Positions 1 to 64,000 of a stretch of 64,000 nt of DNA are shown piece by piece. Position numbers and translations under genes: made by a program. Within the stretch, counting starts at the first letter, position 1, and each line of letters begins with the position of its first letter. The stretch is from Janthinobacterium saanense (GTDB lineage Bacteria > Pseudomonadota > Gammaproteobacteria > Burkholderiales > Burkholderiaceae_D), in assembly GCF_014200675.1 (NCBI RefSeq), contig NZ_JACHCI010000018.1, forward strand, positions 1 through 64,000, given 5' to 3'. The notes beneath the pieces are model-generated. The model saw only the letters and a list, made by a program, of their open reading frames with translations. It was not told the origin of the DNA and searched no databases.

Positions 1-2
1 GG

Positions 3-80
3 CCCGATCGAAAATTCGACCGGGCCGTCAAGGCAAAACCTCAGCGCTATGCCACTCGCGTTCTACGAAAACCTGCTTAA
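3..80 (+). CDS. 3' end of a probable IS4-type transposase (partial)
   Basis: An open frame enters from the left edge and stops with TAA at 78-80. Its last residues (RAVKAKPQRYATRVLRKPA) are strongly basic with an RAVK-x-KP-x-x-Y pattern. This resembles the C-terminal tails of IS4-family DDE transposases, but only about 25 residues are visible, so the family call is tentative. Bases 1-26 also form a near-perfect inverted repeat (GGCCCG arms with one internal mismatch). If the call is right, an insertion-sequence boundary lies between here and the SDR gene. Confidence 0.35.
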   Translation, partial: PDRKFDRAVKAKPQRYATRVLRKPA

Positions 81-92
81 GTGAACGGCATT

Positions 93-114
93 ACCGCCTT
101 GTGCGGGTTTTTTT
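93..114 (+). terminator. Rho-independent terminator-like hairpin
   Basis: A short CCGC/GCGG stem (94-97 and 103-106) with a five-base loop is followed by seven T at 108-114. It lies 13 bases after the stop of the left-edge frame and would separate it from the SDR gene. The stem is short, so strength is uncertain. Confidence 0.5.
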
Positions 115-165
115 ACGTCTGGAGCATGCGCGTATGATGGCTGCATAACACCACAAGGAGGGGCG

Positions 166-912
166 ATGAAAGAAGTGATTTTGATTACGGGTAGCAGCCG
201 TGGCATCGGGGCGGCGACGGCCTTGCTGGCGGCGGATCAGGGCTATGCCGTGTGCATCAATTATGTGCGCGATGCGCAGGCGGCCGAAGCTTTGTCCTCG
301 CGCGTCAATGCAGCAGGGGGCGAGGCGATCGCGGTGCAGGCCGATGTCAGCCAGGAGGCCGATGTGGAACGTTTGTTTGCAGAAGTCGATGCGCGCCTGG
401 GGACGCTGACGGCGCTGGTCAACAATGTCGGCGTGCTGGAACAGAAGTGCCGCCTAAGCGATATTTCCGTGCAGCGCCTGGAGCGCGTGCTGCGCACCAA
501 TGTGATCAGTTACTTCCTGTGCTGCCAGCAAGCGGTGCGGCGCATGTCGACGGCCACGGGCGGCCAGGGCGGCAGAATAGTGAACGTCTCGTCGGTGGCC
601 GCGCGCATCGGTTCCGCCGGCGAATACATCGATTACGCCGCATCAAAAGGCGCGGTGGACACCCTGACTATCGGCCTGGCGAAAGAGGTGGCGGCCGAGG
701 GCATCCGCGTCAATGGCGTGCGGCCCGGCTTGATCTACACGGACATACACGCTTCGGGCGGCGAGCCGGGAAGGGTGGCCCGCCTGGAAGCGGGCGTGCC
801 GATGCAGCGCGGCGGCCAGCCCGAAGAAGTGGCCGAGGCTATTTTGTACTTGCTGGGGCCGGGCGCCAGCTACATCACGGGCAGCATCCTCGACGTGGCC
901 GGCGGGCGCTGA
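166..912 (+). CDS. SDR family NAD(P)-dependent oxidoreductase
   Basis: A classical short-chain dehydrogenase of 248 residues. The N-terminal Rossmann glycine motif is TGSSRGIG (residues 8-15). An NNVG motif replaces the usual NNAG near residue 86, and the catalytic Ser and YxxxK (YAASK) follow at about 145-165. The C-terminus ends in the common DVAGG(R) tail. Length and motifs fit the 3-oxoacyl-ACP reductase / glucose dehydrogenase-like subgroup. The substrate cannot be read from sequence. A strong ribosome site (AAGGAGG) precedes the ATG. It stands alone and is convergent with the efflux operon to its right. Confidence 0.9.
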   Translation: MKEVILITGSSRGIGAATALLAADQGYAVCINYVRDAQAAEALSSRVNAAGGEAIAVQADVSQEADVERLFAEVDARLGTLTALVNNVGVLEQKCRLSDISVQRLERVLRTNVISYFLCCQQAVRRMSTATGGQGGRIVNVSSVAARIGSAGEYIDYAASKGAVDTLTIGLAKEVAAEGIRVNGVRPGLIYTDIHASGGEPGRVARLEAGVPMQRGGQPEEVAEAILYLLGPGASYITGSILDVAGGR

Positions 913-1842
913 TCAAGCCTTGGGCGCTGTGGTTGCTGAAGTTGCTGGCGCTGCCGGTTTTGCCGGCGCCGCCTTGGCTGGCGCCGAGCGCGGCGTGATC
1001 ACCACGGTGCAGGTGGTGCCGGCCACCAGCACCTGGTCCTTGGCCTGCTGGTCGATCTGGATGCGCACGGGGATGCGCTGTGCCAGGCGCACCCAGTTGA
1101 AGGTCGGGTTCACGTCGGCCAGCAGTTCGTGGCCGGTGGCGGCGTCGCGGTCGGTGATGCCGCGTGCGATGCTTTCAATATGGCCGCGCAGAATGCCGCC
1201 GCTCATCAGCGTCATTTCCGCCTGGTCGCCCTGCGCCAGCAAGGGAAGCTTGGTCTCTTCGAAATAGCCGACCACATAATAGGACGCGCTGTCGATGATG
1301 GCCAGCTTGGGCGCGCCCACGGCGGCGAAATCGCCCTTGTGCACATTCAGGTTGGTGACATAGCCGCTGACGGGCGCGCGCACCACGGTGCGCTCCAGGT
1401 TCAGTTGCGCCAGCTCGCGGGCGGCCAGCGCAGCGCGTACCTGTGCGCCGGCCGAGGTGGCGGCGTAGCTGGCCGTTTCGCGGTTTTCGGCCGAGACGAT
1501 GCTGTCGTCGAGGCTGGCGCGGCGCTGGGCTTCCTTGCCGCGGCGGCCTTGCTCGGTCTTTTGCGCGGCCAGCACGGCGTCGGCCTGGGCCAGCGCGCTG
1601 GCATAGCGTTCCTTGTCGACGATGAACAGCACGTCGCCTTTCTGCACCACCTGGTTATCGCGCACCATCACGTCCGTGACGGTGCCGGCCACGTCGGCGC
1701 TGATGTTGACGATATCGGCCTTGATATGTCCATCGCGCGTCCATGGCGATTCCATGTAGCGGTCCCAGACGGTCTTGCCTATCCAGACGGCGGCGGCCAG
1801 GAGCAGCAGGGTGATGGCATAGCGGGTCAGTTTGTTTATCAT
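913..1842 (-). CDS. HlyD family periplasmic adaptor subunit (AaeA-like)
   Basis: A 309-residue membrane-fusion protein. One N-terminal membrane segment (about residues 8-25) is followed by a biotinyl-lipoyl-like half (TDVMVRDNQVVQKGDVLF), an alpha-helical hairpin and the second lipoyl half (VRAPVSGYVTNLNVHKGDF). An Ala/Pro-rich tail closes the protein. This is the architecture of AaeA/EmrA adaptors that link an inner-membrane pump to an outer-membrane channel. It is the last gene of the leftward operon, after DUF1656 and the FUSC pump, matching the aaeXAB arrangement for export of aromatic acids. Its stop meets the SDR stop directly. Confidence 0.9.
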   Translation of the reverse strand: MINKLTRYAITLLLLAAAVWIGKTVWDRYMESPWTRDGHIKADIVNISADVAGTVTDVMVRDNQVVQKGDVLFIVDKERYASALAQADAVLAAQKTEQGRRGKEAQRRASLDDSIVSAENRETASYAATSAGAQVRAALAARELAQLNLERTVVRAPVSGYVTNLNVHKGDFAAVGAPKLAIIDSASYYVVGYFEETKLPLLAQGDQAEMTLMSGGILRGHIESIARGITDRDAATGHELLADVNPTFNWVRLAQRIPVRIQIDQQAKDQVLVAGTTCTVVITPRSAPAKAAPAKPAAPATSATTAPKA

Positions 1843-1872
1843 GACAGCATCTCTTATGTACAGATTGAATGA

Positions 1873-2073
1873 TTATTTATAGATCGACAAGGTCAGCGCG
1901 CCAAAGATGGCGACGAAGATGCATAGCCGCACCAGCGATGGATGCCAGACCATGCGGTAGAAGCCCAGCCAGCCCAGAAAAGCGTCGAGCACCGCCTGCA
2001 GGGCGATACTGAGGAAAAATAGCGGCAGCAGGGTGGGAATCAGAATCCCGAAAAAGGCGAATTCACGCGGCAT
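1873..2073 (-). CDS. DUF1656 domain-containing small membrane protein (AaeX-like)
   Basis: A 66-residue protein starting MPREFAFFGILIP with two predicted membrane helices. It belongs to the small family found between FUSC pumps and HlyD adaptors, whose E. coli member is AaeX. The start at 2073 is chosen because the family begins with this PREF-type motif; an upstream in-frame start would add a basic, non-conserved stretch. It overlaps the end of the FUSC gene by 11 bases, which suggests translational coupling. The biochemical role of the family is unknown. Confidence 0.85.
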   Translation of the reverse strand: MPREFAFFGILIPTLLPLFFLSIALQAVLDAFLGWLGFYRMVWHPSLVRLCIFVAIFGALTLSIYK

Positions 2074-4222
2074 GAGGGTCTCCGGCGTCTTGCGCCATAT
2101 TGTCGAGTAATGAAGTGTAAATCGAGTGCAGGTCGGCCAGCGCCGTCTGCAGGCGCACGGCCCGTTCCGGCGGACACGTCGCTTGCGCACCGCGCACCGC
2201 GCTGCCCGCGTGCAGGATGGCGGCCAGCGCCGTTTGCCGGTCTGTTTCGCTGTGCGTGCGCAGCCAGCCGGTGATGCTGTCCACGCAGTGCTGCAGTGCC
2301 TGCACCGCCTGGTCGGTGGCGCCGGCGCTGGAGGTGGCGATCAGGTCGCGCAGTTCGAGTACCGAGTGGCCGATTTCCAGCAAGGTCAAGGCCTGGCGCA
2401 CCACGGCGCGCGTCTCTTCGTCAGGGGTGGGACCGGCCGCCGCATTGAGTTGGCTCAGCAGATCGCGCATGCGGTTGTCGAAGCGGTGCTGGCCGAACAG
2501 GCGCAGCTGGCGGGCGGACGCGGTACAGGCGCGCAGGGTTTCGCGCCACAGGGCGCGGCCCACATGGTCTTTATTGCCCATGGTGTGTTCGGGCAGGATC
2601 ACGGCCGACACCACCAGCGCCAGGATCAGGCCGGCGATCAGCGCGATGCTGGTATTGAGGAAGCCGGTGGCATCGAGGTGCAGCACATTGGTCGGCGCTA
2701 CCTGCGTGATGAAGATGGCCAGGCCCAGGCCGATGCCGGCCTTGGCCGGGTTCGTCAGCAAATACAGGCCGACGGCGAGGAAGGGCGCAAAGCTGAGCAT
2801 CAGCATGGGAAAACCGTCGGCATGCACCAGCAGGAAGTACAGGCAGATAAAGGCCAGGGGAAAACCGATCACGAAGCCGATCAGCACACCGCGCACCATG
2901 GCGATCGGGCGCGGCGACGAGGCGGACAGCGCGCAAAAGACGATCGCCATCAGCATGGCGACACCGGCTTGCGGCCAAGCCAGGAAATAGGCGCCCAGCG
3001 CCAGCAGGCCCACGTTGAGCGCGGCGCGCACGCCGCTGGCGATCACCAGCGCGGGCGGCGTCTTGGGCGCATAGGCTTGTGGCGCGGTGATGGTCAGCGC
3101 CGTGCCGTGGCGCAGGCTGAAATACACAGCGTGAAAGCGGCTCATGTCGCGTGCAAAGCGTTCCAGCAATTCGCAGGCAGTGTCGAAATCGATGCGCTGC
3201 GCATGCGCGATGTCTGCCGCCTGGATCTGCTGGCGCGCCTCGGCCAGCGCCGCCTGCAGGTGCAGCTGCATGGTGTCGAGCGACTCTTGCGACGGTGTCG
3301 CCTGCAGCGCTTCGGCGACGATGGCGTACAGCGGCGCGCAGGCCTGCATCACCGGTGACTCATCTTCGCGGCGCATGCGTTCGTACAGGCGGTGAAAGGT
3401 ATAGAAAGTGGTCAGCGCCGTCATGAACGAGGCATTGAAAGCATGCAGCTTGCGGTTTTGCCCGCGTGCGTGGCTGACCGCCTCGCTCAATTCAAACAGC
3501 GCGGCCGAGCGGCCATGTTCCAGCGCCGCCACGTCGGCGGCAAATTGCAGATGCGTCACTTCGACCTGGGCCGGAGTCAGCTTTTGCTGCAGCACGTCCT
3601 GGCAAAAGGCCAGGAATTTGCCGTAGCGCGCGTCGACCGTGCGCATCACTTGCGTGCCCTGGTGGCGCGGCAGCAGCACGCTGGAAATGGCGGCCGAGCA
3701 GATGATGCCCAGGCCGACTTCGGCCGCCCGCGTGACGGTCAGTGCAAACACTTGCGTGGGCTGGTCGATGGCCGGCAACGCGATGATGCACGCCGTGTAG
3801 CCGGACAGCACATACACATAGGACTGGGCGTTGCGGTACAGGGTGGCGCCGCTGGTGCACAGGCCCACCCACAGGGCCAGGCCGGCATACAGCAGCACCG
3901 GCTGCTGCGGGAACAGGCCGATCAGGGTCAGCGCCGCCAGGCAGCCGAGCAGGGTGCCGCCCAGGCGGTACAGGCTTTTTTCCAGCACCATGCCGCTGCT
4001 GGGCAGGGCCAGGATGATGGTGGTGGTCATCGCCGTGCTGGGCGAATCGAGGCCCAGGCGGTAGGCCAGCCACAGCGCGCAGAAGGCGGCGACCAGGGTC
4101 TTGAAAACGAAGATCCAGCGTTCGCCTTCGGTCGCGCGCCAGTCTGTCAGCGCCTGCGCCAGCCAGCGGGCAGCCTGGCGCAAGGGGCCGGGCAGGGGGA
4201 GTGGTGCGGAGGCTGGCGTCAT
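2063..4222 (-). CDS. FUSC family inner-membrane efflux protein (AaeB-like)
   Basis: A 719-residue protein with two membrane halves. The first cluster of helices spans about residues 35-180 and a second about 395-520, each followed by a long cytoplasmic helical region. This is the FUSC/AaeB fold (fusaric acid resistance and p-hydroxybenzoate efflux). With the HlyD adaptor and NodT channel of the same operon it should form a tripartite exporter of aromatic or weak-acid compounds. The actual substrate is not deducible. It starts 14 bases after the MarR gene stop, in the same operon. Confidence 0.9.
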   Translation of the reverse strand: MTPASAPLPLPGPLRQAARWLAQALTDWRATEGERWIFVFKTLVAAFCALWLAYRLGLDSPSTAMTTTIILALPSSGMVLEKSLYRLGGTLLGCLAALTLIGLFPQQPVLLYAGLALWVGLCTSGATLYRNAQSYVYVLSGYTACIIALPAIDQPTQVFALTVTRAAEVGLGIICSAAISSVLLPRHQGTQVMRTVDARYGKFLAFCQDVLQQKLTPAQVEVTHLQFAADVAALEHGRSAALFELSEAVSHARGQNRKLHAFNASFMTALTTFYTFHRLYERMRREDESPVMQACAPLYAIVAEALQATPSQESLDTMQLHLQAALAEARQQIQAADIAHAQRIDFDTACELLERFARDMSRFHAVYFSLRHGTALTITAPQAYAPKTPPALVIASGVRAALNVGLLALGAYFLAWPQAGVAMLMAIVFCALSASSPRPIAMVRGVLIGFVIGFPLAFICLYFLLVHADGFPMLMLSFAPFLAVGLYLLTNPAKAGIGLGLAIFITQVAPTNVLHLDATGFLNTSIALIAGLILALVVSAVILPEHTMGNKDHVGRALWRETLRACTASARQLRLFGQHRFDNRMRDLLSQLNAAAGPTPDEETRAVVRQALTLLEIGHSVLELRDLIATSSAGATDQAVQALQHCVDSITGWLRTHSETDRQTALAAILHAGSAVRGAQATCPPERAVRLQTALADLHSIYTSLLDNMAQDAGDPHAA

Positions 4223-4236
4223 CGGTGCAGTGTCTG

Positions 4237-4743
4237 TCAGTTCTGGCTATTGAGGATATTGAGGTTGCGCAATTGGCGCATATACATTTTGTCGAGCACT
4301 TGCAGCTCTTCTTCCGTAAAGTCGGCATACAGCAAGGCGGTTTCCTTGTAGACGTCGGGCAGGGCTTTTTCGATCAGTTCGCGGCCCTTGTCGGTCAGCG
4401 AGATCATCACCGAGCGGCGGTCGCCAGGGCGCGTGCCGCGATGAATCAGGCCACGGCTTTCCAGGTCGTTGCACACGCGCGTCAGGTTGGCCGGTTTTTC
4501 ATGCGAGGCCAGGCCCAGGGTGCAGGCGTTCGAGGTTTCACCGTCCGTGCCATACAGCACGGCCAGCACCATATAGCTGGCGTCGACCAGGTCATGCTTT
4601 TTCAGCGCGGCATTGGTCAGATCCTTCATGCCTTTTTGAATGTTGTAGGTCATGCGCAACAAACGCATCAGCTCCAGCGGAAAGCCTGGCATGCGCGTGC
4701 TGATAGTCTGCAGGCGCCTGGAGGTGGCGTCAAAAGCAATCAT
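4237..4743 (-). CDS. MarR family transcriptional regulator
   Basis: A 168-residue winged-helix regulator. The recognition-helix region NLTRVCNDLESRGLIHR is followed by the wing RPGDRRSVMISLTDKGREL, the MarR signature. Its ATG lies one base after the NodT stop, so translation is probably coupled. A MarR-type repressor inside an aromatic-acid efflux operon is a common self-regulating arrangement, with the exported compound acting as inducer. That role is inference from context. Confidence 0.92.
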   Translation of the reverse strand: MIAFDATSRRLQTISTRMPGFPLELMRLLRMTYNIQKGMKDLTNAALKKHDLVDASYMVLAVLYGTDGETSNACTLGLASHEKPANLTRVCNDLESRGLIHRGTRPGDRRSVMISLTDKGRELIEKALPDVYKETALLYADFTEEELQVLDKMYMRQLRNLNILNSQN

Positions 4744-4744
4744 C

Positions 4745-6241
4745 TCATTCCTTCACTGTAGATAAAGCGTTAATTGTATCGTGTTGCGCAGCCTGTTGAT
4801 CAGCTTGTTGACCGTCGGCAATATGCGTCTCGATACCGCCACCCAGTGCATTCATCAGGGAAACGTACAAGTCCAGTTCACGCGCGCCGTTCTGCGCCTG
4901 CTGCTGGTCTTCCGCCAGCAGGGCCACTTGTGCATTGAGCATATTGATGGCGTCGCTCATGCCGGCCTTGTAGGCTTTTTCGGCCAGGTCGCGCGTGCGC
5001 TGCGCCGTGGCCAGCGCCTGCCGCGTCAGTGCGTTCTGCTTTTGCAGCGACTGGGCGCTGGTGACGGCGTTGGCCACGTCCGACATGGCCTGGATCACGG
5101 TGGCGTTGTATTGCTCCACGGCCCCGTCGTAAATGGCTGTCTGGTTGCCCAGCTGGGCGCGCAGGCGGGCGCCGGCAAAGATCGGCAGGCTCAAGGCGGG
5201 CGTCACGCCGCGAATTTGCGAATTGCCTTCCAAAAACTGGCTAAAGCCAAACGATTGCAAACCAGCAAACGCGACCAGGTTCACATTGGGATAAAACTCG
5301 GCCTTGGCCGCATCGATGCGGCGGGCGGCAGCTTCGACTCGCCAGCGCTGGGCGGCGATGTCGGGGCGGCGGCCGATCAGGTCGGCAGGCAGGGCCTTGG
5401 GGATGGCCAGCGGACGGTCCAGGCGCAGCACCGGGCGTGTCAAGGCGGCGCCGGCGGCCGGTCCCTTGCCTGACAGCGCGGCCAGCTGGTTGCGCAGCAG
5501 GGCCAGTGTTTCGGTCGATTGTTCCAGCTGGCGGCGTCCGGCCGGCAAGGTGGTTTCGATCTGCGCCACATCCACGTCGGTGCCGATGCCGGCTTGCTGG
5601 CGGCGCTGGGTGATGTCGAGAATGTGCGCGCGCTGCGCCAGGCTGCGTTCGATCACATCTTGCAAGGTGAATTGATAGGACAGCTGGATATAGGTGCGCA
5701 CCAGCGCTGTTTCCAGGGTCAGGCGGGCCATCTGCGATTCGGCCGACGCCAGTTGCACGTCGCCCAGCGCGGCGGCCAGCGCGGCGCGGTTATGGCCCCA
5801 CAGGTCCAGGTCGTACGAGGCGCTCACGGTGGCCTGGTTGCGCCAGGCGTAATTGCCGGCCAGCGGCGGGGGCGTCGTGCCATTGGTGGCATACAGTTCA
5901 CGGTTAATCGACACATCAGCCTGGCCTTGCGGACGGGTTTTTTCCTCGGCCGCGCCGGCCAGCGCTTCAGCCTGGCGCACGCGCGCCTGGGCGCCGCGCA
6001 GGGTGGGGCTGCCCGTCAGCGCCTGCTGCATCAACTGATTTAATTGGGGGTCTTGCAAATCTTGCCACCATAAGGCGCGCGGCCAGGCGATGGCGGCGGC
6101 GCTGGCGTCGTCGATGGCTTTGCCTGCTTGCAGGCTGTTCGGGTCCAGCATGGCCGATTGCGGCGCGATATGGCCCATGTCGGCGCAAGCGCTCAAGGCA
6201 AGGGTCAGGCTGGCGGCAAGGAAACGGCGGTGCAAGGACAT
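4745..6241 (-). CDS. Efflux transporter outer-membrane lipoprotein, NodT/OprM family
   Basis: A 498-residue outer-membrane factor. The ATG at 6241 gives a lipoprotein signal peptide with lipobox LSAC near residue 18 and is preceded by GGAG; the in-frame extension upstream has no signal character. Two repeated outer-membrane efflux domains cover about residues 60-260 and 275-470, ending in a conserved long helix. It is the first gene of the operon and supplies the outer-membrane exit duct for the FUSC/HlyD pump. Confidence 0.92.
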   Translation of the reverse strand: MSLHRRFLAASLTLALSACADMGHIAPQSAMLDPNSLQAGKAIDDASAAAIAWPRALWWQDLQDPQLNQLMQQALTGSPTLRGAQARVRQAEALAGAAEEKTRPQGQADVSINRELYATNGTTPPPLAGNYAWRNQATVSASYDLDLWGHNRAALAAALGDVQLASAESQMARLTLETALVRTYIQLSYQFTLQDVIERSLAQRAHILDITQRRQQAGIGTDVDVAQIETTLPAGRRQLEQSTETLALLRNQLAALSGKGPAAGAALTRPVLRLDRPLAIPKALPADLIGRRPDIAAQRWRVEAAARRIDAAKAEFYPNVNLVAFAGLQSFGFSQFLEGNSQIRGVTPALSLPIFAGARLRAQLGNQTAIYDGAVEQYNATVIQAMSDVANAVTSAQSLQKQNALTRQALATAQRTRDLAEKAYKAGMSDAINMLNAQVALLAEDQQQAQNGARELDLYVSLMNALGGGIETHIADGQQADQQAAQHDTINALSTVKE

Positions 6242-6411
6242 GGCTAACTCCAGAGGAAACTCCAGGACAGGGTCGGGGTCGGTGGCGTGGAATAAAGGTA
6301 AGTGTGGCGGGTCGCGGTGAGCGTCGGGAGTGGCCCGAATGCTGCTGCGCCGCAACTGCGCTATTGGGTCAAGTGCGCCCGCTGACTGGCTCGCTTGACA
6401 GGCTTGCTGGC

Positions 6412-6714
6412 TTATTTGGCGACTTGATGACGGGTTTGGGCTACATCAAAATCGGCTTCCGTTTGCGGGATCTGGCCAGCCTTGCGGGCGGCGTAGAACT
6501 CGGCCATGACTTGCTCGCGCGTCACTGTGCTGGGAGCGGCGGCTGGGGTGGCAGGGTAGGCGGCCACGCTGGTCGGGATTTCGCCGGCGTCGCGGGCACG
6601 GATGTATTGTGCCTGGCTGTCGCTGACGGTTTTCGGCGCAGGAGCGCTTTGGGCAAACGCCGAGCTGGCGGCGGTGATGGCAAACAATGCGGCTAAAACT
6701 GACTTGGCTTGCAT
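6412..6714 (-). CDS. DUF4148 domain-containing periplasmic protein
   Basis: A 100-residue protein with a clean Sec signal (MQAKSVLAALFAITAASSAFA) followed by the DUF4148 pattern: two copies of an R-E/A-Q-V-x-A-E-F/Y-x-A-R-x-A-G-x-I-P-type motif (about residues 34-46 and 68-84). DUF4148 proteins are abundant in Burkholderiales, often in several paralogues, and have no known function. The ATG at 6714 has AGGAG eight bases upstream. A good sigma-70 promoter lies at 6851-6879. Confidence 0.8.
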   Translation of the reverse strand: MQAKSVLAALFAITAASSAFAQSAPAPKTVSDSQAQYIRARDAGEIPTSVAAYPATPAAAPSTVTREQVMAEFYAARKAGQIPQTEADFDVAQTRHQVAK

Positions 6715-7075
6715 GATGAAACTCCTAGAGCTAAGTGGCTGGGTGGATGGGCCGGATCGCCACATACCGGTCGGTTCGGCAAGGCTGGCTGATGGGTGTT
6801 GCCTGCCGATGAAGCATGTTTCTTGATGGGAAGCGTGCTTACTTGAGTGAACTATATCAATGAATAGTACATTTGTGAAGTAAGTATTTGTAAGCAATTG
6901 TGCATTGCCACATTTTTACGCAGAGCAATGCCTCGCAGCCGTGCGCCGTACTCCGGCGCGGCGGCGTAGGATGATTTTCAGGTAAGGGCGGGAGCGTCAG
7001 CGTAAAATGACGACCGGGCGGCAGCAGGCCGCCATGGCCAGCAGGGCAATATTGTTGAAGAGGATGTAAGCGCAG
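6715..7075. other. Intergenic region between DUF4148 gene and a small membrane-protein gene
   Basis: This 361-base divergent spacer holds the leftward promoter at 6851-6879 for the DUF4148 gene and, on its right side, the ribosome-site region for the rightward gene at 7076. No RNA gene or repeat was recognised. Some antisense frames remain open here but lack recognisable protein features. Confidence 0.5.
6851..6879 (-). promoter_or_regulatory. Sigma-70-type promoter for the DUF4148 gene
   Basis: Read on the minus strand, a TTCACA -35 element (one mismatch to TTGACA) and a TATAGT -10 element are separated by exactly 17 bases. The -10 lies about 137 bases upstream of the DUF4148 start, giving a long 5' leader. 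Confidence 0.5.
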
Positions 7076-7381
7076 ATGACGGACGAAAAAGAAAAAGGCT
7101 TGATGTCGATGTTCGAGGGCTCGCGCTCGCGCGAGTTTTTTGGTGAGAAAAGTACCACCAGGCATTTGCCTTGGAGCATCTTGGTGGTCTTGCTGGCGCT
7201 GACATTCTGGCTGGTGCTGGCCCTGTCGGCGGCGGAAAACCAGCGTTACGCCTTGCAGACCAAGGCTTGCCAGGATCGCATATTTCCCACCGAACTGGAT
7301 ATGGGCTGTCTGGCGCAGGTGAAGTCCCGCCAGCACTGGTGGCAGCATGTGGGCCATGCCCTGGTGCATCTGGGGAGCTGA
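7076..7381 (+). CDS. Hypothetical single-pass membrane protein
   Basis: A 101-residue protein. A charged N-terminus (about residues 1-28, many E/K/R) is followed by one strong membrane helix (WSILVVLLALTFWLVLALSA, about 32-51). The C-terminal segment contains two cysteines and several histidines. An AGGA element lies 12 bases before the ATG; a later in-frame ATG at 7103 is an alternative. I do not recognise the family. It is followed 46 bases later by the DUF2244 gene on the same strand. Confidence 0.5.
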   Translation: MTDEKEKGLMSMFEGSRSREFFGEKSTTRHLPWSILVVLLALTFWLVLALSAAENQRYALQTKACQDRIFPTELDMGCLAQVKSRQHWWQHVGHALVHLGS

Positions 7382-7427
7382 TAGCGCTGCATGCCGTTCG
7401 ATGTAGGAGTTTATTGCCGGAGGCGCC

Positions 7428-7892
7428 ATGCCACGCGATTGCTCAAGAGAACAAGCTGTATGGCTGTTTAGCCGTCACAGCGCCTTGACGGTGCGCCAGT
7501 TGCTGCGCGCCTATGGCTTGCTATGTTTCTTTTCCACCAGCGTTGCCCTTGCTTTCGCCTTGCGCGGCTACTGGTACATTTCCCTGTTTTCCATGCTGGA
7601 ACTGAGCGCGGTCGCCGCCGCGCTGCTGTATTACCAGCGCCATGCGCGCGATTATGAACAGATTTCCCTGTGCGATGGCGTCTTGCTCGTCGAGCAAGTC
7701 AGTGCGCGGCGCTACCGCTGCAGCAGCTTTGAGCCGTGGTCCACGCGTATCAGCGTGCCGCGCGGCCCGCGCCAGCTGATACGCATCGCGGCGCGGGGCC
7801 GGCATGTGGAGGTGGGACGCTACGGCACGCACGAACGGCGCCGGCAGGTGGCGCAGGAATTGCGCGCCTTGCTGCCGGGCTTGCCACCTTGA
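7428..7892 (+). CDS. DUF2244 domain-containing membrane protein
   Basis: A 154-residue protein with two adjacent membrane helices (about residues 25-45 and 50-68) followed by a cytoplasmic domain with the DUF2244 pattern. A conserved W-x-R-I stretch and an RGRHVEVGRY segment precede a terminal Arg-rich helix. Members of this family often neighbour cytochrome oxidase genes, but none is present here. It ends four bases before the stop of the oppositely oriented aldo/keto reductase. Confidence 0.75.
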   Translation: MPRDCSREQAVWLFSRHSALTVRQLLRAYGLLCFFSTSVALAFALRGYWYISLFSMLELSAVAAALLYYQRHARDYEQISLCDGVLLVEQVSARRYRCSSFEPWSTRISVPRGPRQLIRIAARGRHVEVGRYGTHERRRQVAQELRALLPGLPP

Positions 7893-7895
7893 AAC

Positions 7896-8936
7896 TTACT
7901 TTGCGCGCGACGGTTTTTCCCACAGATTGATATGGCCTTCGCGTGCCTGCTCGTCGATGGCGCGTAACTCTGCCTCGGTGAAACTCAGGTTTTGCAGCGC
8001 CGCCACGTTTTCGCGGATTTGCGCACTGCTGCTGGCGCCGATCAGGGTCGACGTCACACGCGCGTCACGCAGCACCCACGCCAGCGCCATCTGCGCCAGG
8101 GTTTGTCCGCGCTGCTGGGCGATCTGGTTCAGGGCGCGCACGCGGGCCAGGTTTTCTGCGCTCAGGTGCTTGCTGGTCAGCGAGCCGCCGCCCGGACGGT
8201 TGACCCTGGCGTCTTGCGGCACGCCATCGAGGTATTTGTCGCTGAGCAAGCCTTGCGCCAGCGCCGTGAATGTGATGCAACCCATGCCTTCATCCTGCAA
8301 GGTGTCGAGCAAGCCATCTTCCTCGATCCAGCGGTTGAGCAGATTGTAGGAAGGCTGGTGTATCAAACAAGGCACTTTCCAGTCACGCAGCAGCTTGGCC
8401 GCTTCGGCCGTCTTTTGCGGCGAATACGACGACAGGCCCACATACAGCGCCTTGCCTTGCTGCACGGCCGTGGCCAGCGCACCCATGGTTTCTTCCAGCG
8501 GCGTGTCGGCGTCGTAGCGGTGCGAATAGAAAATATCGACATAATCGAGGCCCAGGCGCTGCAGGCTTTGATCGAGGCTGGCCAGCACGTATTTGCGCGA
8601 ACCGCCGCCCTGGCCATACGGGCCCGGCCACATATCCCAGCCGGCCTTGGTGGAAATGATCAGTTCATCGCGGTAGGGCAGGAAATCGTCGCGCAGCAGC
8701 TTGCCGAAATTGCTTTCCGCGCTGCCATAAGGTGGCCCATAGTTATTGGCCAGGTCGAAATGCGTGATGCCCAGGTCGAAAGCCGTGCGCAGCATGTCGC
8801 GCTGCGCATCGAGGCTGTTGCTGTCGCCAAAGTTGTGCCACAGACCCAGCGATAGTAGCGGCAGTTTCAGCCCGCTGCGTCCGCACGTGCGGTATTGCAT
8901 GGTGTCATAGCGATTGTCGGCGGCGTGATAGGTCAT
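7896..8936 (-). CDS. Aldo/keto reductase, L-glyceraldehyde 3-phosphate reductase-like
   Basis: A 346-residue NADPH-dependent (beta/alpha)8 enzyme. The catalytic DxxxxY segment is HFDLANNYGPPYGSAE, followed by ISTKAG (catalytic Lys) and the YSHRYD histidine region. The tail carries the cofactor-binding pattern LIGASSSAQIRENV. The GPPYGSAE and WDMWPGPYG segments match the YghZ/Gpr subgroup, which detoxifies L-glyceraldehyde 3-phosphate and methylglyoxal in E. coli. The ATG at 8936 with GGAG upstream fits the family start; an in-frame start 51 bases upstream is less likely. Confidence 0.88.
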   Translation of the reverse strand: MTYHAADNRYDTMQYRTCGRSGLKLPLLSLGLWHNFGDSNSLDAQRDMLRTAFDLGITHFDLANNYGPPYGSAESNFGKLLRDDFLPYRDELIISTKAGWDMWPGPYGQGGGSRKYVLASLDQSLQRLGLDYVDIFYSHRYDADTPLEETMGALATAVQQGKALYVGLSSYSPQKTAEAAKLLRDWKVPCLIHQPSYNLLNRWIEEDGLLDTLQDEGMGCITFTALAQGLLSDKYLDGVPQDARVNRPGGGSLTSKHLSAENLARVRALNQIAQQRGQTLAQMALAWVLRDARVTSTLIGASSSAQIRENVAALQNLSFTEAELRAIDEQAREGHINLWEKPSRAK

Positions 8937-9038
8937 GTTGTCTCCATAATTTAAATCGGTGTATCGCCTATTGTGGCGCAAAATCACAGTCTGCGTGCGC
9001 TTTACAATGGCGCTACAAGAGTCTCACGAGGAGCAATC

Positions 9039-10574
9039 ATGGAAATCGAATTGAAACTGCTGCTGGCGCCAGAAGATGTGCCGCTGCTGCGCGCACACCC
9101 GCTGCTGGCGCCGGCGCCACAGTTACTTGCCATGTACGACATCTACGTCGATACGCCGGATTTGCAACTGTGCCGCCACCAGGCAGGTTTACGCGTGCGC
9201 CAGGTCGATGGACGCTGGGTGCAGACGCTGAAGGCTGGTGGCCAGGTGAGCGGCGGCCTGCACAGCCGTCACGAATGGGAAAGCGAGCTGGCCAGCCCTG
9301 CGCCCGACCTCGATGCGCTGGACGCAGCCATCGGCCGCAAGCAGCCCGTGCGTGCGCTGCTGCGCCAGCCGGAAATCCGTGCTGGCTTGCAGGAAGTATT
9401 TACTACGCGCATGGAAAGGACGGTGTGGCAATTGCATACGCCGCAGGGCGACCATATCGAATGCGTGCTGGACCAGGGCGTGATCGAGAGCGGCGAGCGC
9501 AGCGTGCCCGTCAGCGAAGTTGAACTGGAATTGAAGCAGGGGCAGGAGGCCAGCCTGTTTGACGTGGCGCTGCTCCTGCTGCGCGAAGTGCCGCTGCAGC
9601 TGGGGCATATGAGCAAGGCGGAACGCGGTTACCGGCTGGCGGCGCCACAGCCGCGCAAGGCCAGCAAGGCCCAGCCTTTGTCGCTGGACGCCGCGATGAC
9701 GGTAGAGCAAGTCTTCCAGGCCATCGCCGCCAATTGCCTGGAACAGGTGGGCGGCAACCAGGATGGCGTCATTCAGGGAGCGGACGTGGAAAGCCTGCAC
9801 CAGATGCGCGTGGGCTTGCGCCGCCTGCGCTCGGCGCTGGGCATGTTCAAGGCTCTGCTGTCCTTGCCAGCAGAGCTGCAGGATGCGCTGGACTGGCTCA
9901 CCGGCGCGCTGGGCGAGGCGCGCGACTGGGATGTGCTGGCAGGCCAAACCCTGGCCCAGCTTGAGGGCGAGGCGGGTCCCGGTCCCGGTCCCGGTGCGCT
10001 GGCGCAACTGACGCAGGCAGCCCAGGAGCTGGCGCAGGAAAAGCACCGACTTGCTGCGCAGGCGGTCGCTTCGACCCGCTACACGGCGCTGGTGCTGGGT
10101 TTGCAGCGCTGGCTGCATGGCTGCGACTGGCGCAGCAGCCGCACGCCGCGCCAGTTGCAGCGGCTCGATGCCGGTGTGCATGGGTTTGCGCAGCGTACCT
10201 TGCGCGCCGATCAGCGCCGTCTGATGAAACGTGGCAAGCGCTTGCTGCATGCCACGCCGCAACAGCGCCACCGCGTACGCATCGCCGCCAAGAAGACGCG
10301 TTACGCCACGGAATTTTTTGCCTCGCTATTGCATACCCGCAAGGTGCGGCCCTACGTGGGGCGGCTGTCGGTATTGCAGGATGCGCTGGGGGCCATGAAT
10401 GACGTACGGGTGGCTGACCGTCTATTGCAAGAGTTGCCCAATGGTCAGGCGGATCTGCAATTGCAAGCGGCCTTTATCCGTGGTTATCTGGCAGCCCGCG
10501 CACAGGCAGGCGATGGCCAGCGCCGCATGGACAAGGCCTGGCGGCGCCTGGTAAAGACAGCTCTGCCCGTCTGA
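9039..10574 (+). CDS. CYTH and CHAD domain-containing protein
   Basis: A 511-residue protein joining two domains. The CYTH (triphosphate tunnel) domain, about residues 1-205, opens with the metal-binding ExExK motif (EIELK). The helical CHAD domain, about 220-505, is rich in conserved His, Arg and Lys (HQMRVGLRRLRS, HRVRIAAKKTRY). CYTH enzymes hydrolyse tri- or polyphosphates and CHAD domains bind polyphosphate granules, so a polyphosphate-linked role is likely. A short Gly-Pro repeat (about residues 310-316) interrupts the CHAD half. The ATG at 9039 has GAGGAG upstream. Confidence 0.9.
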   Translation: MEIELKLLLAPEDVPLLRAHPLLAPAPQLLAMYDIYVDTPDLQLCRHQAGLRVRQVDGRWVQTLKAGGQVSGGLHSRHEWESELASPAPDLDALDAAIGRKQPVRALLRQPEIRAGLQEVFTTRMERTVWQLHTPQGDHIECVLDQGVIESGERSVPVSEVELELKQGQEASLFDVALLLLREVPLQLGHMSKAERGYRLAAPQPRKASKAQPLSLDAAMTVEQVFQAIAANCLEQVGGNQDGVIQGADVESLHQMRVGLRRLRSALGMFKALLSLPAELQDALDWLTGALGEARDWDVLAGQTLAQLEGEAGPGPGPGALAQLTQAAQELAQEKHRLAAQAVASTRYTALVLGLQRWLHGCDWRSSRTPRQLQRLDAGVHGFAQRTLRADQRRLMKRGKRLLHATPQQRHRVRIAAKKTRYATEFFASLLHTRKVRPYVGRLSVLQDALGAMNDVRVADRLLQELPNGQADLQLQAAFIRGYLAARAQAGDGQRRMDKAWRRLVKTALPV

Positions 10575-10589
10575 CCTTGAAGAAAACGG

Positions 10590-11462
10590 CTACACCAGGC
10601 TGCGGCCCAGCTGGTTTTCCAGGATGGCGAGCGGTGACTTGGCTGGGTCGCCCATCGCGGCCACCGGCAGCAGCCAAGTCTGTTCCAGCGCATGCTGGCC
10701 GCGCAGGGCCGCGTGCGACACCAGGTCGGTGTACACCATCCAGGTTTGCCCCGGCGCGAACGCATGCGTGTATTGTTCCACCTGTGCCTGGTAAGCCAGG
10801 TCGGCCTTCATGCGGTCGTGCAGTTGCAGCATGTAATGATCGTAAGGCGTGCGCAAGCTTTTGGTTACCTTGATCCAGCGCAGCAGCGCTGCCGTGGCGG
10901 CGCTGGGCTTGGGCATGGCGGGCAGGAAGTGCTGCGCCACCTGGCTGAATGGTGCGCCCAGTTTCCACACGCGCGGCGCGCCATGCGGATTGATATTGCT
11001 AAACACGCGCAAGATGCGTTTGCCATGCGTGGGCGAAGACGGAAAGCTGTCGACATGCAAGCGCGTATCGTCCTTGCGCCAGGACATGCTGCGGCCGGCG
11101 ATTTCCGCCGGGCGAAAGCTGGTATTGCCTTGTTGCAGTTGCGAGGCATAAGTGGGTAGCAGATTCGATAGCAGGGTGCGCGTTTGCACTGCGTAGCGCT
11201 CCAGCATGCTCGCCAGCAGACCGGCGTCATAGGCGTCGCCCTGGCCGCGCACGCCGCGTGCGGCGTCCCAGCTGATACTCTTGGTCTTGCCGGACATCGT
11301 GCTGATGTCGTTCAGCAAGCTTGCTTCTTGCTGCATATCAAAGCTTAACTGGGGAAGCAGTACGACATGACCGTCTTCCAGTGCCTGTAGTGCTGTGTTT
11401 TGCTGTTCTGCACTGCAACTGTCTTCCCAGTGCGTGAGAGCTAATTCGGTTAGTGTGGCCAT
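10590..11462 (-). CDS. Kdo hydroxylase family protein (KdoO-like dioxygenase)
   Basis: A 290-residue Fe(II)/2-oxoglutarate-type enzyme of the Kdo hydroxylase family. The likely metal motif HVDSFPSSPTHGKRILR supplies H-x-D near residue 147 and a downstream Arg for 2-oxoglutarate. In Burkholderia and Yersinia this family hydroxylates C3 of the outer Kdo sugar of lipopolysaccharide to give Ko. The ATG at 11462 has AAGGAG eight bases upstream; a GTG six bases earlier is too close to that site. It stands alone. Confidence 0.85.
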   Translation of the reverse strand: MATLTELALTHWEDSCSAEQQNTALQALEDGHVVLLPQLSFDMQQEASLLNDISTMSGKTKSISWDAARGVRGQGDAYDAGLLASMLERYAVQTRTLLSNLLPTYASQLQQGNTSFRPAEIAGRSMSWRKDDTRLHVDSFPSSPTHGKRILRVFSNINPHGAPRVWKLGAPFSQVAQHFLPAMPKPSAATAALLRWIKVTKSLRTPYDHYMLQLHDRMKADLAYQAQVEQYTHAFAPGQTWMVYTDLVSHAALRGQHALEQTWLLPVAAMGDPAKSPLAILENQLGRSLV

Positions 11463-11566
11463 GGACACAACTCCTTACTGGAATTGAGGAAAAATAATAT
11501 AGCGTGATCCAGGTATGGCGCCTTTGCGTCAGATCATGTTTGCCAGTATTTGCCGGTGTTTGACAA

Positions 11567-11938
11567 TCACAGCTTGCTGTTCAGGCAGCCCGAGCTGGCG
11601 CATTCGCGCACGCGGTCTTGCAGGAATTGCGAGCGTGTGATGGTGGTCGTGGTGGCGCAATCGAGGTTCACATAAAAACCGCCTGCGTCGCTTTTCGAGC
11701 AGCTTTGGTTGCGTGCGCTGATCCAGGATAATTGACCGGATTTCAATGCTTGTTTACCAGCATTATCCAGCTTGGCGCTGAGCTTTTTGTAGTTTTCATT
11801 GAGCTCTTTATCGGCTTCCTGATAGACCTTGTTCAGGCAATACAGGCCGTCGAAATCGTTCTTGGGTCTGTCGCAGGCAGAATTGGCCATGGCAGCGCCG
11901 GAAGAAAAGACGAGCAGGGCGAGGATGAGTTTTTTCAT
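11567..11938 (-). CDS. LprI-like lysozyme-inhibitor domain protein (DUF1311)
   Basis: A 123-residue secreted protein. It has a signal peptide (cleavage after AMAN or AMA, about residue 19) and then the DUF1311/LprI pattern with paired cysteines: C-x-x-x-x-x-D near the N-terminus, the L-x-x-x-Q-L-S-W-I-x-x-R-x-x-x-C segment, and C-A-S-S-G-C near the end. LprI of mycobacteria inhibits lysozyme. In proteobacteria the role is mostly assumed. Confidence 0.8.
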   Translation of the reverse strand: MKKLILALLVFSSGAAMANSACDRPKNDFDGLYCLNKVYQEADKELNENYKKLSAKLDNAGKQALKSGQLSWISARNQSCSKSDAGGFYVNLDCATTTTITRSQFLQDRVRECASSGCLNSKL

Positions 11939-12079
11939 TTCTCTCTCAGGGTGTTGATGAAAGCAGCTTTGATGACAGCAGCCGCTTGGCCATCAAATTT
12001 TGCATATCGTATAACAATATCGCTTTCCACCCCTGTTCGTTTGCTCCGGGCAAGCGCTGCGTGCCCGGAGACTTGTTTT

Positions 12080-12541
12080 TTATCTGGCCTTGACACCCTC
12101 CTTTGCCGCGTTTGCGGCCGGCAAGTCATCCGTGATTTCCTCGTAGGACAAGCCACGCGTTTTCGGGCCGTAGCGCAATACCACGGCCACGCTCAGCAGC
12201 AGCAGGGCGATGATGACGGCGAACACGCCCGGCACGCCCGAACGCAGCAGCACGAAGGCGATCACATAGCTGCTGGCCGCGCCCGCCAGGCGGCTGAACG
12301 AGTAGATCAGCCCCACCGCCTTGGCGCGCAGATGGGTGGGAAACAATTCGCTGCGGTAGGTGTGCGCGGCGGTCGACTTGATTTCGATGGCGATGGTCAG
12401 CAGCACGCCAAACAGTATCCACATGGCCGCGCTGTCTTGCCGGGCGAACAGCAAACCGAACACGGCGCCCAGCACGCCGACGATGGCCACTTGCCATTTG
12501 CGCTCGATAACTGAAATAACTGGTACCTCTTGGCCGTCGTA
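12080..12541 (-). pseudogene. MFS transporter, C-terminal fragment
   Basis: This frame encodes only the last third of a major-facilitator transporter. The segment FPTHLRAKAVGLIYSFSRLA is the conserved loop after helix 10 in the sugar/organic-acid MFS subgroup, followed by two more helices and a charged tail. Intact relatives have about 430-460 residues; here at most 153 codons remain. Upstream the same frame meets a TAG at 12542-12544. No start codon or ribosome site of quality is visible. The break lies beside repeat-rich, AT-rich DNA, which suggests loss of the 5' part by insertion and deletion. Confidence 0.75.
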
Positions 12542-12691
12542 CTATCCGGTGATTGGTGTGCACAGATAGTGATTTGGAATCTGGCAAGAACGTGGAAAAT
12601 GTCGATATGCAACAACTATTTTTCAGAGGCCAGGGTGGGTTTCCACCGCTGGCTTGGGCGCATTGCCTCTCGGGTGTGATTTTTTCGTCGG

Positions 12692-12749
12692 GCCAATGGG
12701 TGGCGATTCCGAGAAACTAAGCCAATGGGTGGCGATTCCGAGAAACTAA
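12692..12749. repeat. 29-bp perfect tandem duplication
   Basis: Two identical 29-base copies lie head to tail (12692-12720 and 12721-12749). Each contains GCCAATGGGTGGCGATTCC and ends in GAGAAACTAA. On the other strand the core reads GGAATCGCCACCCATTGGC, which resembles the repeated terminal sequences of IS21-family elements. The IS21 link is a weak recollection, not a match. Confidence 0.7.
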
Positions 12750-12840
12750 ATGAGATGCTGTTTATAGCCAGAGATAGCTACGTACACTCCCTAGTTGTCT
12801 AGAGTCGTGTGATTGATCTTGACTCCAATACATAATTTTT

Positions 12841-13008
12841 TTAATCCAGCATCCAAGCACGTACTTCAGGTGCTCTAGCGCCATATTGCCGTCCAGTAGC
12901 ATTCCACCAAGTAACAGCATCTTCCTTATGCGCCATGAAATAAAAAAGGAAGTCATTACCATCAGGCAAAGACTTCCTTTTAAGAACTAGACAAAAATTT
13001 GTCAAACT
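12841..13008 (-). pseudogene. C-terminal fragment of an unknown AT-rich gene
   Basis: On the minus strand a frame is open from 13008 to the TAA at 12841-12843. It ends in a protein-like stretch containing AVTWWNATGRQYGARAPEV and the terminus RAWMLD. The first ATG in frame is at 12936, giving only 31 residues, with no good ribosome site. The amino-acid composition looks real and the base composition is foreign to the surroundings. I read it as the tail of a transferred gene whose 5' part is lost. I do not recognise the family. Confidence 0.35.
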
Positions 13009-13054
13009 TTATTTGATTTGTCAGATTTTATTTAATTTGTCAGATTCTATTTTT
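12998..13054. repeat. Three 19-bp degenerate tandem repeats downstream of sodB
   Basis: Copies at 12998-13016, 13017-13035 and 13036-13054 all begin TTTGTCA and continue with a T-rich half (for example TTTGTCAGATTTTATTTAA). They lie in the 3' region of sodB. They could be remnants of a mobile element, a protein-binding array, or part of the sodB mRNA tail. Confidence 0.7.
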
Positions 13055-13075
13055 AATCGACAACAGGAACGACGC

Positions 13076-13654
13076 TTACGCGAAGTTCTTGGCAACGAAT
13101 TCCCAGTTGACCAGGCCCCAGAACGTTTCCACGTACTTGGCGCGCAGGTTGCGGTAGTCGATGTAGTAAGCATGTTCCCACACGTCGCAGGTCAGCAGTG
13201 GCTTGTCGCCGGTGGTCAGTGGGCAGCCAGCGTTCGAGGTGTTGACGATGTCAACCGAGCCGTCGGCTTTTTGCACCAGCCAGGTCCAGCCGGAACCGAA
13301 GTTGCCGACGCAGGACTTGGTGAATTCTTCCTTGAATTTGTCGAACGACGACCATTTGGCGTTGATTGCGTCAGCCACGGCGCCGGTAGGTGCGCCGCCG
13401 CCCGCTGGCTTCAGGCCATTCCAGTAGAAGGTGTGGTTCCACACTTGCGCTGCGTTGTTGAAGATGCCGCCCGACGATTTCTTGATGATTTCTTCCAGCG
13501 ACAGCTCTTCGAACTCGGTACCCTTGATCAGGTTGTTCAGGTTCGTCACATAAGCCTGGTGATGCTTGGCGTAGTGGTATTCCAGCGTTTCTTTGGAAAT
13601 GTGTGGCGCCAGGGCGTCCATTGCGTATGGCAGTGGTGGCAGAGTATGTTCCAT
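13076..13654 (-). CDS. sodB: Superoxide dismutase [Fe]
   Basis: A 192-residue Fe-type SOD converting superoxide to peroxide and oxygen. The N-terminal HTLPPLPY, the helical [11 protein letters not shown] (ligand His) and [11 protein letters not shown] (second His, with the Gln typical of Fe enzymes) are present. The C-terminal [13 protein letters not shown] supplies the last Asp and His ligands. There is no signal peptide, so it is cytoplasmic. Start and length match the family exactly. It lies downstream of xseA on the same strand, a gene order seen in related Burkholderiales. Confidence 0.97.
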
Positions 13655-13821
13655 GTGATGTCCTTTTATGTGAATGGTCGCGTGAATCTGGCCGCCGGCC
13701 AGATTGTCGAGTCAAGTATTCTTGCTGAACGAGCCATGATTGTAAAGCGGATGGCGCGATGCTGCTTCCGTGCGCTATTTTACGTGCGGCAATTATTGCC
13801 GGCAGAGTATTGCCAGCGGAC

Positions 13822-15183
13822 TCAGTCCAGTGTGGCTTGCACAGTGGCAATGCCGATCTGCGCGCTGCCTTCAGCCAGCCTTACCTCGAGGTTTTGCCTG
13901 GCTTTTAATTGGGCGGGCGAGCGCAGAATCACGCCTTTTTCATCGCGCACGATGGCGTAGCCGCGTGCCAAAGTGCGCTGCGGGTTCAGCAGTTCCAGCT
14001 GTGACGTCAGCGCTGCCAGGCTGTGGCGCCGCTGCAGCAAGCCTTGCATGATTGCCGCGCCGCTGCGGCGCTGGGTCTCGTGCAGGCGTGCGCGCAGCAA
14101 GCTCACTTCCGGGCGCTGCACCGCCCAGCGGTCGCGCAAGCGTTCCAGCGCATGGCGCGACTGGTTCAAGGGCGCGCGCGTGGCATGCGTCATGGCGGTC
14201 GACAGGGCCAGCAGCTTCAGGCGCTGCTGGCCGATTTGCGCGGCCGGGTTGAGCAGGCGGCGGCTGTGGCGGTCCAGCGTCTGCGCCGCATCGTCGAGGC
14301 TGCGGCGCATGGCGCGGCGTAAATCGCTCGCATCGGCACGCAGGGAATTCATCCAGTCGGCGCGTGGCGTGACGGCCAGTTCGGCTGCCGCCGTCGGCGT
14401 GGCGGCGCGCAAGTCGGCGGCGAAATCGGCGATGGTGAAATCGGTTTCATGGCCCACGCCGCTAATTACCGGCATGTAACAATCGGCAATCGCGTGCGCC
14501 ACCTCTTCATCGTTGAAGGACCACAGGTCTTCGATGCTGCCGCCGCCACGGCAGACCAGCAGCACGTCGCACTCGGCGCGGCGCGACGCCGTGCGGATCG
14601 CCTGGGCTATTTTTTCCGGCGCCTGCTGGCCCTGCACGGGAGTGGGATACAAGATGATGGACACGTGCGGCGCGCGGCGCTGCAAGGCTGTCAGCACGTC
14701 GCGCAAGGCTGCCGCCTGCGGGCTGGTGACGATGCCGACCGTGCGCGCAAACAGCGGGAGGGCGCGCTTGCGTTCCGGGTCGAACAGCCCCTGCGCGGCC
14801 AGTTTTTCCTTCAGGCGCAAGTATGCTTCATACAGGGCGCCCACGCCGGCGCGGCGGATGGCTTCCACATTGATCTGATAATCGCCACGCGCACCGTACA
14901 GGGTGACCAGGGCGCGCACTTCCACTTTATCGCCTTCGCGCGGCGTGAAGCCGGCAAATTGCGCGCGACCGCGGAACATCACGGCGCGCACCTGGGCCGC
15001 GTCATCCTTCAAGGTGAAATACCAGTGGCCGGAACTGGCGCGCGTAAAGTTGGAAATCTCGCCGGCGATCCAGGTCAGGGGAAACGAGCGCTCGAGCAGG
15101 CGCGCCACGGCCTGGTTCAGTGCGCTGACGGTCAGCACGGGCGGGGCGGCATAGCCGCTGTCGGTCGGGTTATCAGTCATCAT
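13822..15183 (-). CDS. xseA: Exodeoxyribonuclease VII large subunit
   Basis: About 453 residues. The N-terminal OB-fold ([28 protein letters not shown]) is followed by the catalytic core with [32 protein letters not shown] and [17 protein letters not shown]-type segments, then long coiled-coil helices. With the small subunit XseB (not in the window) it degrades single-stranded DNA. Starts at 15183, 15180 and 15225 are all in frame and none has a convincing ribosome site; I prefer 15183 or 15180 because family homology begins just after. Its 5' side faces the DnaA-box array. Confidence 0.93.
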
Positions 15184-15336
15184 CAAGGGCAATTCTGGAA
15201 TGGGAAGGGCAGCAACTGTCCACATATTTTCAGCGAGGTCATGCTTATGTCATATATCGTGCAAAACAACAAGTTCTATTTCTAAGTAATTGATTTCATG
15301 GTGAATTCATTCTTGCCTGATTTGCGTGCATAGTGA

Positions 15337-16371
15337 AAAAAGCCTTTAGGATCAAGCACATCAGTCATGCCGTCCACACTTACGCACAAAGTTATCCACA
15401 GAAAATGTGCGGAACTTTGTGCGCGCGATGGAGGGGCCTGGCCTGTGTGTCTGAGCATCAGAAAACTGCCTTGCTGCATTTTTACGCACGGAAATAAAGT
15501 CATTGTAAATCAAGGGCTTGGTATGCCATGCATGGCCTTGCACACAATCTTATCCACAAAAAATGTGCAGAACTTGTGCGCTGGCGGTATTTTATCCGGC
15601 GAGTGCCTCCGCTGCCTGCCTCTGATTGGCGTGCCCTTTTTTTATGCAAGAGGTAAATACTGATATAAATCAAAGACTTGTGATTATTTCTTGGTATTGC
15701 ACACAATCTTATCCACAGAATATGTGCAAAACTGGCTAAATCGTTTTAGTGCTAGCGCGGTTTTTCCGCGCGGTTTTCTGTTTCTTGCTCGCCTCTCTGT
15801 CTGCCTTATTTTTAATCAATGTAAAAAAGTCGTTTAAAATCAAGGATCTTGCATGGAGTCGAGCCGCTTGCTCACAATCTTATCCACACTTTATGTGTGG
15901 AACTGCCATGGCGGTGGAAAAGTCGCCGGCCGCATGCCGATTAAGCGCTGTTTTCTGTGCTGCAGGGGCGCGGATGACGGTCTGCCTTATTTTTATGCAG
16001 TCAGATAAAAACGATATAAATCAATGTACTTAGCGTGTATCCGTGCGCTTGCGCACAATCTTGTCCACAGATTATGTGCAGAACTTGTGCCTTGGCCATC
16101 GCCGCTGATCAGTGTAGCCTGCCACTTTTTTAAACAATGAAAACAAGTCCTTTATAATCAATGGCTTACTTTCATTCAACCGCCTTGCACACAATCTTGT
16201 CCACAGTAAATGTGCAAAACTTTCAAAGTCTTGTCTTTGCAACATTGACTAATGGCGCTCAGCTGCTATGCCTGTATTTTGCACAGTAGCATAATCCACA
16301 ATAAAATCAATGACTTAGTGTTTATCCTTGGCGCTTGCGCACAATCTTATCCACACAATATGTGCAAAACC
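15337..16371. promoter_or_regulatory. Seven-module IHF-site / DnaA-box array with inverted arms
   Basis: The 1.35-kb gene-free interval between xseA and exbB contains repeated cassettes. DnaA boxes TTATCCACA lie at 15392, 15550, 15709, 15880 and 16347 (first base); one-mismatch TTGTCCACA at 16061 and 16198; an orphan TAATCCACA at 16292. IHF-consensus sites (WATCAANNNNTTR) lie at 15508, 15668, 16157 and 16305. Versions with one extra spacer base are at 15838 and 16019, and a degenerate copy at 15350. Each IHF site begins 41 or 42 bases before its DnaA box. Boxes are enclosed by inverted arms (TGCACA/TGTGCA and variants), and most share CACAATCTTATCCACA. The right arm itself reads, on the other strand, as a weaker DnaA box. 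AT-rich runs precede each IHF site. No protein-like frame explains the region. Confidence 0.8.
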
Positions 16372-16531
16372 GGAGCAAAAGAGCAGCTGTGCATAAGCGC
16401 TTGCCACAAGCGCCACTTGCCGCCGGCGCTGCAACGCGCTACATTGCGCCATTCTGCTGCTGGTCATGACAATATGGCCGGTGGGTACAATAGGGCAGCT
16501 GTCCTTGCCAAACAAAAACCAGGAGTTTCAT

Positions 16532-17137
16532 TTGCTCGCTATATTCCAAGCCGCCGGCTGGCCCATCTGGCTGTTGTTGATCGCTTCCATCGTGGCCCTG
16601 GCCCTGATCATCGAACGCCTGCTGTATTTGCGGCGCAGTAAGGTCTTGCCGCGCAAACTGTTCGACGAAGTGGTGCAGGTGTATCGCGGCGGCAAGATCA
16701 CGCCCGATACCATCAGCAAGCTGGAAGGCAATTCGCCGCTGGGCGTGGTACTGGCCGCCGCGCTGCGCAATGTGCACGCGCCACGCGAGGTCATGAAGGA
16801 ATCGATAGAAGAAGCGGGCAGCGGCGTGGCCCACGTGCTGGAACGTTTTTTGACGACCCTGGGCACGATCGCCACCCTGGCGCCGCTGATGGGCCTGTTT
16901 GGCACGGTGGTCGGCATGATCGAAATCTTCGGTTCGCAAAACGCCAGCGGTTCGAACCCGGCGCAATTGGCGCACGGCATTTCGGTGGCCCTGTATAACA
17001 CGGGCTTTGGCCTGGCGATTGCCATGCCGACCCTGGTGTTTTACCGCCATTTCCGCGCCCTGGTCGACAGCTTCGTGATCGACATGGAGCAGCAAGCCGT
17101 CAAATTCGTCGATATCGTCCACAGTGGCCGCCAATGA
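16532..17137 (+). CDS. exbB: MotA/TolQ/ExbB proton channel family protein
   Basis: A 201-residue inner-membrane proton-channel subunit. Helices lie at about residues 8-30, 105-130 and 150-175. The conserved MotA/TolQ/ExbB core includes ERFLTTLGTIATLAPLMGLF with the GTV-GMI segment and the later GFGLAIAMP helix. The start is a TTG at 16532, chosen because AGGAG lies six to ten bases upstream and homology begins there; an in-frame ATG 66 bases earlier would add a non-conserved stretch. The stop overlaps exbD by four bases. With ExbD it should energise TonB-dependent import or a Tol-like function. Confidence 0.9.
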   Translation: MLAIFQAAGWPIWLLLIASIVALALIIERLLYLRRSKVLPRKLFDEVVQVYRGGKITPDTISKLEGNSPLGVVLAAALRNVHAPREVMKESIEEAGSGVAHVLERFLTTLGTIATLAPLMGLFGTVVGMIEIFGSQNASGSNPAQLAHGISVALYNTGFGLAIAMPTLVFYRHFRALVDSFVIDMEQQAVKFVDIVHSGRQ

Positions 17138-17574
17138 ACTTCCGCAAAGGCAAGGGGCGTGAAGACCCCGAAATCAATTTGATCCCGTTTATCGACGTGT
17201 TGCTGGTGATCCTGATCTTTTTGATGGTCAGCACTACCTACAGCAAATTTACGGAACTGCAGATCACCTTGCCCACGGCCGACGCCGGGCAAGCCAAGGA
17301 GCAGCCGCAGCAGATCGATGTGACGGTGGACGCCAAGGGCAATTACACGGTCAACCGCCAGCCGGTGTCCTTCCGCGACGTGGCCGGCCTGGCCGCCGCC
17401 CTGCAGGAAGCGGCCAAGGCTGCCAACGGCGGCAAGCCGCCCGCACAGACGCCGGTGGTGGTGGTCAACGCCGACCAGTTCGCCATGCACCAGATGGTGA
17501 TACACGTGATGGAAGCGGCGCGCGTGGCCGGTTATGAAAAGCTGACGTTTGCGGCGCAGGCGAGCAGCAAGTAA
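17134..17574 (+). CDS. exbD: ExbD/TolR family biopolymer transport protein
   Basis: A 146-residue partner of the ExbB-like protein. One N-terminal membrane helix carries the proton-path aspartate (LIPFIDVLLVILIFLMVS, Asp near residue 22) and is followed by a periplasmic domain. ATGA overlap with exbB indicates coupled translation. The lpxK gene begins 89 bases later, after a perfect palindrome. The exbB-exbD-lpxK order is conserved in many betaproteobacteria. Confidence 0.9.
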   Translation: MNFRKGKGREDPEINLIPFIDVLLVILIFLMVSTTYSKFTELQITLPTADAGQAKEQPQQIDVTVDAKGNYTVNRQPVSFRDVAGLAAALQEAAKAANGGKPPAQTPVVVVNADQFAMHQMVIHVMEAARVAGYEKLTFAAQASSK

Positions 17575-17603
17575 GTTTATATACAACCCCCAAGCGAAGG
17601 GCC

Positions 17604-17630
17604 GGGGTCGTACCCTCAGGGTACGACCCC
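17604..17630. repeat. Perfect 12-bp palindrome between exbD and lpxK
   Basis: GGGGTCGTACCC and its exact complement are separated by three bases (TCA). There is no adequate T-run, so a simple terminator is unlikely. The form resembles the short intergenic palindromes that recur in Oxalobacteraceae genomes. It sits inside an otherwise tight gene group and could lower or stabilise downstream mRNA. Confidence 0.6.
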
Positions 17631-17663
17631 AGGTGTCGGCGGGGTTTCAATTTTTAGCTCCCC

Positions 17664-18716
17664 ATGCCCACATCCCCCCCCCAACTCGAATCCACCCTGA
17701 CCCGCGCCTGGCTCAAACGCGGCCCGCTGGCCTGCGCCCTGTGGCCAGTGTCGCTGCTGTTTGGCAGCTTGAGCAGCCTGCGCCGGGGCTTGTACCGCGC
17801 CGGCATGCTGAAATCGGCGCGCCTGCCCGTGCCGGTGGTGGTGGTCGGCAATATTTTTATCGGCGGTACCGGCAAGACGCCGTTGACGATCTGGCTGGTA
17901 CAAGCCTTGCGCGCGGCCGGCATGCATCCGGGTGTGATTTCGCGCGGCCATGGCAGCGCGGACAAGCTGCCGCGCGCCGTCACGCCGGCATCGACGCCGC
18001 AGCAGGTGGGCGACGAGCCGCTGCTGATCTTCCAGCGCGGCGCTTGCCCCGTGATGGTAGGGCGCGACCGGGCGCAAGCGGGCAGGGCGTTGCTGCTTGC
18101 CCATCCCGAAGTCGATGTGCTGGTGACGGACGACGGCTTGCAGCACTATGCCTTGCAGCGCGATGTAGAGATTGTGCTGTTTGACGGGCGTGGCGTGGGC
18201 AATGGCTGGCTGCTGCCGGCCGGCCCCCTGCGTGAACCGCCGCGCCGCCGCCGCGACGTGACCGTGATCAATACGCCGCAGCTGAGCCCAGCGCTGGTCG
18301 CCACGGTGGCGCCTGAAGGCGGACTGCTGGTGCAGATGCAGCTGGCTGGCAGCGTGGCTGAACGCATGATCAACCGCAACGAAAGCAAGCCGCTGGCCGA
18401 GCTGGCAAACAGTAGCGAGCGCATCGTGGCGGCGGCGGGCATCGGCAATCCGCAGCGCTTTTTTACCATGCTGCGCCAGGCCGGTTTGAGCTTTGCCGAA
18501 CTGCCTTTGCCCGACCATCATGATTTCCTCGACCAGCCGTTTGCCGCGTTAGACACCGACCTGATCTTGATCACGGAGAAGGATGCAGTAAAATGTGCGC
18601 AAATTGAATATCTCAAAGACGACCCGAGACTGTGGGTCGTCCCGGTCAGTGCGCATATTGATAACGCGCTGGCACAACAAATTGTGGAGAAATGTCGTGG
18701 ACGCTCGACTGCTTGA
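17664..18716 (+). CDS. lpxK: Tetraacyldisaccharide 4'-kinase
   Basis: A 350-residue inner-membrane-associated kinase that phosphorylates the lipid A disaccharide at the 4' position. The N-terminal hydrophobic stretch (about residues 20-45) precedes the P-loop GGTGKTP in [17 protein letters not shown]. The [12 protein letters not shown] segment and the ISRGHG motif are typical of LpxK. It overlaps the next gene by 20 bases. With kdsB downstream it forms a small lipid A/Kdo gene group. Confidence 0.95.
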
Positions 18717-18873
18717 TATTTTGGTCTGCCCTGTTTGCAAGGGCCAGCTTGAACACGATAAGAAGGCGCAGGAATTGATTTGCCGCGCCGACCGCCTCGC
18801 CTACCCTATCCGTGACGGTATCCCCATCATGTGGGCCGACGAAGCGCGCACCCTGCAAGACGCAGTGGAATAA
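18697..18873 (+). CDS. Trm112 family protein (YcaR-like)
   Basis: A 58-residue protein starting at a GTG (18697) with GGAGAA upstream. It begins [18 protein letters not shown], the Trm112 zinc-finger-like start with one CxxC pair. The second cysteine pair of the family is reduced to a single Cys (ELICRAD), which is common in bacterial members. It ends with the usual [10 protein letters not shown] segment. Bacterial copies almost always lie between lpxK and kdsB, as here; their function is unclear. Confidence 0.9.
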
Positions 18874-18876
18874 GCG

Positions 18877-19635
18877 ATGTCGTTTATCGTCATCATCCCG
18901 GCACGCCTGGCGTCCACGCGCCTGCCCAACAAGCCACTGGCTGACCTGGGCGGCAAACCCATGGTGGTGCGCGTGGCCGAGCAGGCCGCCCTGTCGGGCG
19001 CTTCGCGCATCATCGTCGCCACCGACCATGAAGACATCCGCGCCGCCTGCGCCGCGCATGGCGTGGAAGTGTGTTTGACGCGTAGCGACCATCCCTCGGG
19101 CACGGACCGCATCGCCGAAGTGGCGCGCACGCTGGACCTGGCCGACGACGCGGTGGTGGTCAATCTGCAGGGCGACGAGCCGCTGATCGATCCATCGCTG
19201 CTGGCTGCCTGCGCCGCGCAGATCGGCGTGCACGTGCCGATGGCCACCTGCGCCCATCCGCTGCACGACGCCGCCGACGCCTTCAACCCGAACGTGGTCA
19301 AGGTGGTGCTGGACAAGGCTGGCCGCGCGCTGTATTTCTCGCGCGCCACCATCCCCTGGCACCGCGACGGTTTTGCGCAATCGAAAGACAGCTTGCCGGC
19401 CGGCTATGTGCCGCTGCGCCATATCGGCTTGTATGCCTATAGCAATGCTTTCTTGCAAGCCTATCCGGGCCTGTCCGTTTCGCCGCTGGAAGGCATCGAG
19501 GCGCTGGAGCAACTGCGCGTGCTGTGGCATGGTTATGCGATTGCCGTGCATGTGACCGACTCAGCCCCGGCCGCCGGCGTGGATACGCCGGAAGATTTAG
19601 TTCGCGTGCAAGCGCACTATCGCCACGCTACTTGA
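18877..19635 (+). CDS. kdsB: 3-deoxy-manno-octulosonate cytidylyltransferase
   Basis: A 252-residue cytoplasmic enzyme that activates Kdo with CTP to CMP-Kdo for LPS core synthesis. The nucleotide-binding start [16 protein letters not shown], the NLQGDEPLI metal-binding motif and the [12 protein letters not shown] and PEDL-x-R-V segments are all present. It begins three bases after the Trm112 stop, so it belongs to the lpxK transcription unit. Confidence 0.97.
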
Positions 19636-19829
19636 GCCGTGAGTGCGTAAGGTAAAACTGACGCGCTTGCAGCAAAAACCACATTTGGAAACGCCCGGCG
19701 CGATAAAAGCTGGCTTCGGTCAATCTGCTCATGGCAAATTGATAGCAAACTGGCGTTCCGGTGAATTTTTGTGGTAAGTTTCGTAGGGAAAGATAGTCAT
19801 TGCAGCACCATCTAAAAATAATTACATAG

Positions 19830-20519
<690 letters not shown>

Positions 20520-20531
20520 GCATCAACTAGA

Positions 20532-20557
20532 AGCGGACCCAGGTGTCCGCTTTTTTT
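20532..20557 (+). terminator. Rho-independent terminator after adk
   Basis: An AGCGGAC/GTCCGCT stem of seven pairs with a six-base loop runs straight into a stretch of seven T. It begins 12 bases past the adk stop. Confidence 0.85.
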
Positions 20558-20694
20558 GCGCCTTTTTTTGAGACGCGTCGTATCGTTTTCGTAGTGGAAG
20601 TTTTTTGCAGTGCGTGTTTTCCTGGTTGCGCATGTCTATCCGGCATGGTCTGCAACCTTTGGCAATGACGTCGATAAAAACAGAAGGAGACGAT

Positions 20695-22818
20695 ATGGCA
20701 GCCAGTCTGTGGTTTGCGGTAGCCTGCGGCGTGGTCGCAGTCATTTACGGTTTGGTGTCGCGCAGCTGGATCTTGCGTCAGGATCCGGGCAACGCGCGCA
20801 TGCAGGAAATCGCGCTGGCCATCCAGCAGGGCGCCGCCGCCTATCTGGCGCGCCAGTACCGCACCATCGCCATCGTCGGCGTGGTGCTCCTGATCATCAT
20901 CTACGCCTTGCTGGGCTTGCACACGGCGCTGGGCTTCCTGATTGGCGCCGTGCTGTCGGGCGCCTGCGGCTTCATCGGCATGAATGTCTCGGTGCGCGCC
21001 AATGTGCGCACGGCCCAGGCGGCAACGCTGGGCATCAACCAGGCGCTGAACGTGGCCTTCAAGGGCGGGGCGATCACCGGCATGCTGGTGGTCGGCCTGG
21101 GGCTCCTGGGCGTGACCCTGTTTTACTGGTTGCTGGTGAGCACCGGCGCGCCTGGCCTGACCCAGCATGATTTGATCAAGCCACTGATCGGCCTGGCCTT
21201 CGGCGCCTCGCTCATTTCCATCTTCGCCCGGCTCGGTGGCGGCATCTTCACCAAGGGCGCCGACGTGGGGGCCGATCTGGTGGGCAAGGTCGAGGCAGGC
21301 ATTCCCGAAGACGATCCCCGTAACCCGGCGGTGATAGCCGACAATGTGGGCGACAACGTGGGTGACTGTGCCGGCATGGCGGCCGACCTGTTTGAAACCT
21401 ATGTGGTGACCCTGATCGCTACCATGCTGCTGGGCGCGCTGCTGCTGGCCGACGCTACTACCTCCGCCATCATTTATCCGCTGCTGCTGGGGGCGGTGTC
21501 CATACTCGCCTCCATCGTCGGCTGCTCGATGGTGAAAACCAAGCCGGGCGCAAAAATCATGTCGGCCCTGTACACGGGACTGTGGTGGGCCGCTGGCCTG
21601 TCGCTGATCGGCTTTGCCGTCGTCACCTGGCTGCTGTGGCCAGACGAGACCATGCGCTACAAGATGATGGGTTCCACCGTGGTTGGCATCGTGCTGACGG
21701 GCTTGATGGTCTACATCACCGAATACTACACGGGCACCGACTTCAAGCCCGTGCGCCACATCGCCGAAGCGTCGACCACCGGCCACGGCACCAATATCAT
21801 CGCCGGCCTGGGCGTGTCGATGAAGTCCACCGCCTATCCGGTGCTGGCCGTCTGCGTGGCCATCCTGGTGTCGTACCAGCTGGCGGGCCTGTATGGCATC
21901 GCGATAGCGGCTACCTCGATGCTGTCGATGGCCGGCATCATCGTGGCGCTGGACGCCTACGGCCCGATTACCGATAACGCGGGCGGTATCGCCGAGATGT
22001 CGGGCTTGCCGGACTCCGTGCGGGCGATTACCGATCCGCTCGACGCCGTGGGCAACACCACCAAGGCGGTGACCAAGGGCTACGCCATCGGTTCGGCCGG
22101 CCTGGCGGCGCTGGTGCTGTTCGCCGATTACACGCATGCGCTCGAATCGGTGGGTCAGCACATCACCTTTGATCTGTCGAACCCGATGGTGATCGTCGGC
22201 CTGTTCATCGGCGGCTTGATCCCCTACCTGTTCGGCGCCATGGCGATGGAAGCCGTGGGCCGGGCGGCCGGCGCCGTGGTGGTGGAAGTACGGCGCCAGT
22301 TCCGCGATATCAAGGGCATCATGGAAGGTACGGCCAAGCCCGAATACGACAAGGCGGTCGACATGTTGACGGCGTCGGCGATCCGCGAAATGATCGTGCC
22401 ATCGTTACTGCCGGTGGTGGTGCCCATCGTGGTCGGCATGCTGCTGGGACCAGCGGCCTTGGGCGGCCTCTTGATGGGGACCATCGTCACGGGCTTGTTC
22501 GTGGCCATTTCCATGACCACCGGCGGCGGCGCCTGGGACAATGCCAAGAAATACATCGAAGATGGCCATTTTGGCGGCAAGGGTTCCGAAGCGCACAAGG
22601 CGGCCGTCACGGGCGACACCGTGGGCGATCCGTACAAGGATACGGCTGGCCCGGCCGTCAATCCGCTTATCAAGATCATCAATATCGTGGCGCTGCTGCT
22701 GGTGCCGCTGTTGCCTGCCACGGGCTGGCTGGCGGTGGCCACGCCGGCGCCCGTGCATGCGACGGTGCCGCCCATTTTGACGCCAGCGGCGCCTGCGCCG
22801 GTCACGCCACCCCAGTAA
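20695..22818 (+). CDS. hppA: K+-insensitive H+-translocating pyrophosphatase
   Basis: A 707-residue polytopic membrane enzyme (about 16 helices) coupling pyrophosphate hydrolysis to proton pumping. Acidic substrate motifs are seen in [19 protein letters not shown] and in the C-terminal [12 protein letters not shown]. In the segment [10 protein letters not shown] the residue at 457 is Lys, the mark of the K+-independent subclass, where K+-dependent enzymes have Ala. The ATG at 20695 has AAGGAGA just upstream. A Pro/Ala-rich extension closes the protein. Confidence 0.95.
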
Positions 22819-22835
22819 GCGTGCCTGATGGCGCC

Positions 22836-22859
22836 AGATGCCCCGGAAACGGGGCATCT
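22836..22859 (+). terminator. GNRA-capped 10-bp hairpin after hppA
   Basis: AGATGCCCCG and its exact complement enclose a GAAA tetraloop, 17 bases after the hppA stop. No T-run follows, so it is either a Rho-assisted terminator or an mRNA 3'-end stabiliser. Confidence 0.5.
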
Positions 22860-22994
22860 CCATGGTGCTGAGAGTGGTATCTATATGCCTTGCGTATAAA
22901 AGGTGAGCAATTGTTACGGTTCCTTTCATATATAGACTTGTCTGCCAATAATGGATCATGCCTGTAGACCGGGCTGACCAAGGCAGGAGATATC

Positions 22995-23456
22995 ATGAAC
23001 ACGCAACTGAGTAGTATCAAACGGCGTAGCGCGCTGGCGCTATTGGTGCTGGCTTGCGCGGCATTGGCGGGCAGCGCGGCTGCCGCGCCTGGCGGCCATG
23101 GCGGCGGTTTCCATGGTGGCGGCTTTCACGGCGGTGGTTTTCATGGTGCTTACCATGGCGGTGGCCATTTCCACGGTGGCGGCCATGTGGGCGTCGGCGT
23201 CTGGCTGGGTGCGCCATGGGGTTATGGCTACGGGCCGGGCTGGTATGGCGACCCCTGGTACAACTACCCTTACACTGGCACGATAGTCGTGCAGCAACAA
23301 CCGCCCGTGTATGTGGAGCAGGGCGGCACGCAGGCAGCGCCGGCGGCTTACTACTGCGACAACCCGCAAGGTTATTACCCTGACGTGAAAAGCTGCAGCG
23401 TGCCCTGGCGGCAAGTTGCGCCCACGAATGGGGCGCCCGGCAGCGTAGCGCCCTGA
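22995..23456 (+). CDS. Gly/His-rich secreted protein of unknown function
   Basis: A 153-residue protein with an N-terminal signal peptide (cleavage about residue 31). A repeat of GGGFHG units covers about 33-60, and an aromatic Gly/Tyr/Trp-rich middle covers about 65-95. The C-terminal module has YYCDNPQGYYPDVKSC followed by a Trp, a two-cysteine pattern seen in many proteobacterial envelope proteins of unknown role. The His-rich repeat could bind metal ions, but that is speculation. It has its own upstream spacer and no operon partner. Confidence 0.65.
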   Translation: MNTQLSSIKRRSALALLVLACAALAGSAAAAPGGHGGGFHGGGFHGGGFHGAYHGGGHFHGGGHVGVGVWLGAPWGYGYGPGWYGDPWYNYPYTGTIVVQQQPPVYVEQGGTQAAPAAYYCDNPQGYYPDVKSCSVPWRQVAPTNGAPGSVAP

Positions 23457-23482
23457 TACGCCGCCGTCTTAGTGACGCTGGC

Positions 23483-25552
23483 TTAGAAGCGTGAGGTCAA
23501 ACCGACAAACATGCGCCGGCCGGGTACGTAGTACTCGACCAGGCCATCGTTTGCCGGGCCTTTCTTGAACAGGTTTTCCAGGCCGCCGCGCAAGGTCCAG
23601 TTTGGTGTGACCTTGTACGACACCACCGTATCGACGATGGTGTAAGCCTTGTTGGGCGGACGGCGCGTGGACGTGCGCGCGCCGGCATCGAGTTCCTTGC
23701 CCGTGTACTGGGCCGACACTTCAGCAAACAATTGATCCGTGGCTTGCCAGCCCAGCGCCGAGTACAGCGAGACTTTTGGCGTAGCCAGCAGATTGGTGCC
23801 CAGGGTCAGGTTTTTCGCCTCCGCCATATAGGTCAGGTTGTTGCGCCAGTTCAAATGCTTTGTCAACGGTATCGTCAAGCTGCCTTCGAGACCGCTGGTA
23901 CGCGCTTTCTGGATATTGCTCATGCGCGTCCACCATTTGTTTTGGTAAAAGCCCAGCGGCGCGTAATCGATCTTGTTCTTGAAATCCGTATGGAAATAGG
24001 TCAGGCCCGCATCCCAGCCATTTTTCTCATAGGCAATGCCGATTTCGGCTGCCGTGCTGGTTTCCGGTTGCAAGTCGGGATTGCCGGCCATGAAACATTC
24101 GCCACGGATATAACCGAGCGGATACAGGCTGGTGCAGCCGCGTCCGCCCGAGTTGGTGGCGGACGCGGGCGAATTTTCCTTCAGGCTGGGCGCGCGGAAA
24201 CCTTGCGAGATACCGCCCTTGACCGTCCATTCCGGCGCCGGGTGGTAGACCAGGTACAAGCGCGGGCTGTGGTGGTTGCCGAATTTGCCATGGTGGTCCA
24301 GGCGCCAGCCGATGGTGGCCGTCAGGTTGTCGCGCAGGAACAGCTGGTCTTCCGCGAACAGGGCCGAGGTGGTGCCCGACAAGGTGGCGCCGCTGACCGG
24401 GTTGCCCAGGTAATCGGTGGGCACCGTGCCGATGATGTCGGTATTGGTCAGCTCTTCATGTTTCCACTGCGCCCCCATCACCAGCAATTGCTCCACGCCC
24501 CAGCCCAGGCGTTTTTCCAGGCTTGCGTCGAGTGTATCGTCCCTGGACTTGGCGACCGTGCCCGGATACTGGTTGTCGTAATCGTTGTGATACAGGTTGA
24601 CACGGGTCTTGCCGAAATCCCAGCGGCCTTCATAGCCGAGGGCGGCGCTCTTGCGTATCAGCTTGCTGGCGCCCCAGGCGCCAAACAGCGGGTAGCCCTC
24701 GGCATCCTGGGTCGAGGAATCGCTGGCTTCCTGGCGGCCATAGCTGGCGTCCAGCGACAGGCTGTGCTTGCTGTTCAACGCCCAGTTCAATTGTCCCGTG
24801 ATGCTTTGATTGCGCTCGCCGCCGATGCCGCCCGCCTTGCCGATGACTTTTTCATCGGGGTTCTGCCGCGATTGCGCCACGCCGATGCGCATGCCGACCG
24901 CTTCCGACAAGGGGCCGGCCAGGTTCAGGCTGAGCTGGTGCGCCGTGCCGCGGCCGCTGTCCTGCGGCTGCGTGTAATTGGCCGTGGCCGAGCCATTCCA
25001 TTTGCCGGGTACCTTGCGCGTGATGATATTGATCACGCCGCCCATGGCGTCCGAGCCGTACAGCGACGACATGGGGCCGCGCACCACTTCGATGCGCTCG
25101 ATCATGTCTGGCGAAATCCAGTTCAAGTCCTGCCGGCCCAGATCCGGGCGGTAAGAGGTATCGGCCGAACTGCCGACGCGCTTGCCATCGACCAGGATCA
25201 AGGTGTATTTGTCGGGCAGGCCGCGCAGCTTGATCTTCGATTCGTCGCCGACCGGACTGGTGCCGCCCGTCACGCCCGGGATGCGGCGCAGCAGGGTGTT
25301 CAAGTCATACACGGGCTGGCGTTCGATTTCCTCGCGCGTGATGACGCTGATGCTGGCCGGCGCATCCTTGATGTCGATGGCCGTGCCGGAAGCGGTCACG
25401 ACCACGGTACTCATGGTGGGATCGTGATTGACTGGATTAGCTTCGGCCCAGGCCTGGCTGACGGCCAGCGACAGCAAACAGGGCAGGAGGTGGGCGGCGC
25501 GGTGGAGTGATGAGTTGTGACGTGCTGCAAAAGCGGAACTGCGCTTGGTCAT
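23483..25552 (-). CDS. TonB-dependent outer-membrane receptor (siderophore/colicin type)
   Basis: A 689-residue receptor. The signal peptide ends about residue 36, a TonB-box-like STVVVTA lies near residue 50, and the plug domain (about 60-170) contains RIPGV and IERIEVVRGPMSSLYGSDAMGGVINIITR. The 22-strand barrel ends in a terminal Phe (RMFVGLTSRF). The plug resembles FepA/CirA-type ferric-catecholate receptors, so iron-siderophore uptake is the best guess. A palindromic Fur-box candidate lies 90 bases upstream. Confidence 0.9.
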   Translation of the reverse strand: MTKRSSAFAARHNSSLHRAAHLLPCLLSLAVSQAWAEANPVNHDPTMSTVVVTASGTAIDIKDAPASISVITREEIERQPVYDLNTLLRRIPGVTGGTSPVGDESKIKLRGLPDKYTLILVDGKRVGSSADTSYRPDLGRQDLNWISPDMIERIEVVRGPMSSLYGSDAMGGVINIITRKVPGKWNGSATANYTQPQDSGRGTAHQLSLNLAGPLSEAVGMRIGVAQSRQNPDEKVIGKAGGIGGERNQSITGQLNWALNSKHSLSLDASYGRQEASDSSTQDAEGYPLFGAWGASKLIRKSAALGYEGRWDFGKTRVNLYHNDYDNQYPGTVAKSRDDTLDASLEKRLGWGVEQLLVMGAQWKHEELTNTDIIGTVPTDYLGNPVSGATLSGTTSALFAEDQLFLRDNLTATIGWRLDHHGKFGNHHSPRLYLVYHPAPEWTVKGGISQGFRAPSLKENSPASATNSGGRGCTSLYPLGYIRGECFMAGNPDLQPETSTAAEIGIAYEKNGWDAGLTYFHTDFKNKIDYAPLGFYQNKWWTRMSNIQKARTSGLEGSLTIPLTKHLNWRNNLTYMAEAKNLTLGTNLLATPKVSLYSALGWQATDQLFAEVSAQYTGKELDAGARTSTRRPPNKAYTIVDTVVSYKVTPNWTLRGGLENLFKKGPANDGLVEYYVPGRRMFVGLTSRF

Positions 25553-25640
25553 GTTGGGCTTCCCGAAAGGTGGTGATGTCCTGGCTGCCTTCCGGGTGGC
25601 TGGGGAAATATATGGTGTGATGGCGAGTTTGCGTCAAATG

Positions 25641-25662
25641 AGAATAAGAATCGTTCTTATTG
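25641..25662 (-). promoter_or_regulatory. Fur-box-like operator of the TonB receptor gene
   Basis: AATAAGAA (25643-25650) and its exact complement TTCTTATT (25654-25661) are separated by three bases. Size and base pattern fit Fur operators of betaproteobacteria. It lies 90 bases upstream of the receptor ATG in the expected promoter zone. Iron repression is the inference. Confidence 0.6.
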
Positions 25663-25824
25663 TAGTGCTATCCTGGCAAGAAAGAAAGTATCGTCTGAAA
25701 ATAAAACACCGTTACAGTCTGTTTTGCCGTCTGCCGTCGCCTTGAAACGTGAGAAATTGTTACCGCTGATAGGTTCTGGCGCGCCGTGTGCCAATAATGA
25801 AAGCAGACGTCTTCTGGAGCTGTC

Positions 25825-26286
25825 ATGAAGCTTGCCTTGCCCCGTTTTACCCAGCTTGCCTTGACCGTGCTGATGCTGTGCTGTGTCTTTGCTGGCGGCC
25901 GCGCCATGGCGCAGCAACCGCCTGCGGCAGAGCCCGAGGCAGTGCCGGTGCAAGACTTGCCCGTCTGCCGCCTCGATCCGCACGACAGCAACAAGCTGGC
26001 CGTCGAACCGTGCCGCCCGGCGCCGCCGGTTGGTACGCGCCGCGCGGTAGCACAGGTGATAGGCCGCATGCCGCCCACGCAGATGGCGCCGCCGGTCGTG
26101 CACTTTCAAACCATGCCGCCGGGTTCAAGCGCTGCCGTTTCCAGGCCATTGGTGCCCGTCGGCGCCTGCGATGTGGGCGGTTGCCGTGACAGTTCCGGCG
26201 CGCGCTACAACGGCGCAGGCAATAGCACGCTCGATGCCAATGGGCGCATCTGCCAACGGAATGGCGCTTTTATCCAATGTTTCTGA
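25825..26286 (+). CDS. Hypothetical secreted protein with C-terminal Cys motif
   Basis: A 153-residue protein. It has a signal peptide (about residues 1-29, ending AMA), a Pro/Ala-rich middle and a C-terminal module with four cysteines in the order CDVGGCRDSSGARYNGAG, then GRICQRNGAFIQC. This C-terminal pattern occurs in many small Oxalobacteraceae envelope proteins, but I know no function for it. It diverges from the TonB receptor across a 272-base spacer that holds the Fur box. Confidence 0.6.
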   Translation: MKLALPRFTQLALTVLMLCCVFAGGRAMAQQPPAAEPEAVPVQDLPVCRLDPHDSNKLAVEPCRPAPPVGTRRAVAQVIGRMPPTQMAPPVVHFQTMPPGSSAAVSRPLVPVGACDVGGCRDSSGARYNGAGNSTLDANGRICQRNGAFIQCF

Positions 26287-26378
26287 TGTAAAATTGGCGT
26301 GGATATGACGTTTACGTAAACGTAAATAGCGTCAAACATGCTGCCGATAACAGGCTATCACTACATCAGGAGACGACA

Positions 26379-27137
26379 TTGCAAATTCAAGATCAGGTAT
26401 TCATCATCACGGGCGGCGCTTCGGGTTTGGGCGCGGCGACGGCGCGCATGCTGGCGGGCGCGGGCGGCAAGGTTGTGCTGGCCGACCTGCAGGTTGAGGC
26501 GGGCCAGGCGCTGGCGGCTGAACTGGGCGGTGTCTTCGTCAAATGCGATGTCACCTCGGAAAACGATGGCAAGGCGGTGGTGGCCGCCGCCGTGGCCTTG
26601 GGCACCTTGCGTGGCCTGGTCAATTGCGCGGGTGTCGCGCCAGCCGTAAAAACCGTGGGCAAGGATGGCCCGCACCCATTGGAACTGTTCCAGCGCGTGG
26701 TCAACATCAACCTGGTGGGCACCTTCAATATGTGCCGGCTGGCGGCAGACGCCATGGGCAAGACGGAGGCGACGGCCGAAGGCGAGCGCGGCATCATCGT
26801 CAATACGGCGTCGGTCGCTGCTTTCGATGGCCAGATCGGGCAAGCCGCGTATGCCTCGTCGAAGGCAGCCGTCGTCGGTTTGACCCTGCCGATGGCGCGC
26901 GATTTGTCGCGCAGCGGTATCCGCGTGATGACGGTGGCGCCCGGCATTTTCGAGACCCCGATGTTGCTGGGCATGCCGGCCGAAGTGCAGGATGCGCTGG
27001 GCAAGATGGTGCCTTTCCCTTCGCGCCTGGGCAAGCCCGGCGAGTACGCGCAACTGGTGAAAGCCATCGTGGAAAACGTCATGCTGAACGGCGAGACCAT
27101 CCGCCTTGACGGCGCTATCCGCATGCAGCCTAAGTAA
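26379..27137 (+). CDS. SDR family oxidoreductase, 3-hydroxyacyl-CoA dehydrogenase type-2-like
   Basis: A 252-residue short-chain dehydrogenase. Motifs are TGGASGLG (residues 11-18), a D-L cofactor segment favouring NAD (VLADLQ), NCAGVAPA, the catalytic Ser in NTASVAAFDGQ and YASSK. The C-terminal GETIRLDGAIRMQPK is characteristic of the HSD10 / 3-hydroxy-2-methylbutyryl-CoA dehydrogenase group of branched-chain and fatty acid oxidation. The start is a TTG with AGGAG seven bases upstream. A strong terminator lies 150 bases after the stop. Confidence 0.9.
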   Translation: MQIQDQVFIITGGASGLGAATARMLAGAGGKVVLADLQVEAGQALAAELGGVFVKCDVTSENDGKAVVAAAVALGTLRGLVNCAGVAPAVKTVGKDGPHPLELFQRVVNINLVGTFNMCRLAADAMGKTEATAEGERGIIVNTASVAAFDGQIGQAAYASSKAAVVGLTLPMARDLSRSGIRVMTVAPGIFETPMLLGMPAEVQDALGKMVPFPSRLGKPGEYAQLVKAIVENVMLNGETIRLDGAIRMQPK

Positions 27138-27186
27138 AAGCGCCGGAGAAACGTTCAGGACGTTGTTGCAGGGCCTCGCCGTACTA

Positions 27187-27216
27187 TTCGGCGCGATCCG
27201 CATGCAGCCGAAGTAA
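27187..27216 (+). repeat. Decayed duplicate of the SDR gene's last codons
   Basis: Thirty bases nearly identical to the final 10 codons of the upstream SDR gene (sense GAIRMQPK and stop, with a few base changes) recur 79 bases after its start of occurrence. It looks like the tail of a second, lost SDR copy or a recombination scar. Confidence 0.6.
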
Positions 27217-27287
27217 GTAGCGTTACTGAGGCAGGCAGAAGCGTCAGCGCGCCAGTCTTGATTTGAGTTAGGATATTCCCGTATCTG

Positions 27288-27320
27288 GCGCACAGCCGTG
27301 GTCGGCTGTGCGCTTTTTTT
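27288..27320 (+). terminator. Strong terminator / possible attenuator just upstream of ggt
   Basis: An 11-bp GC-rich stem (27288-27298 with 27303-27313) with a TGGT loop is followed by seven T. The T-run ends only 12 bases before the ggt ATG, with the ggt ribosome site in between. It could end SDR transcription, but it would also lie in the ggt leader. GCGCCAG at 27249-27255 can pair with CTGGCGC at 27285-27291, which overlaps the left arm and would block the terminator. Confidence 0.75.
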
Positions 27321-27332
27321 ATCGGAGAATCC

Positions 27333-29108
27333 ATGATCAGAATGAAGTCGCTGGCGTTGAGCCTGAGCTTGCTGGGGGTGCTGGCCGCCAGTCCCGCCTT
27401 TGCCGAAGTGTCCCAAAAGGCGCCGGAAATCGCCACCGCCTATGTGGAAAAGGCCGGCTGGTCGGCGCAGAAATTCATGGTCGCCGCCGCCAATCCGCTG
27501 GCGGCCGACGCTGGCTACCAGATGCTCAAGCATGGCGGCAGCGCGATCGACGCGGCAATTGCCACGCAACTGGTGCTGACGCTGGTCGAGCCGCAATCGT
27601 CGGGCATCGGGGGCGGCTCCTTCATGTTGTATTCGACCAACAAAGGCGTGCAAGCGTTTGACGGGCGCGAAACGGCCCCGGCCGCCGCCGATGAACATCT
27701 GTTCCAGCATCCGGACGGCACGCCGCTGTCGCGCAACGCCGCCATCATCGGTGGCCGCTCGGTCGGTGCTCCCGGCGTGCTGCGCATGCTGGAACTGGCC
27801 CACAAGGAACACGGCAAGCTGGCCTGGGCCAGCCTGTTTGCGCCCGCGATCAAGCTGGCGCAAAACGGTTTCCCCGTTTCCCAGCGTTTGAATGGCTTGC
27901 TGGCCTGGGACCAGGCCCTGAAGCGCGACCCGGTCGCCGCCGCGTATTTTTATGACAAGGATGGCAAGGCCTGGCCGGTCGGCCATATCCTGAAAAACCC
28001 TGAACTGGCGCGTACCCTGCGCGACATCGCCCGTGGCGGCGCCGACGCCTTTTACAAGGGCCGCATCGCGCGCGACATCGCCGCCAAGGTGGCCGCCCAT
28101 CCGACCAATCCCGGCAAGCTGACGGCGGCAGATATTGCCGGCTACCAGGCCAAGGAACGCGATCCGGTCTGCAGCGACTACAAGTCCTGGACCGTGTGCG
28201 GCATGCCGCCGCCTTCGTCGGGCGGCATTGCGATTGCGCAAATGCTGGGCATCCTGGAAGTCAAGGATATCAGCCCTTATCCACCGGTCGATGGCGTGCT
28301 CGAGGCTAAAGCCATCCACTTGTTCTCGGAAGCGGGGCGATTGGCGTACGCTGACCGCGACCGCTACGTGGCCGATACCGATTTCATCCCGCTGCCGGGC
28401 AAGGGCGTCTCGGCCATGCTGGACAAAACCTATCTGGCGCAGCGCGCGTCCCTGATCGGCGACAAGTCCATGGGCAAGGCCTTGCCGGGCACGCCGCCTG
28501 GCATGCAAGTGGCCTGGGGCATGGACAATGCGCTGCAGCGTCCATCGACCTCGCACCTGGTGGCGGTCGACCAGTTCGGCGGCGGCCTGTCGATGACCAC
28601 CAGCGTGGAAGACGCCTTTGGTTCGCGCCAGATGGTGGACGGCTTCCTGCTCAATAACCAGCTGACCGACTTCTCGTTCGATTCGCAGAATGCCGACGGC
28701 CCCATCGCCAACCGCGTGCAGGGCGGCAAGCGCCCACGCAGCGCCATGTCGCCGACCCTGGTGTTTGAAAAAGGCACGCACAAGCTGGTGCTGGCCACCG
28801 GTTCGCCGGGCGGCTCGACCATCATCAACTACGTTGCCAAGGTACTGGTCGGCACCATGGACTGGGGCTTGAACGTGCAGCAGGCGATCAGCCTGCCGAA
28901 CTTTGGCAGCCGCAACGGCCCGACCGAACTGGAAACAGGCCGCGCGCCGGAAGCCCAGATCGCCGCACTGAAAGCCATGGGCCACGAGGTGCGCGTGATC
29001 GAACAGAACTCCGGCCTGCAAGGCATCATGCGCCTGAACGCCCACGGCCATGATTTCTGGTTTGGCGGCGCCGATCCGCGTCGAGAAGGCATGGTGAGAG
29101 GCGATTAA
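27333..29108 (+). CDS. ggt: Gamma-glutamyltransferase
   Basis: A 591-residue periplasmic Ntn-hydrolase that cleaves glutathione and other gamma-glutamyl compounds. The signal peptide ends at AFA (about residue 25). The autocleavage site is STSHLVAVD, with Thr406 becoming the nucleophile of the small subunit. Substrate motifs QSSGIGGGSF and GSPGGSTIIN are present. The family normally has 560-590 residues. Its ribosome site follows a strong terminator hairpin directly, suggesting regulated read-through or a promoter very close to the start. Confidence 0.96.
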   Translation: MIRMKSLALSLSLLGVLAASPAFAEVSQKAPEIATAYVEKAGWSAQKFMVAAANPLAADAGYQMLKHGGSAIDAAIATQLVLTLVEPQSSGIGGGSFMLYSTNKGVQAFDGRETAPAAADEHLFQHPDGTPLSRNAAIIGGRSVGAPGVLRMLELAHKEHGKLAWASLFAPAIKLAQNGFPVSQRLNGLLAWDQALKRDPVAAAYFYDKDGKAWPVGHILKNPELARTLRDIARGGADAFYKGRIARDIAAKVAAHPTNPGKLTAADIAGYQAKERDPVCSDYKSWTVCGMPPPSSGGIAIAQMLGILEVKDISPYPPVDGVLEAKAIHLFSEAGRLAYADRDRYVADTDFIPLPGKGVSAMLDKTYLAQRASLIGDKSMGKALPGTPPGMQVAWGMDNALQRPSTSHLVAVDQFGGGLSMTTSVEDAFGSRQMVDGFLLNNQLTDFSFDSQNADGPIANRVQGGKRPRSAMSPTLVFEKGTHKLVLATGSPGGSTIINYVAKVLVGTMDWGLNVQQAISLPNFGSRNGPTELETGRAPEAQIAALKAMGHEVRVIEQNSGLQGIMRLNAHGHDFWFGGADPRREGMVRGD

Positions 29109-29148
29109 ACTTTTCCACAAAGCACTAATACCCTGCTAATCTGCCGGC

Positions 29149-30318
29149 ATGGGAATGGAAAATAAAACAGGCTTGATCTTGACGGGGGGCGGCGCGCGCG
29201 CTGCCTACCAGGTGGGGGTGCTGCAGGCGATTTCGGCGATCTTGTGGGAAGCGGGCTGGCCACCGGCGCGCAATCCTTTCGATATCATCTGCGGCACGTC
29301 GGCCGGCGCCATCAACGCCACGGCGCTCGCTTGCCGGGCCGATAATTTCGGCGAAGGCGTGCAAAAACTGCTGGACGTCTGGCAGCATATCGAGGTCGAG
29401 CAAGTCTACCGCGCCGACTCGCTGGGCGTGCTGCGTTCGGGCGCGCGCTGGCTGTCGCTGCTGTCATTCGGCTGGCTGCTGCGCAAGTGGCATGCCGCGC
29501 CGCCCAATTCCCTGCTCGACAATACCCCGCTGGTCAGCCTGCTGCACCGCATGCTGGATTTGCCACGCCTCGATGCGGCGCTGGCTGACGGCTTGCTGCA
29601 TGCGCTGGCCGTCACGGCTTCTTCGTATTCGGGCAGCCGCCACATGACGTTTTACCAGACGGCGGCAGAAATCGCGCCGTGGGTGCGCACCCAGCGGCTG
29701 GCGCTGCAAGACCAGATCGGCGTCGAGCATTTGCTCGCGTCGGCCGCGATACCCTTCATCTTTCCAGCCGTGCCACTGTATATCGGCGGCCAGCGCGAAT
29801 ATTGCGGCGATGGCTCGATGCGCCAGCTGGCGCCGATTTCGCCAGCCATCCACCTGGGCGCCAACAAGGTGCTGGTGGTGGGCGCTGGGCGCATGACGGA
29901 GCCGGCGCCAGCCGCAGCCGACGCGGCGCGCTACCCCAGCCTGGCGCAAATTGCCGGCCACGCGCTGTCGTCGATCTTCCTCGATGGCCTGGCGGTCGAC
30001 ATCGAACGCCTGAACCGCATCAATTTGACCTTGTCGATGCTGCCGCCTGAACTGCTGGGCAAGACAGCCTTGAAACCGGTGGAATTGCTGGTGATTGCGC
30101 CATCCGAGCGGCTGGACGCCATCGCCAGCCGGCATATCGGCAGTTTGCCCCGTCCGATCCGTACCATGTTGTCGGGAATTGGTGCTGCCGAAGCCCGTGG
30201 TGCGGCTTTGGCCTCGTATTTATTGTTCGAATCGACATATACTAACGAGCTGATCCGTCTTGGACAGCGCGATACGCAAGCCCGCAAGGACGATGTACTG
30301 GCGTTTTTTGGTTCCTGA
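29149..30318 (+). CDS. Patatin-like phospholipase family protein
   Basis: A 389-residue serine hydrolase. The oxyanion-hole motif is GGGARAAYQ near the N-terminus, the nucleophile elbow is GTSAG (Ser about residue 49) and the catalytic Asp is in DGSMRQ (about residue 222). There is no signal peptide, so it is probably cytoplasmic. Such proteins hydrolyse phospholipids or acyl esters; the substrate is unknown. It begins 40 bases after ggt and may be co-transcribed. Confidence 0.9.
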   Translation: MGMENKTGLILTGGGARAAYQVGVLQAISAILWEAGWPPARNPFDIICGTSAGAINATALACRADNFGEGVQKLLDVWQHIEVEQVYRADSLGVLRSGARWLSLLSFGWLLRKWHAAPPNSLLDNTPLVSLLHRMLDLPRLDAALADGLLHALAVTASSYSGSRHMTFYQTAAEIAPWVRTQRLALQDQIGVEHLLASAAIPFIFPAVPLYIGGQREYCGDGSMRQLAPISPAIHLGANKVLVVGAGRMTEPAPAAADAARYPSLAQIAGHALSSIFLDGLAVDIERLNRINLTLSMLPPELLGKTALKPVELLVIAPSERLDAIASRHIGSLPRPIRTMLSGIGAAEARGAALASYLLFESTYTNELIRLGQRDTQARKDDVLAFFGS

Positions 30319-30362
30319 GACGGGTTTTCGGCTTATTTTCGCGTTTTTTAGACAGGACGACT

Positions 30363-33300
30363 GTGCTGGGATTTCGACGTGCTTGCGATGTGCTGTGGAT
30401 ATTGTGTCTGCTCTGGGGCGCTTGCGCCCAGGCCGCGCCTGCGCGCAACCTGCGCTTCGATCAGCTCAGCGTCGAGAACGGCCTGGCGCAGGAATCGGTG
30501 CTGTCGATCGCGCAGGACCCGCAAGGCTTCATGTGGTTTGGCGGCCAGTCTGGCCTGAGCCGCTATGACGGCTACCGGGTCGTCGTCTATAAAAACATCG
30601 AAGGCGACAGCAGCAGCCTGGCCGACAACTGGATAGGCGTGCTGCATGTCGATAGCCAGGGCCAGCTCTGGGTCGGCACCGACAATGGCCTGGACCGTTT
30701 CGATTCCGTCAGCCAGACCTTCATCCATTATGTGCAGCCGGGTACCAGCAAGCGTGGCAATGGCAACCGCCATGTACACGCCATCGTCGAAGATGGCGCA
30801 CGCGGCTTCTGGATCGCCACCTCGGATGGCTTGCAGCATTTCGATCCCGCCACGGGCGCCTTTCGCAGCTGGCATCACGACGACAGCGACCCGTACAGCT
30901 TGGGCGATAACGAGATCAAGGCCCTGGCGCTCGATGCGCAGGGGCGTTTATGGATAGGCACGGTGACCGGCCTGGACATGCTGGCGCCCGGTAGCGACCG
31001 TTTCGAGCATTACACCATCGATGCGCTGCCTACCTCGAAATTCAATGTGATCCAGTCGCTGCTGGTCGACAAGCAGCAGAATCTGTGGATAGGCACCATG
31101 GCCGGCGCCGAGCGCTGGCGCCTGGGGCCGGCCGGCCAGGCGCCGCTGGCGCGTTTGCGCCTGGGCGAAAAACAGGGTTTCAATGCGATCCGCATCGCCA
31201 GCCTGTACCAGGATGTCGACGCCACCGTCTGGATCGGCAGCAATGCCGACGGCTTGTTGCGCTGGCTGCCCGAGAACGACACTTTTTTGCAGTTCCGGCA
31301 CCAGACGGGCGACAAGTTCAGCATCGCCGACAACCAGGTGGCCTCGCTGTTCCGCGACCGTGCGGGCAGCTTCTGGACCGGCACCTGGTATAACGGCGTG
31401 AGCCGGGTGGACCTGGGCAGCGGCGGTTTTTCACGCATGGTGCGCGCCGCCGACGACACGGCCGCCCTGGCGGACAAAAAAGTGCGCGCGCTGGCCGATG
31501 CCGGCGCCGGCAAGCTGTGGCTGGCCACCAGCAGCGGCTTGAAACTGTATGACACGCGCGATGGCGCCACCCAGGTGTTCGACATGCGCAGCACGCCGGG
31601 CATGTCGCGCGACGAGCAGGTCTCGGCCCTGTACCAGGCACCGGATGGCGTGCTGTGGGTGGGGGGACGCACGGGCTTGCACCGTTTCGACCTGGCCACG
31701 CGGCGCTTTTCCACCACGCGCTTTGCGGTGGGCGATCCGAACAGCGACACCATCCGCAATATCGCGGGCGACCGCAGCGGCATGCTGTGGGTCTCGTCGC
31801 GCGGCGGCCTGCATCGCTTCGACCCCGTCAGCAAGCAGTTCACCACCTTCCGCCACGACCCGGCCAATCCGGACAGCCTGTCCGACAATATGGTGCGGCC
31901 GGTGCTGGAAGACAGCAAGGGCCGGCTGTGGATAGGCACTTTCCATGGCCTCGACCTGCTGGACCGCAGCACTGGCCGCTTCCGCCATTTCCGCCATGAT
32001 GCGGCAGATCCGCAAAGTCTCAGCCACGATGAGGTGCATTTCCTGCACGAGGACAAGCGCGGCGTGCTGTGGGTGGGCACGGCCAATGGCTTGAACCGCA
32101 TGGATATCGACAGCAAGGGACAGATCCGTTTTCGCCGCTTCCTGCGCAAGGATGGCATGGCCGACGACGCCATCGCCAGCATCCTCGAAGACGATGAAGA
32201 GCAGCTGTGGCTGAGCACCAACAGCGGCATCACCCGCCTCGACATGCGCAGCGGCCAATTCCGCAACTATGACAGCGCCGATGGCACGGTCGAAGGTTCC
32301 TACTTCGATGGCGCTGGCTTGCGCGCCGCCGATGGCACCATCTATTTCGGCGGCTTCAACGGCATGACGGCGTTTGCGCCCAAGGATATCCACGATAACC
32401 GCGTGCCGCCGCTGGTGGCCATCACCGAGCTGCAGATCTTTAACAAGCCGGTGGCGATCGGCCGCGGCGAGTTTGCGCACGTGCTGGGCACGGCCATCAA
32501 CCATAGCCGCAGCCTGATCCTGACTTCGCGCGAGAGTGTTTTCTCGCTGGAATTCGCGGCCCTGCATTTCGCCGCGCCGCAGCGCAATATGTTTGCCTAC
32601 CGGCTCGAAGGTTTTGACCAGGACTGGGTCATGACGGATGCCGGGCGGCGCTTTGCCACCTACACCAATCTCGATCCGGGCGAATATGTGTTCCGCGTCA
32701 AGGCGGCCAACAAGGACGGCGTGTGGAATGAAAGCGGCGCCACCCTGCATATCACCATCTTGCCGCCGTTCTGGAAAACCTGGTGGTTCCGCAGCCTGAT
32801 GGCCTTGCTGGTGCTGGGCCTGATCTACGGCGTGTACTGGCAGCGCATGCGCATCCTGCGGCGCCAGCAAAGCAAGCTGGAACGGCAGGTGAACGAGCGC
32901 ACGGCCGAGGTGTCGCAAAAGAACCACGAATTGCGCAGCAAGGAAATCGAAGTGCGGGCTCAGTCCCACGAGCTGGCGCTGGCCAACAGCAGCCTGAAGA
33001 AAAATGAGGAAAGCCTGCGCCAGGCCAAGCGCAAGGCCGAAGATGCGACACGCCAGAAATCGGAATTCCTGGCCAATATGAGCCACGAGATGCGCACGCC
33101 GCTGGCCGGCGTGATCGGCATGCTGGGTTTTGCCTTGCGCGACCAGCAGCTGCACGCCTCGACGCGCGAGCAAATCCTGCGTGGCCAGGCCAATGCCGAG
33201 TCGCTGCTGGCCATCATCAACGACTTGCTCGATTTTTCCAAGATCGAAGCCGGCAAGCTGAGTATAGAAAACATCGATTTTGCCCTGGGGGCGGCGATGG

Positions 33301-34637
33301 AAAACGTGGTCAGCCTGTTTGAAGAGCAGGCGGCCGCGCGCAGCATCGGCTTTTCCATCGATTTTGCGCCCGACTTGCCGCCTTTCGTGGTGGGTGACCC
33401 CAGCCGCTTGCGCCAGGTGCTGGTCAACCTGGTCGGCAATGCCTTCAAGTTCACCCAGCATGGCGGCGTGAGCGTGCGCGTGGAGCGCGCCGGCGTGGCG
33501 CCTGGCCAGGCGCATGCGCAACTTAACTTGATACGCTTCATCGTCAGCGACAGCGGCATCGGCATCGACGCCGATGCGATGGCGCGTCTGTTCCAGAAAT
33601 TCGAACAGGCCGACGCCAGCACCACGCGCCGCTACGGCGGCACGGGGCTGGGACTGGCGATCTGCCGCCAGCTGGTCGAACTGATGGGTGGAACCATCAC
33701 GGCCACCAGCGTGCAGGGGCAGGGCAGTACCTTCATTTTCATCTTGCCGCTGGCCGATGGCGTGGCGCCGCCGCTGGTGCCGCAGCTGACGCTGGCGCCG
33801 CACAGCCACCAGCTGCACGTCTTGTGCGCCGAAGATTTCCCGACCAACCAGATCATCATCCGCGTGATGCTGGAAGACCTGGGGCACCGCGTCGACGTGG
33901 TGAGCAACGGTACCCTGGCGGTGGCCGCCTGCGCGCAGACGCGTTATGACCTGGTACTGATGGATGGACGCATGCCCGAGATGGATGGCGCCACGGCCAC
34001 CCGGCTGATACGTGCCGGCGGTGCGCCGGAGCAGCCCGTGCATGACCCGCAAGTGATGATCGTGGCGCTGACGGCCAATGCCAGCGAAGAAGACCGCAGC
34101 CGCTATCTGGGCGTCGGCATGGATGATTTCCTCAGCAAGCCGATCGACGAGGTGGCGCTGCATTTCCTGCTCGAGCGCGCCATCGAACGCCAGCTGGAGC
34201 GTGGCCACGTGTTGCCGCGCATGTCCTTTGTCGCGCAGCGCAGCGCCCCGCAGGGGCAGGCCGAACTCGATGTGCTGTTTGGCGTGGCGCCCGAGGCGTC
34301 ATCGCAGCAGGGCAGCCGTGGCCTGGACCTGAAGCGCCGCATCCGCGCCGCTTTTGTGGCCGACCTGTCGAGCCGGCTGCGTGAACTCGATGCGGCGATG
34401 GCGGCGCAGAACAAGGAAGCGGCCGGCCGTTTGCTGCATGGCTTGAAGGGCAGCGCCGCCTATCTCGATGAAGCCGAGCTGCATGGTTTGTGCACGCAGC
34501 TGGAAGAAGCAGCCGATAGTGGTCTGTGGCAACAGGTCGACGTGCATTTGCCGCGTCTGCACGCGCTGCTGGCGAAAATCGCCGCCTCCGTCAATGAAGT
34601 GCAATCTTTACAAGATTATCCATCGGAATCGGCCTGA
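30363..34637 (+). CDS. Hybrid sensor histidine kinase with periplasmic beta-propeller
   Basis: A 1424-residue sensor starting with GTG. In order: signal peptide (1-24), about 14 periplasmic two-component-propeller repeats (G-L-W-I-G-T-type, about 30-690), a Y_Y_Y domain (about 730-795) and a membrane helix (about 802-822). Then come a coiled coil, the HisKA domain (FLANMSHEMRTPLAG, His about 907), the ATPase domain (NAFKFT and DSGIGID), a receiver (LVLMDGRMPEMDG, Asp about 1198) and an Hpt domain (LLHGLKGSAAY, His about 1359). All phosphorelay residues are intact. Propeller hybrid kinases often sense polysaccharides or extracellular signals; the ligand here is unknown. Its probable partner follows directly. 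Confidence 0.93.
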   Translation: MLGFRRACDVLWILCLLWGACAQAAPARNLRFDQLSVENGLAQESVLSIAQDPQGFMWFGGQSGLSRYDGYRVVVYKNIEGDSSSLADNWIGVLHVDSQGQLWVGTDNGLDRFDSVSQTFIHYVQPGTSKRGNGNRHVHAIVEDGARGFWIATSDGLQHFDPATGAFRSWHHDDSDPYSLGDNEIKALALDAQGRLWIGTVTGLDMLAPGSDRFEHYTIDALPTSKFNVIQSLLVDKQQNLWIGTMAGAERWRLGPAGQAPLARLRLGEKQGFNAIRIASLYQDVDATVWIGSNADGLLRWLPENDTFLQFRHQTGDKFSIADNQVASLFRDRAGSFWTGTWYNGVSRVDLGSGGFSRMVRAADDTAALADKKVRALADAGAGKLWLATSSGLKLYDTRDGATQVFDMRSTPGMSRDEQVSALYQAPDGVLWVGGRTGLHRFDLATRRFSTTRFAVGDPNSDTIRNIAGDRSGMLWVSSRGGLHRFDPVSKQFTTFRHDPANPDSLSDNMVRPVLEDSKGRLWIGTFHGLDLLDRSTGRFRHFRHDAADPQSLSHDEVHFLHEDKRGVLWVGTANGLNRMDIDSKGQIRFRRFLRKDGMADDAIASILEDDEEQLWLSTNSGITRLDMRSGQFRNYDSADGTVEGSYFDGAGLRAADGTIYFGGFNGMTAFAPKDIHDNRVPPLVAITELQIFNKPVAIGRGEFAHVLGTAINHSRSLILTSRESVFSLEFAALHFAAPQRNMFAYRLEGFDQDWVMTDAGRRFATYTNLDPGEYVFRVKAANKDGVWNESGATLHITILPPFWKTWWFRSLMALLVLGLIYGVYWQRMRILRRQQSKLERQVNERTAEVSQKNHELRSKEIEVRAQSHELALANSSLKKNEESLRQAKRKAEDATRQKSEFLANMSHEMRTPLAGVIGMLGFALRDQQLHASTREQILRGQANAESLLAIINDLLDFSKIEAGKLSIENIDFALGAAMENVVSLFEEQAAARSIGFSIDFAPDLPPFVVGDPSRLRQVLVNLVGNAFKFTQHGGVSVRVERAGVAPGQAHAQLNLIRFIVSDSGIGIDADAMARLFQKFEQADASTTRRYGGTGLGLAICRQLVELMGGTITATSVQGQGSTFIFILPLADGVAPPLVPQLTLAPHSHQLHVLCAEDFPTNQIIIRVMLEDLGHRVDVVSNGTLAVAACAQTRYDLVLMDGRMPEMDGATATRLIRAGGAPEQPVHDPQVMIVALTANASEEDRSRYLGVGMDDFLSKPIDEVALHFLLERAIERQLERGHVLPRMSFVAQRSAPQGQAELDVLFGVAPEASSQQGSRGLDLKRRIRAAFVADLSSRLRELDAAMAAQNKEAAGRLLHGLKGSAAYLDEAELHGLCTQLEEAADSGLWQQVDVHLPRLHALLAKIAASVNEVQSLQDYPSESA

Positions 34638-34699
34638 AAGCCGTTAAAATACGCTCAAACAGATTGCTACAGCCGATAGTAGAGACAGTGGAGAGCGCA

Positions 34700-35425
34700 A
34701 TGAAAGTACTGGTGGTGGACGATGATGTCGTATCGCGCATGGTGTTGATGCACCTGATCGACAGCTGTGGTGTGCATGACATCGTGGAGGCCGAAGATGG
34801 CGCTGCCGCGTGGGAACAACTGGAGGCCGGCCTGCGTCCCGCGCTGTGCTTTTGCGACCTGCGCATGCCCCGTTTGTCGGGCATGGAACTGCTGCAGCGG
34901 GTCAAGGGCAATCCTGAGTTGCAGGCCATGCCTTTCGTATTGATTTCCTCGGCCACCGACCGCGAGACCGTCAATGGCGCCAGCGCCGCCGGGGCCGACG
35001 GCTATATCGTCAAGCCCTTCCAGGGCGATGAAGTGCGGCCCTTTTTGCACCGTGCATCTGGCCCCGCTGTCGCCTGGGCGGCGGAAGCACCGGCGCGCAC
35101 CCTGGCCCGCCTGGGCGTGGGCGCAGAGCGCCTGCACGCTTATCTGAAAGGCTACGAGGCGCAACTGGCCACGTTTGCCGGCGAGATCGACAGCCTGGCC
35201 GTGGGTGAGGCCGGCGCACTGCGCTTGCAGCTGGAGCGCCTGCACATGGGCTGCGCCACCCTGGGCTTGAGCGGCGCGGCCGACGCCCTGCAGGCGACCC
35301 TGGCCCAGCCCACGGCAGCGCCCGCCCTGCATGCGCTGCTGGCGCAACTGCGGCAAGCCGTGGCCTGGCAGGCAGAATTGCTGGCACAGGACATCAGTGT
35401 GCCCGTATCGGGCTTTCAGCAATAG
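34700..35425 (+). CDS. Response regulator with C-terminal Hpt-like helical domain
   Basis: A 241-residue protein. The receiver domain (1-120) has DDD at 7-9, the phospho-acceptor Asp53 in FCDLRMP and the conserved Lys in VKPF. The C-terminal 100 residues are helical and carry LERLHMGCATLGLSGAADAL, which aligns with an Hpt motif but lacks the usual Lys-Gly after the His. There is no DNA-binding domain. It starts 62 bases after the hybrid kinase on the same strand, so both likely form one relay. The ATG at 34700 has GGAGAG upstream. Confidence 0.85.
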   Translation: MKVLVVDDDVVSRMVLMHLIDSCGVHDIVEAEDGAAAWEQLEAGLRPALCFCDLRMPRLSGMELLQRVKGNPELQAMPFVLISSATDRETVNGASAAGADGYIVKPFQGDEVRPFLHRASGPAVAWAAEAPARTLARLGVGAERLHAYLKGYEAQLATFAGEIDSLAVGEAGALRLQLERLHMGCATLGLSGAADALQATLAQPTAAPALHALLAQLRQAVAWQAELLAQDISVPVSGFQQ

Positions 35426-35558
35426 ATTTATGGTTTACAACGCCTGACAAAACCGTCGCGAGCGGAAGGGAGAGGTAGCCGAGAAGCGCAACCGTACGAA
35501 AGTACGGTGAGCATCGCAGGCTGCCTATACCGACGCGCAGCAGGTTTGAGCAGGTGTT
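35426..35558. repeat. Structured intergenic element between convergent genes
   Basis: This 133-base interval contains AAACC and GGTTT at its two ends, GTCG/CGAC just inside, and an internal GNRA-capped hairpin with CCGTAC/GTACGG arms and a GAAA loop (35491-35506). It looks like a folded repeat element rather than random spacer. Similar elements may be dispersed in related genomes. It could serve as a two-way transcript end for the convergent genes. Confidence 0.45.
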
Positions 35559-36305
35559 TTAATCCAGCTTGTCTGCAAACACCATACGCGTCAGCAAGGT
35601 TGGCAGGGGCAGATAAACCAGCATGTCGTCGAAGGCGCCGCCGGGCAGGGCGCTGTTGTCGCTTGCCTGGCGGACGATGAAATGCTGAGTCGCCTGGTCG
35701 TTGCTGCGCTCGTTGGCATTTTCCACCTTCCCGCTGCGCTGTTTTACGCCTTGCACGCTGGTGCCAAAGTTGTGCTTGCCGGTCGAGAAAATCACGGCAG
35801 GCGAACAGGCGCCGCGCCCGCACAAGTCATCGCCATAGACATAGCGCAAACCGCCATCCGCGTAGCGTGTCTGGATGGTCTTGCTGGCCAGCACCTCGTT
35901 GCGCCTGATCGGCGCCTGCGTAAAGGCCGGCGTCACGCTATAGCGCAGCACATTTCCCCAGCTATCGGCCGCCGCCACGCCCAGCGCCACCCACGGCAAA
36001 AAACCGCTGCAATCGGCGTCATTCATGCACGGCAGCGCGCTTTCGCGGCCATCCTGCGCCGACATGGCAGGACGCGGCAGCCGACCATGCTGCAAGGCAA
36101 ACCCGATCAAGGCATCGCGCGACTGCGCCAGGGCTTGCTGCGTACGCTCGACCCGGCGCTGTTCCATCACCTGCGGACTGAAACCCGTCATCAGCAGGGT
36201 AGCCGCACCCAGGGCCAGCACGGTCACCAGCAGCAGCAGGGCGGCGCCGCGCTGCTGGGCAGGGCGGTGTTGTATGCGTGGTGAGTAGGGTTTGCTTGGG
36301 TGCAT
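35559..36305 (-). CDS. Pilin-like / pseudopilin-related protein of unknown function
   Basis: A 248-residue protein. After a basic N-terminus, QRGAALLLLVTVLALGAATLL forms one hydrophobic helix (about residues 18-40), as in PilX/PulK-like minor pilins. No canonical Gly-Phe-Thr prepilin cleavage site is seen. The rest is a soluble domain with two likely disulfides (CMNDADC and CGRGAC). No pilus or secretion genes adjoin it. A minor-pilin or envelope role is a guess from the N-terminal form. Confidence 0.55.
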   Translation of the reverse strand: MHPSKPYSPRIQHRPAQQRGAALLLLVTVLALGAATLLMTGFSPQVMEQRRVERTQQALAQSRDALIGFALQHGRLPRPAMSAQDGRESALPCMNDADCSGFLPWVALGVAAADSWGNVLRYSVTPAFTQAPIRRNEVLASKTIQTRYADGGLRYVYGDDLCGRGACSPAVIFSTGKHNFGTSVQGVKQRSGKVENANERSNDQATQHFIVRQASDNSALPGGAFDDMLVYLPLPTLLTRMVFADKLD

Positions 36306-36404
36306 GATCAGTATCTTAACGAAACTGTTAAGCGGCAGTATATGTCGCGGGGTAATTGAAGGCGCGGATATTACTGGCTAGCTTGCTTTACTTTTGTATG
36401 GAAA

Positions 36405-36536
36405 TTACTTGCGCACCGGCTTTTGACTGTACAAGTAGTCAGCCCAGTATTGCATCAGCATGTAGCTGGTTCGATTATAGGCGTGACCATTTGGGTCTTT
36501 GAATGCACGTGCTAACTGGTGCTTGATGAACTTTGG
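36405..36536 (-). pseudogene. C-terminal tail of a P4-type tyrosine integrase
   Basis: On the minus strand a frame ending in TAA at 36405-36407 encodes about 43 residues with HQLARAFKDPNGHAYNRTSY followed by MLMQYWADYL. This is the recognisable end of P4-like phage/island integrases (a QLAH...AYNR...R-x-M-M-Q-x-WADYL pattern lying after the catalytic Tyr). No start or catalytic residues remain. It lies eight bases from the 3' end of tRNA-Arg, the usual attachment site, so it marks an island that has been lost. Confidence 0.65.
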
Positions 36537-36543
36537 GGAACGC

Positions 36544-36618
36544 TGGTCCCCCCGACTGGAATCGAACCAGTATCCCACGCTTAGGAGGCATGTGCACTAT
36601 CCATTGTGCTACGGGGAG
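36544..36618 (-). tRNA. tRNA-Arg (anticodon CCT)
   Basis: The minus strand folds as a full cloverleaf. The acceptor stem is CTCCCCG with CGGGGGG (one G-T pair), the D-stem GCAC/GTGC, the anticodon arm CATGC-CTCCTAA-GCGTG with anticodon CCT, and the T-arm CTGG-TTCGATT-CCAG. CCA is encoded at 36544-36546. It reads AGG codons. An integrase remnant lies just beyond its 3' end. Confidence 0.95.
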
Positions 36619-36842
36619 GACGCTGTCGGCAGGCTTAAGCTTACCGCCTTCGGCAGCGCGCAGGGATAAAAAGACTCCGCTACGCTGTGAAGCGAGCGCA
36701 ATTATAGCCGACAGATTGCAAGATATGCCTAAGCTTGCGCGACTATCGGTACAATGCGTGCTTCTTTCATCATCTGATCGGCGACTGTGTTGCGTACCAC
36801 GCGGTATGCAAGGTACGGCGCCCGAGCACTTTACTCATCATT

Positions 36843-38738
36843 ATGGCTGTCATCTCTCTTTCATCGGCGCAACTTGCGTTCGGTCACGTCGCGCTGCTCG
36901 ATCACGCGGAATTTTCACTGGAAACCTCGGAGCGGGTCGGTTTGATCGGCCGCAACGGCACGGGCAAGTCCTCGCTGCTGAAAGTCATTTCGGGCAAGTT
37001 CAAGCTCGATGACGGTTTGTTGGTGATGCAGCAAGGTATCAAGATTGCCTATGTGGAACAAGAGCCGCAATTCGACCCGGAAATGTCCGTGTTCGACGCG
37101 GTGGCCTCCGGCATGGGCGAATCGCAAGCCTGGCTCAAGGAATACGATACGCTGACGGGCCAGTTTGGCCAGGGCAACGATGATGAATTGATGGAACGCA
37201 TGCACGATATCCAGGTCAAACTGGATGCGGCCGATGCCTGGAGCTTGCCGAACAAGGTAGAAACCGTGCTCGACCGTCTGAACCTGACGGGCGACATGCT
37301 GATGAAAACCTTGTCGGGCGGTATGCAGAAGCGCGTGGCGCTGGCGCGCGCGCTGGTCTCGGCGCCTGACGTGCTGCTGCTCGATGAGCCGACCAACCAT
37401 CTGGATTTCAGTTCCATCCTGTGGCTGGAAGGTTTGCTGCGCGACTTCAAAGGCAGCGTGCTGTTCATTACCCATGATCGCTCCTTCCTCGACAACGTCG
37501 CCACGCGCATTATCGAGCTGGACCGTGGCCGCTTGCTGTCGTATCCAGGCAACTTCACGGCCTATCAGGTGCGCAAGGCCGAGCAGCTGGAAATCGAAGA
37601 GGTGGAAAACGCCAAGTTCGACAAATTCCTGGCGCAGGAAGAAGTGTGGATACGCAAGGGCGTCAAGGCCCGCCGCGTGCGTGATGAAGGCCGTGTGCGC
37701 CGCCTGGAAGCGCTGCGTTTGACGCGCAATGCGCGCCGCGATCAGCAAGGGCAGGTCAAGCTGGACGTGTCGGCCGGCGAACGCTCGGGCAAGATCGTGG
37801 CGGACCTGGAAAACGTCTCCAAGACCTATGGCAGCAAGGTCATCGTCAATGATTTCACCGGCACCATCTTGCGTGGCGACAAAGTGGGCCTGATCGGCGC
37901 GAACGGCGCCGGCAAGACCACCTTGCTGAAAATGATCCTGGGCCAGGAGACGCCGGAGACGGGCAGCGTGCGCCTGGGTACCAAGTTGCAAGTGGCATAT
38001 TTCGATCAGATGCGCACGCAGCTGAACGAAGAAGCGAACTTGATGGAAACCATTGCGCCGGGCAGCGACTGGGTCGAGATCAATGGCCAGCGCCGTCACG
38101 TGATGACCTATCTGAACGATTTCCTGTTTGCTCCAGAACGTGCCCGTTCGCCCGTCAAGACTCTGTCCGGTGGCGAGCGCAACCGTTTGCTGCTGGCGCG
38201 TTTGTTCGCCAAGCCAGCCAACGTGCTGGTGCTCGATGAACCGACCAATGACCTGGATATCGATACCCTGGAATTGCTGGAAGAGTTGCTGGAAGAGTAC
38301 ACCGGCACCGTTTTCCTGGTCAGCCATGACCGTACTTTCCTCGATAACGTCGTCACGCAAGTGATCGTGGCCGAAGGTGAAGGCAAGTGGCGTGAATTCG
38401 TCGGCGGCTATTCGGATTGGGAGCGCCAGCGCGCCACTGTGCCAGCGGTCACCGCACGTAGCGCACCGAAGGCCGCAGCAGCGCCTGCGGCCGCCCCGGC
38501 CGCCAAGCAGAAAAAGCTCAGCTATAAAGAGCAGCGCGAACTCGACGAGTTGCCGAACATCATGGCCGCGCTGGAAGATGAGCAAGCCGTGCTGGCAGGA
38601 CAATTGTCGCATCCCGATTTCTATAAAAAAACGCCGGCCGAGGGCAAGCGCCTGAATGCCCGCATGGCGGAAATCGAGAGCGAGTTGCTGGCTGCCCTGG
38701 AAAAATGGGAAGCCATTGAAGCGCGCGCCAAAGGCTGA
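36843..38738 (+). CDS. uup: ABC-F family ATPase, Uup type
   Basis: A 631-residue soluble protein with two ABC ATPase domains and no membrane part. First Walker A is GRNGTGKS (residues 36-43) with signature LSGGMQKR; the second is GANGAGKTT (about 353) with LSGGERNR; both Walker B regions read LDEPTN. A linker follows each first-domain core. The C-terminal 80 residues form the Lys/Glu-rich coiled coil typical of Uup (KLSYKEQRELDELP). ABC-F proteins act on ribosomes, and Uup also affects transposon excision. The ATG at 36843 starts at family homology. Confidence 0.93.
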   Translation: MAVISLSSAQLAFGHVALLDHAEFSLETSERVGLIGRNGTGKSSLLKVISGKFKLDDGLLVMQQGIKIAYVEQEPQFDPEMSVFDAVASGMGESQAWLKEYDTLTGQFGQGNDDELMERMHDIQVKLDAADAWSLPNKVETVLDRLNLTGDMLMKTLSGGMQKRVALARALVSAPDVLLLDEPTNHLDFSSILWLEGLLRDFKGSVLFITHDRSFLDNVATRIIELDRGRLLSYPGNFTAYQVRKAEQLEIEEVENAKFDKFLAQEEVWIRKGVKARRVRDEGRVRRLEALRLTRNARRDQQGQVKLDVSAGERSGKIVADLENVSKTYGSKVIVNDFTGTILRGDKVGLIGANGAGKTTLLKMILGQETPETGSVRLGTKLQVAYFDQMRTQLNEEANLMETIAPGSDWVEINGQRRHVMTYLNDFLFAPERARSPVKTLSGGERNRLLLARLFAKPANVLVLDEPTNDLDIDTLELLEELLEEYTGTVFLVSHDRTFLDNVVTQVIVAEGEGKWREFVGGYSDWERQRATVPAVTARSAPKAAAAPAAAPAAKQKKLSYKEQRELDELPNIMAALEDEQAVLAGQLSHPDFYKKTPAEGKRLNARMAEIESELLAALEKWEAIEARAKG

Positions 38739-38760
38739 ACGCTGAGAGATTGATCACACA

Positions 38761-38785
38761 CGATTGCCGCTACCGGCGGCAATCG
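38761..38785 (+). terminator. Perfect 10-bp hairpin after uup
   Basis: CGATTGCCGC and its exact complement enclose a five-base loop 22 bases after the uup stop. Downstream sequence is pyrimidine-rich but without a clean T-run. Confidence 0.5.
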
Positions 38786-38846
38786 TTCCCGCCTTCCTTT
38801 CGTTGCACACTGTACGTCCCCTCTTCGCAAACAGGCTTGGCATTTC

Positions 38847-38875
38847 TGCTAGAATATTGATCGCAAGACAATATT
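38847..38875 (+). promoter_or_regulatory. Extended -10 promoter with overlapping inverted repeat, EPS locus
   Basis: TG-C-TAGAAT at 38847-38855 is an extended -10 element with no good -35 match. It overlaps an exact inverted repeat AATATTG (38853-38859) / CAATATT (38869-38875) with a nine-base spacer. The promoter lies about 105 bases upstream of the CAAX-protease gene, first of the EPS locus. The repeat looks like an operator for a dimeric regulator. Confidence 0.45.
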
Positions 38876-38961
38876 GCCGGTTCTTGTATTTCCTGACGAC
38901 ACTATCCCGTGTCATTCTTTTTTAGTCGCCTCATCAGACCGGAAACGGGAGGAGCGGTTTC

Positions 38962-39633
38962 ATGTTTGACCGACTCGCGCTGCCACGCGTGCTGCCTTTT
39001 TTTACTTATCTCTTTTTTATTCTTATTGCCGATGTGTTAATATGGGCGGGATATGCTCAGGAGCAATTGCGCTATCTGTACGTGGTGAAGATAGGTGCCG
39101 TGCTTGCCTTGCTGTGGCTGTACCGCCGCCATTACACGGAGCTGGCCTGGCCCGGTGCTTCCCGCATGGGATGGTCCACCATCGCCTGGTCGGTATTGGC
39201 CGGCATCGTGGTCTTGCTGCTGTGGCTCAACCTGGGCGCATCCTGGATGGTGATCGGGCAATCAAACGGTTTTGATCCACGCTCTGGCGGCGGCTATGAC
39301 TGGCTGCTGGTGGTGGCGCGCATCGCCGGTGCGGCGCTGGTGGTACCCGTGATGGAAGAGTTGTTCTGGCGCTCATTCTTATTGCGTTGGTTACAATCGC
39401 CAAATTTTCTGTCAGTCGAACCGTCACTGTTGAAGTTCCGCTATATTGTTGTTGCGGCGATACTATTTGGCTTTGAACATAATTTGTGGTTCGCGGGCAT
39501 TGTTGCCGGCTTAGCATATGGTTGGCTCTACGTGCGTTTTCGCACCCTGTGGTCGGCCATCATCGCGCACGGCGTGACGAATGGCTTATTGGGCGTCTGG
39601 GTGCTTATTACCGGGCAGTGGGGTTATTGGTAA
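38962..39633 (+). CDS. CAAX prenyl protease-related protein, PEP-CTERM system
   Basis: A 223-residue integral membrane protein with about six to seven helices. The CPBP/CAAX protease motifs are present: EELFWRSFLLRW (motif 1, Glu-Glu and Arg), FGFEHNLWFAG (motif 2, His) and IAHGVTN (motif 3, His). It matches the subfamily that accompanies exosortase loci. It is probably a membrane protease or protein-processing enzyme; its substrate is not known. It is the first gene of the EPS locus and lies 32 bases before epsL. Confidence 0.85.
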   Translation: MFDRLALPRVLPFFTYLFFILIADVLIWAGYAQEQLRYLYVVKIGAVLALLWLYRRHYTELAWPGASRMGWSTIAWSVLAGIVVLLLWLNLGASWMVIGQSNGFDPRSGGGYDWLLVVARIAGAALVVPVMEELFWRSFLLRWLQSPNFLSVEPSLLKFRYIVVAAILFGFEHNLWFAGIVAGLAYGWLYVRFRTLWSAIIAHGVTNGLLGVWVLITGQWGYW

Positions 39634-39665
39634 TCGCGTCATTAGTGGATGCAATAAGCACAAAG

Positions 39666-40922
39666 ATGAAAAAAATGTTGAGCCTGACTGAAAAAAAGCG
39701 TGCTGCTACCGCTGCATGCCCCGCTTTCTGCGCGCCCCGCCGGGCCGCCCTGGTGCTATTGATCGGCGCCGCATACAGCTGTAGTGCCCACGCGGAAATC
39801 AGCGACACCATCCACCCGTTTATCCAGACCACGTTCGCCTACGACGATAATTTGCTGCGCCTGAGCGAGTTTCCGGGGCAAATCCCCGACCTGGGCGATA
39901 CCAGCCGCACGGTGCAGGGCGGTTTCCTGTTCGAACGCCCGGTCGGCCGGCAGTTATTCACGGGCTACGCCAAACTGAGCCACGTCACTTTCAACCGCTT
40001 TACCGAGCTCAATTACAACGGCAAGGATGCGCTGGTCGACTGGGCCTGGCAGCTGGGCAACCGGTGGCAGGGCCATCTGGGTACCAGCTACCTGGAAACC
40101 CTGGCGCCATTTACCGATACCAATTCCGACCAGCGCAATTTGCGCACGCAGCGGCGTAACTATGCGGATGCAACCTGGCTGTTTCATCCCAGCTGGCAGG
40201 TACGCGCGGGTTTTTCGCAATTTACGGCCGACTATGAATTGCCTGCGCAACAGATCAATAACCGCACGGAAAACGCCACCGAACTCGGTGTCGATTATCT
40301 GGCCGCCAGCGGCAGCAAGGTCGGCATACAGCTGCGTCAACTGAGGTCGAACTATCAATTCAAGGGCAACCCCCTGTTTGGCTTGCCTGACAATGACTAC
40401 ACGCAAGATGAAATCAAGGCCAATGTGCTGTGGCTGGTCAGCGGACCGACCAAGCTGTCCTTCCTGGGCGGCTGGGTGCGCCGCACGCATCCGCAGTCCG
40501 TGTCGGGTACCAGCAGCAGCGGCGCCAACGGCCGCTTGATCGCCGACTGGGTCGCCACCGGCAAGCTGCGCTTCAACGCCAACCTGTGGCGTGAATTCCA
40601 GGTGGTCGAAGGCGGCATCGTGGGTAGCAGCTTGAACAAGGGAGCCAGCCTGGCGGCTTTCTGGAGCGCCACCGCCAAAGTGGGGCTCAACGCCCAGCTG
40701 CGCCATGAGAAACGCGATTTCAGCACCATCAACGGTTTCACGGCGCTGGACGGCTTGTCCGATGCCACCAACGGCAGTTCGCTGGGGCTGACGTATGCGC
40801 CAGTCAACAACATCCAGCTGGAACTCGATGCATTCCGCGACCGGCGCAGCGGTAATCCTATCGTGGGCAGCAATACTTACCGGGCCAAAGGCGTTTCATT
40901 TTCCGCCAATGTTCAATTCTGA
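39666..40922 (+). CDS. epsL: XrtB-associated polysaccharide biosynthesis outer-membrane protein EpsL
   Basis: A 418-residue protein. A long basic N-terminus leads into a signal peptide (cleavage AHA, about residue 41). The rest is a run of alternating amphipathic strands typical of an outer-membrane beta-barrel, ending in SFSANVQF with terminal Phe. It matches the EpsL family found in Methylobacillus-type eps loci with exosortase. It is likely the outer-membrane exit or tethering component. The ATG at 39666 is chosen because the signal peptide begins there. Confidence 0.85.
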   Translation: MKKMLSLTEKKRAATAACPAFCAPRRAALVLLIGAAYSCSAHAEISDTIHPFIQTTFAYDDNLLRLSEFPGQIPDLGDTSRTVQGGFLFERPVGRQLFTGYAKLSHVTFNRFTELNYNGKDALVDWAWQLGNRWQGHLGTSYLETLAPFTDTNSDQRNLRTQRRNYADATWLFHPSWQVRAGFSQFTADYELPAQQINNRTENATELGVDYLAASGSKVGIQLRQLRSNYQFKGNPLFGLPDNDYTQDEIKANVLWLVSGPTKLSFLGGWVRRTHPQSVSGTSSSGANGRLIADWVATGKLRFNANLWREFQVVEGGIVGSSLNKGASLAAFWSATAKVGLNAQLRHEKRDFSTINGFTALDGLSDATNGSSLGLTYAPVNNIQLELDAFRDRRSGNPIVGSNTYRAKGVSFSANVQF

Positions 40923-40930
40923 AAAACAAA

Positions 40931-42313
40931 ATGACGATTAACGATATACCCCTGATTTCCTTTTTTCAGCGCGTGTTCGACCCGCTGATCATCATGCTGA
41001 CCTTGTATTTCTGCTCGTTCGTCTTCGGTTCCTCGTTTGACGGCTATGCGCTGGTATTGATGATACTGGCGTTCTTTATTTCCTCGACCATTTATCAGCA
41101 TGTCGACCCTTACCGGGCCTGGCGCGCCGGGCGCATGTGGGCCTATGCACGCGATGTCATCGTCGGCTGGGCCATCACGGCGCTGATACTGGTGATGCTC
41201 GGTTCGGTCAGCGGCTTGTCGCAGAACTACCGTGCCCCCGTGGTGCTGGCCTGGTTCATCATCACGCCGCTGCTGCTGATCTTTTTGCAGCTGGCCGTGC
41301 GCCGCGCCCGCTCCATCCACGGCAGCGGCGACGAGGTGCGCTCGGTGGCCATCATCGGCGCCAACAATGTCAGCGTGCGCTTTGCCGACGCCATCAGCAA
41401 GCACCCGAACCTGTTCATGCAGGTGGAGGGGTATTTTGATGACCGCGAAGAAGAGCGCTGGCCGGAAGAGATGCAGCATCCGATGCTGGGCCGCATGGAT
41501 GAGATTGCCGCTTATGTGCGGGCCAAGCAGACCAAGATGATTTTCATCAGCCAGCCGATCTCGGCGCAGCCGCGCATCCGCAAGCTGCTCGATGAATTGC
41601 AGGACACCACCACCTCGGTGTATTTCCTGCCGGATATTTATGTGTTTGATCTGATGCAAGCGCGTTTTGACAATGTCTGCGGCATGCCCGTGATCGCCAT
41701 TTGCGAATCGCCGTTTACGGGCTGGAACAGCGCCATCAAGCGCATGAGCGACCTGGTGATCGGCAGCCTGATCCAGCTGTGCCTGCTACCCATCATGCTG
41801 GTCATCGCGATCGCCGTGAAAGTGACGTCACCGGGCCCGGTGATTTTCAGGCAGCGCCGCTATGGCTTGTATGGCGAAGAAATCATCGTCTATAAATTCC
41901 GCTCGATGACGGTGGCCGAAGATGGCGCCAAGGTGGTGCAGGCCACCAAGAATGACCAGCGGGTGACGCGCATCGGTGCTTTCCTGCGCCGCAGTTCGCT
42001 CGATGAATTGCCGCAGTTCATCAATGTCTTGCAAGGCCGCATGAGCATCGTCGGCCCCCGTCCGCACGCTGTGGCGCACAACGAGCAATACCGCAAGTTG
42101 ATCAAGGGCTATATGTTGCGGCACAAGGTCAAGCCCGGCATTACCGGCTGGGCGCAAGTGAATGGCTTGCGCGGCGAGACGGAAACACTCGACAAGATGG
42201 AAGCGCGGGTGCGCTTCGACCTGGACTATCTGCGCAACTGGTCGCTGTGGCTCGATTTGTGGATCGTGGTGCGCACGGTGCAAGTGGTGTTGAAGCGTGA
42301 AAATGCGCATTGA
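40931..42313 (+). CDS. Undecaprenyl-phosphate glucose phosphotransferase (WcaJ-type)
   Basis: A 460-residue polyprenol-phosphate hexose-1-phosphate transferase. Four to five N-terminal helices and a CoA-binding-like domain with EVRSVAIIGANNVSVRFA are followed by a membrane hairpin and the catalytic bacterial sugar transferase domain. Motifs there are KFRSM, RRSSLDELPQF, SIVGPRPHA and KPGITGWAQVNG. It loads the first sugar phosphate on undecaprenyl phosphate and so starts the EPS repeat unit. It begins eight bases after epsL. In related loci this gene is called epsB. Confidence 0.93.
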   Translation: MTINDIPLISFFQRVFDPLIIMLTLYFCSFVFGSSFDGYALVLMILAFFISSTIYQHVDPYRAWRAGRMWAYARDVIVGWAITALILVMLGSVSGLSQNYRAPVVLAWFIITPLLLIFLQLAVRRARSIHGSGDEVRSVAIIGANNVSVRFADAISKHPNLFMQVEGYFDDREEERWPEEMQHPMLGRMDEIAAYVRAKQTKMIFISQPISAQPRIRKLLDELQDTTTSVYFLPDIYVFDLMQARFDNVCGMPVIAICESPFTGWNSAIKRMSDLVIGSLIQLCLLPIMLVIAIAVKVTSPGPVIFRQRRYGLYGEEIIVYKFRSMTVAEDGAKVVQATKNDQRVTRIGAFLRRSSLDELPQFINVLQGRMSIVGPRPHAVAHNEQYRKLIKGYMLRHKVKPGITGWAQVNGLRGETETLDKMEARVRFDLDYLRNWSLWLDLWIVVRTVQVVLKRENAH

Positions 42314-42622
42314 TGATGGACGCGCTGCGAGCGGGTATCAATTCGATTGCCGCATGGATATACATTGTGGTGCGGCGACAACTCCCGCAGCGGCCAGGCC
42401 TCAGGCTTTCTTGTTGACGGCAGAAAAGTGATTGCATCATTTGTAATTTTTGTAATCTCGTTGCATAATTTGTACCTGTTGCACACGCAAACTTCATGAT
42501 GGGCTGTAAGATAGCGTCCTGAAAACAGCGTACTGAAACTATGTACATGCATATATCTTTTGACGCTTACGCCCGTAACGGTGCGGCAGCGTCTGATTGA
42601 ACTCTCTGAGATGGCAAGCCCG
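42314..42622. other. Spacer before epsD, likely promoter region
   Basis: This 309-base gap is AT-rich in its middle (about 42410-42560). It holds short direct repeats of TTGTAAT and TAATTTGTA form around 42438-42475 and one TTGACG hexamer near 42413 without a good -10 partner. A second promoter for the epsDEFG genes is plausible. No gene is seen. Confidence 0.4.
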
Positions 42623-43564
42623 ATGAAAATGAAACGAACTAATTTGCAACAACGTGTCCTGAGCGCTGGCGTCATCCTGCTGACCGTGGCTGGCCTGGCT
42701 GCCTGTGGCGGCGACAAGGCGAAGAAGACGGGCCAGGCGCTTGCCAGCGTGAATGGTGAAGAAATCACGGCGCTGCAGTTGAATGAAGAATTACAGCGCG
42801 CCGGCGTGCCGGCAGCGCAGCAGGAAGTGGCCAGCAAGCAGTTGCTCGAAGCGCTGATCGATCGCCAGGTGGTGGAAAATGCCGCAGTGAAAGACAAGCT
42901 GGACCGCGATCCCAAAGTCATGCAAGCCATCGAACGGGCCAAGGCGCTGATCATCAGCCAAGCTTATATGCAAAAGAAATTGAGCGGCATCGCCCGTCCG
43001 ACCAAGGCGGAAGTGGAAGAGTATTTCAACAAGCACCCTGAATTGTTCAGCAATCGCAAGCAGTTCGACATGCGCCAGTTGCTGATCGCCAGCAAGGACA
43101 TGAACGATGCACTCAAACAAGTGATCGACAAGAGCAAGTCACTCGATGACGTCGCCGCCTGGATGGATAGCAACAAGATCGGTTTTGCCCGTGGCCAGGT
43201 GTCGCGTACCAGCACCGACCTGGCGCCGGAACTGGGCGCCAAGCTGCAAAGCATGCCGAAGGGCCAGTTGTTCATCATCAATGAGGGCGAGCGTTCGATG
43301 CTGATGAGCATCGTCGACGTCAAGGATGTGCCTTTGACCCTGGCCGTGGCCGGACCGCAGATCGAGCAATACCTGGTCAATACCCGCACCAAGGATGGCG
43401 CCAAACAGGAAATGGACCGCTTGCGCGCGGCTGCCAAGATTGAGTATCTGAACCAGGCTGCGCCTGCCACTGCTGGCACTGCCGCCTCTGGCGCAGCTGC
43501 GGCAGCCCCGGCTGCTTCGGCAGGCACGGGCGCCACCGAACGCGGTGTCGCCGGCCTGAAGTAA
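42623..43564 (+). CDS. epsD: EpsD family peptidyl-prolyl cis-trans isomerase lipoprotein
   Basis: About 313 residues. A lipoprotein signal with lipobox LAAC (about residue 24) is followed by a SurA/PrsA-like N-terminal helical region (VNGEEITALQLNEEL and ALIDRQVV) and a parvulin-type domain (FDMRQLLIASKDMNDAL through the GQL-F segment). An Ala-rich tail follows. EpsD proteins belong to exosortase-linked EPS loci and may fold envelope components of the export machine. In-frame ATGs at 42611, 42623 and 42629 are possible; none has a strong ribosome site. Confidence 0.88.
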   Translation: MKMKRTNLQQRVLSAGVILLTVAGLAACGGDKAKKTGQALASVNGEEITALQLNEELQRAGVPAAQQEVASKQLLEALIDRQVVENAAVKDKLDRDPKVMQAIERAKALIISQAYMQKKLSGIARPTKAEVEEYFNKHPELFSNRKQFDMRQLLIASKDMNDALKQVIDKSKSLDDVAAWMDSNKIGFARGQVSRTSTDLAPELGAKLQSMPKGQLFIINEGERSMLMSIVDVKDVPLTLAVAGPQIEQYLVNTRTKDGAKQEMDRLRAAAKIEYLNQAAPATAGTAASGAAAAAPAASAGTGATERGVAGLK

Positions 43565-43617
43565 GTGCCGACCGCCATCGATATTTTGTAAACCGAGTGA
43601 CCGACGAGATCGAGCTG

Positions 43618-44409
43618 ATGATGAAACGACTGATACTTTTAATAATGACTACGCTGCTGGCTTTCACCTTGGGCAGCGCCAACGCCGGTGAAGTCTTGCT
43701 GGGTGCTGGCGACGTACTGAAGATTTCCGTGTATGGCAACCTGGACCTGGGCGTGGAAACGCGCGTCAGCGAAGCGGGCGACATTACCTTTCCGCTGATC
43801 GGCCAGGTCAATGTGATGAACTTGCCTGTTGCCGAGGCGGAAAAGAAGATCGCCAACAAGCTGGAAACGGGTGGTTTTGTTAAAAAGCCGCAAGTCAACA
43901 TCATCGTCACCTTGCTGCAAAGCCAGCAAGTATCGGTGCTGGGCCAGGTGAACCGTCCAGGCCGCTATCCGGTCGATGGCCGCCGCAGCCTGCTGGACTT
44001 GCTGGCGCTGGCCGGCGGTATCGGCCCTGATGGCGGCGATACGGCTAGCCTGATCCGCAAACGCGATGGCAAGACCACCACCGACGTGGTCGATATCGTG
44101 GAAATGGTCCGCACCTCTGACTTGAACCGCGATTTCGACCTGGCCGCCAATGATGTGGTGTTTGTCGAACGTGCGCCGCGCATCTATATTTATGGTGAAG
44201 TGCAGCGTCCTGGCGTGATCCGCCTGGAGCGTTCGATGACGGTGTTGCAGGCGCTGTCTGCCGGCGGCGGCTTGACGCAGCGCGGCACCGAACGCGGTAT
44301 CCGCATCAAGCGCCGCGGCGCCGACGGCAAGCTGCAGATCATCGATGCCCAGCACGATGATCTGCTGAAGAGCGACGACGTGGTGTATGTGAAGGAAAGC
44401 TGGTTTTAA
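43618..44409 (+). CDS. epsE: Polysaccharide export protein EpsE
   Basis: About 263 residues. A signal peptide (to about residue 23, ANA) is followed by the polysaccharide export (Wza/OtnA) domain starting LLGAGDVLKISVYGN and two SLBB domains (VSVLGQVNRPGRYPV and IYIYGEVQRPGVIRL). There is no lipobox, unlike Wza. It should form or line the periplasmic/outer-membrane export channel with EpsL and EpsF. An ATG three bases later is an alternative start. Confidence 0.92.
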   Translation: MMKRLILLIMTTLLAFTLGSANAGEVLLGAGDVLKISVYGNLDLGVETRVSEAGDITFPLIGQVNVMNLPVAEAEKKIANKLETGGFVKKPQVNIIVTLLQSQQVSVLGQVNRPGRYPVDGRRSLLDLLALAGGIGPDGGDTASLIRKRDGKTTTDVVDIVEMVRTSDLNRDFDLAANDVVFVERAPRIYIYGEVQRPGVIRLERSMTVLQALSAGGGLTQRGTERGIRIKRRGADGKLQIIDAQHDDLLKSDDVVYVKESWF

Positions 44410-44477
44410 GCAGTGGCAGCAGAGACTTGCTGCCGCATTTTGTACCGATTGTTTTGCGATGATATGAGACGGTGTCT

Positions 44478-45887
44478 ATGAATTTCTCCCAGTTCCTACT
44501 GATATTGCGCGCCCGCCAGCGCGTCATCTGGATCACCCTGGTGATCGTGGTGGTGGCGACCCTGGCGATCAGCCTGATTCTGCCCAAGACCTACAAGGGC
44601 ACGGCTTCCGTGCTGCTCAACTACAAGGGTGTCGATACCGTCACGGGGCTGGCCATGCCAGGCCAGCTGATGGCCGGTTATATGGCGACGCAAATCGACA
44701 TCATCAGCAGCAAGAACGTTGCGCTGCATGTGGTCGACTCGCTCAAGCTGGCGCAAAATCCTGCCGTCATCGCCCAGTTCAACTCCGCCACCGGTGGCGA
44801 AGGCACGGTGCGCGACTGGCTGGCCGACTTGCTGTTGAAAAAACTCGATGTGGTGCCGTCGCGCGAAAGCAGCGTGGTCGAGATCAGTTTCAGCGGTTCG
44901 GATCCGCACTTCGTGGCAGGCATCGCGAACGCTTTCGCGGAAGAGTACCAGCGCGTCAGTATTCAATTGAAAGTCGATCCCCTGAAAAAGGCCTCGGCCT
45001 ATTTCAGTGACCAGACCCGCCAGATGCGCGATGTGCTGGAAGCGGCGCAAAGCCGTTTGTCGAAGTACCAGCAGGAAAATGGCATCGTCAGCCTGGACAA
45101 CCGGGTGGACGTGGAATCGAACCGTCTGAACGATTTGTCGCAGCAACTGGTGATTGCCCAGTCGCAATCGATGGAAGCGACGTCGCGCCAGCGCATGGCG
45201 CAAGGCAGCTCGACGCTGGAGTCGCCTGACGTGGCGCAAAACCCGATGATCCAGAACCTGAAGATCGCCCTGGGCACGGCTGAATCGAAGTTTGCCGATA
45301 TTTCGCAGCGTTTGTCGCAAAACCATCCGCAATACATCAGCGCCAAGGCCGAACTCGATAAATTGCGCAGCGACCTGGCTGCCGCCATCAAGGTGACCTC
45401 TGGCAGTGTCAGCAACAATGCGCAGATTCTGCAACAGCGCGAAGGCGCCATCCGCGGCGCCCTGGCGGCGCAAAAAGCCAAGGTGCTGGAACTGAACCGT
45501 ACGCGTGATGAAATGGGCGTGCTGATGAAGGACGTGGAAAGCGCCCAGCGCGGCTACGACGCCACCTCGCAGCGTTTCTCGCAGACCAGCATCGAAGGCC
45601 AGGCGGAACAGTCCGATATCTCTATCCTGAATCCTGCCGTGCCGCCAGTGGTGCCGGCCGGTCCGAAAATCATCCTCAACACCGTGCTGGCCTTCTTCTT
45701 TGGCGGCTTGCTGGGCCTGGGTTTGAGTATCGTGCTGGAAATGCTGGACCGCCGCGTGCGCTCCGAACGCGATTTGTTCGATGCCTTGCAAATCCCGGTG
45801 CTGGGCGTGATCGCCTGGCAGGCGCCGAAGCGCCGCCGCTTCAAGTCCCTGAAATCGGTGTTCTCCAGCCGATTGCGTTTGAACTAA
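44478..45887 (+). CDS. epsF: Chain length determinant protein EpsF
   Basis: A 469-residue inner-membrane Wzz-type protein. One membrane helix lies near residues 15-37, then a long periplasmic region with coiled coils (about 160-380), then a second helix (about 398-418) with the Pro-rich [12 protein letters not shown] segment before it. A short cytoplasmic tail follows. It sets polymer length and couples to the tyrosine-kinase-like EpsG encoded next. The ATG at 44478 has GAGACGG upstream. Confidence 0.92.
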
Positions 45888-45903
45888 TGAGATGGGAAAC
45901 ACC

Positions 45904-46791
45904 ATGAATCATCCTGCACTGGCTGGCCACGTACCAGCGTCCAACGCCAACACGGCGCACCCCGGCGATTCCAGCATCGGCGGCTTGCTGCTGGAGTCGG
46001 GCAAGATCACGCCGGAAAACGCCGAACGCGTGCTGCGCATGCAAAAAGAACTGGGCATCCGTTTTGGCGAGGCGGCGCAACGGCTGGGCCTGATCACCGA
46101 AGCCGATATCGAACAGGTACTGGCCCAGCAGTTCAACTATCCCTACCTGCAGCGTGGCGCGGGCGCGTTTTCGGACAAGCTGATCGCCGCCTACGAGCCG
46201 TTCGGCCAGCAAGTGGAAACCCTGCGCGCCATCCGCAGCCAGCTGATGCTGCGCTGGTTTGCGCGCGGCCGCAAGGCGCTGGTAATAGTGAGCATCAATC
46301 CGGAAGATGGCGCGGCCATCTTTGCCTCGAACCTGGCGGTGGTGTTTTCGCAGCTCGGTGAGCAAACCTTGCTGGTCGACGCCAATTTGCGCACGCCGCA
46401 GCAGCAGGAAGTGTTCGGCCTGAAAGGGCGCCAGGGCCTGTCCGACCTGCTGGCTGGCCGCGGCGACCTGGAAGCGATTGCCAAGATCGATTCCTTCGTC
46501 GCCCTGTCGGTGATGAGCGCGGGCACCTTGCCGCCGAACCCGCAGGAGTTGCTGAGCCGCACTTCCTTCGCCACGCTCAACGAGCAAGTCGCTTCGCGTT
46601 ACGATGTGGTGCTGTACGACGTGGCGCCATTCGCCAGCGGTTCCGATGCGTTGGCGATTGCCGCGCGCGTGGGCGGCGTCCTACTGGTGGCGCGCAAGAA
46701 TGCCACCGGACTGGCTGACCTGGCGACTTTTGCCGAGCAGCTGGAACGCAACGGCGTGGAAATTGTAGGCACGGTGCTGCAAGAGTTCTAA
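45904..46791 (+). CDS. epsG: EpsG-type tyrosine kinase-like protein with degenerate Walker A
   Basis: A 295-residue cytoplasmic P-loop protein. Residues 25-82 form a GspE-N/MshEN-like domain (GGLLLESGKITPENAERVL). The ATPase part follows. The Walker A position reads NPEDGAAIFASNLA (132-145): the Lys and Ser/Thr expected after the second Gly are both Ala. Walker A' is LLVDANLR, with Asn where a second Asp is usual. Walker B YDVVLYDVAP is intact. There is no C-terminal Tyr cluster. It may bind nucleotide poorly and act as a structural partner of EpsF. The start at 45904 has GGGA upstream; 45892 is an alternative. Confidence 0.88.
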   Translation: MNHPALAGHVPASNANTAHPGDSSIGGLLLESGKITPENAERVLRMQKELGIRFGEAAQRLGLITEADIEQVLAQQFNYPYLQRGAGAFSDKLIAAYEPFGQQVETLRAIRSQLMLRWFARGRKALVIVSINPEDGAAIFASNLAVVFSQLGEQTLLVDANLRTPQQQEVFGLKGRQGLSDLLAGRGDLEAIAKIDSFVALSVMSAGTLPPNPQELLSRTSFATLNEQVASRYDVVLYDVAPFASGSDALAIAARVGGVLLVARKNATGLADLATFAEQLERNGVEIVGTVLQEF

Positions 46792-46815
46792 GTTTTCACG
46801 TTTTTGCTGTACCGT

Positions 46816-46848
46816 TTCGGCCGCCCTGTGCGGCCGAATGCATTTTTC
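46816..46848 (+). terminator. Terminator after epsG
   Basis: A nine-pair stem TTCGGCCGC/GCGGCCGAA with a five-base loop is followed, four bases later, by five T. It lies 25 bases after the epsG stop and separates the eps biosynthesis genes from the glycosidase gene. Confidence 0.7.
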
Positions 46849-46884
46849 CTCGGTAACTTTTGTTCGATCACCTATGGTTTCCCC

Positions 46885-46982
46885 TGCAAGAAAAAATTTC
46901 CGTATCGAAATCGCTACGTGGGCCTGGAAGTGAAAGGTAACTGTCGGTCTTTTCTTGACTGCAACTATCAGGGGTATATAGT
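46885..46982 (+). promoter_or_regulatory. Promoter copy 1 upstream of the GH5 gene
   Basis: TTGACT (46955-46960) and TATAGT (46977-46982) are separated by 16 bases, close to the sigma-70 consensus. A motif containing GAAATCG lies about 49 bases upstream (46906). The -35 region (TTTCTTGAC then GCAACTAT) is shared with promoter copy 2. Confidence 0.65.
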
Positions 46983-47049
46983 GTTCAAGTAACATGCAAA
47001 AAAGGAAAGAATGGAGTACGTGGCGAGTGTGTTAATGGTTTCTTGCCGC

Positions 47050-47152
47050 ACAAATTTGCCGTGTTGAAATCGATACAATCTCTGTGTACCTGTGTCTGCA
47101 CATCAAGCACCTATCGGCTTTTTCTTGACGGCAACTATTGGGAATGTATAGT
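47050..47152 (+). promoter_or_regulatory. Promoter copy 2 upstream of the GH5 gene
   Basis: TTGACG (47125-47130) and TATAGT (47147-47152) again have 16-base spacing, 170 bases after copy 1. The GAAATCG-type upstream motif recurs at 47066. The -10 lies about 40 bases from the GH5 start codon. Confidence 0.65.
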
Positions 47153-47190
47153 GGTCCAACGGTGTATTCCACAATGGAAGGAACAAAAGC

Positions 47191-48339
47191 ATGAAATTTT
47201 TGATCGGAAAAGTCCGCGGATGGACAAGCAAACCTGCGCTGGCTGCAGCAGGCGTGACGGTGGCAGGGCGGGTGCGCCGCTGGGGCGCGCTGGCCGTGTT
47301 GCTGGGCGCTGCCACGGCGCTGGCCGTACCTGCCGGCGCCACTTGCCTGAACAAGGCACCTTTGCGCGGCGTCAATCTGGCCGGGGCGGAATTCAATGGC
47401 TCCAAGATTCCTGGTACCGTGTTCAAGGATTATATGTATCCGAGCGCGGCCGACATCACTTACTTTGCGGACTTGGGCGCCAACATGATACGTTTGCCCT
47501 TCCGCTGGGAGCGTTTGCAACCGGTAGTCGGTGGCCCGCTCGATCAGACCCAGGTCAAGTTCATTGCCAAGGTGATCGAAACGGCCAAGTCGCGCAATCT
47601 GTGCGTGCTGCTCGATGCGCATAACTACGGCGCCTACAATAATATTCCATTGGGCAAGCCGGGTGCGACGACAGAAAACTTCGCCGACTTCTGGGTGCGC
47701 ATGGCCGCCGCCTTTCCCGATGCCGATACGGTCGCGCTGGGCCTGATGAATGAACCTGTGCTGACCAGCTTGAAGCAATGGGGCGAAACCTCCAAGGCGA
47801 CCCTGGCAAAATTGCGTGAAAATAATGCCAAGCAGCTGGTGGTCATCGCTGGCGGCACGTATAGCGGCGCGCACGACTGGGCCACCTTGCGCGATGGCGT
47901 GTCCAATGCCAGCACCTTTGCCACTTTGAAAGATCCGCTGACGCGCACCCTGATCGAGGTGCACCAGTATGTCGATTCGAATTACTCGGGCACCAAGGCC
48001 GATTGCATTTCCCCGGCCAAGCTGAACGATATCCTCGAGAAGGTCAAGGTCTGGGCCGTGGCCAACAAGCAAAGACTGTTCTTGGGCGAGTTCGGTGTTG
48101 CCGATACGCCAGAGTGCCTGCCGACTCTGCAGGCGGCGCTGACGTCGATGCGTGGCGCGCCATGGTCGGGCTGGACCTATTGGTCGGCGGGCGCCTGGTG
48201 GGGCAAGACCTACATCTTCAATGTGCAGCCTATCGCCGGCGTGACGCGCAATTCCGTGAGCCTGCTGCAGGCTGCGTGGAACAACGAGGATCTTGATTTG
48301 AACAAGATCCTGCAAAAGCAGCAAGCGCTCGCCAAGTAA
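47191..48339 (+). CDS. Glycoside hydrolase family 5 (cellulase-like) secreted enzyme
   Basis: A 382-residue (beta/alpha)8 glycosidase. A long basic N-terminus and signal peptide (to about residue 50) are followed by the GH5 pattern: GANMIRLPFRWERLQP, LDAHNYG, the acid/base Glu in LGLMNEPV and the nucleophile Glu in LFLGEFGV. Four cysteines may form disulfides. It lies between epsG and xrtB inside the EPS locus but has its own duplicated promoters and an upstream terminator. It probably trims or degrades the polysaccharide made here, as seen for hydrolases in other EPS loci. Confidence 0.9.
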   Translation: MKFLIGKVRGWTSKPALAAAGVTVAGRVRRWGALAVLLGAATALAVPAGATCLNKAPLRGVNLAGAEFNGSKIPGTVFKDYMYPSAADITYFADLGANMIRLPFRWERLQPVVGGPLDQTQVKFIAKVIETAKSRNLCVLLDAHNYGAYNNIPLGKPGATTENFADFWVRMAAAFPDADTVALGLMNEPVLTSLKQWGETSKATLAKLRENNAKQLVVIAGGTYSGAHDWATLRDGVSNASTFATLKDPLTRTLIEVHQYVDSNYSGTKADCISPAKLNDILEKVKVWAVANKQRLFLGEFGVADTPECLPTLQAALTSMRGAPWSGWTYWSAGAWWGKTYIFNVQPIAGVTRNSVSLLQAAWNNEDLDLNKILQKQQALAK

Positions 48340-48477
48340 GTCCTGCATCAGTGCCCGTGCACGTTCAATCAGCACAGCCGCAAGCAAGCACACGCCGAGA
48401 CGCCGGCCTCGCTTGCGGTGCAGGAGCCGGCCAGTCCGGCTCCGCTGCCTACCCCATAATATGGCGCCGGCAGGCTG

Positions 48478-48687
48478 CTACGCCTGCCGATTGTCGCTTT
48501 TACCTACCGTCCACCGTGGGGTGCAGTTTGCTGCCGCACACGATGTTCTACGCATGGTAAAGTTGATCAAAGGAATTACCTTTCCATGAGGCAAGTTATT
48601 GATTGCATAGGGATTTGTCTCTTTTTCAGGCTTTTTCGCCGGGGCGAAAAAATAGCCTGCCCAAATGCAGTATTTCAGCTTGACCAT
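48478..48687 (-). CDS. Possible small protein, unknown
   Basis: A 69-residue frame on the minus strand starts MVKLKYCIWAGYFFAP. It is preceded by GGAG at the right distance and a TATAAC-like element farther upstream. It contains two cysteines near the end and no recognised domain. A hairpin at 48632-48651 falls inside it, which argues that the region may instead be a terminator. Weak candidate. Confidence 0.25.
   Translation of the reverse strand: MVKLKYCIWAGYFFAPAKKPEKETNPYAINNLPHGKVIPLINFTMRRTSCAAANCTPRWTVGKSDNRQA
48629..48657. terminator. Bidirectional terminator-like hairpin
   Basis: TTTTTCGCC (48632-48640) and GGCGAAAAA (48643-48651) with outer GGC/GCC pairing form a stem whose arms carry T-runs on either strand, as in two-way terminators. 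Confidence 0.45.
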
Positions 48688-48836
48688 CTTCGCTGCTCCG
48701 TTATAATCTTAGTGTTTTGTTAAAATAGTTTCCTATCATTTAAAAGTTTCTATGGGAGCTATCTGGCAAGGACGATGATCCGGCGTTTTTTGTCGATGCC
48801 GATGCTTTTTATACGACAGTCATTCATGGGCTAGTG

Positions 48837-49730
48837 ATGCAAACCTCTTCCTTAAGCTCCCGCGACACCGTGACGCCGTGGTGGAAATCGGCTATTCCCG
48901 AATGGGGGCCGGTCGTGATCGGTTTGCTGGCCTTGTACATCCCCTCGTTCTATGACCTGGCCACGGGACTGTGGATGAGCGAGGAGCAGGCGCATGGCCC
49001 TATCATCCTCATCCTCTCGACCTGGCTGCTGTACCGCAAGTGGCCTGAAATGATGGCCAGGACCGAAGGTCAGCCTTCGTCGAAGGCAGGCTGGGTCGTG
49101 GCAGCAGTGGGCCTGGTCATGTATGTACTGGGCCGCTCGCAGCAGTTCTCGATTTTTGAAATCGGTTCCTACATCGTCTTGCTGGCCGCCGTGCTGCTGA
49201 TCAAACGCGGCACCCTGGCCTTGCGCATCCTGTGGTTCCCCTTGTTCTTCATGCTGTTCATGATTCCCTTGCCCGGCATCCTGGTGGCGATGCTGACCAT
49301 GCCGATGAAGACGGCGGTGTCGTATGTGACGGAACACGTGCTGTTTTTCTTCGGTTATCCGATTGCCCGCAGCGGCGTGATTTTGCAGATGGGCCAATAT
49401 CAATTGATGGTAGCCGATGCCTGCGCCGGTTTGCATACGCTGTTCACGCTGGAAGCACTGGGTTTGTTCTACCTCAATCTGGTCCGCCATACCTCGGCCT
49501 TGCGCAACGGCGTGCTGGCCGTGCTGATCGTGCCGATTTCGTTTACGGCCAACGTGATCCGCGTGATGACATTGACCCTGATTACGTATTATTTTGGCGA
49601 CGCGGCAGGGCAGGGCTTCCTGCATGGATTTGCCGGCATGGTGCTGTTCATTTCAGCCTTGCTGCTGATCCTGGGCGTCGATTGGCTGCTGCAGTCCTAT
49701 GTGCAGCGGCGGGAGAAAAAACATGCTTGA
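48837..49730 (+). CDS. xrtB: Exosortase B
   Basis: A 297-residue membrane protease-transpeptidase with about eight helices. The catalytic triad is visible: Cys196 in ADACAGLHTL, Arg242 in NVIRVM and His263 in FLHGFAG. It recognises the C-terminal PEP-CTERM signal, cleaves it and is thought to hand the protein to an envelope or EPS acceptor. Two PEP-CTERM candidates lie at 60.6 and 62.4 kb. The XrtB subtype is assigned from co-location with epsD-epsI. It overlaps epsI by eight bases. A GTG three bases upstream is an alternative start. Confidence 0.92.
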   Translation: MQTSSLSSRDTVTPWWKSAIPEWGPVVIGLLALYIPSFYDLATGLWMSEEQAHGPIILILSTWLLYRKWPEMMARTEGQPSSKAGWVVAAVGLVMYVLGRSQQFSIFEIGSYIVLLAAVLLIKRGTLALRILWFPLFFMLFMIPLPGILVAMLTMPMKTAVSYVTEHVLFFFGYPIARSGVILQMGQYQLMVADACAGLHTLFTLEALGLFYLNLVRHTSALRNGVLAVLIVPISFTANVIRVMTLTLITYYFGDAAGQGFLHGFAGMVLFISALLLILGVDWLLQSYVQRREKKHA

Positions 49731-50436
49731 TACACTGCAAGGTGCGCAGCGCAAGGCCTTGTTCGCCAGTGTGCTGCTGGGCGCGCTGATGGTCTCGACC
49801 TCCATCCTGACCAAGGTGGTGACACCGACGGTCAAGATGTCCGAAGGCAAGCCCGCGCTGGACCTGGCGGCGCTGGTGCCGGCCCAGTTTGGCGACTGGC
49901 ATGAAGAGCGTGACGCGGCCGCCGCCGTGGTCAACCCGGAAACCGAGGCTGCGCTGGCGAAGATTTACACGCAGACCCTGGCCCGTACCTATGTCAACGG
50001 GGCGGGCGAGCGCGTCTTGCTGTCGGTGGCGTATGGCGATGACCAGCGCGGTGAAGCGACGCAGGCCCATAGGCCGGAAATTTGTTATACGGCACAAGGT
50101 TTTGCCATCACCAGCAATGACGTGGGCGTCTTGCAGGCGGCCCAGCGCCATATCCCCGTGCGCCGCCTGGTGGCCGTGAATGGCGCCCGCAATGAACCAA
50201 TTACCTACTGGGTCACCGTCGGCGACCGCGCCACCTTGCCTGGCGTGGGCCGCAAGCTGCTGCAGCTGTTTTACGGCCTGGGCGGCAAGGTGCCCGATGG
50301 CTTGCTGTTCCGCGTTTCGACCATCCAGGCCGACAAGACGGCGGCGTATGCGCTGCAGGATGAATTCGTCAATGCCCTGTTTGCAGATATCGGCAAGGCG
50401 CCGACGGAAAAGCTGGCCGGCAAGTTCGATGACTGA
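49723..50436 (+). CDS. epsI: EpsI family protein
   Basis: A 237-residue protein with an N-terminal membrane helix (about residues 12-32) and a periplasmic domain. The EpsI pattern is present: FGDWHEE, a conserved RPEICYTAQGF segment with the single conserved Cys, and the later YWVTVGDR. EpsI is either fused to or encoded next to exosortases and is thought to assist them. It starts inside the xrtB stop region with GGGAG upstream, so it is translationally coupled. Confidence 0.9.
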   Translation: MLDTLQGAQRKALFASVLLGALMVSTSILTKVVTPTVKMSEGKPALDLAALVPAQFGDWHEERDAAAAVVNPETEAALAKIYTQTLARTYVNGAGERVLLSVAYGDDQRGEATQAHRPEICYTAQGFAITSNDVGVLQAAQRHIPVRRLVAVNGARNEPITYWVTVGDRATLPGVGRKLLQLFYGLGGKVPDGLLFRVSTIQADKTAAYALQDEFVNALFADIGKAPTEKLAGKFDD

Positions 50437-50479
50437 CCTCCGTTCACTGTAGTTCACCTTACTCACCGATGAAACAAGC

Positions 50480-51766
50480 ATGACTCTTTACGCCCGCCCT
50501 ACACCTGCCAGCCTGCGCGACGCCGGCGAGGAGAGCAACCAGCGCCGTTTGTTGCTGGCGATCCTGATCGCCGCCACGGTTTACCAGGCCGTGCTGTGCT
50601 TTGTGCACACACATTTCTTCAAGGCATCGACGGCGCTGGTGGCGTTTTCCGAGCTGTGCATCTACGTCGCCTGCGGGGTGCTGCTATTCCGCCGCATCGA
50701 ATTGTCCTTCGTGGCGATCCTGACCCTGATCGCTTCGTATCTGCTGCTACTGGCCTTGCTGCGCAGTTCGCTCGACCCCAAGGGTTTCCGCGACATCATC
50801 ATCCTGGTGCTGTTCTATTTTCTTGGGCGTAATTTTGGCGATGAGAAATTTGCCGACCGCCTATTAAAAATCATCATTTACATCGTGCTGGCGGTAGGCT
50901 TTTTCGAACTATTGTTTGTCGATGTGTATTCCAAGCTGTTCAATGTGTATTCGTATTATTTGGCGCAAGGCAATATCACCACCAGCACCAACTGGGCCGA
51001 GGGCAGTACCCTGGCGCTGAACGGCATCCGGCCGGCCGGCATCGGCCGCACCATCCTGCCTTTCCTGCTGGGCAGCCACCGCGTCTCGTCGGTATTCCTG
51101 GAACCTGTTTCCCTGGGTAACTTTGCCGTGATCGTGGCCGCCTGGGGCCTGTCCAAGGGCCGAGATCAATTGCGCTCGATGGCTTTTTTCCTGGTCGCCT
51201 CGGCCATCATGATCACCCTGGCCGATTCGCGCTATGGCCTGGTTACCGTGGGCCTGATGGTGCTGGTGCGCCTGGTGATCTCTGGCCGCGGCAACCGCAT
51301 GGTGATGATTTTGCCGTTTGTCTGCGCCGTGATCCTGATCTTGTTCGGCCTCTACTACGATGGACGCTATAGCGACAATATTCCTGGCCGCCTGTATTCG
51401 AGCGGCATTACCATGGTGCGTTTCGGCACGGCGGAAATTTTCGGCCTGGCCGGCTACAACATCAACTTTGGCGACATGGGCTATTCCATCGTCCTGACGC
51501 GCTTTGGCCTGTTTGGCTGCGTGGTGCTGTGGATAGGCTTGTGGATGGTCAAGATGCGCGACGATCACGGCGAGCGTTTCCGCACCTACATCGTTATTTA
51601 TATGTCGCTGATCCTGTGCATCAGCGGCACCTCTCTGTTCGCGCTGAAGTCGGCGGGCGTCCTCTGGTTCCTGCTCGGCTGCTGCGCCGTGCGCGACAAG
51701 AAATGGCTGGCCACCCCTTTGCGCTCTGCCCAGCCTGTTGCCGGAAAAGTCCATTATGCCGATTAA
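50480..51766 (+). CDS. O-antigen ligase / Wzy-like polymerase membrane protein
   Basis: A 428-residue polytopic protein with about 11-12 helices and one large periplasmic loop (about residues 145-200) with the sequence GIRPAGIGRT before a conserved FLEPVSLGNF stretch. A second loop contains YYDGRYSDNIPGRLYSSG. This topology fits Wzy polymerases, which join repeat units of EPS in the periplasm. Sequence conservation in this family is low, so the call rests on topology and locus. It overlaps the next glycosyltransferase by 11 bases. Confidence 0.75.
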   Translation: MTLYARPTPASLRDAGEESNQRRLLLAILIAATVYQAVLCFVHTHFFKASTALVAFSELCIYVACGVLLFRRIELSFVAILTLIASYLLLLALLRSSLDPKGFRDIIILVLFYFLGRNFGDEKFADRLLKIIIYIVLAVGFFELLFVDVYSKLFNVYSYYLAQGNITTSTNWAEGSTLALNGIRPAGIGRTILPFLLGSHRVSSVFLEPVSLGNFAVIVAAWGLSKGRDQLRSMAFFLVASAIMITLADSRYGLVTVGLMVLVRLVISGRGNRMVMILPFVCAVILILFGLYYDGRYSDNIPGRLYSSGITMVRFGTAEIFGLAGYNINFGDMGYSIVLTRFGLFGCVVLWIGLWMVKMRDDHGERFRTYIVIYMSLILCISGTSLFALKSAGVLWFLLGCCAVRDKKWLATPLRSAQPVAGKVHYAD

Positions 51767-52883
51767 AGTTGCACACGTCGTTCGCCAGTACTATCCATCG
51801 ATCGGTGGCATGGAAGATGTTGTCCAGAATATCGCGCATTACCAGGCCCGCTGCCATGGCCACATTCCGACCATCATCACGCTCAACCGCGTGTTCGTGA
51901 ACCCGGCCGACATCCTGCCGGCCGACGAGGTGGTCAACGGCGTGCGCGTGATCCGCATTCCCTACAAGGGCTCGACCCGTTATCCGTTTTCGCCTGGCGT
52001 GCTGCGTCTGCTGGGTGACTATGACGTGGTGCATGTGCATGGCGTCGACTTTGCGTATGACTACCTGGCTGCCACCAAATGGCTGCACCGGCGTCCACTG
52101 GTCGCTTCCACGCATGGCGGTTTCTTCCACACCAGTTTTGCTTCGCGCCTGAAAACGATTTTTTTCAATACCGTCACGCGCGCCACCTCGCACGCCTACG
52201 CGCGGGTGGTCGGCACCAGCGACAACGATGGCGATCTGTTTGGCAAGATCATCAAGGCGCCCCGCTTGACGGTGATTGAAAATGGCGTGAACGTGGAGAA
52301 ATACCGCGGCAAGGGTTCCGCCACGAAGACGCCGTGCATCATGTATTTCGGCCGCTGGTCGTCCAACAAGGGCTTGAAGGAAACGCTGGCACTGTTCGCC
52401 GAGCTGGCCAAGGCCCATCCCGAATGGCGTCTGGTGATCGCCGGGCGCGAATATGACCTCAGCCGCGCCGACCTGGAAGCCCTGGCGCGCGACAAGGGGA
52501 TCGCCGAGCGCATCACCATCGCCGCCAACCCCAGCGATGCGCAGCTGGCCGAACTGATGTCGCAGTCCAGCTACTATATTTGCCTGTCGCGCCATGAAGG
52601 GTTTGGCATTGCCGCCATCGAAGCCATGAGCGCCGGCCTGACGCCGGTATTGAGCGATATCCCGCCATTCCGCAATTTGCTGGAGAAAGCACAGCTGGGT
52701 ATCTTGCATACGGGCCAGGTGGCGCAGACGGTGGAGGCCATCGTTGCCGCGCATGCACAAGACCAGGCCGTCTATGCGGCGCGGCGCGTGCAATTACAGG
52801 ATTTTTCCGAGCAGTACAGCTGGAATCATATCGGCGGACGGTATGTGGATATTTATGAAGAATTGCTGCGCAAGCAGCGCTAA
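51756..52883 (+). CDS. Glycosyltransferase family 4
   Basis: A 375-residue GT-B enzyme. The N-terminal HVVRQYYPSIGGMEDVVQ segment and the C-terminal GT1/GT4 motifs (YFGRWSSNKGLKETL, then SRHEGFGIAAIEAMSAGLTPVLSD with the E-x7-E pair) are clear. It adds a sugar from a nucleotide donor to the growing lipid-linked EPS unit; donor and linkage are unknown. The ATG at 51756 overlaps the polymerase gene, with GGAAAAG upstream. Confidence 0.92.
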   Translation: MPIKVAHVVRQYYPSIGGMEDVVQNIAHYQARCHGHIPTIITLNRVFVNPADILPADEVVNGVRVIRIPYKGSTRYPFSPGVLRLLGDYDVVHVHGVDFAYDYLAATKWLHRRPLVASTHGGFFHTSFASRLKTIFFNTVTRATSHAYARVVGTSDNDGDLFGKIIKAPRLTVIENGVNVEKYRGKGSATKTPCIMYFGRWSSNKGLKETLALFAELAKAHPEWRLVIAGREYDLSRADLEALARDKGIAERITIAANPSDAQLAELMSQSSYYICLSRHEGFGIAAIEAMSAGLTPVLSDIPPFRNLLEKAQLGILHTGQVAQTVEAIVAAHAQDQAVYAARRVQLQDFSEQYSWNHIGGRYVDIYEELLRKQR

Positions 52884-52914
52884 TGCGGTTTTCCCTGCTA
52901 AGGCCATGATGTAA

Positions 52915-52968
52915 AGATTAATGGTTTTGCACTGAAAATCCTATTGTGCAGACAATAAACATTAATCT
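52915..52968 (+). promoter_or_regulatory. Nested inverted repeat upstream of the acyltransferase gene
   Basis: AGATTAATG (52915-52923) and its exact complement (52960-52968) form nine-base outer arms. Inside, TGCAC (52928-52932) and GTGCA (52946-52950) form a second pair. AT-rich sequence with TATAAT-like hexamers follows directly. The arrangement suggests an operator or a cruciform-prone control site. Confidence 0.4.
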
Positions 52969-53056
52969 AATTATAATAATGCTCTGCGGTGGTGTGTTGA
53001 TACACCGGATGCAAGAGCAGCCGAGACGGCTATGTTTTTTCCTTCATAACCGGTGA

Positions 53057-54133
53057 ATGATCTCAGTGAATAAAAAAATCGATTCAATCTCGGGCCTGGC
53101 TGGTTTTGCCGCCCTGATGGTGATTTACGCCCACATGGGAAGCGAAGGGTTTTTGAACCTGTCGCACCATTTCCATAACCTGGGGGTGATGATTTTCTTT
53201 GTCCTCAGCGGCTTCCTGCTGTCTTATCTGTATCTCGACAAGAAGTTCTGCGTCGAAGATGTCACCGCCTATAGCCTGGCCCGTTTTACGCGCATTGCCC
53301 CTGCGTATCTGTTCACGATCCTGGCCTCCTTCATCATTTTCACTTTTTTCGACCCGCAATTCGTGTACCAGATCAGTACGCATAACTTGCTGCGCCATCT
53401 ATTGTTCATTGGTAACGAGTCGGTGTTCTGGACAATAGGCCCGCAGGTGCAGTTCTACGTCCTGTTCCTGGTGCTGTGGAGTGCCACGGCCCACTATGTA
53501 TCGGCCAGGAATGCCTTGCCGCTGATCTTCATCGTCTTCGCGGTCGTGCTCCTGATCATGATGCGCCGCAGTTTGCCTGGCACCTTCGTCGGCGCCAACC
53601 TGCATTACTTTGTGTTTGGCGCGCTGGCCGGCATGGTGCGCAAGAAAATGCATAGTGAGTTTCGCCATCCAGAGCTGATCAATATCATTCACGTCGCCTT
53701 GCTGCTGATATTCCTGGCCGTCGAATGCGGTTTCATCCAGATCAGCGCGCGCATGATCCATGAAAACCTGAGCACCCTGGTGATGGCGATGCTGGTGGCT
53801 TTCTTTGTTTTCGTGTTTTCCTTTGACTCCCTCAGCGCGCGCTTGCTGTTCGGCAATCCCTTGCTCAGGCTGATGGGGCGCCTGAGCTTTTCTCTGTATC
53901 TGCTGCATATGCCGGTGCTGTACTGGGTCAAGAAACTGTATCCGGAAGACATTACCGATCCTGTCGTGATCGCCCTCACGTTCGCGCTGATGATTGCGCT
54001 GGCGACCTTGTATTTTTATACGGTCGAGCGATATTGCGCGCTGCTCGTGAAAACGCTCGGCAAGAAGTACGCCAGGCTGATCGAGCGCATGTTCATGCAC
54101 CTGGGCGTCAAGCACAAGGCGACCGCTGGCTGA
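53057..54133 (+). CDS. Acyltransferase family protein (OafA/YrhL type)
   Basis: A 358-residue inner-membrane acyltransferase-3 protein with about ten helices. The start SISGLAGFAALMVIYAHMG carries the conserved His of helix 1, and FFVLSGFLLSYLY follows. The conserved R-x-x-R (ARFTRIAPAY) is present. Members add acetyl or other acyl groups to surface polysaccharides. It probably decorates the EPS. It has an AT-rich upstream region with a nested inverted repeat, so it may be controlled separately. Confidence 0.88.
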   Translation: MISVNKKIDSISGLAGFAALMVIYAHMGSEGFLNLSHHFHNLGVMIFFVLSGFLLSYLYLDKKFCVEDVTAYSLARFTRIAPAYLFTILASFIIFTFFDPQFVYQISTHNLLRHLLFIGNESVFWTIGPQVQFYVLFLVLWSATAHYVSARNALPLIFIVFAVVLLIMMRRSLPGTFVGANLHYFVFGALAGMVRKKMHSEFRHPELINIIHVALLLIFLAVECGFIQISARMIHENLSTLVMAMLVAFFVFVFSFDSLSARLLFGNPLLRLMGRLSFSLYLLHMPVLYWVKKLYPEDITDPVVIALTFALMIALATLYFYTVERYCALLVKTLGKKYARLIERMFMHLGVKHKATAG

Positions 54134-54184
54134 GGCTAGCCTTTTATTTTTACTCTTATTTCTCTTTACTGATCGAGCGCTGCC

Positions 54185-55387
54185 TTGAAAATTTTGCTTG
54201 TATGTGCCGCCTTTCCCCCGCGTGGCAAAGGGGGCGGGCCGGAAGGATCCTTCATGATCGCCAGCGGTTTGCTGTCCCAGGGGCATGACGTGCGTGTCGT
54301 CACCGTGGGCGACGCTGCCGGCGTGGAGCAGTACAAGGGCGTGGAAGTGCACATCATGCGCTCGCCGAATGTGTACTGGGACTACTTCTTTACCAAACGT
54401 TCTGCGGCGCTGAAGATGGTGTGGCATGTGCTGGAAAACTTCAATCCGCGCGCCTATATTCGCTTGCGCCCGCACCTCAAGGCCTTTCAGCCTGACGTGG
54501 TGATGACGGTCAGCATAGAAAACACCAATGTGGCGACCTGGCTGCTGGCGCGCATGCACAAGGTGCCCGTGGTGCATGTGATCCAGAGCTATTTCCTGGC
54601 TTGCTGGCGCGGCGGCCTGTTCAAGAACGGCAGCAATTGTGCGGGCCAGTGCGGCAGTTGCAAGGTTTTGTCGGTAGGCAAGAAACCGCTGTCGCAACTG
54701 GTCGACGGGGTGTTTGGCGAAACCCGCTTCGTGGTCGACCAGCATCTGCAACTCGGTTATTTCAAGCAAGCTACATCTACCGTGATTCCCGGCCCCGTGT
54801 TTCCCATCGCGGGGCGGGTGCCGAAGGCGCGCGACGGCAAGCTGGTGGTCGGTTACATGGGCGTGCTGGCGCCGCACAAGGGCGTCGACGTGCTGGCCGA
54901 CGCGGCGCGGCTGATGGGCCCTGGCAGCAATGTGCGTTTCCTGATCGGCGGCACGGGCGAGGACGAAGCCTATGTGGCCAGCCTGCGCGAAAAATTCGGT
55001 GATGCCGACGTGCAATTCATGGGCTGGGTCAAGCCCGACGATGTGTATCCGCTGTTCGACGTGCTGGTGGTGCCATCGAAGTGGAAGGAACCGTTTGGCC
55101 GCATCGTGGTCGAGGCGCTGGCGTATGGCGTGCCCGTCATTTGTGCGCGCTCGGGCGGCATCGCCGAAAGCATCCGTGAAAACGAGAATGGCTACACCTT
55201 TGCCTCGGGCCAGCACGATGAGCTGATCACCTTGCTGCGCGACGTGCTGGAACCGGACGAGCCGGCGCGCATGCGCCTGGCGGAAAATGCGCTGCAGCAT
55301 TCGCACCGCTTCGATATCGGCGCCATCGCCGCGCGCATCAGCGATTTCGTCACGGCCACCGTGGCCGGCTACAAGGCGCGCCGGTGA
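54185..55387 (+). CDS. Glycosyltransferase family 4
   Basis: A 400-residue GT-B enzyme starting at a TTG (54185), where homology begins (MKILLVCAAFPPRGKGGGPE). The central segment has four cysteines (CWRGGLFKNGSNCAGQCGSC), a small metal-binding-like insert also known in some GT4 enzymes. The C-terminal motifs are GVLAPHKGVDVL and PFGRIVVEALAYGVPVI with the E-x7-E pair. It adds one sugar of the EPS unit. It ends 13 bases before the flippase gene. Confidence 0.9.
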   Translation: MKILLVCAAFPPRGKGGGPEGSFMIASGLLSQGHDVRVVTVGDAAGVEQYKGVEVHIMRSPNVYWDYFFTKRSAALKMVWHVLENFNPRAYIRLRPHLKAFQPDVVMTVSIENTNVATWLLARMHKVPVVHVIQSYFLACWRGGLFKNGSNCAGQCGSCKVLSVGKKPLSQLVDGVFGETRFVVDQHLQLGYFKQATSTVIPGPVFPIAGRVPKARDGKLVVGYMGVLAPHKGVDVLADAARLMGPGSNVRFLIGGTGEDEAYVASLREKFGDADVQFMGWVKPDDVYPLFDVLVVPSKWKEPFGRIVVEALAYGVPVICARSGGIAESIRENENGYTFASGQHDELITLLRDVLEPDEPARMRLAENALQHSHRFDIGAIAARISDFVTATVAGYKARR

Positions 55388-55400
55388 GCGGGGTGGTGGC

Positions 55401-56894
55401 ATGAGCGAAAACAAAGCTGAAAACAAGTCCGGTGGCATGGCCTCCGGCTCGTTCTGGGCCGTGCTCGACAACCTGGCCCAGCAGGGCTTGGCCTTCATCA
55501 TCTTCGCCATCCTGGCGCGGCTGCTCAATCCGGCCGAATTTGGCTTGCTGACCATTGCCCATCTGTTCATCCTGTTTTCGCGCCTGGTGGTGCTCGATGC
55601 GCTGGCCATGCCCGTGATCCGCGCCAGGGAGCCTGACGATAGCGCGTATTCGGCCCTGTTCTGGCGCTGCACGGTGGCCGGCCTGTTGCTGTGCGCCTGC
55701 ATGTTCCTGAGCGCCGGTCTCGTCTCGTCCTTGTTCCAGGCGCCATCGCTGGCGCCGGTGCTGCAAGGCATGAGCTTGTCGATCCTGTTCTTTGGCATGG
55801 TGCGCTCGTACGAAGCGCGGCTGGTGCGGCAAATGAAATTCAAGCAGCTGGCGATCCGTTCCACCTTGTCCGTGATGCTGGGCGGGATAGTCGGCATCGC
55901 GCTGGCCTACCGTGGCTGGGGCGCCATGTCGCTGGTGGTGCAGCAAGTGATGGCGTCCGGGCTGGCGCTGCTGCTGGTGGTGCTGCAAAGCGGCTGGCTG
56001 CCCAGCCTGGCCTGGCGCGCGCGGACCGGCCGCTACTGGCATGACGTGCGCCAGGTCAGCGTGTCGGGCGTGCTGTCGTTTGCCAACAGCAATGGTGACT
56101 CCTTGCTGGTGAGTATCTTCCTGGGGCCGTATGCGACCGGCCTGTACAACCTGGCCAAACGCCTCACTTCGGCCGTCTACCTGGTCATCACGGCCTCGCT
56201 GCTGCGCGTGTCCCTGCCGGTGTTCGCGGCGGCCATCGGCAAGCCGGAGCAGCTGCGCCAGGCGTATCTGCAATTGCTGCTCATGATGCTGTTCCTGATG
56301 CTGCCCATGCTGCTGTTCCAGGCTGCGCTGGCCGAACCGCTGGTGGTGACCGTGTTTGGCCAGAAATGGTTGCCGGCTTGCAGCACCATCGCCGCCCTGG
56401 CCTTGCTGTATTGCCTGTCTTCCGTGTCGGAACTGAACAATTATGTGCTGTTTGCGCTGGGACATAGCCGCTGGCCGCCGCTGCTGGGCATCTTGCAGCT
56501 GAGCCTGGCCGTGGTCCTGGCGGCCTGCTTCAGCCACTATGGTTTGCTGGCCATGAGCTTGTCGTTTGCCGCCGCCTATGTGCTGATGCTGCCGTGGTCG
56601 CAGCACCTGGCGCTGAAAGTCATGGACTTGCCGCTGAAGCGCTTGATAACGGCGCTGCAACCGGTACTGGCCGGCAGTGCGGCCTTGCTGCTGGCCTTGT
56701 ATGCCATGGCGCGCTGGTGGCAGGGCGGCGCCGTGCTGCTGCTGGTGCTGGCCTTGCTGGCGGGCGCGGTCGCCTATTTGCTGCCGATGATCTTGCTGGG
56801 GCGTTTGCGGCGCGGCGCGGAGGGGAGTTTCGATCCCTTGTCGTTGCTCAAGAATTTACGTAATTTGAAGCACCGCGGCGCTGCTGCGGATTGA
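55401..56894 (+). CDS. Oligosaccharide flippase family protein (Wzx-like)
   Basis: A 497-residue protein with 12-14 membrane helices and the N-terminal pattern GSFWAVLDNLAQQGLAFIIF, then LNPAEFGLLTIAH, characteristic of the MOP/PST flippases. It would move the undecaprenol-linked repeat unit across the inner membrane to the Wzy-like polymerase. The ATG at 55401 follows the GT4 stop by 13 bases. Upstream in-frame sequence lacks membrane-protein character. Confidence 0.9.
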   Translation: MSENKAENKSGGMASGSFWAVLDNLAQQGLAFIIFAILARLLNPAEFGLLTIAHLFILFSRLVVLDALAMPVIRAREPDDSAYSALFWRCTVAGLLLCACMFLSAGLVSSLFQAPSLAPVLQGMSLSILFFGMVRSYEARLVRQMKFKQLAIRSTLSVMLGGIVGIALAYRGWGAMSLVVQQVMASGLALLLVVLQSGWLPSLAWRARTGRYWHDVRQVSVSGVLSFANSNGDSLLVSIFLGPYATGLYNLAKRLTSAVYLVITASLLRVSLPVFAAAIGKPEQLRQAYLQLLLMMLFLMLPMLLFQAALAEPLVVTVFGQKWLPACSTIAALALLYCLSSVSELNNYVLFALGHSRWPPLLGILQLSLAVVLAACFSHYGLLAMSLSFAAAYVLMLPWSQHLALKVMDLPLKRLITALQPVLAGSAALLLALYAMARWWQGGAVLLLVLALLAGAVAYLLPMILLGRLRRGAEGSFDPLSLLKNLRNLKHRGAAAD

Positions 56895-56912
56895 AAAAGG
56901 TCCACAAGCACC

Positions 56913-57638
56913 ATGGAAGCACCAGAAATTATCCGTATCAGCCAGTTTCCCGTGCTCAGCACGACGCGCGAGTGGCTGGCCCAGCATTTGCTGGGCGTCA
57001 TCGCGCGCGGCGAAAAGACGGCGCTGTTTTTTGCCAATACCAACTTTATCGTGAAGAACCGCTTCGTGCTGGAGCCTGATCAGGTGCGGCGCTGCGTGAT
57101 CGTCAACGATGGCATCGGCATGGATATCGCCGCCAAACTGTTGCAGGGGCGCCGCTTCGCCGCCAATCTGAACGGCACTGATTTCACGCCTTTCCTGTTC
57201 CAGCAAAGCCCGCAGCCGCTGCGCGTGTTCCTGCTCGGTGCGCAGCCCGAGGTATTGAACCAGGCAGTGGGCTACGTGCGCACGGTGCTGGGGCAGGATG
57301 TAGTCGGTAGTTGCGATGGCCATGCCGGCATCCGCGGCGCGCAAGAGCTGGTGCAGCAAATCAATGCGACGGGTGCCCAGGTGGTGCTGGTGGCGATGGG
57401 CAATCCGCTGCAGGAACGCTGGATACTCGAGCATCAGGACGCCTTGACGGCCAATGTCATGCTCGGCGTGGGCGCGCTATTCGACTTCTGGTCTGGCAGT
57501 AAACGGCGCGCGCCTGCTTTTGTGCAGCGCATCCATATGGAATGGTTTTTCCGCTTGTTGCAAGAGCCGCGCCGATTGCTGCGCCGCTATAGCTGGGACA
57601 TCCTGGTATTCTTGCGCGCGTGTTTTAAATACCGCTGA
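56913..57638 (+). CDS. WecB/TagA/CpsF family glycosyltransferase
   Basis: A 241-residue GT26 enzyme. The family motifs are FFANTNFIVKNR, NDGIGMDIAAKLLQGRRF, LNGTDFTPFLF and VAMGNPLQERWILEHQ; the first Asp-Gly motif is involved in catalysis in TagA. It transfers an N-acetylmannosamine or related sugar to a lipid-linked acceptor. It starts 18 bases after the flippase gene and continues the same unit. Confidence 0.92.
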   Translation: MEAPEIIRISQFPVLSTTREWLAQHLLGVIARGEKTALFFANTNFIVKNRFVLEPDQVRRCVIVNDGIGMDIAAKLLQGRRFAANLNGTDFTPFLFQQSPQPLRVFLLGAQPEVLNQAVGYVRTVLGQDVVGSCDGHAGIRGAQELVQQINATGAQVVLVAMGNPLQERWILEHQDALTANVMLGVGALFDFWSGSKRRAPAFVQRIHMEWFFRLLQEPRRLLRRYSWDILVFLRACFKYR

Positions 57639-57784
57639 CCCGGCCGGGGATGGCCGCACTGGCAGGCATGCTGCAGTGCGCCAAAGAAATGTGAAAACAG
57701 TAATAGTGTTGCTAATTTGGTGATATTCTATTGCCTCTGCATCGCGCAGCAGGGTTCGGTGTTCATTAGACATAGGAGCGTGAT

Positions 57785-58930
57785 ATGAAAGCAATGATTT
57801 TGGCCGCAGGCAAGGGCACGCGTGTGCGTCCGCTTACCTATGATTTACCCAAGCCCATGATCCCCATCCTGGGCAAGCCGGTGATGGCTTATTTGATCGA
57901 GCACCTGGCCAAGTATGGCGTGCGCGACATCATGGTCAATGTCAGTTACCTGCATGAAAAGATCGAAGAATATTTTGGCGATGGCCATCAATATGGGGTG
58001 CAGATCGGCTACTCCTTCGAAGGCTATACCACCGATGACAGCGTGGTGGTGCCACAGCCAATAGGGTCGGCCGGCGGCATGAAGAAGATCCAGGAGTTCG
58101 GCGGCTTCTTTGACGACACCACGATCGTGCTGTGCGGTGACGCGGTGATCAATCTGGACATCCAGTCGGCCCTGTTCGAGCATCGCCGCAAGGGCGCGCT
58201 GGCCAGCGTGATCACGCGCGAAGTGCCGTGGGATAAAGTATCGAGCTATGGCGTGGTGGTCAGCGACAAGGATGGCCGCATCGAGGCTTTCCAGGAAAAG
58301 CCCAGCCAGGAAGCCGCCCTGTCCAACCATGTCAGCACCGGCATCTATATTTTCGAGCCGGCCGTACTGGACCTGATACCGAAGGATGCGGTGTTTGACA
58401 TCGGCTCCGACCTGTTTCCCTTGCTGGTAGAAAAGGGCTTGCCCTTTTACGCGCAATCGCGCTCCTTCAACTGGATCGATATCGGCAATATCAAGGATTA
58501 CTGGGAAGTATCGCAAAGCGTCATGATGGGCGAGGTAGCCCACATGGACGTGCCTGGTGTACAGTTGAAAGACGGTATCTGGGTCGGTTTGAATACGCGC
58601 ATAGCCTGGGAGGGCACAACGATAGAGGGCCCCGTGTATATCGGCTCCGGCTGCAAGATCGAGGCGGGCGCCACCATCATCGGGCCTACCTGGATAGGCC
58701 ATGGCAGCCACATCTGTTCCGGCGCGCACGTGGTGCGCAGCGTGCTGTTCGAATATACGCGCGTGCTGCCGCAGATTACCCTGGAAGAAGTCATCGTTTT
58801 CAAGGAATATAGCGTCGACCGTAATGGCGACATGAAACATGTGTCCGAATGCAGCACCGATGAATGGTCGAATGCGCGCGACCGCCGCAGCAAGCGCCGT
58901 AATCCCGTTGAACTTGCATTATCGAAATAA
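57785..58930 (+). CDS. Sugar-phosphate nucleotidyltransferase (NDP-sugar pyrophosphorylase)
   Basis: A 381-residue enzyme. The nucleotidyltransferase domain starts MILAAGKGTRVRPLTYDLPK with the activator loop and catalytic Lys, and has LCGDAVINLD as metal site. A left-handed beta-helix domain (hexapeptide repeats, about 255-340) and a charged tail follow. Closest in form to glucose-1-P or mannose-1-P nucleotidyltransferases of the GMPP-like group. It provides activated sugar for the EPS. A 146-base spacer with a TATTCT-like element precedes it. Confidence 0.88.
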   Translation: MKAMILAAGKGTRVRPLTYDLPKPMIPILGKPVMAYLIEHLAKYGVRDIMVNVSYLHEKIEEYFGDGHQYGVQIGYSFEGYTTDDSVVVPQPIGSAGGMKKIQEFGGFFDDTTIVLCGDAVINLDIQSALFEHRRKGALASVITREVPWDKVSSYGVVVSDKDGRIEAFQEKPSQEAALSNHVSTGIYIFEPAVLDLIPKDAVFDIGSDLFPLLVEKGLPFYAQSRSFNWIDIGNIKDYWEVSQSVMMGEVAHMDVPGVQLKDGIWVGLNTRIAWEGTTIEGPVYIGSGCKIEAGATIIGPTWIGHGSHICSGAHVVRSVLFEYTRVLPQITLEEVIVFKEYSVDRNGDMKHVSECSTDEWSNARDRRSKRRNPVELALSK

Positions 58931-58946
58931 ATAAAGGATGTCCACC

Positions 58947-60365
58947 ATGAAGATTTATCCCGTTATCCTGTCTGGCGGCGCCGGCAGCCGCCTCTGGCCC
59001 TTGTCGCGCGCTGCGTTGCCCAAGCAACTGTTGCCGCTGGTGTCAGACAAGACCATGCTGCAGGAAACGGCGCTGCGCCTGGCGGACTGGCCGGAAATGA
59101 TGGCGCCGCTGTTGATCTGCGGCGAAGAGCACCGTTTCCTGGTGGCCGAGCAGATGCGCGATATCGCGCTCGAACCGCTGGCCATCATGCTTGAATCGGT
59201 GGGCCGCAACACGGCGCCGGCCGTGGCCGCCGCCGCCTGGTATCTGCAGGCGATCGACCCGGCAGCCGTCATGCTGGTGTTGCCGGCCGACCATGTGATC
59301 GAAGACCGCGCCGCCTTCCATGCGGCCATAGCACGCGCGCTGCAGCCGGCCTCGCAAGGTGCGCTGGCCACTTTCGGCATCGTGCCCACGGCGCCGGAAA
59401 CGGGATATGGCTACATCTGGCGCGGCGCGGCCATCGCCGGCAGCGATGCTTGCTACCAGGTCGAGCGCTTCGTGGAAAAACCCGATGCAGAGACGGCAGC
59501 CGGTTTCGTCGCCAGCGGCGATTATTTCTGGAACAGCGGCATGTTTTTGTTCAGCGCCGCCAGCTATCTGCATGAATTGAAACAATTTCAGCCCGCCATG
59601 GCCGACGCCACGGAAACAGCCGTGCGCCTGGCTTACCGCGACCTGGACTTTTGCCGCCTGAACGAAGAGGCTTTCGCCGCCTGTCCGGCCGATTCCATCG
59701 ATTATGCGGTGATGGAACACACCAGCCGCGCCGTGGTCGTGCCGGCCGATATCGGCTGGAGCGACGTGGGTTCCTGGTCGGCCCTGCGCGAAGTCTCGCC
59801 GCGCGATCCGGCCGGTAATGCCGTGCGCGGCGATGTGTACCTGGACAATGTCAGCAATTCGCTGGTGCGTGCGGAAAGCCGCATCGTGGCCGTGATCGGC
59901 CTGGATGATGTTGTCGTGGTGGAAACGGCCGACGCCGTGCTGGTGACCCACAAGGACCAGGTGCAGCGGGTCAAGCAGGTGGTGGGGCATTTGCAAAGCA
60001 CGGGCCGTACCGAGCATTTGCAGCACACCAAGGTGTACCGTCCCTGGGGCTGCTATGAAGGCATCGACTTGGGCGACCGCTTCCAGGTCAAGCGCATCAC
60101 CGTCAATCCTGGTGGCAAGCTGTCCTTGCAGATGCACCATCACCGCGCCGAACACTGGATCGTCGTCAGCGGCACGGCGCAGGTAACGTGCGGCGATGAA
60201 GTCAAGCTGCTGTCGGAAAACCAGTCGACCTACATTCCTATCGGCATGACGCATCGCCTGGAAAACCCGGGCCGTTTGCCGCTGCACCTGATCGAAGTGC
60301 AGTCGGGCAGCTACCTGGGCGAGGATGATATCGTGCGTTTTGAAGATGTCTACAAGCGCGTATAA
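58947..60365 (+). CDS. Mannose-1-phosphate guanylyltransferase / mannose-6-phosphate isomerase
   Basis: A 472-residue bifunctional enzyme of the ManC/CpsB/AlgA type. The N-terminal GMP domain has LSGGAGSRLWPLSRAALPKQ, FVEKP and GIVPTAPETGYGY. The C-terminal cupin-like PMI domain has RPWGCYEGID, the NPGGKLSLQMHHHRAEHW zinc site and SVYIP-type end motifs. It makes GDP-mannose, so mannose or a derivative should be in the EPS. The ATG at 58947 has AAAGGA upstream; an ATG nine bases earlier is an alternative. It ends the EPS locus on the right. Confidence 0.94.
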   Translation: MKIYPVILSGGAGSRLWPLSRAALPKQLLPLVSDKTMLQETALRLADWPEMMAPLLICGEEHRFLVAEQMRDIALEPLAIMLESVGRNTAPAVAAAAWYLQAIDPAAVMLVLPADHVIEDRAAFHAAIARALQPASQGALATFGIVPTAPETGYGYIWRGAAIAGSDACYQVERFVEKPDAETAAGFVASGDYFWNSGMFLFSAASYLHELKQFQPAMADATETAVRLAYRDLDFCRLNEEAFAACPADSIDYAVMEHTSRAVVVPADIGWSDVGSWSALREVSPRDPAGNAVRGDVYLDNVSNSLVRAESRIVAVIGLDDVVVVETADAVLVTHKDQVQRVKQVVGHLQSTGRTEHLQHTKVYRPWGCYEGIDLGDRFQVKRITVNPGGKLSLQMHHHRAEHWIVVSGTAQVTCGDEVKLLSENQSTYIPIGMTHRLENPGRLPLHLIEVQSGSYLGEDDIVRFEDVYKRV

Positions 60366-60606
60366 CTATGCACCCATCCGCATATTGCAAGCTGAAATGT
60401 GCTGATGGGAAATAGTCTTACTGGAAACAACTTGTGTAATCTGCACGCGTAAACTGTTGGTATGAAAATTCGCCCAATAAGTTTCCATTAAGTAATTATT
60501 TATTATGTTTAATGTAATGACTTGAGAGTTTTTGTGATATTATTTCGTTATGGAATTTTTATCAACGCGTGGGTGCTCCGGCATCTGCCAGCCCTCAAGG
60601 TCATCA

Positions 60607-61197
60607 ATGAATAACAAGATTAATGGTGTATCGGCGTTTGCTACAACGAAACAGGCCTTCCGGGCCGCTGCCATGGCCTGCGTGTTTGCCGGTGCGGCGC
60701 TGGTGTCGAACGGCGCGCTCGCTGCCGATATCAGCAAAAAGACCAGTGTGATCGAACTGACCGATGGTTCGGGCGGTTTCTTCAGCACCTTTGGTAAAAA
60801 CAATTTGAATGGCACTTTCATCGATAACTACACGTTCAGCATCGATGAATTGAGCAGCCTCAGCGGCATCACGACCTCCATTTCCACCAAGCCGAGCATC
60901 GACTTGCTGGAACTGACGGGTTTCAAGCTGACCGATTCCTTCGGTAATGTCTTCAACGGTACGCGCGTGCAGTCGGGCCAGATCGACGAGTGGAATCTCT
61001 TGCTCGACAAGCTGGCGATCGGCACTTATACGCTGAGCGTCAGCGGCACGGTATTGACCAACGCCGCCGCCAGCTATTCGGGCACCATCAACCTGTCCGC
61101 CGTGCCTGAGCCGGAAACCTACGCCATGCTGCTGGCCGGCCTGGGCCTGGTGGGGTTTGTCGCCCGCCGCCGCAAGCTGGTCGTCAAGGCTGCGTGA
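60607..61197 (+). CDS. FxDxF-type PEP-CTERM protein
   Basis: A 196-residue exported protein. The signal peptide ends about residue 40 (LAA). A GTFIDNYTFSI segment near residue 75 matches the FxDxF form, and the C-terminus is a PEP-CTERM tail: VPEPETYAMLLAGLGLVGFV then ARRRK. The tail is the recognition signal of exosortase (xrtB at 48.8 kb). A terminator follows immediately. It lies 240 bases after the EPS locus in an AT-rich promoter region. Function beyond surface sorting is unknown. Confidence 0.85.
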   Translation: MNNKINGVSAFATTKQAFRAAAMACVFAGAALVSNGALAADISKKTSVIELTDGSGGFFSTFGKNNLNGTFIDNYTFSIDELSSLSGITTSISTKPSIDLLELTGFKLTDSFGNVFNGTRVQSGQIDEWNLLLDKLAIGTYTLSVSGTVLTNAAASYSGTINLSAVPEPETYAMLLAGLGLVGFVARRRKLVVKAA

Positions 61198-61216
61198 TAC
61201 AGGTAGTGGACTATGC

Positions 61217-61247
61217 AAAACGGATGCTGCGGCATCCGTTTTTTTTC
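61217..61247 (+). terminator. Terminator after the PEP-CTERM gene
   Basis: A ten-pair AAACGGATGC/GCATCCGTTT stem with a TGCG loop runs into a long T-run. It lies 20 bases after the stop. Confidence 0.9.
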
Positions 61248-61316
61248 GTGCCGCAGGAATGGAATCGCCGGGAATATGACTAGCTGAGGCAAGGGCTTTC
61301 GGGTTAAATTAGCAAT

Positions 61317-62396
61317 ATGCCGCAAGCAAGAGCTTGCCCTTCCCCGAACAGGCCTGGTCCATACGCTTTGAAATACTTGCTCTTTTCCCTGTTGTTCACC
61401 GGCGCCCTGGCGTCCGGCCACGCGCGCGCCCAGTTTACCGCACCCGCCATGTCTCCCGCGCTGACAGCCGCGCAGCTGGCGCTGGTGGTCAACGACGATG
61501 AGCCGAACAGCGTCGCCATTGCCGAGTATTACCGGCAGGTGCGCAACATTCCCGCCGCCAATATTGTCCATGTACGCATCCCCAACCGTCCACGCAAGCT
61601 CAGCGCTGATGAGTTCGCCACGCTGAAAAAACAGATCGACAGCCAGCTCAAGCCGGACATCCAGGCCGTGCTGATGGTCTGGACGGCGCCCTATGCCGTC
61701 GAGTGCAATTCCATCACCTCGGCTTTTACTCTGGGCCTCGATGCCGGCCTGTGTACACGCACCTGTGGCGCCGGCCAGCCCAGCAGCTATTTCAATGCCG
61801 CGCGTGGCTTGCCCTATGGCGATTACAAGATGCGCCTGAGTATGTTGTTGCCCACCGAATCGGTGGCCCAGGCGAAGGAGTTGATCGACCGCGGCGTCAG
61901 TGCCGGTTTCCGGGTGCAGGAAGCCACGGCCTATTATCTGATGACCAGCGAAACGGCGCGCAATAGCCGCGCGCCATTCTTTCCGCCGGCTGGGCGGCTG
62001 CCTTCAAAAAAATTGAATATCAAGCGCCTGCGTGCCGATGAACTCGATGGCGCAGCGGACATCATGGTCTACCAGACGGGCATGGCGCGGGTAAACAAGC
62101 TCGAGACGCTGAAGTTTGCGCCTGGCGCCCTGGCTGACCATTTGACGTCATATGGCGGAGACTTGCTGGGAACGGCGCAGATGAGCAGCTTGCGCTGGCT
62201 GGAGGCGGGCGCCACGGCCAGTTATGGCAGCGTCAGCGAACCATGCAATTATTGGCAGAAATTTCCGCAGCCGACAGTGCTGTTGCAGCGCTATCTATCG
62301 GGCGACACGGCCATCGAAGCGTACTGGAAGAGCGTGGCCTGGCCTGCGCAAGGCGTCTTCATCGGCGAACCTTTGAGCACGCCATACCGCCGCTGA
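61317..62396 (+). CDS. TIGR03790 family exported protein
   Basis: Up to 359 residues. Either the ATG at 61317 or a TTG at 61368 gives an exported N-terminus ending ARA. The body has LALVVNDDEPNSVAIAEYY, IPAANIVHVRI, the CNSITSAFTLG segment and YGSVSEPCNYW near the end, typical of this family. TIGR03790 proteins are of unknown function and often occur in genomes with exosortase systems. Here it sits between two PEP-CTERM genes, consistent with that link. Confidence 0.8.
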   Translation: MPQARACPSPNRPGPYALKYLLFSLLFTGALASGHARAQFTAPAMSPALTAAQLALVVNDDEPNSVAIAEYYRQVRNIPAANIVHVRIPNRPRKLSADEFATLKKQIDSQLKPDIQAVLMVWTAPYAVECNSITSAFTLGLDAGLCTRTCGAGQPSSYFNAARGLPYGDYKMRLSMLLPTESVAQAKELIDRGVSAGFRVQEATAYYLMTSETARNSRAPFFPPAGRLPSKKLNIKRLRADELDGAADIMVYQTGMARVNKLETLKFAPGALADHLTSYGGDLLGTAQMSSLRWLEAGATASYGSVSEPCNYWQKFPQPTVLLQRYLSGDTAIEAYWKSVAWPAQGVFIGEPLSTPYRR

Positions 62397-62400
62397 CAAC

Positions 62401-63240
62401 TTAGTTGTTGCGGCGGCGCATTAGCAAACCGAGCAGGCCCAGGCCGGCCAGCAGCATGGCCCAGGTAGACGCTTCCGGTATCGCCGGGATAGCCGGATCG
62501 ATCGGCGTCACGATGGGCGGGGTGACTACTGGTGGCGTGACTACCGGTGGCCCGACCACGGGCGGGATCGCCGGCAAGTCGGTGTCTGGCGTGGCTACGC
62601 CACCCGAAACAGGCGGATTGGTGCCGAACAGGCCCTGGTCGCCGGAGCCGCTGCCACCGCCGCCAGGGCTGGTGAAGCTGCTTGCCGCCAGGCGTTCGGT
62701 GCCGCCCAGATTGCCTGGCCGCCAGCCTACCGCCGCCGCTGGCTGGAAGGGCTGTATGCTAGACGCTGCATTGAAACTGTCCGTGCCCGCACTGAAGGCG
62801 CGGCCATTGCCGGACGCCAGCGGGCGGCTCGCCACGCTGGGGAAATTCAGTGCATCCGATGGCAGCCGTTTCACGCCCGTCTGGCCTTCGTCGCCGGGCA
62901 AGCTGCGGTGATAAGCGGCATCGTCGCCGAGGCTGCTTACCGTGCCCGGGCCCACGCCATCATTCTTGAATTCATCGTAATTGATATCGCCATTGGACAG
63001 GCTGCAAGGGCTGGTCACGCCTTCCAGGCTGACGCCGGAGGCGGCCTGGCTTTGCGCCTTGCCTTTGTCATCTTGCATCGATTGTGAGCAATTCGGCTTT
63101 TTGGCAGGCGGCACGGCCTGTGGATTGACATAGTAGCCGGTGTAGTTATTCGCTTGCGCTGTCAGCGGGGACAGCAGTAGCGGCGACAACAGGGCGGCAA
63201 GCAACAACGCTGGGCTTGAACGGTGGTTATTTCTTCTCAT
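62401..63240 (-). CDS. PEP-CTERM sorting domain-containing protein, Pro-rich
   Basis: A 279-residue exported protein. The signal peptide ends about residue 31 (AQA). A low-complexity Ser/Gly/Asp-rich body follows, then repeats of PPVVTP form (about 222-247) and the sorting tail IPEASTWAMLLAGLGLLGLL with MRRRNN. The tail's PEA variant is common in Oxalobacteraceae. The Pro-rich repeats may span the cell wall or polysaccharide. The ATG at 63240 has GGGAAG upstream; a TTG six bases earlier is less likely. It converges with the TIGR03790 gene. Confidence 0.82.
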   Translation of the reverse strand: MRRNNHRSSPALLLAALLSPLLLSPLTAQANNYTGYYVNPQAVPPAKKPNCSQSMQDDKGKAQSQAASGVSLEGVTSPCSLSNGDINYDEFKNDGVGPGTVSSLGDDAAYHRSLPGDEGQTGVKRLPSDALNFPSVASRPLASGNGRAFSAGTDSFNAASSIQPFQPAAAVGWRPGNLGGTERLAASSFTSPGGGGSGSGDQGLFGTNPPVSGGVATPDTDLPAIPPVVGPPVVTPPVVTPPIVTPIDPAIPAIPEASTWAMLLAGLGLLGLLMRRRNN

Positions 63241-63632
63241 GATCAATCTTCCCTGTCTCTACTGTCCACCGGTTGTTATTGCCTTGACGGCGTATCCCTG
63301 CTTCTTGATGGCAGATGTTTTATTGCTACCGAGACTCATACTAGCATGCTTGCACTGGAAGTAACATCCAATAACTTATTTTCATTGTCGGTTTGAAACT
63401 GAAAGCATACTTTTATACAACAAAATAATGTATCTACGTTCAACTTGCCATTCCTGCATCTACAGAGGGCGTGCATACCAGTTAACTTTTGTCATCAAGT
63501 TGTCACGCTTGAATATTATGATTGAGTTAATAGTAAAAAGCCTATTTAATTACCTAATTTTGTTGTTGAAATTTTAGCGCCAGCTTGTCAGTCATGGCAT
63601 GCTGGAAATTTTAATTGCCATCAGGAATTTTC
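63241..63632. other. Divergent intergenic region with Pho box
   Basis: This 392-base AT-rich spacer separates the leftward PEP-CTERM gene and the rightward nuclease-like gene. It contains the Pho box at 63489-63506 and AT-rich -10-like sequence after it. No further gene or RNA is seen. Confidence 0.6.
63489..63522 (+). promoter_or_regulatory. PhoB box with downstream -10
   Basis: TTGTCAT (63489-63495) and TTGTCAC (63500-63506) are direct repeats 11 bases apart, matching the PhoB-binding consensus of two CTGTCAT-like half-sites. A TATGAT hexamer begins 10 bases downstream (63517-63522), the expected -10 spacing for PhoB-activated promoters. It lies about 110 bases before the ATG at 63633. Confidence 0.65.
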
Positions 63633-64000
63633 ATGAAGAATTGTTTTTATCTGTGTAAGTCCGCACTACCCGGCCGGCCTGGCGCTGTTGCGCCATGGCG
63701 CCTGACCGTCATGGCGGGTTTGCTTGCCTCGCTGAGCCTGCCCGCGCTGGCTGCTTCCGATATCGTCATCAGCCAGGTGTATGGCGGTGGCGGCAATTCT
63801 GGCGCCTTGTACCGCAATGACTTCATTGAAATCTTCAACCGCAGCGCCAGCCCCGTCAACTTGACGAACTGGAGCGTGCAATACGCCTCGGCGGCGGGCT
63901 CGAACTGGGCCGTGACAGCCTTGCCCGCGATTGAGTTGCAGCCCGGCCAATATTTGCTGGTGCAGCAAGCCCAGGGGGCGGGCGGTACGCAGGATTTGCC
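63633..64000 (+). CDS. Secreted lamin-tail-domain protein, probably ExeM/NucH-type nuclease (partial)
   Basis: The frame is open from the ATG at 63633 to the window end (122 codons). A long N-terminus with signal peptide (to about residue 43, ending ALAA) is followed by a lamin-tail domain start: SDIVISQVYGGGGNSG, YRNDFIEIFNRSASPVNLT and QPGQYLLVQQA. This N-terminal LTD is typical of ExeM/NucH extracellular nucleases with an endonuclease/exonuclease/phosphatase domain farther on, which lies outside the window. The Pho box upstream fits a nuclease that gathers phosphate from external DNA. Confidence 0.75.
   Translation, partial: MKNCFYLCKSALPGRPGAVAPWRLTVMAGLLASLSLPALAASDIVISQVYGGGGNSGALYRNDFIEIFNRSASPVNLTNWSVQYASAAGSNWAVTALPAIELQPGQYLLVQQAQGAGGTQDL

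What the first reader, a model, noticed from the sequence alone, without database searches (positions are those of the whole stretch)
15337..16371. Seven-fold repeated IHF-site / DnaA-box cassette far from any dnaA gene
Seen directly: seven cassettes in about 1 kb. In each, an IHF-like site (WATCAANNNNTTR; four perfect, two with one extra spacer base, one degenerate) starts exactly 41 or 42 bases before a DnaA box. Five boxes are TTATCCACA, two are TTGTCCACA, and one orphan TAATCCACA lies at 16292. Forty-two bases equals four helical turns, so both proteins would sit on one face. Known: E. coli datA and DARS combine DnaA boxes with IHF to inactivate or reactivate DnaA, but not as a tandem cassette. 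Inference: this is a DnaA titration or DnaA-ATP control locus, or an origin-like element, lying in a conserved gene neighbourhood (xseA to exbB-lpxK-kdsB-adk).
Basis: partly seen in the sequence, partly recalled or inferred. Interest (0 to 1): 0.93.

Follow-up and report, generated by a model that had tools for sequence, protein, structure and literature searches.

The report
Seven-copy DnaA-reactivating-type switch array
Between two ordinary genes of a Janthinobacterium lies a row of seven similar DNA switches laid out like the E. coli sites thought to recharge the protein that starts chromosome copying, which would make it an unusually large control panel for when the cell replicates its DNA.

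Summary
Every strong DnaA box sits in a three-box core, TTnnnCACA-3 bp-TTRTCCACA-5 bp-TGTGnnnAA: 7 in the window, none in 100 shuffles. This is the box order, orientation and spacing of the E. coli DARS1 and DARS2 cores; 9 other E. coli double-box sites tested lack the inverted third box. Each cassette has an IHF-like site 41-42 bp upstream (one degenerate). In 75 of 76 xseA-exbB intergenic regions of related genera, picked by XseA and not by boxes, at least three co-oriented boxes recur. Single cores sit beside xseA in four other families of the order, and a core plus IHF half-motif, mostly ~110 bp upstream, occurs in 104 of 274 genomes of the class. The array lies 1.3-1.5 Mb from the probable origin. 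Best reading: a tandem array of DARS-type (ADP-DnaA to ATP-DnaA) modules. Activity is untested; datA-like inactivation or titration is the main rival. Eight searches of a partial library listed no paper that describes it.

The parts
15283..15295 (-). IHF consensus AATCAATTACTTA, 109 bp upstream of strong box 1; possibly the ancestral IHF site
   Evidence: Perfect match; IHF within 1 mismatch at -108 to -111 in 13 of 17 xseA loci of four other families and at the first box of 42 of 76 loci of related genera
15315..15329 (+). Cassette 1 Fis-like 15-mer (G-N13-C), weak
   Evidence: identity as Fis site unproven
15350..15362 (+). Cassette 1 degenerate IHF-like site (GATCAA...)
15380..15414 (-). 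Cassette 1 DARS-type core: boxes III, II (15392-15400), I
15473..15487 (+). Cassette 2 Fis-like 15-mer
15508..15520 (+). Cassette 2 IHF site, perfect consensus
15538..15572 (-). Cassette 2 DARS-type core
15633..15647 (+). Cassette 3 Fis-like 15-mer (at -76)
   Evidence: read from the segment printed
15668..15680 (+). Cassette 3 IHF site, perfect consensus
15697..15731 (-). Cassette 3 DARS-type core
15803..15817 (+). Cassette 4 Fis-like 15-mer
15838..15851 (+). Cassette 4 IHF-like site with one extra spacer base
15868..15902 (-). Cassette 4 DARS-type core
15984..15998 (+). Cassette 5 Fis-like 15-mer
16019..16032 (+). Cassette 5 IHF-like site with one extra spacer base
16049..16083 (-). Cassette 5 DARS-type core (box II TTGTCCACA)
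16121..16135 (+). Cassette 6 Fis-like 15-mer (at -76)
   Evidence: read from the segment printed
16156..16168 (+). Cassette 6 IHF site, perfect consensus
16185..16219 (-). Cassette 6 DARS-type core (box II TTGTCCACA)
16270..16284 (+). Cassette 7 Fis-like 15-mer
16292..16300 (+). Orphan DnaA box TAATCCACA
16305..16317 (+). Cassette 7 IHF site, perfect consensus
16335..16369 (-). Cassette 7 DARS-type core
13822..15225 (-). xseA, left flank
   Evidence: ORF; gene name recalled from the protein sequence
16466..17137 (+). exbB (MotA/TolQ/ExbB-type), right flank; true start probably the TTG at 16532 behind AGGAG
   Evidence: ORF, sequence; gene name recalled

Best explanation
The xseA-exbB intergenic region holds a DnaA-reactivating (DARS-type) locus amplified to seven tandem modules. 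Proposed mechanism: ADP-DnaA binds the three boxes of each core. The 3-bp tandem pair (III-II) gives stable binding, and the 5-bp inverted pair (I-II) puts two DnaA AAA+ domains head-to-head, which loosens ADP. Apo-DnaA leaves and reloads with ATP. IHF at -41/-42 of most modules, and at -109 of module 1, bends the DNA; a possible Fis site near -77 would help. Spacings that change by about one helical turn keep modules in phase. The modules lie mid-replichore, so their dosage doubles some time after initiation, raising ATP-DnaA for the next round. Shown here: core geometry, orientation, IHF motifs, conservation, chromosome position, presence of DnaA, IhfA, IhfB and Hda genes. Inferred: DnaA/IHF/Fis binding, ADP release, timing role, cooperation between modules.
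For: (1) Boxes I-5 bp-II-3 bp-III with I inverted in all 7 cassettes; E. coli DARS1 and DARS2 have the same order and gaps (PMC5742627 passages: box I opposite to II and III, same spacing in both). (2) Of 11 E. coli double-box sites tested, only the DARS1 and DARS2 cores have a box I with 1 mismatch at gap 5; the other 9 have 3-7. (3) In 76 intergenic regions chosen by XseA: 433 boxes on +, 10 on -; upstream TTnnnCACA at gap 3 for 351 of 433 and at no other gap 0-15; inverted box at gap 5 for 370, gap 3 for 10, gap 15 for 2. (4) Exact IHF consensus on + within -110..+59 falls only at -42 (156) and -41 (15). (5) With gaps free (0-12 x 0-12) in 50 genomes, 63 of 76 matches have gaps (3,5). (6) Core pattern in 288 of 399 genomes of the order, reversed control 0 in the rows shown. 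(7) Core plus IHF half-motif with free spacing: 114 of 140 printed places at -109 to -113 and 14 at -97 to -103, of 27 allowed offsets. E. coli DARS2 has an IHF(-) match (1 mismatch) at -99, same side and strand sense. (8) 1.31-1.48 Mb from the probable oriC in 7 genomes. (9) DnaA residues K178, D269, R281, R285, L290, R334 conserved; IhfA, IhfB, Hda above cut-off.
Against: No biochemistry. The 3-bp tandem pair is a general DnaA layout (PMC11317965 passages), so only the inverted box I points to DARS. Box III (mostly TTGCNCACA) and 4 of 7 boxes I depart from TTWTNCACA. Across relatives the full geometry is not universal: 82 of 433 boxes lack the upstream and 51-63 the gap-5 inverted box, and only 12 of 76 loci have seven full cores; 145 of 433 boxes have an IHF site with 2-3 mismatches at best. 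In cassettes 2-7 the IHF site is at -41/-42 on the other strand, unlike DARS2 (-99/-83). The Fis-like site is weak and a fis gene was not sought. Of 40 same-genus genomes 2 have no exact pattern match and 9 have 1-6; one of 76 named loci has no box (L183). The reversed control gave 3 matches. DnaA residue E21 is Q here.
Confidence: 0.62

Rival explanations
1. datA-like inactivation: IHF bent between neighbouring strong boxes brings ATP-DnaA oligomers together and stimulates ATP hydrolysis.
For: In E. coli datA two boxes (2 and 3 by recalled numbering) start 162 bp apart with a perfect IHF site between; here strong boxes start 136-181 bp apart with an IHF-like site in each interval. The 3-bp tandem pair is also in datA.
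Against: The datA double box has no inverted box at 5 bp (4 mismatches; its other inverted pair has a 3-bp gap), while here it is frequent (370 of 433) and in all 7 window cassettes. The array is 1.31-1.48 Mb from the probable oriC, whereas datA is near oriC (PMC5742627).
Confidence: 0.15
2. Passive titration: up to 21 DnaA-binding sites soak up DnaA without changing its nucleotide state.
For: High site density; chromosomal titration has been reported for E. coli (PMC12371093, abstract and passages).
Against: Titration needs neither fixed 3/5 gaps nor IHF at a fixed offset, both conserved. Genomes with only one or two cores offer few sites to titrate.
Confidence: 0.1
3. Transcription control: DnaA/IHF regulate exbB-exbD-lpxK-kdsB or xseA.
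For: The array lies between divergent genes whose neighbourhood is conserved.
Against: The core persists where ExbB/ExbD are not detected between XseA and LpxK (L244, L245). Like elements with IHF at -109 also lie at hemE-priA and at an unrelated locus in the same genome.
Confidence: 0.06
4. Replication origin or origin remnant.
For: A/T-rich (44.8% GC against 60.1% for the window) and rich in DnaA boxes.
Against: No skew switch seen there: 20-kb samples at 1.675 and 1.99 Mb of G004 are both positive, and sampled cumulative skew turns near 350-360 kb; the skew is noisy, with one negative sample at 2.305 Mb. No TAG-type repeats in the array, while the probable origin cluster has them.
Confidence: 0.02

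Closest known systems
E. coli DARS2 (upstream of mutH)
   Same: Three-box core I-5-II-3-III; IHF sites on the box III side; order core, IHF, then Fis-like; intergenic, between oriC and terminus
   Different: One core, not seven; IHF at -99/-83 instead of -41/-42 (module 1 also -109); Fis site here only a weak motif; different flanking genes
E. coli DARS1 (bioD-uvrB)
   Same: Same core geometry; between oriC and terminus; sequence flanking the last box is needed for full activity (PMC4585315 passages), possibly the side where IHF sites lie here
   Different: No IHF motif within 1 mismatch between -250 and +120; single core
E. coli datA
   Same: Two boxes 162 bp apart with an IHF site between; 3-bp tandem box pair
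   Different: No inverted box at 5 bp from the double box; near oriC; not tandem
DnaA-box clusters of Bacillus subtilis and Streptomyces coelicolor (mentioned in passages of PMC5742627 and PMC4585315)
   Same: Several DnaA boxes outside oriC, said to repress untimely initiation
   Different: Not compared by sequence here; described as close to oriC in PMC4585315

Membership tests
DARS (DnaA-reactivating sequence) | Core of three DnaA boxes, box I opposite to II and III, gaps 5 and 3 bp | tested here: met
   7 of 7 cassettes against E. coli DARS1/DARS2; boxes I and III diverge from the 9-mer consensus in part
DARS (DnaA-reactivating sequence) | Intergenic, between oriC and terminus, distance conserved | tested here: met
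   1.31-1.48 Mb from the probable oriC in 7 genomes (oriC placed by skew in G004 only, by similarity in the others); about 1.2 Mb on the other arm in G011, whose contig length is known only roughly
DARS2 subtype | IHF sites on the box III side | tested here: met
   Motif level only; spacing and strand differ in cassettes 2-7
DARS2 subtype | Fis sites beyond the IHF site | tested here: inconclusive
   G-N3-(A/T-rich)-N3-C at -77 for 290 of 433 boxes, next offset 26; poor match to the Fis consensus; fis gene not sought
DARS (DnaA-reactivating sequence) | Stimulates ADP release from DnaA; raises ATP-DnaA in cells | not testable with these tools
   needs purified proteins and mutants
datA | IHF site between strong boxes about 160 bp apart | tested here: met
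datA | Near oriC | tested here: not met
datA | DnaA-ATP hydrolysis | not testable with these tools
   needs biochemistry
oriC | At the GC-skew switch | tested here: not met
   sampled skew of G004
oriC | Unwinding element with TAG-type (DnaA-trio-like) repeats | tested here: not met
   none of the TAG patterns tried in the array, four at the probable origin; motif name recalled

The most novel reading that the evidence does not exclude
The array is one cooperative machine: seven DARS modules, kept in helical register, fold through IHF (and perhaps Fis) bends into a single nucleoprotein body that recharges ADP-DnaA in bulk with a switch-like response, making one mid-replichore locus the main timer of initiation. 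It arose by tandem amplification of an ancestral single element (core plus IHF at about -110) that is widespread across beta- and gamma-proteobacteria and has gone unrecognised outside close relatives of E. coli.
Probability: 0.3. Interest if true: 0.92.

Novelty: new variant of a known kind. Interest (0 to 1): 0.8.

Why it matters
In the papers seen here, DARS loci are described from E. coli and related species as one core each. An array of seven at a conserved locus, plus sequence evidence that the single-core element is widespread in the order and class, would turn a local E. coli mechanism into a general one. Natural variation (0 to 9 strong boxes per locus) offers a ready experiment on whether DARS dosage sets initiation timing, and the fixed gaps give exact predictions to mutate.

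Tried and rejected
Origin of replication: rejected by sampled skew and lack of origin-type repeats. Scattered genomic repeat: rejected. Coding repeat: only mechanical ORFs of 94-129 aa run into the array, and Tandem Repeats Finder calls nothing there. Four helical turns between IHF and box as the key feature: not universal, since loci of four other families have IHF at -108 to -111 on the other strand. Helical phasing between modules: supported but modestly (best period 10.7-10.8; distinct-value test p = 0.012 with R = 0.20; R = 0.43 over 319 spacings that are not independent). Literature: eight searches, judged by the titles and abstract openings listed and by passages of seven papers, showed no description of this array; the library holds only CC-licensed PMC papers. 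Fujimitsu 2009 was not seen, only as cited by others. PMC5742627 speaks of DARS2 conservation in E. coli-proximal beta- or gamma-proteobacteria, PMC4245941 of gamma-proteobacteria related to E. coli.

Dropped or partial rows: 4 of 80 XseA loci (L197, L206, L211, L226) had no ExbB hit and were left out. The scan kept the best 80 of 179. The consensus used 156 of 168 boxes after a filter for upstream CACAA, so invariance of those letters there is by construction; one search is unfiltered. Searches printed only part of their matches; the 20 loci were picked by me from the printed part, partly because they were clusters, and searches used only the first loci that handed out. Of 16 ChIP regions in the table seen I tested 11 double-box strings; rpoH and rne were not tested. 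Control offset windows gave 0-4 of 76 loci. The pattern holds only a half-motif of IHF (TTGANW). In one search L288 is reported twice. 6 of the 30 loci and 2 of the 50 had no assignable neighbour.

Full report
Observation. The window belongs to a Janthinobacterium-like genome: G000 has 6.10 Mb in 48 contigs, and the nearest named relative by XseA is Janthinobacterium sp. K2E3, 94% identity. Seven strong DnaA boxes stand on one strand in 1 kb between divergent xseA and exbB.

Each strong box is the middle of a three-box core. On the + strand it reads TTnnnCACA, 3 bp, TTRTCCACA, 5 bp, TGTGnnnAA; the third box is inverted. There are 7 exact matches in the window, none in 100 shuffles, and no further match with 2 mismatches allowed. 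Read on the minus strand this is box I, 5 bp, box II, 3 bp, box III, with I opposite to II and III. The DARS1 and DARS2 regions of E. coli MG1655, fetched and scanned here, have the same order, orientation and gaps. The review PMC5742627 (passages and one section read) gives this orientation and ties it to head-to-head DnaA contact. In 3 of 7 cassettes box I fits TTWTNCACA exactly (TTTTGCACA); the other boxes I and the boxes III are weaker.

Specificity control. PMC11317965 (passages) shows that a tandem pair 2-3 bp apart is a general DnaA target in E. coli, so it alone does not mean DARS. Of 11 E. coli double-box sites that I tested, the inverted box at 5 bp with a single mismatch occurs only at the DARS1 and DARS2 cores; the other 9 have 3 to 7 mismatches there.

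Conservation near by. A DNA search of 41 genomes found matches in 27, including 24 of the 25 same-genus genomes, own included. Of 24 loci compared, 15 have the spacing 158, 149, 160, 170, 136, 150; the window has 158, 159, 171, 181, 136, 150, so three intervals differ by 10-11 bp, about one turn. In a 392-genome family sample a stricter pattern is in 346 genomes and 42 of 44 genera. Of 40 same-genus genomes (own included) 29 have seven matches (in G015 one of them on the other strand), 9 have one to six and 2 have none. To avoid choosing by boxes, I took 80 named loci by XseA, all labelled Janthinobacterium, Duganella, Rugamonas, Massilia, Pseudoduganella, Telluria or Oxalobacteraceae; 76 had XseA and ExbB divergent. 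75 of 76 hold at least 3 boxes, 433 on + and 10 on -. The upstream box occurs only at gap 3 (351 of 433), the inverted box at gap 5 (370 of 433; gap 3: 10; gap 15: 2); 12 of 76 loci have seven full cores. Exact IHF consensus on + occurs only at -42 (156) and -41 (15); in the range -44 to -38 the best match has 0 mismatches for 171 boxes, 1 for 117, and 2-3 for 145. A third element, G-N3-(A/T-rich)-N3-C, sits at -77 for 290 of 433 boxes, next offset 26; it resembles a Fis site but matches the Fis consensus poorly.

Depth. The loose core pattern is in 288 of 399 genomes of the order, 123 of 159 genera, reversed control 0 in the rows shown. With both gaps free from 0 to 12 in 50 genomes, 63 of 76 matches are (3,5), and 4 of the 6 at (1,5) are second readings of a (3,5) place; the reversed control gave 3. 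Of 30 loci that handed out, 23 (own included) lie beside xseA, 1 at hemE-priA, and 6 had no assignable neighbour; 17 of the 22 from outside the family are beside xseA, from four families. Of 50 family loci, some of them the same place fetched twice and 20 picked by me, 16 lie at xseA-exbB, 32 at hemE-priA and 2 at neither. In those 17 loci of other families the single core has an IHF site (0-1 mismatch) on the minus strand at -108 to -111 in 13. The window's first cassette has a perfect one at -109 (15283-15295), and 42 of 76 loci have one within 1 mismatch, always at the first box; control offset windows give 0-4 of 76. The E. coli DARS2 counterpart (1 mismatch) is at -99, same strand sense, about one turn closer, with a second match at -83, 3 bp from the first, as PMC4245941 describes IBS1-2 (passages).

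Class-wide. A pattern for an IHF half-motif (TTGANW) plus core with free spacing matched 104 of 274 genomes drawn across the class, reversed control 0. Of 140 printed places 114 have the implied IHF site at -109 to -113, 14 at -97 to -103 and 12 elsewhere, out of 27 allowed offsets. In 30 of these loci a Fis-like 15-mer is most often at -78 (17, next offset 2). I read this as an ancestral DARS2-like element; the Janthinobacterium array then looks like its tandem amplification, with modules 2-7 using a closer IHF site. That history is inference.

Position and partners. dnaA is not at the origin: in G004 it is at 0.4 kb, while sampled cumulative skew turns near 350-360 kb, beside a box cluster (363 kb) whose relative in G000 has TAG-type repeats. 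The array is 1.31-1.48 Mb from that cluster in seven genomes; in G011 it is on the other arm at about 1.2 Mb. G000 encodes DnaA (245 of 451 aligned residues identical to E. coli; K178, D269, R281, R285, L290, R334 and D433-T436 kept, E21 changed to Q), IhfA and IhfB above their cut-offs, an HU-like protein below its cut-off, and Hda above its cut-off. Names of the flanking genes and roles of the DnaA residues are partly recalled.

Mechanism and limits. I infer ADP-DnaA rejuvenation by each module, activated by IHF, with dosage set by mid-replichore position. The main rival is datA-like inactivation, since the strong boxes also stand about 160 bp apart with IHF-like sites between, as in datA. 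The inverted box I and the distance from the origin favour DARS. Nothing here measures binding or nucleotide exchange. As a family claim: DARS by architecture, activity untested.

Noticed in passing
G000 C1:5500-6640 (L009:5500-6640): Probable oriC: three repeated units of paired DnaA boxes with TAG-type repeats, beside an Mtn-like nucleosidase gene (name recalled); its relative lies 342-374 kb from dnaA in six genomes.
   Followed up: partly
G000 C8:151753-151787 (L011:4754-4788): A DARS-type core with box II TTATCAACA and a perfect IHF(-) site at -109 between hemE and priA (names recalled); the counterpart by box pattern in G004 (107 kb) is about 256 kb from the probable oriC.
   Followed up: partly
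G000 C14:94721-94840 (L012): A further single element, IHF(-) at -109 plus core, between a response-regulator-like gene and a chromate-transporter-like gene (names recalled).
   Followed up: partly
G000 C17:8229-8668 (L010:5150-5700): Stretch crowded with perfect and degenerate DnaA boxes; the counterpart by box pattern in G004 (349 kb) is about 14 kb from the probable oriC.
   Followed up: no
L200, L223, L240: xseA-exbB gaps of 3.5-4.7 kb, in L240 with 3.9 kb between two boxes; perhaps inserted DNA within or beside the array.
   Followed up: no
L183: MAG labelled Janthinobacterium with a 577-bp xseA-exbB gap and no boxes.
   Followed up: no
L244, L245: Core retained between XseA and LpxK although no ExbB/ExbD is detected there.
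   Followed up: no
window 12692-12749 and 12996-13052: Two short tandem repeats (29 bp x 2, identical copies; 19 bp x 3) near a SodB-like gene (name recalled).
   Followed up: no
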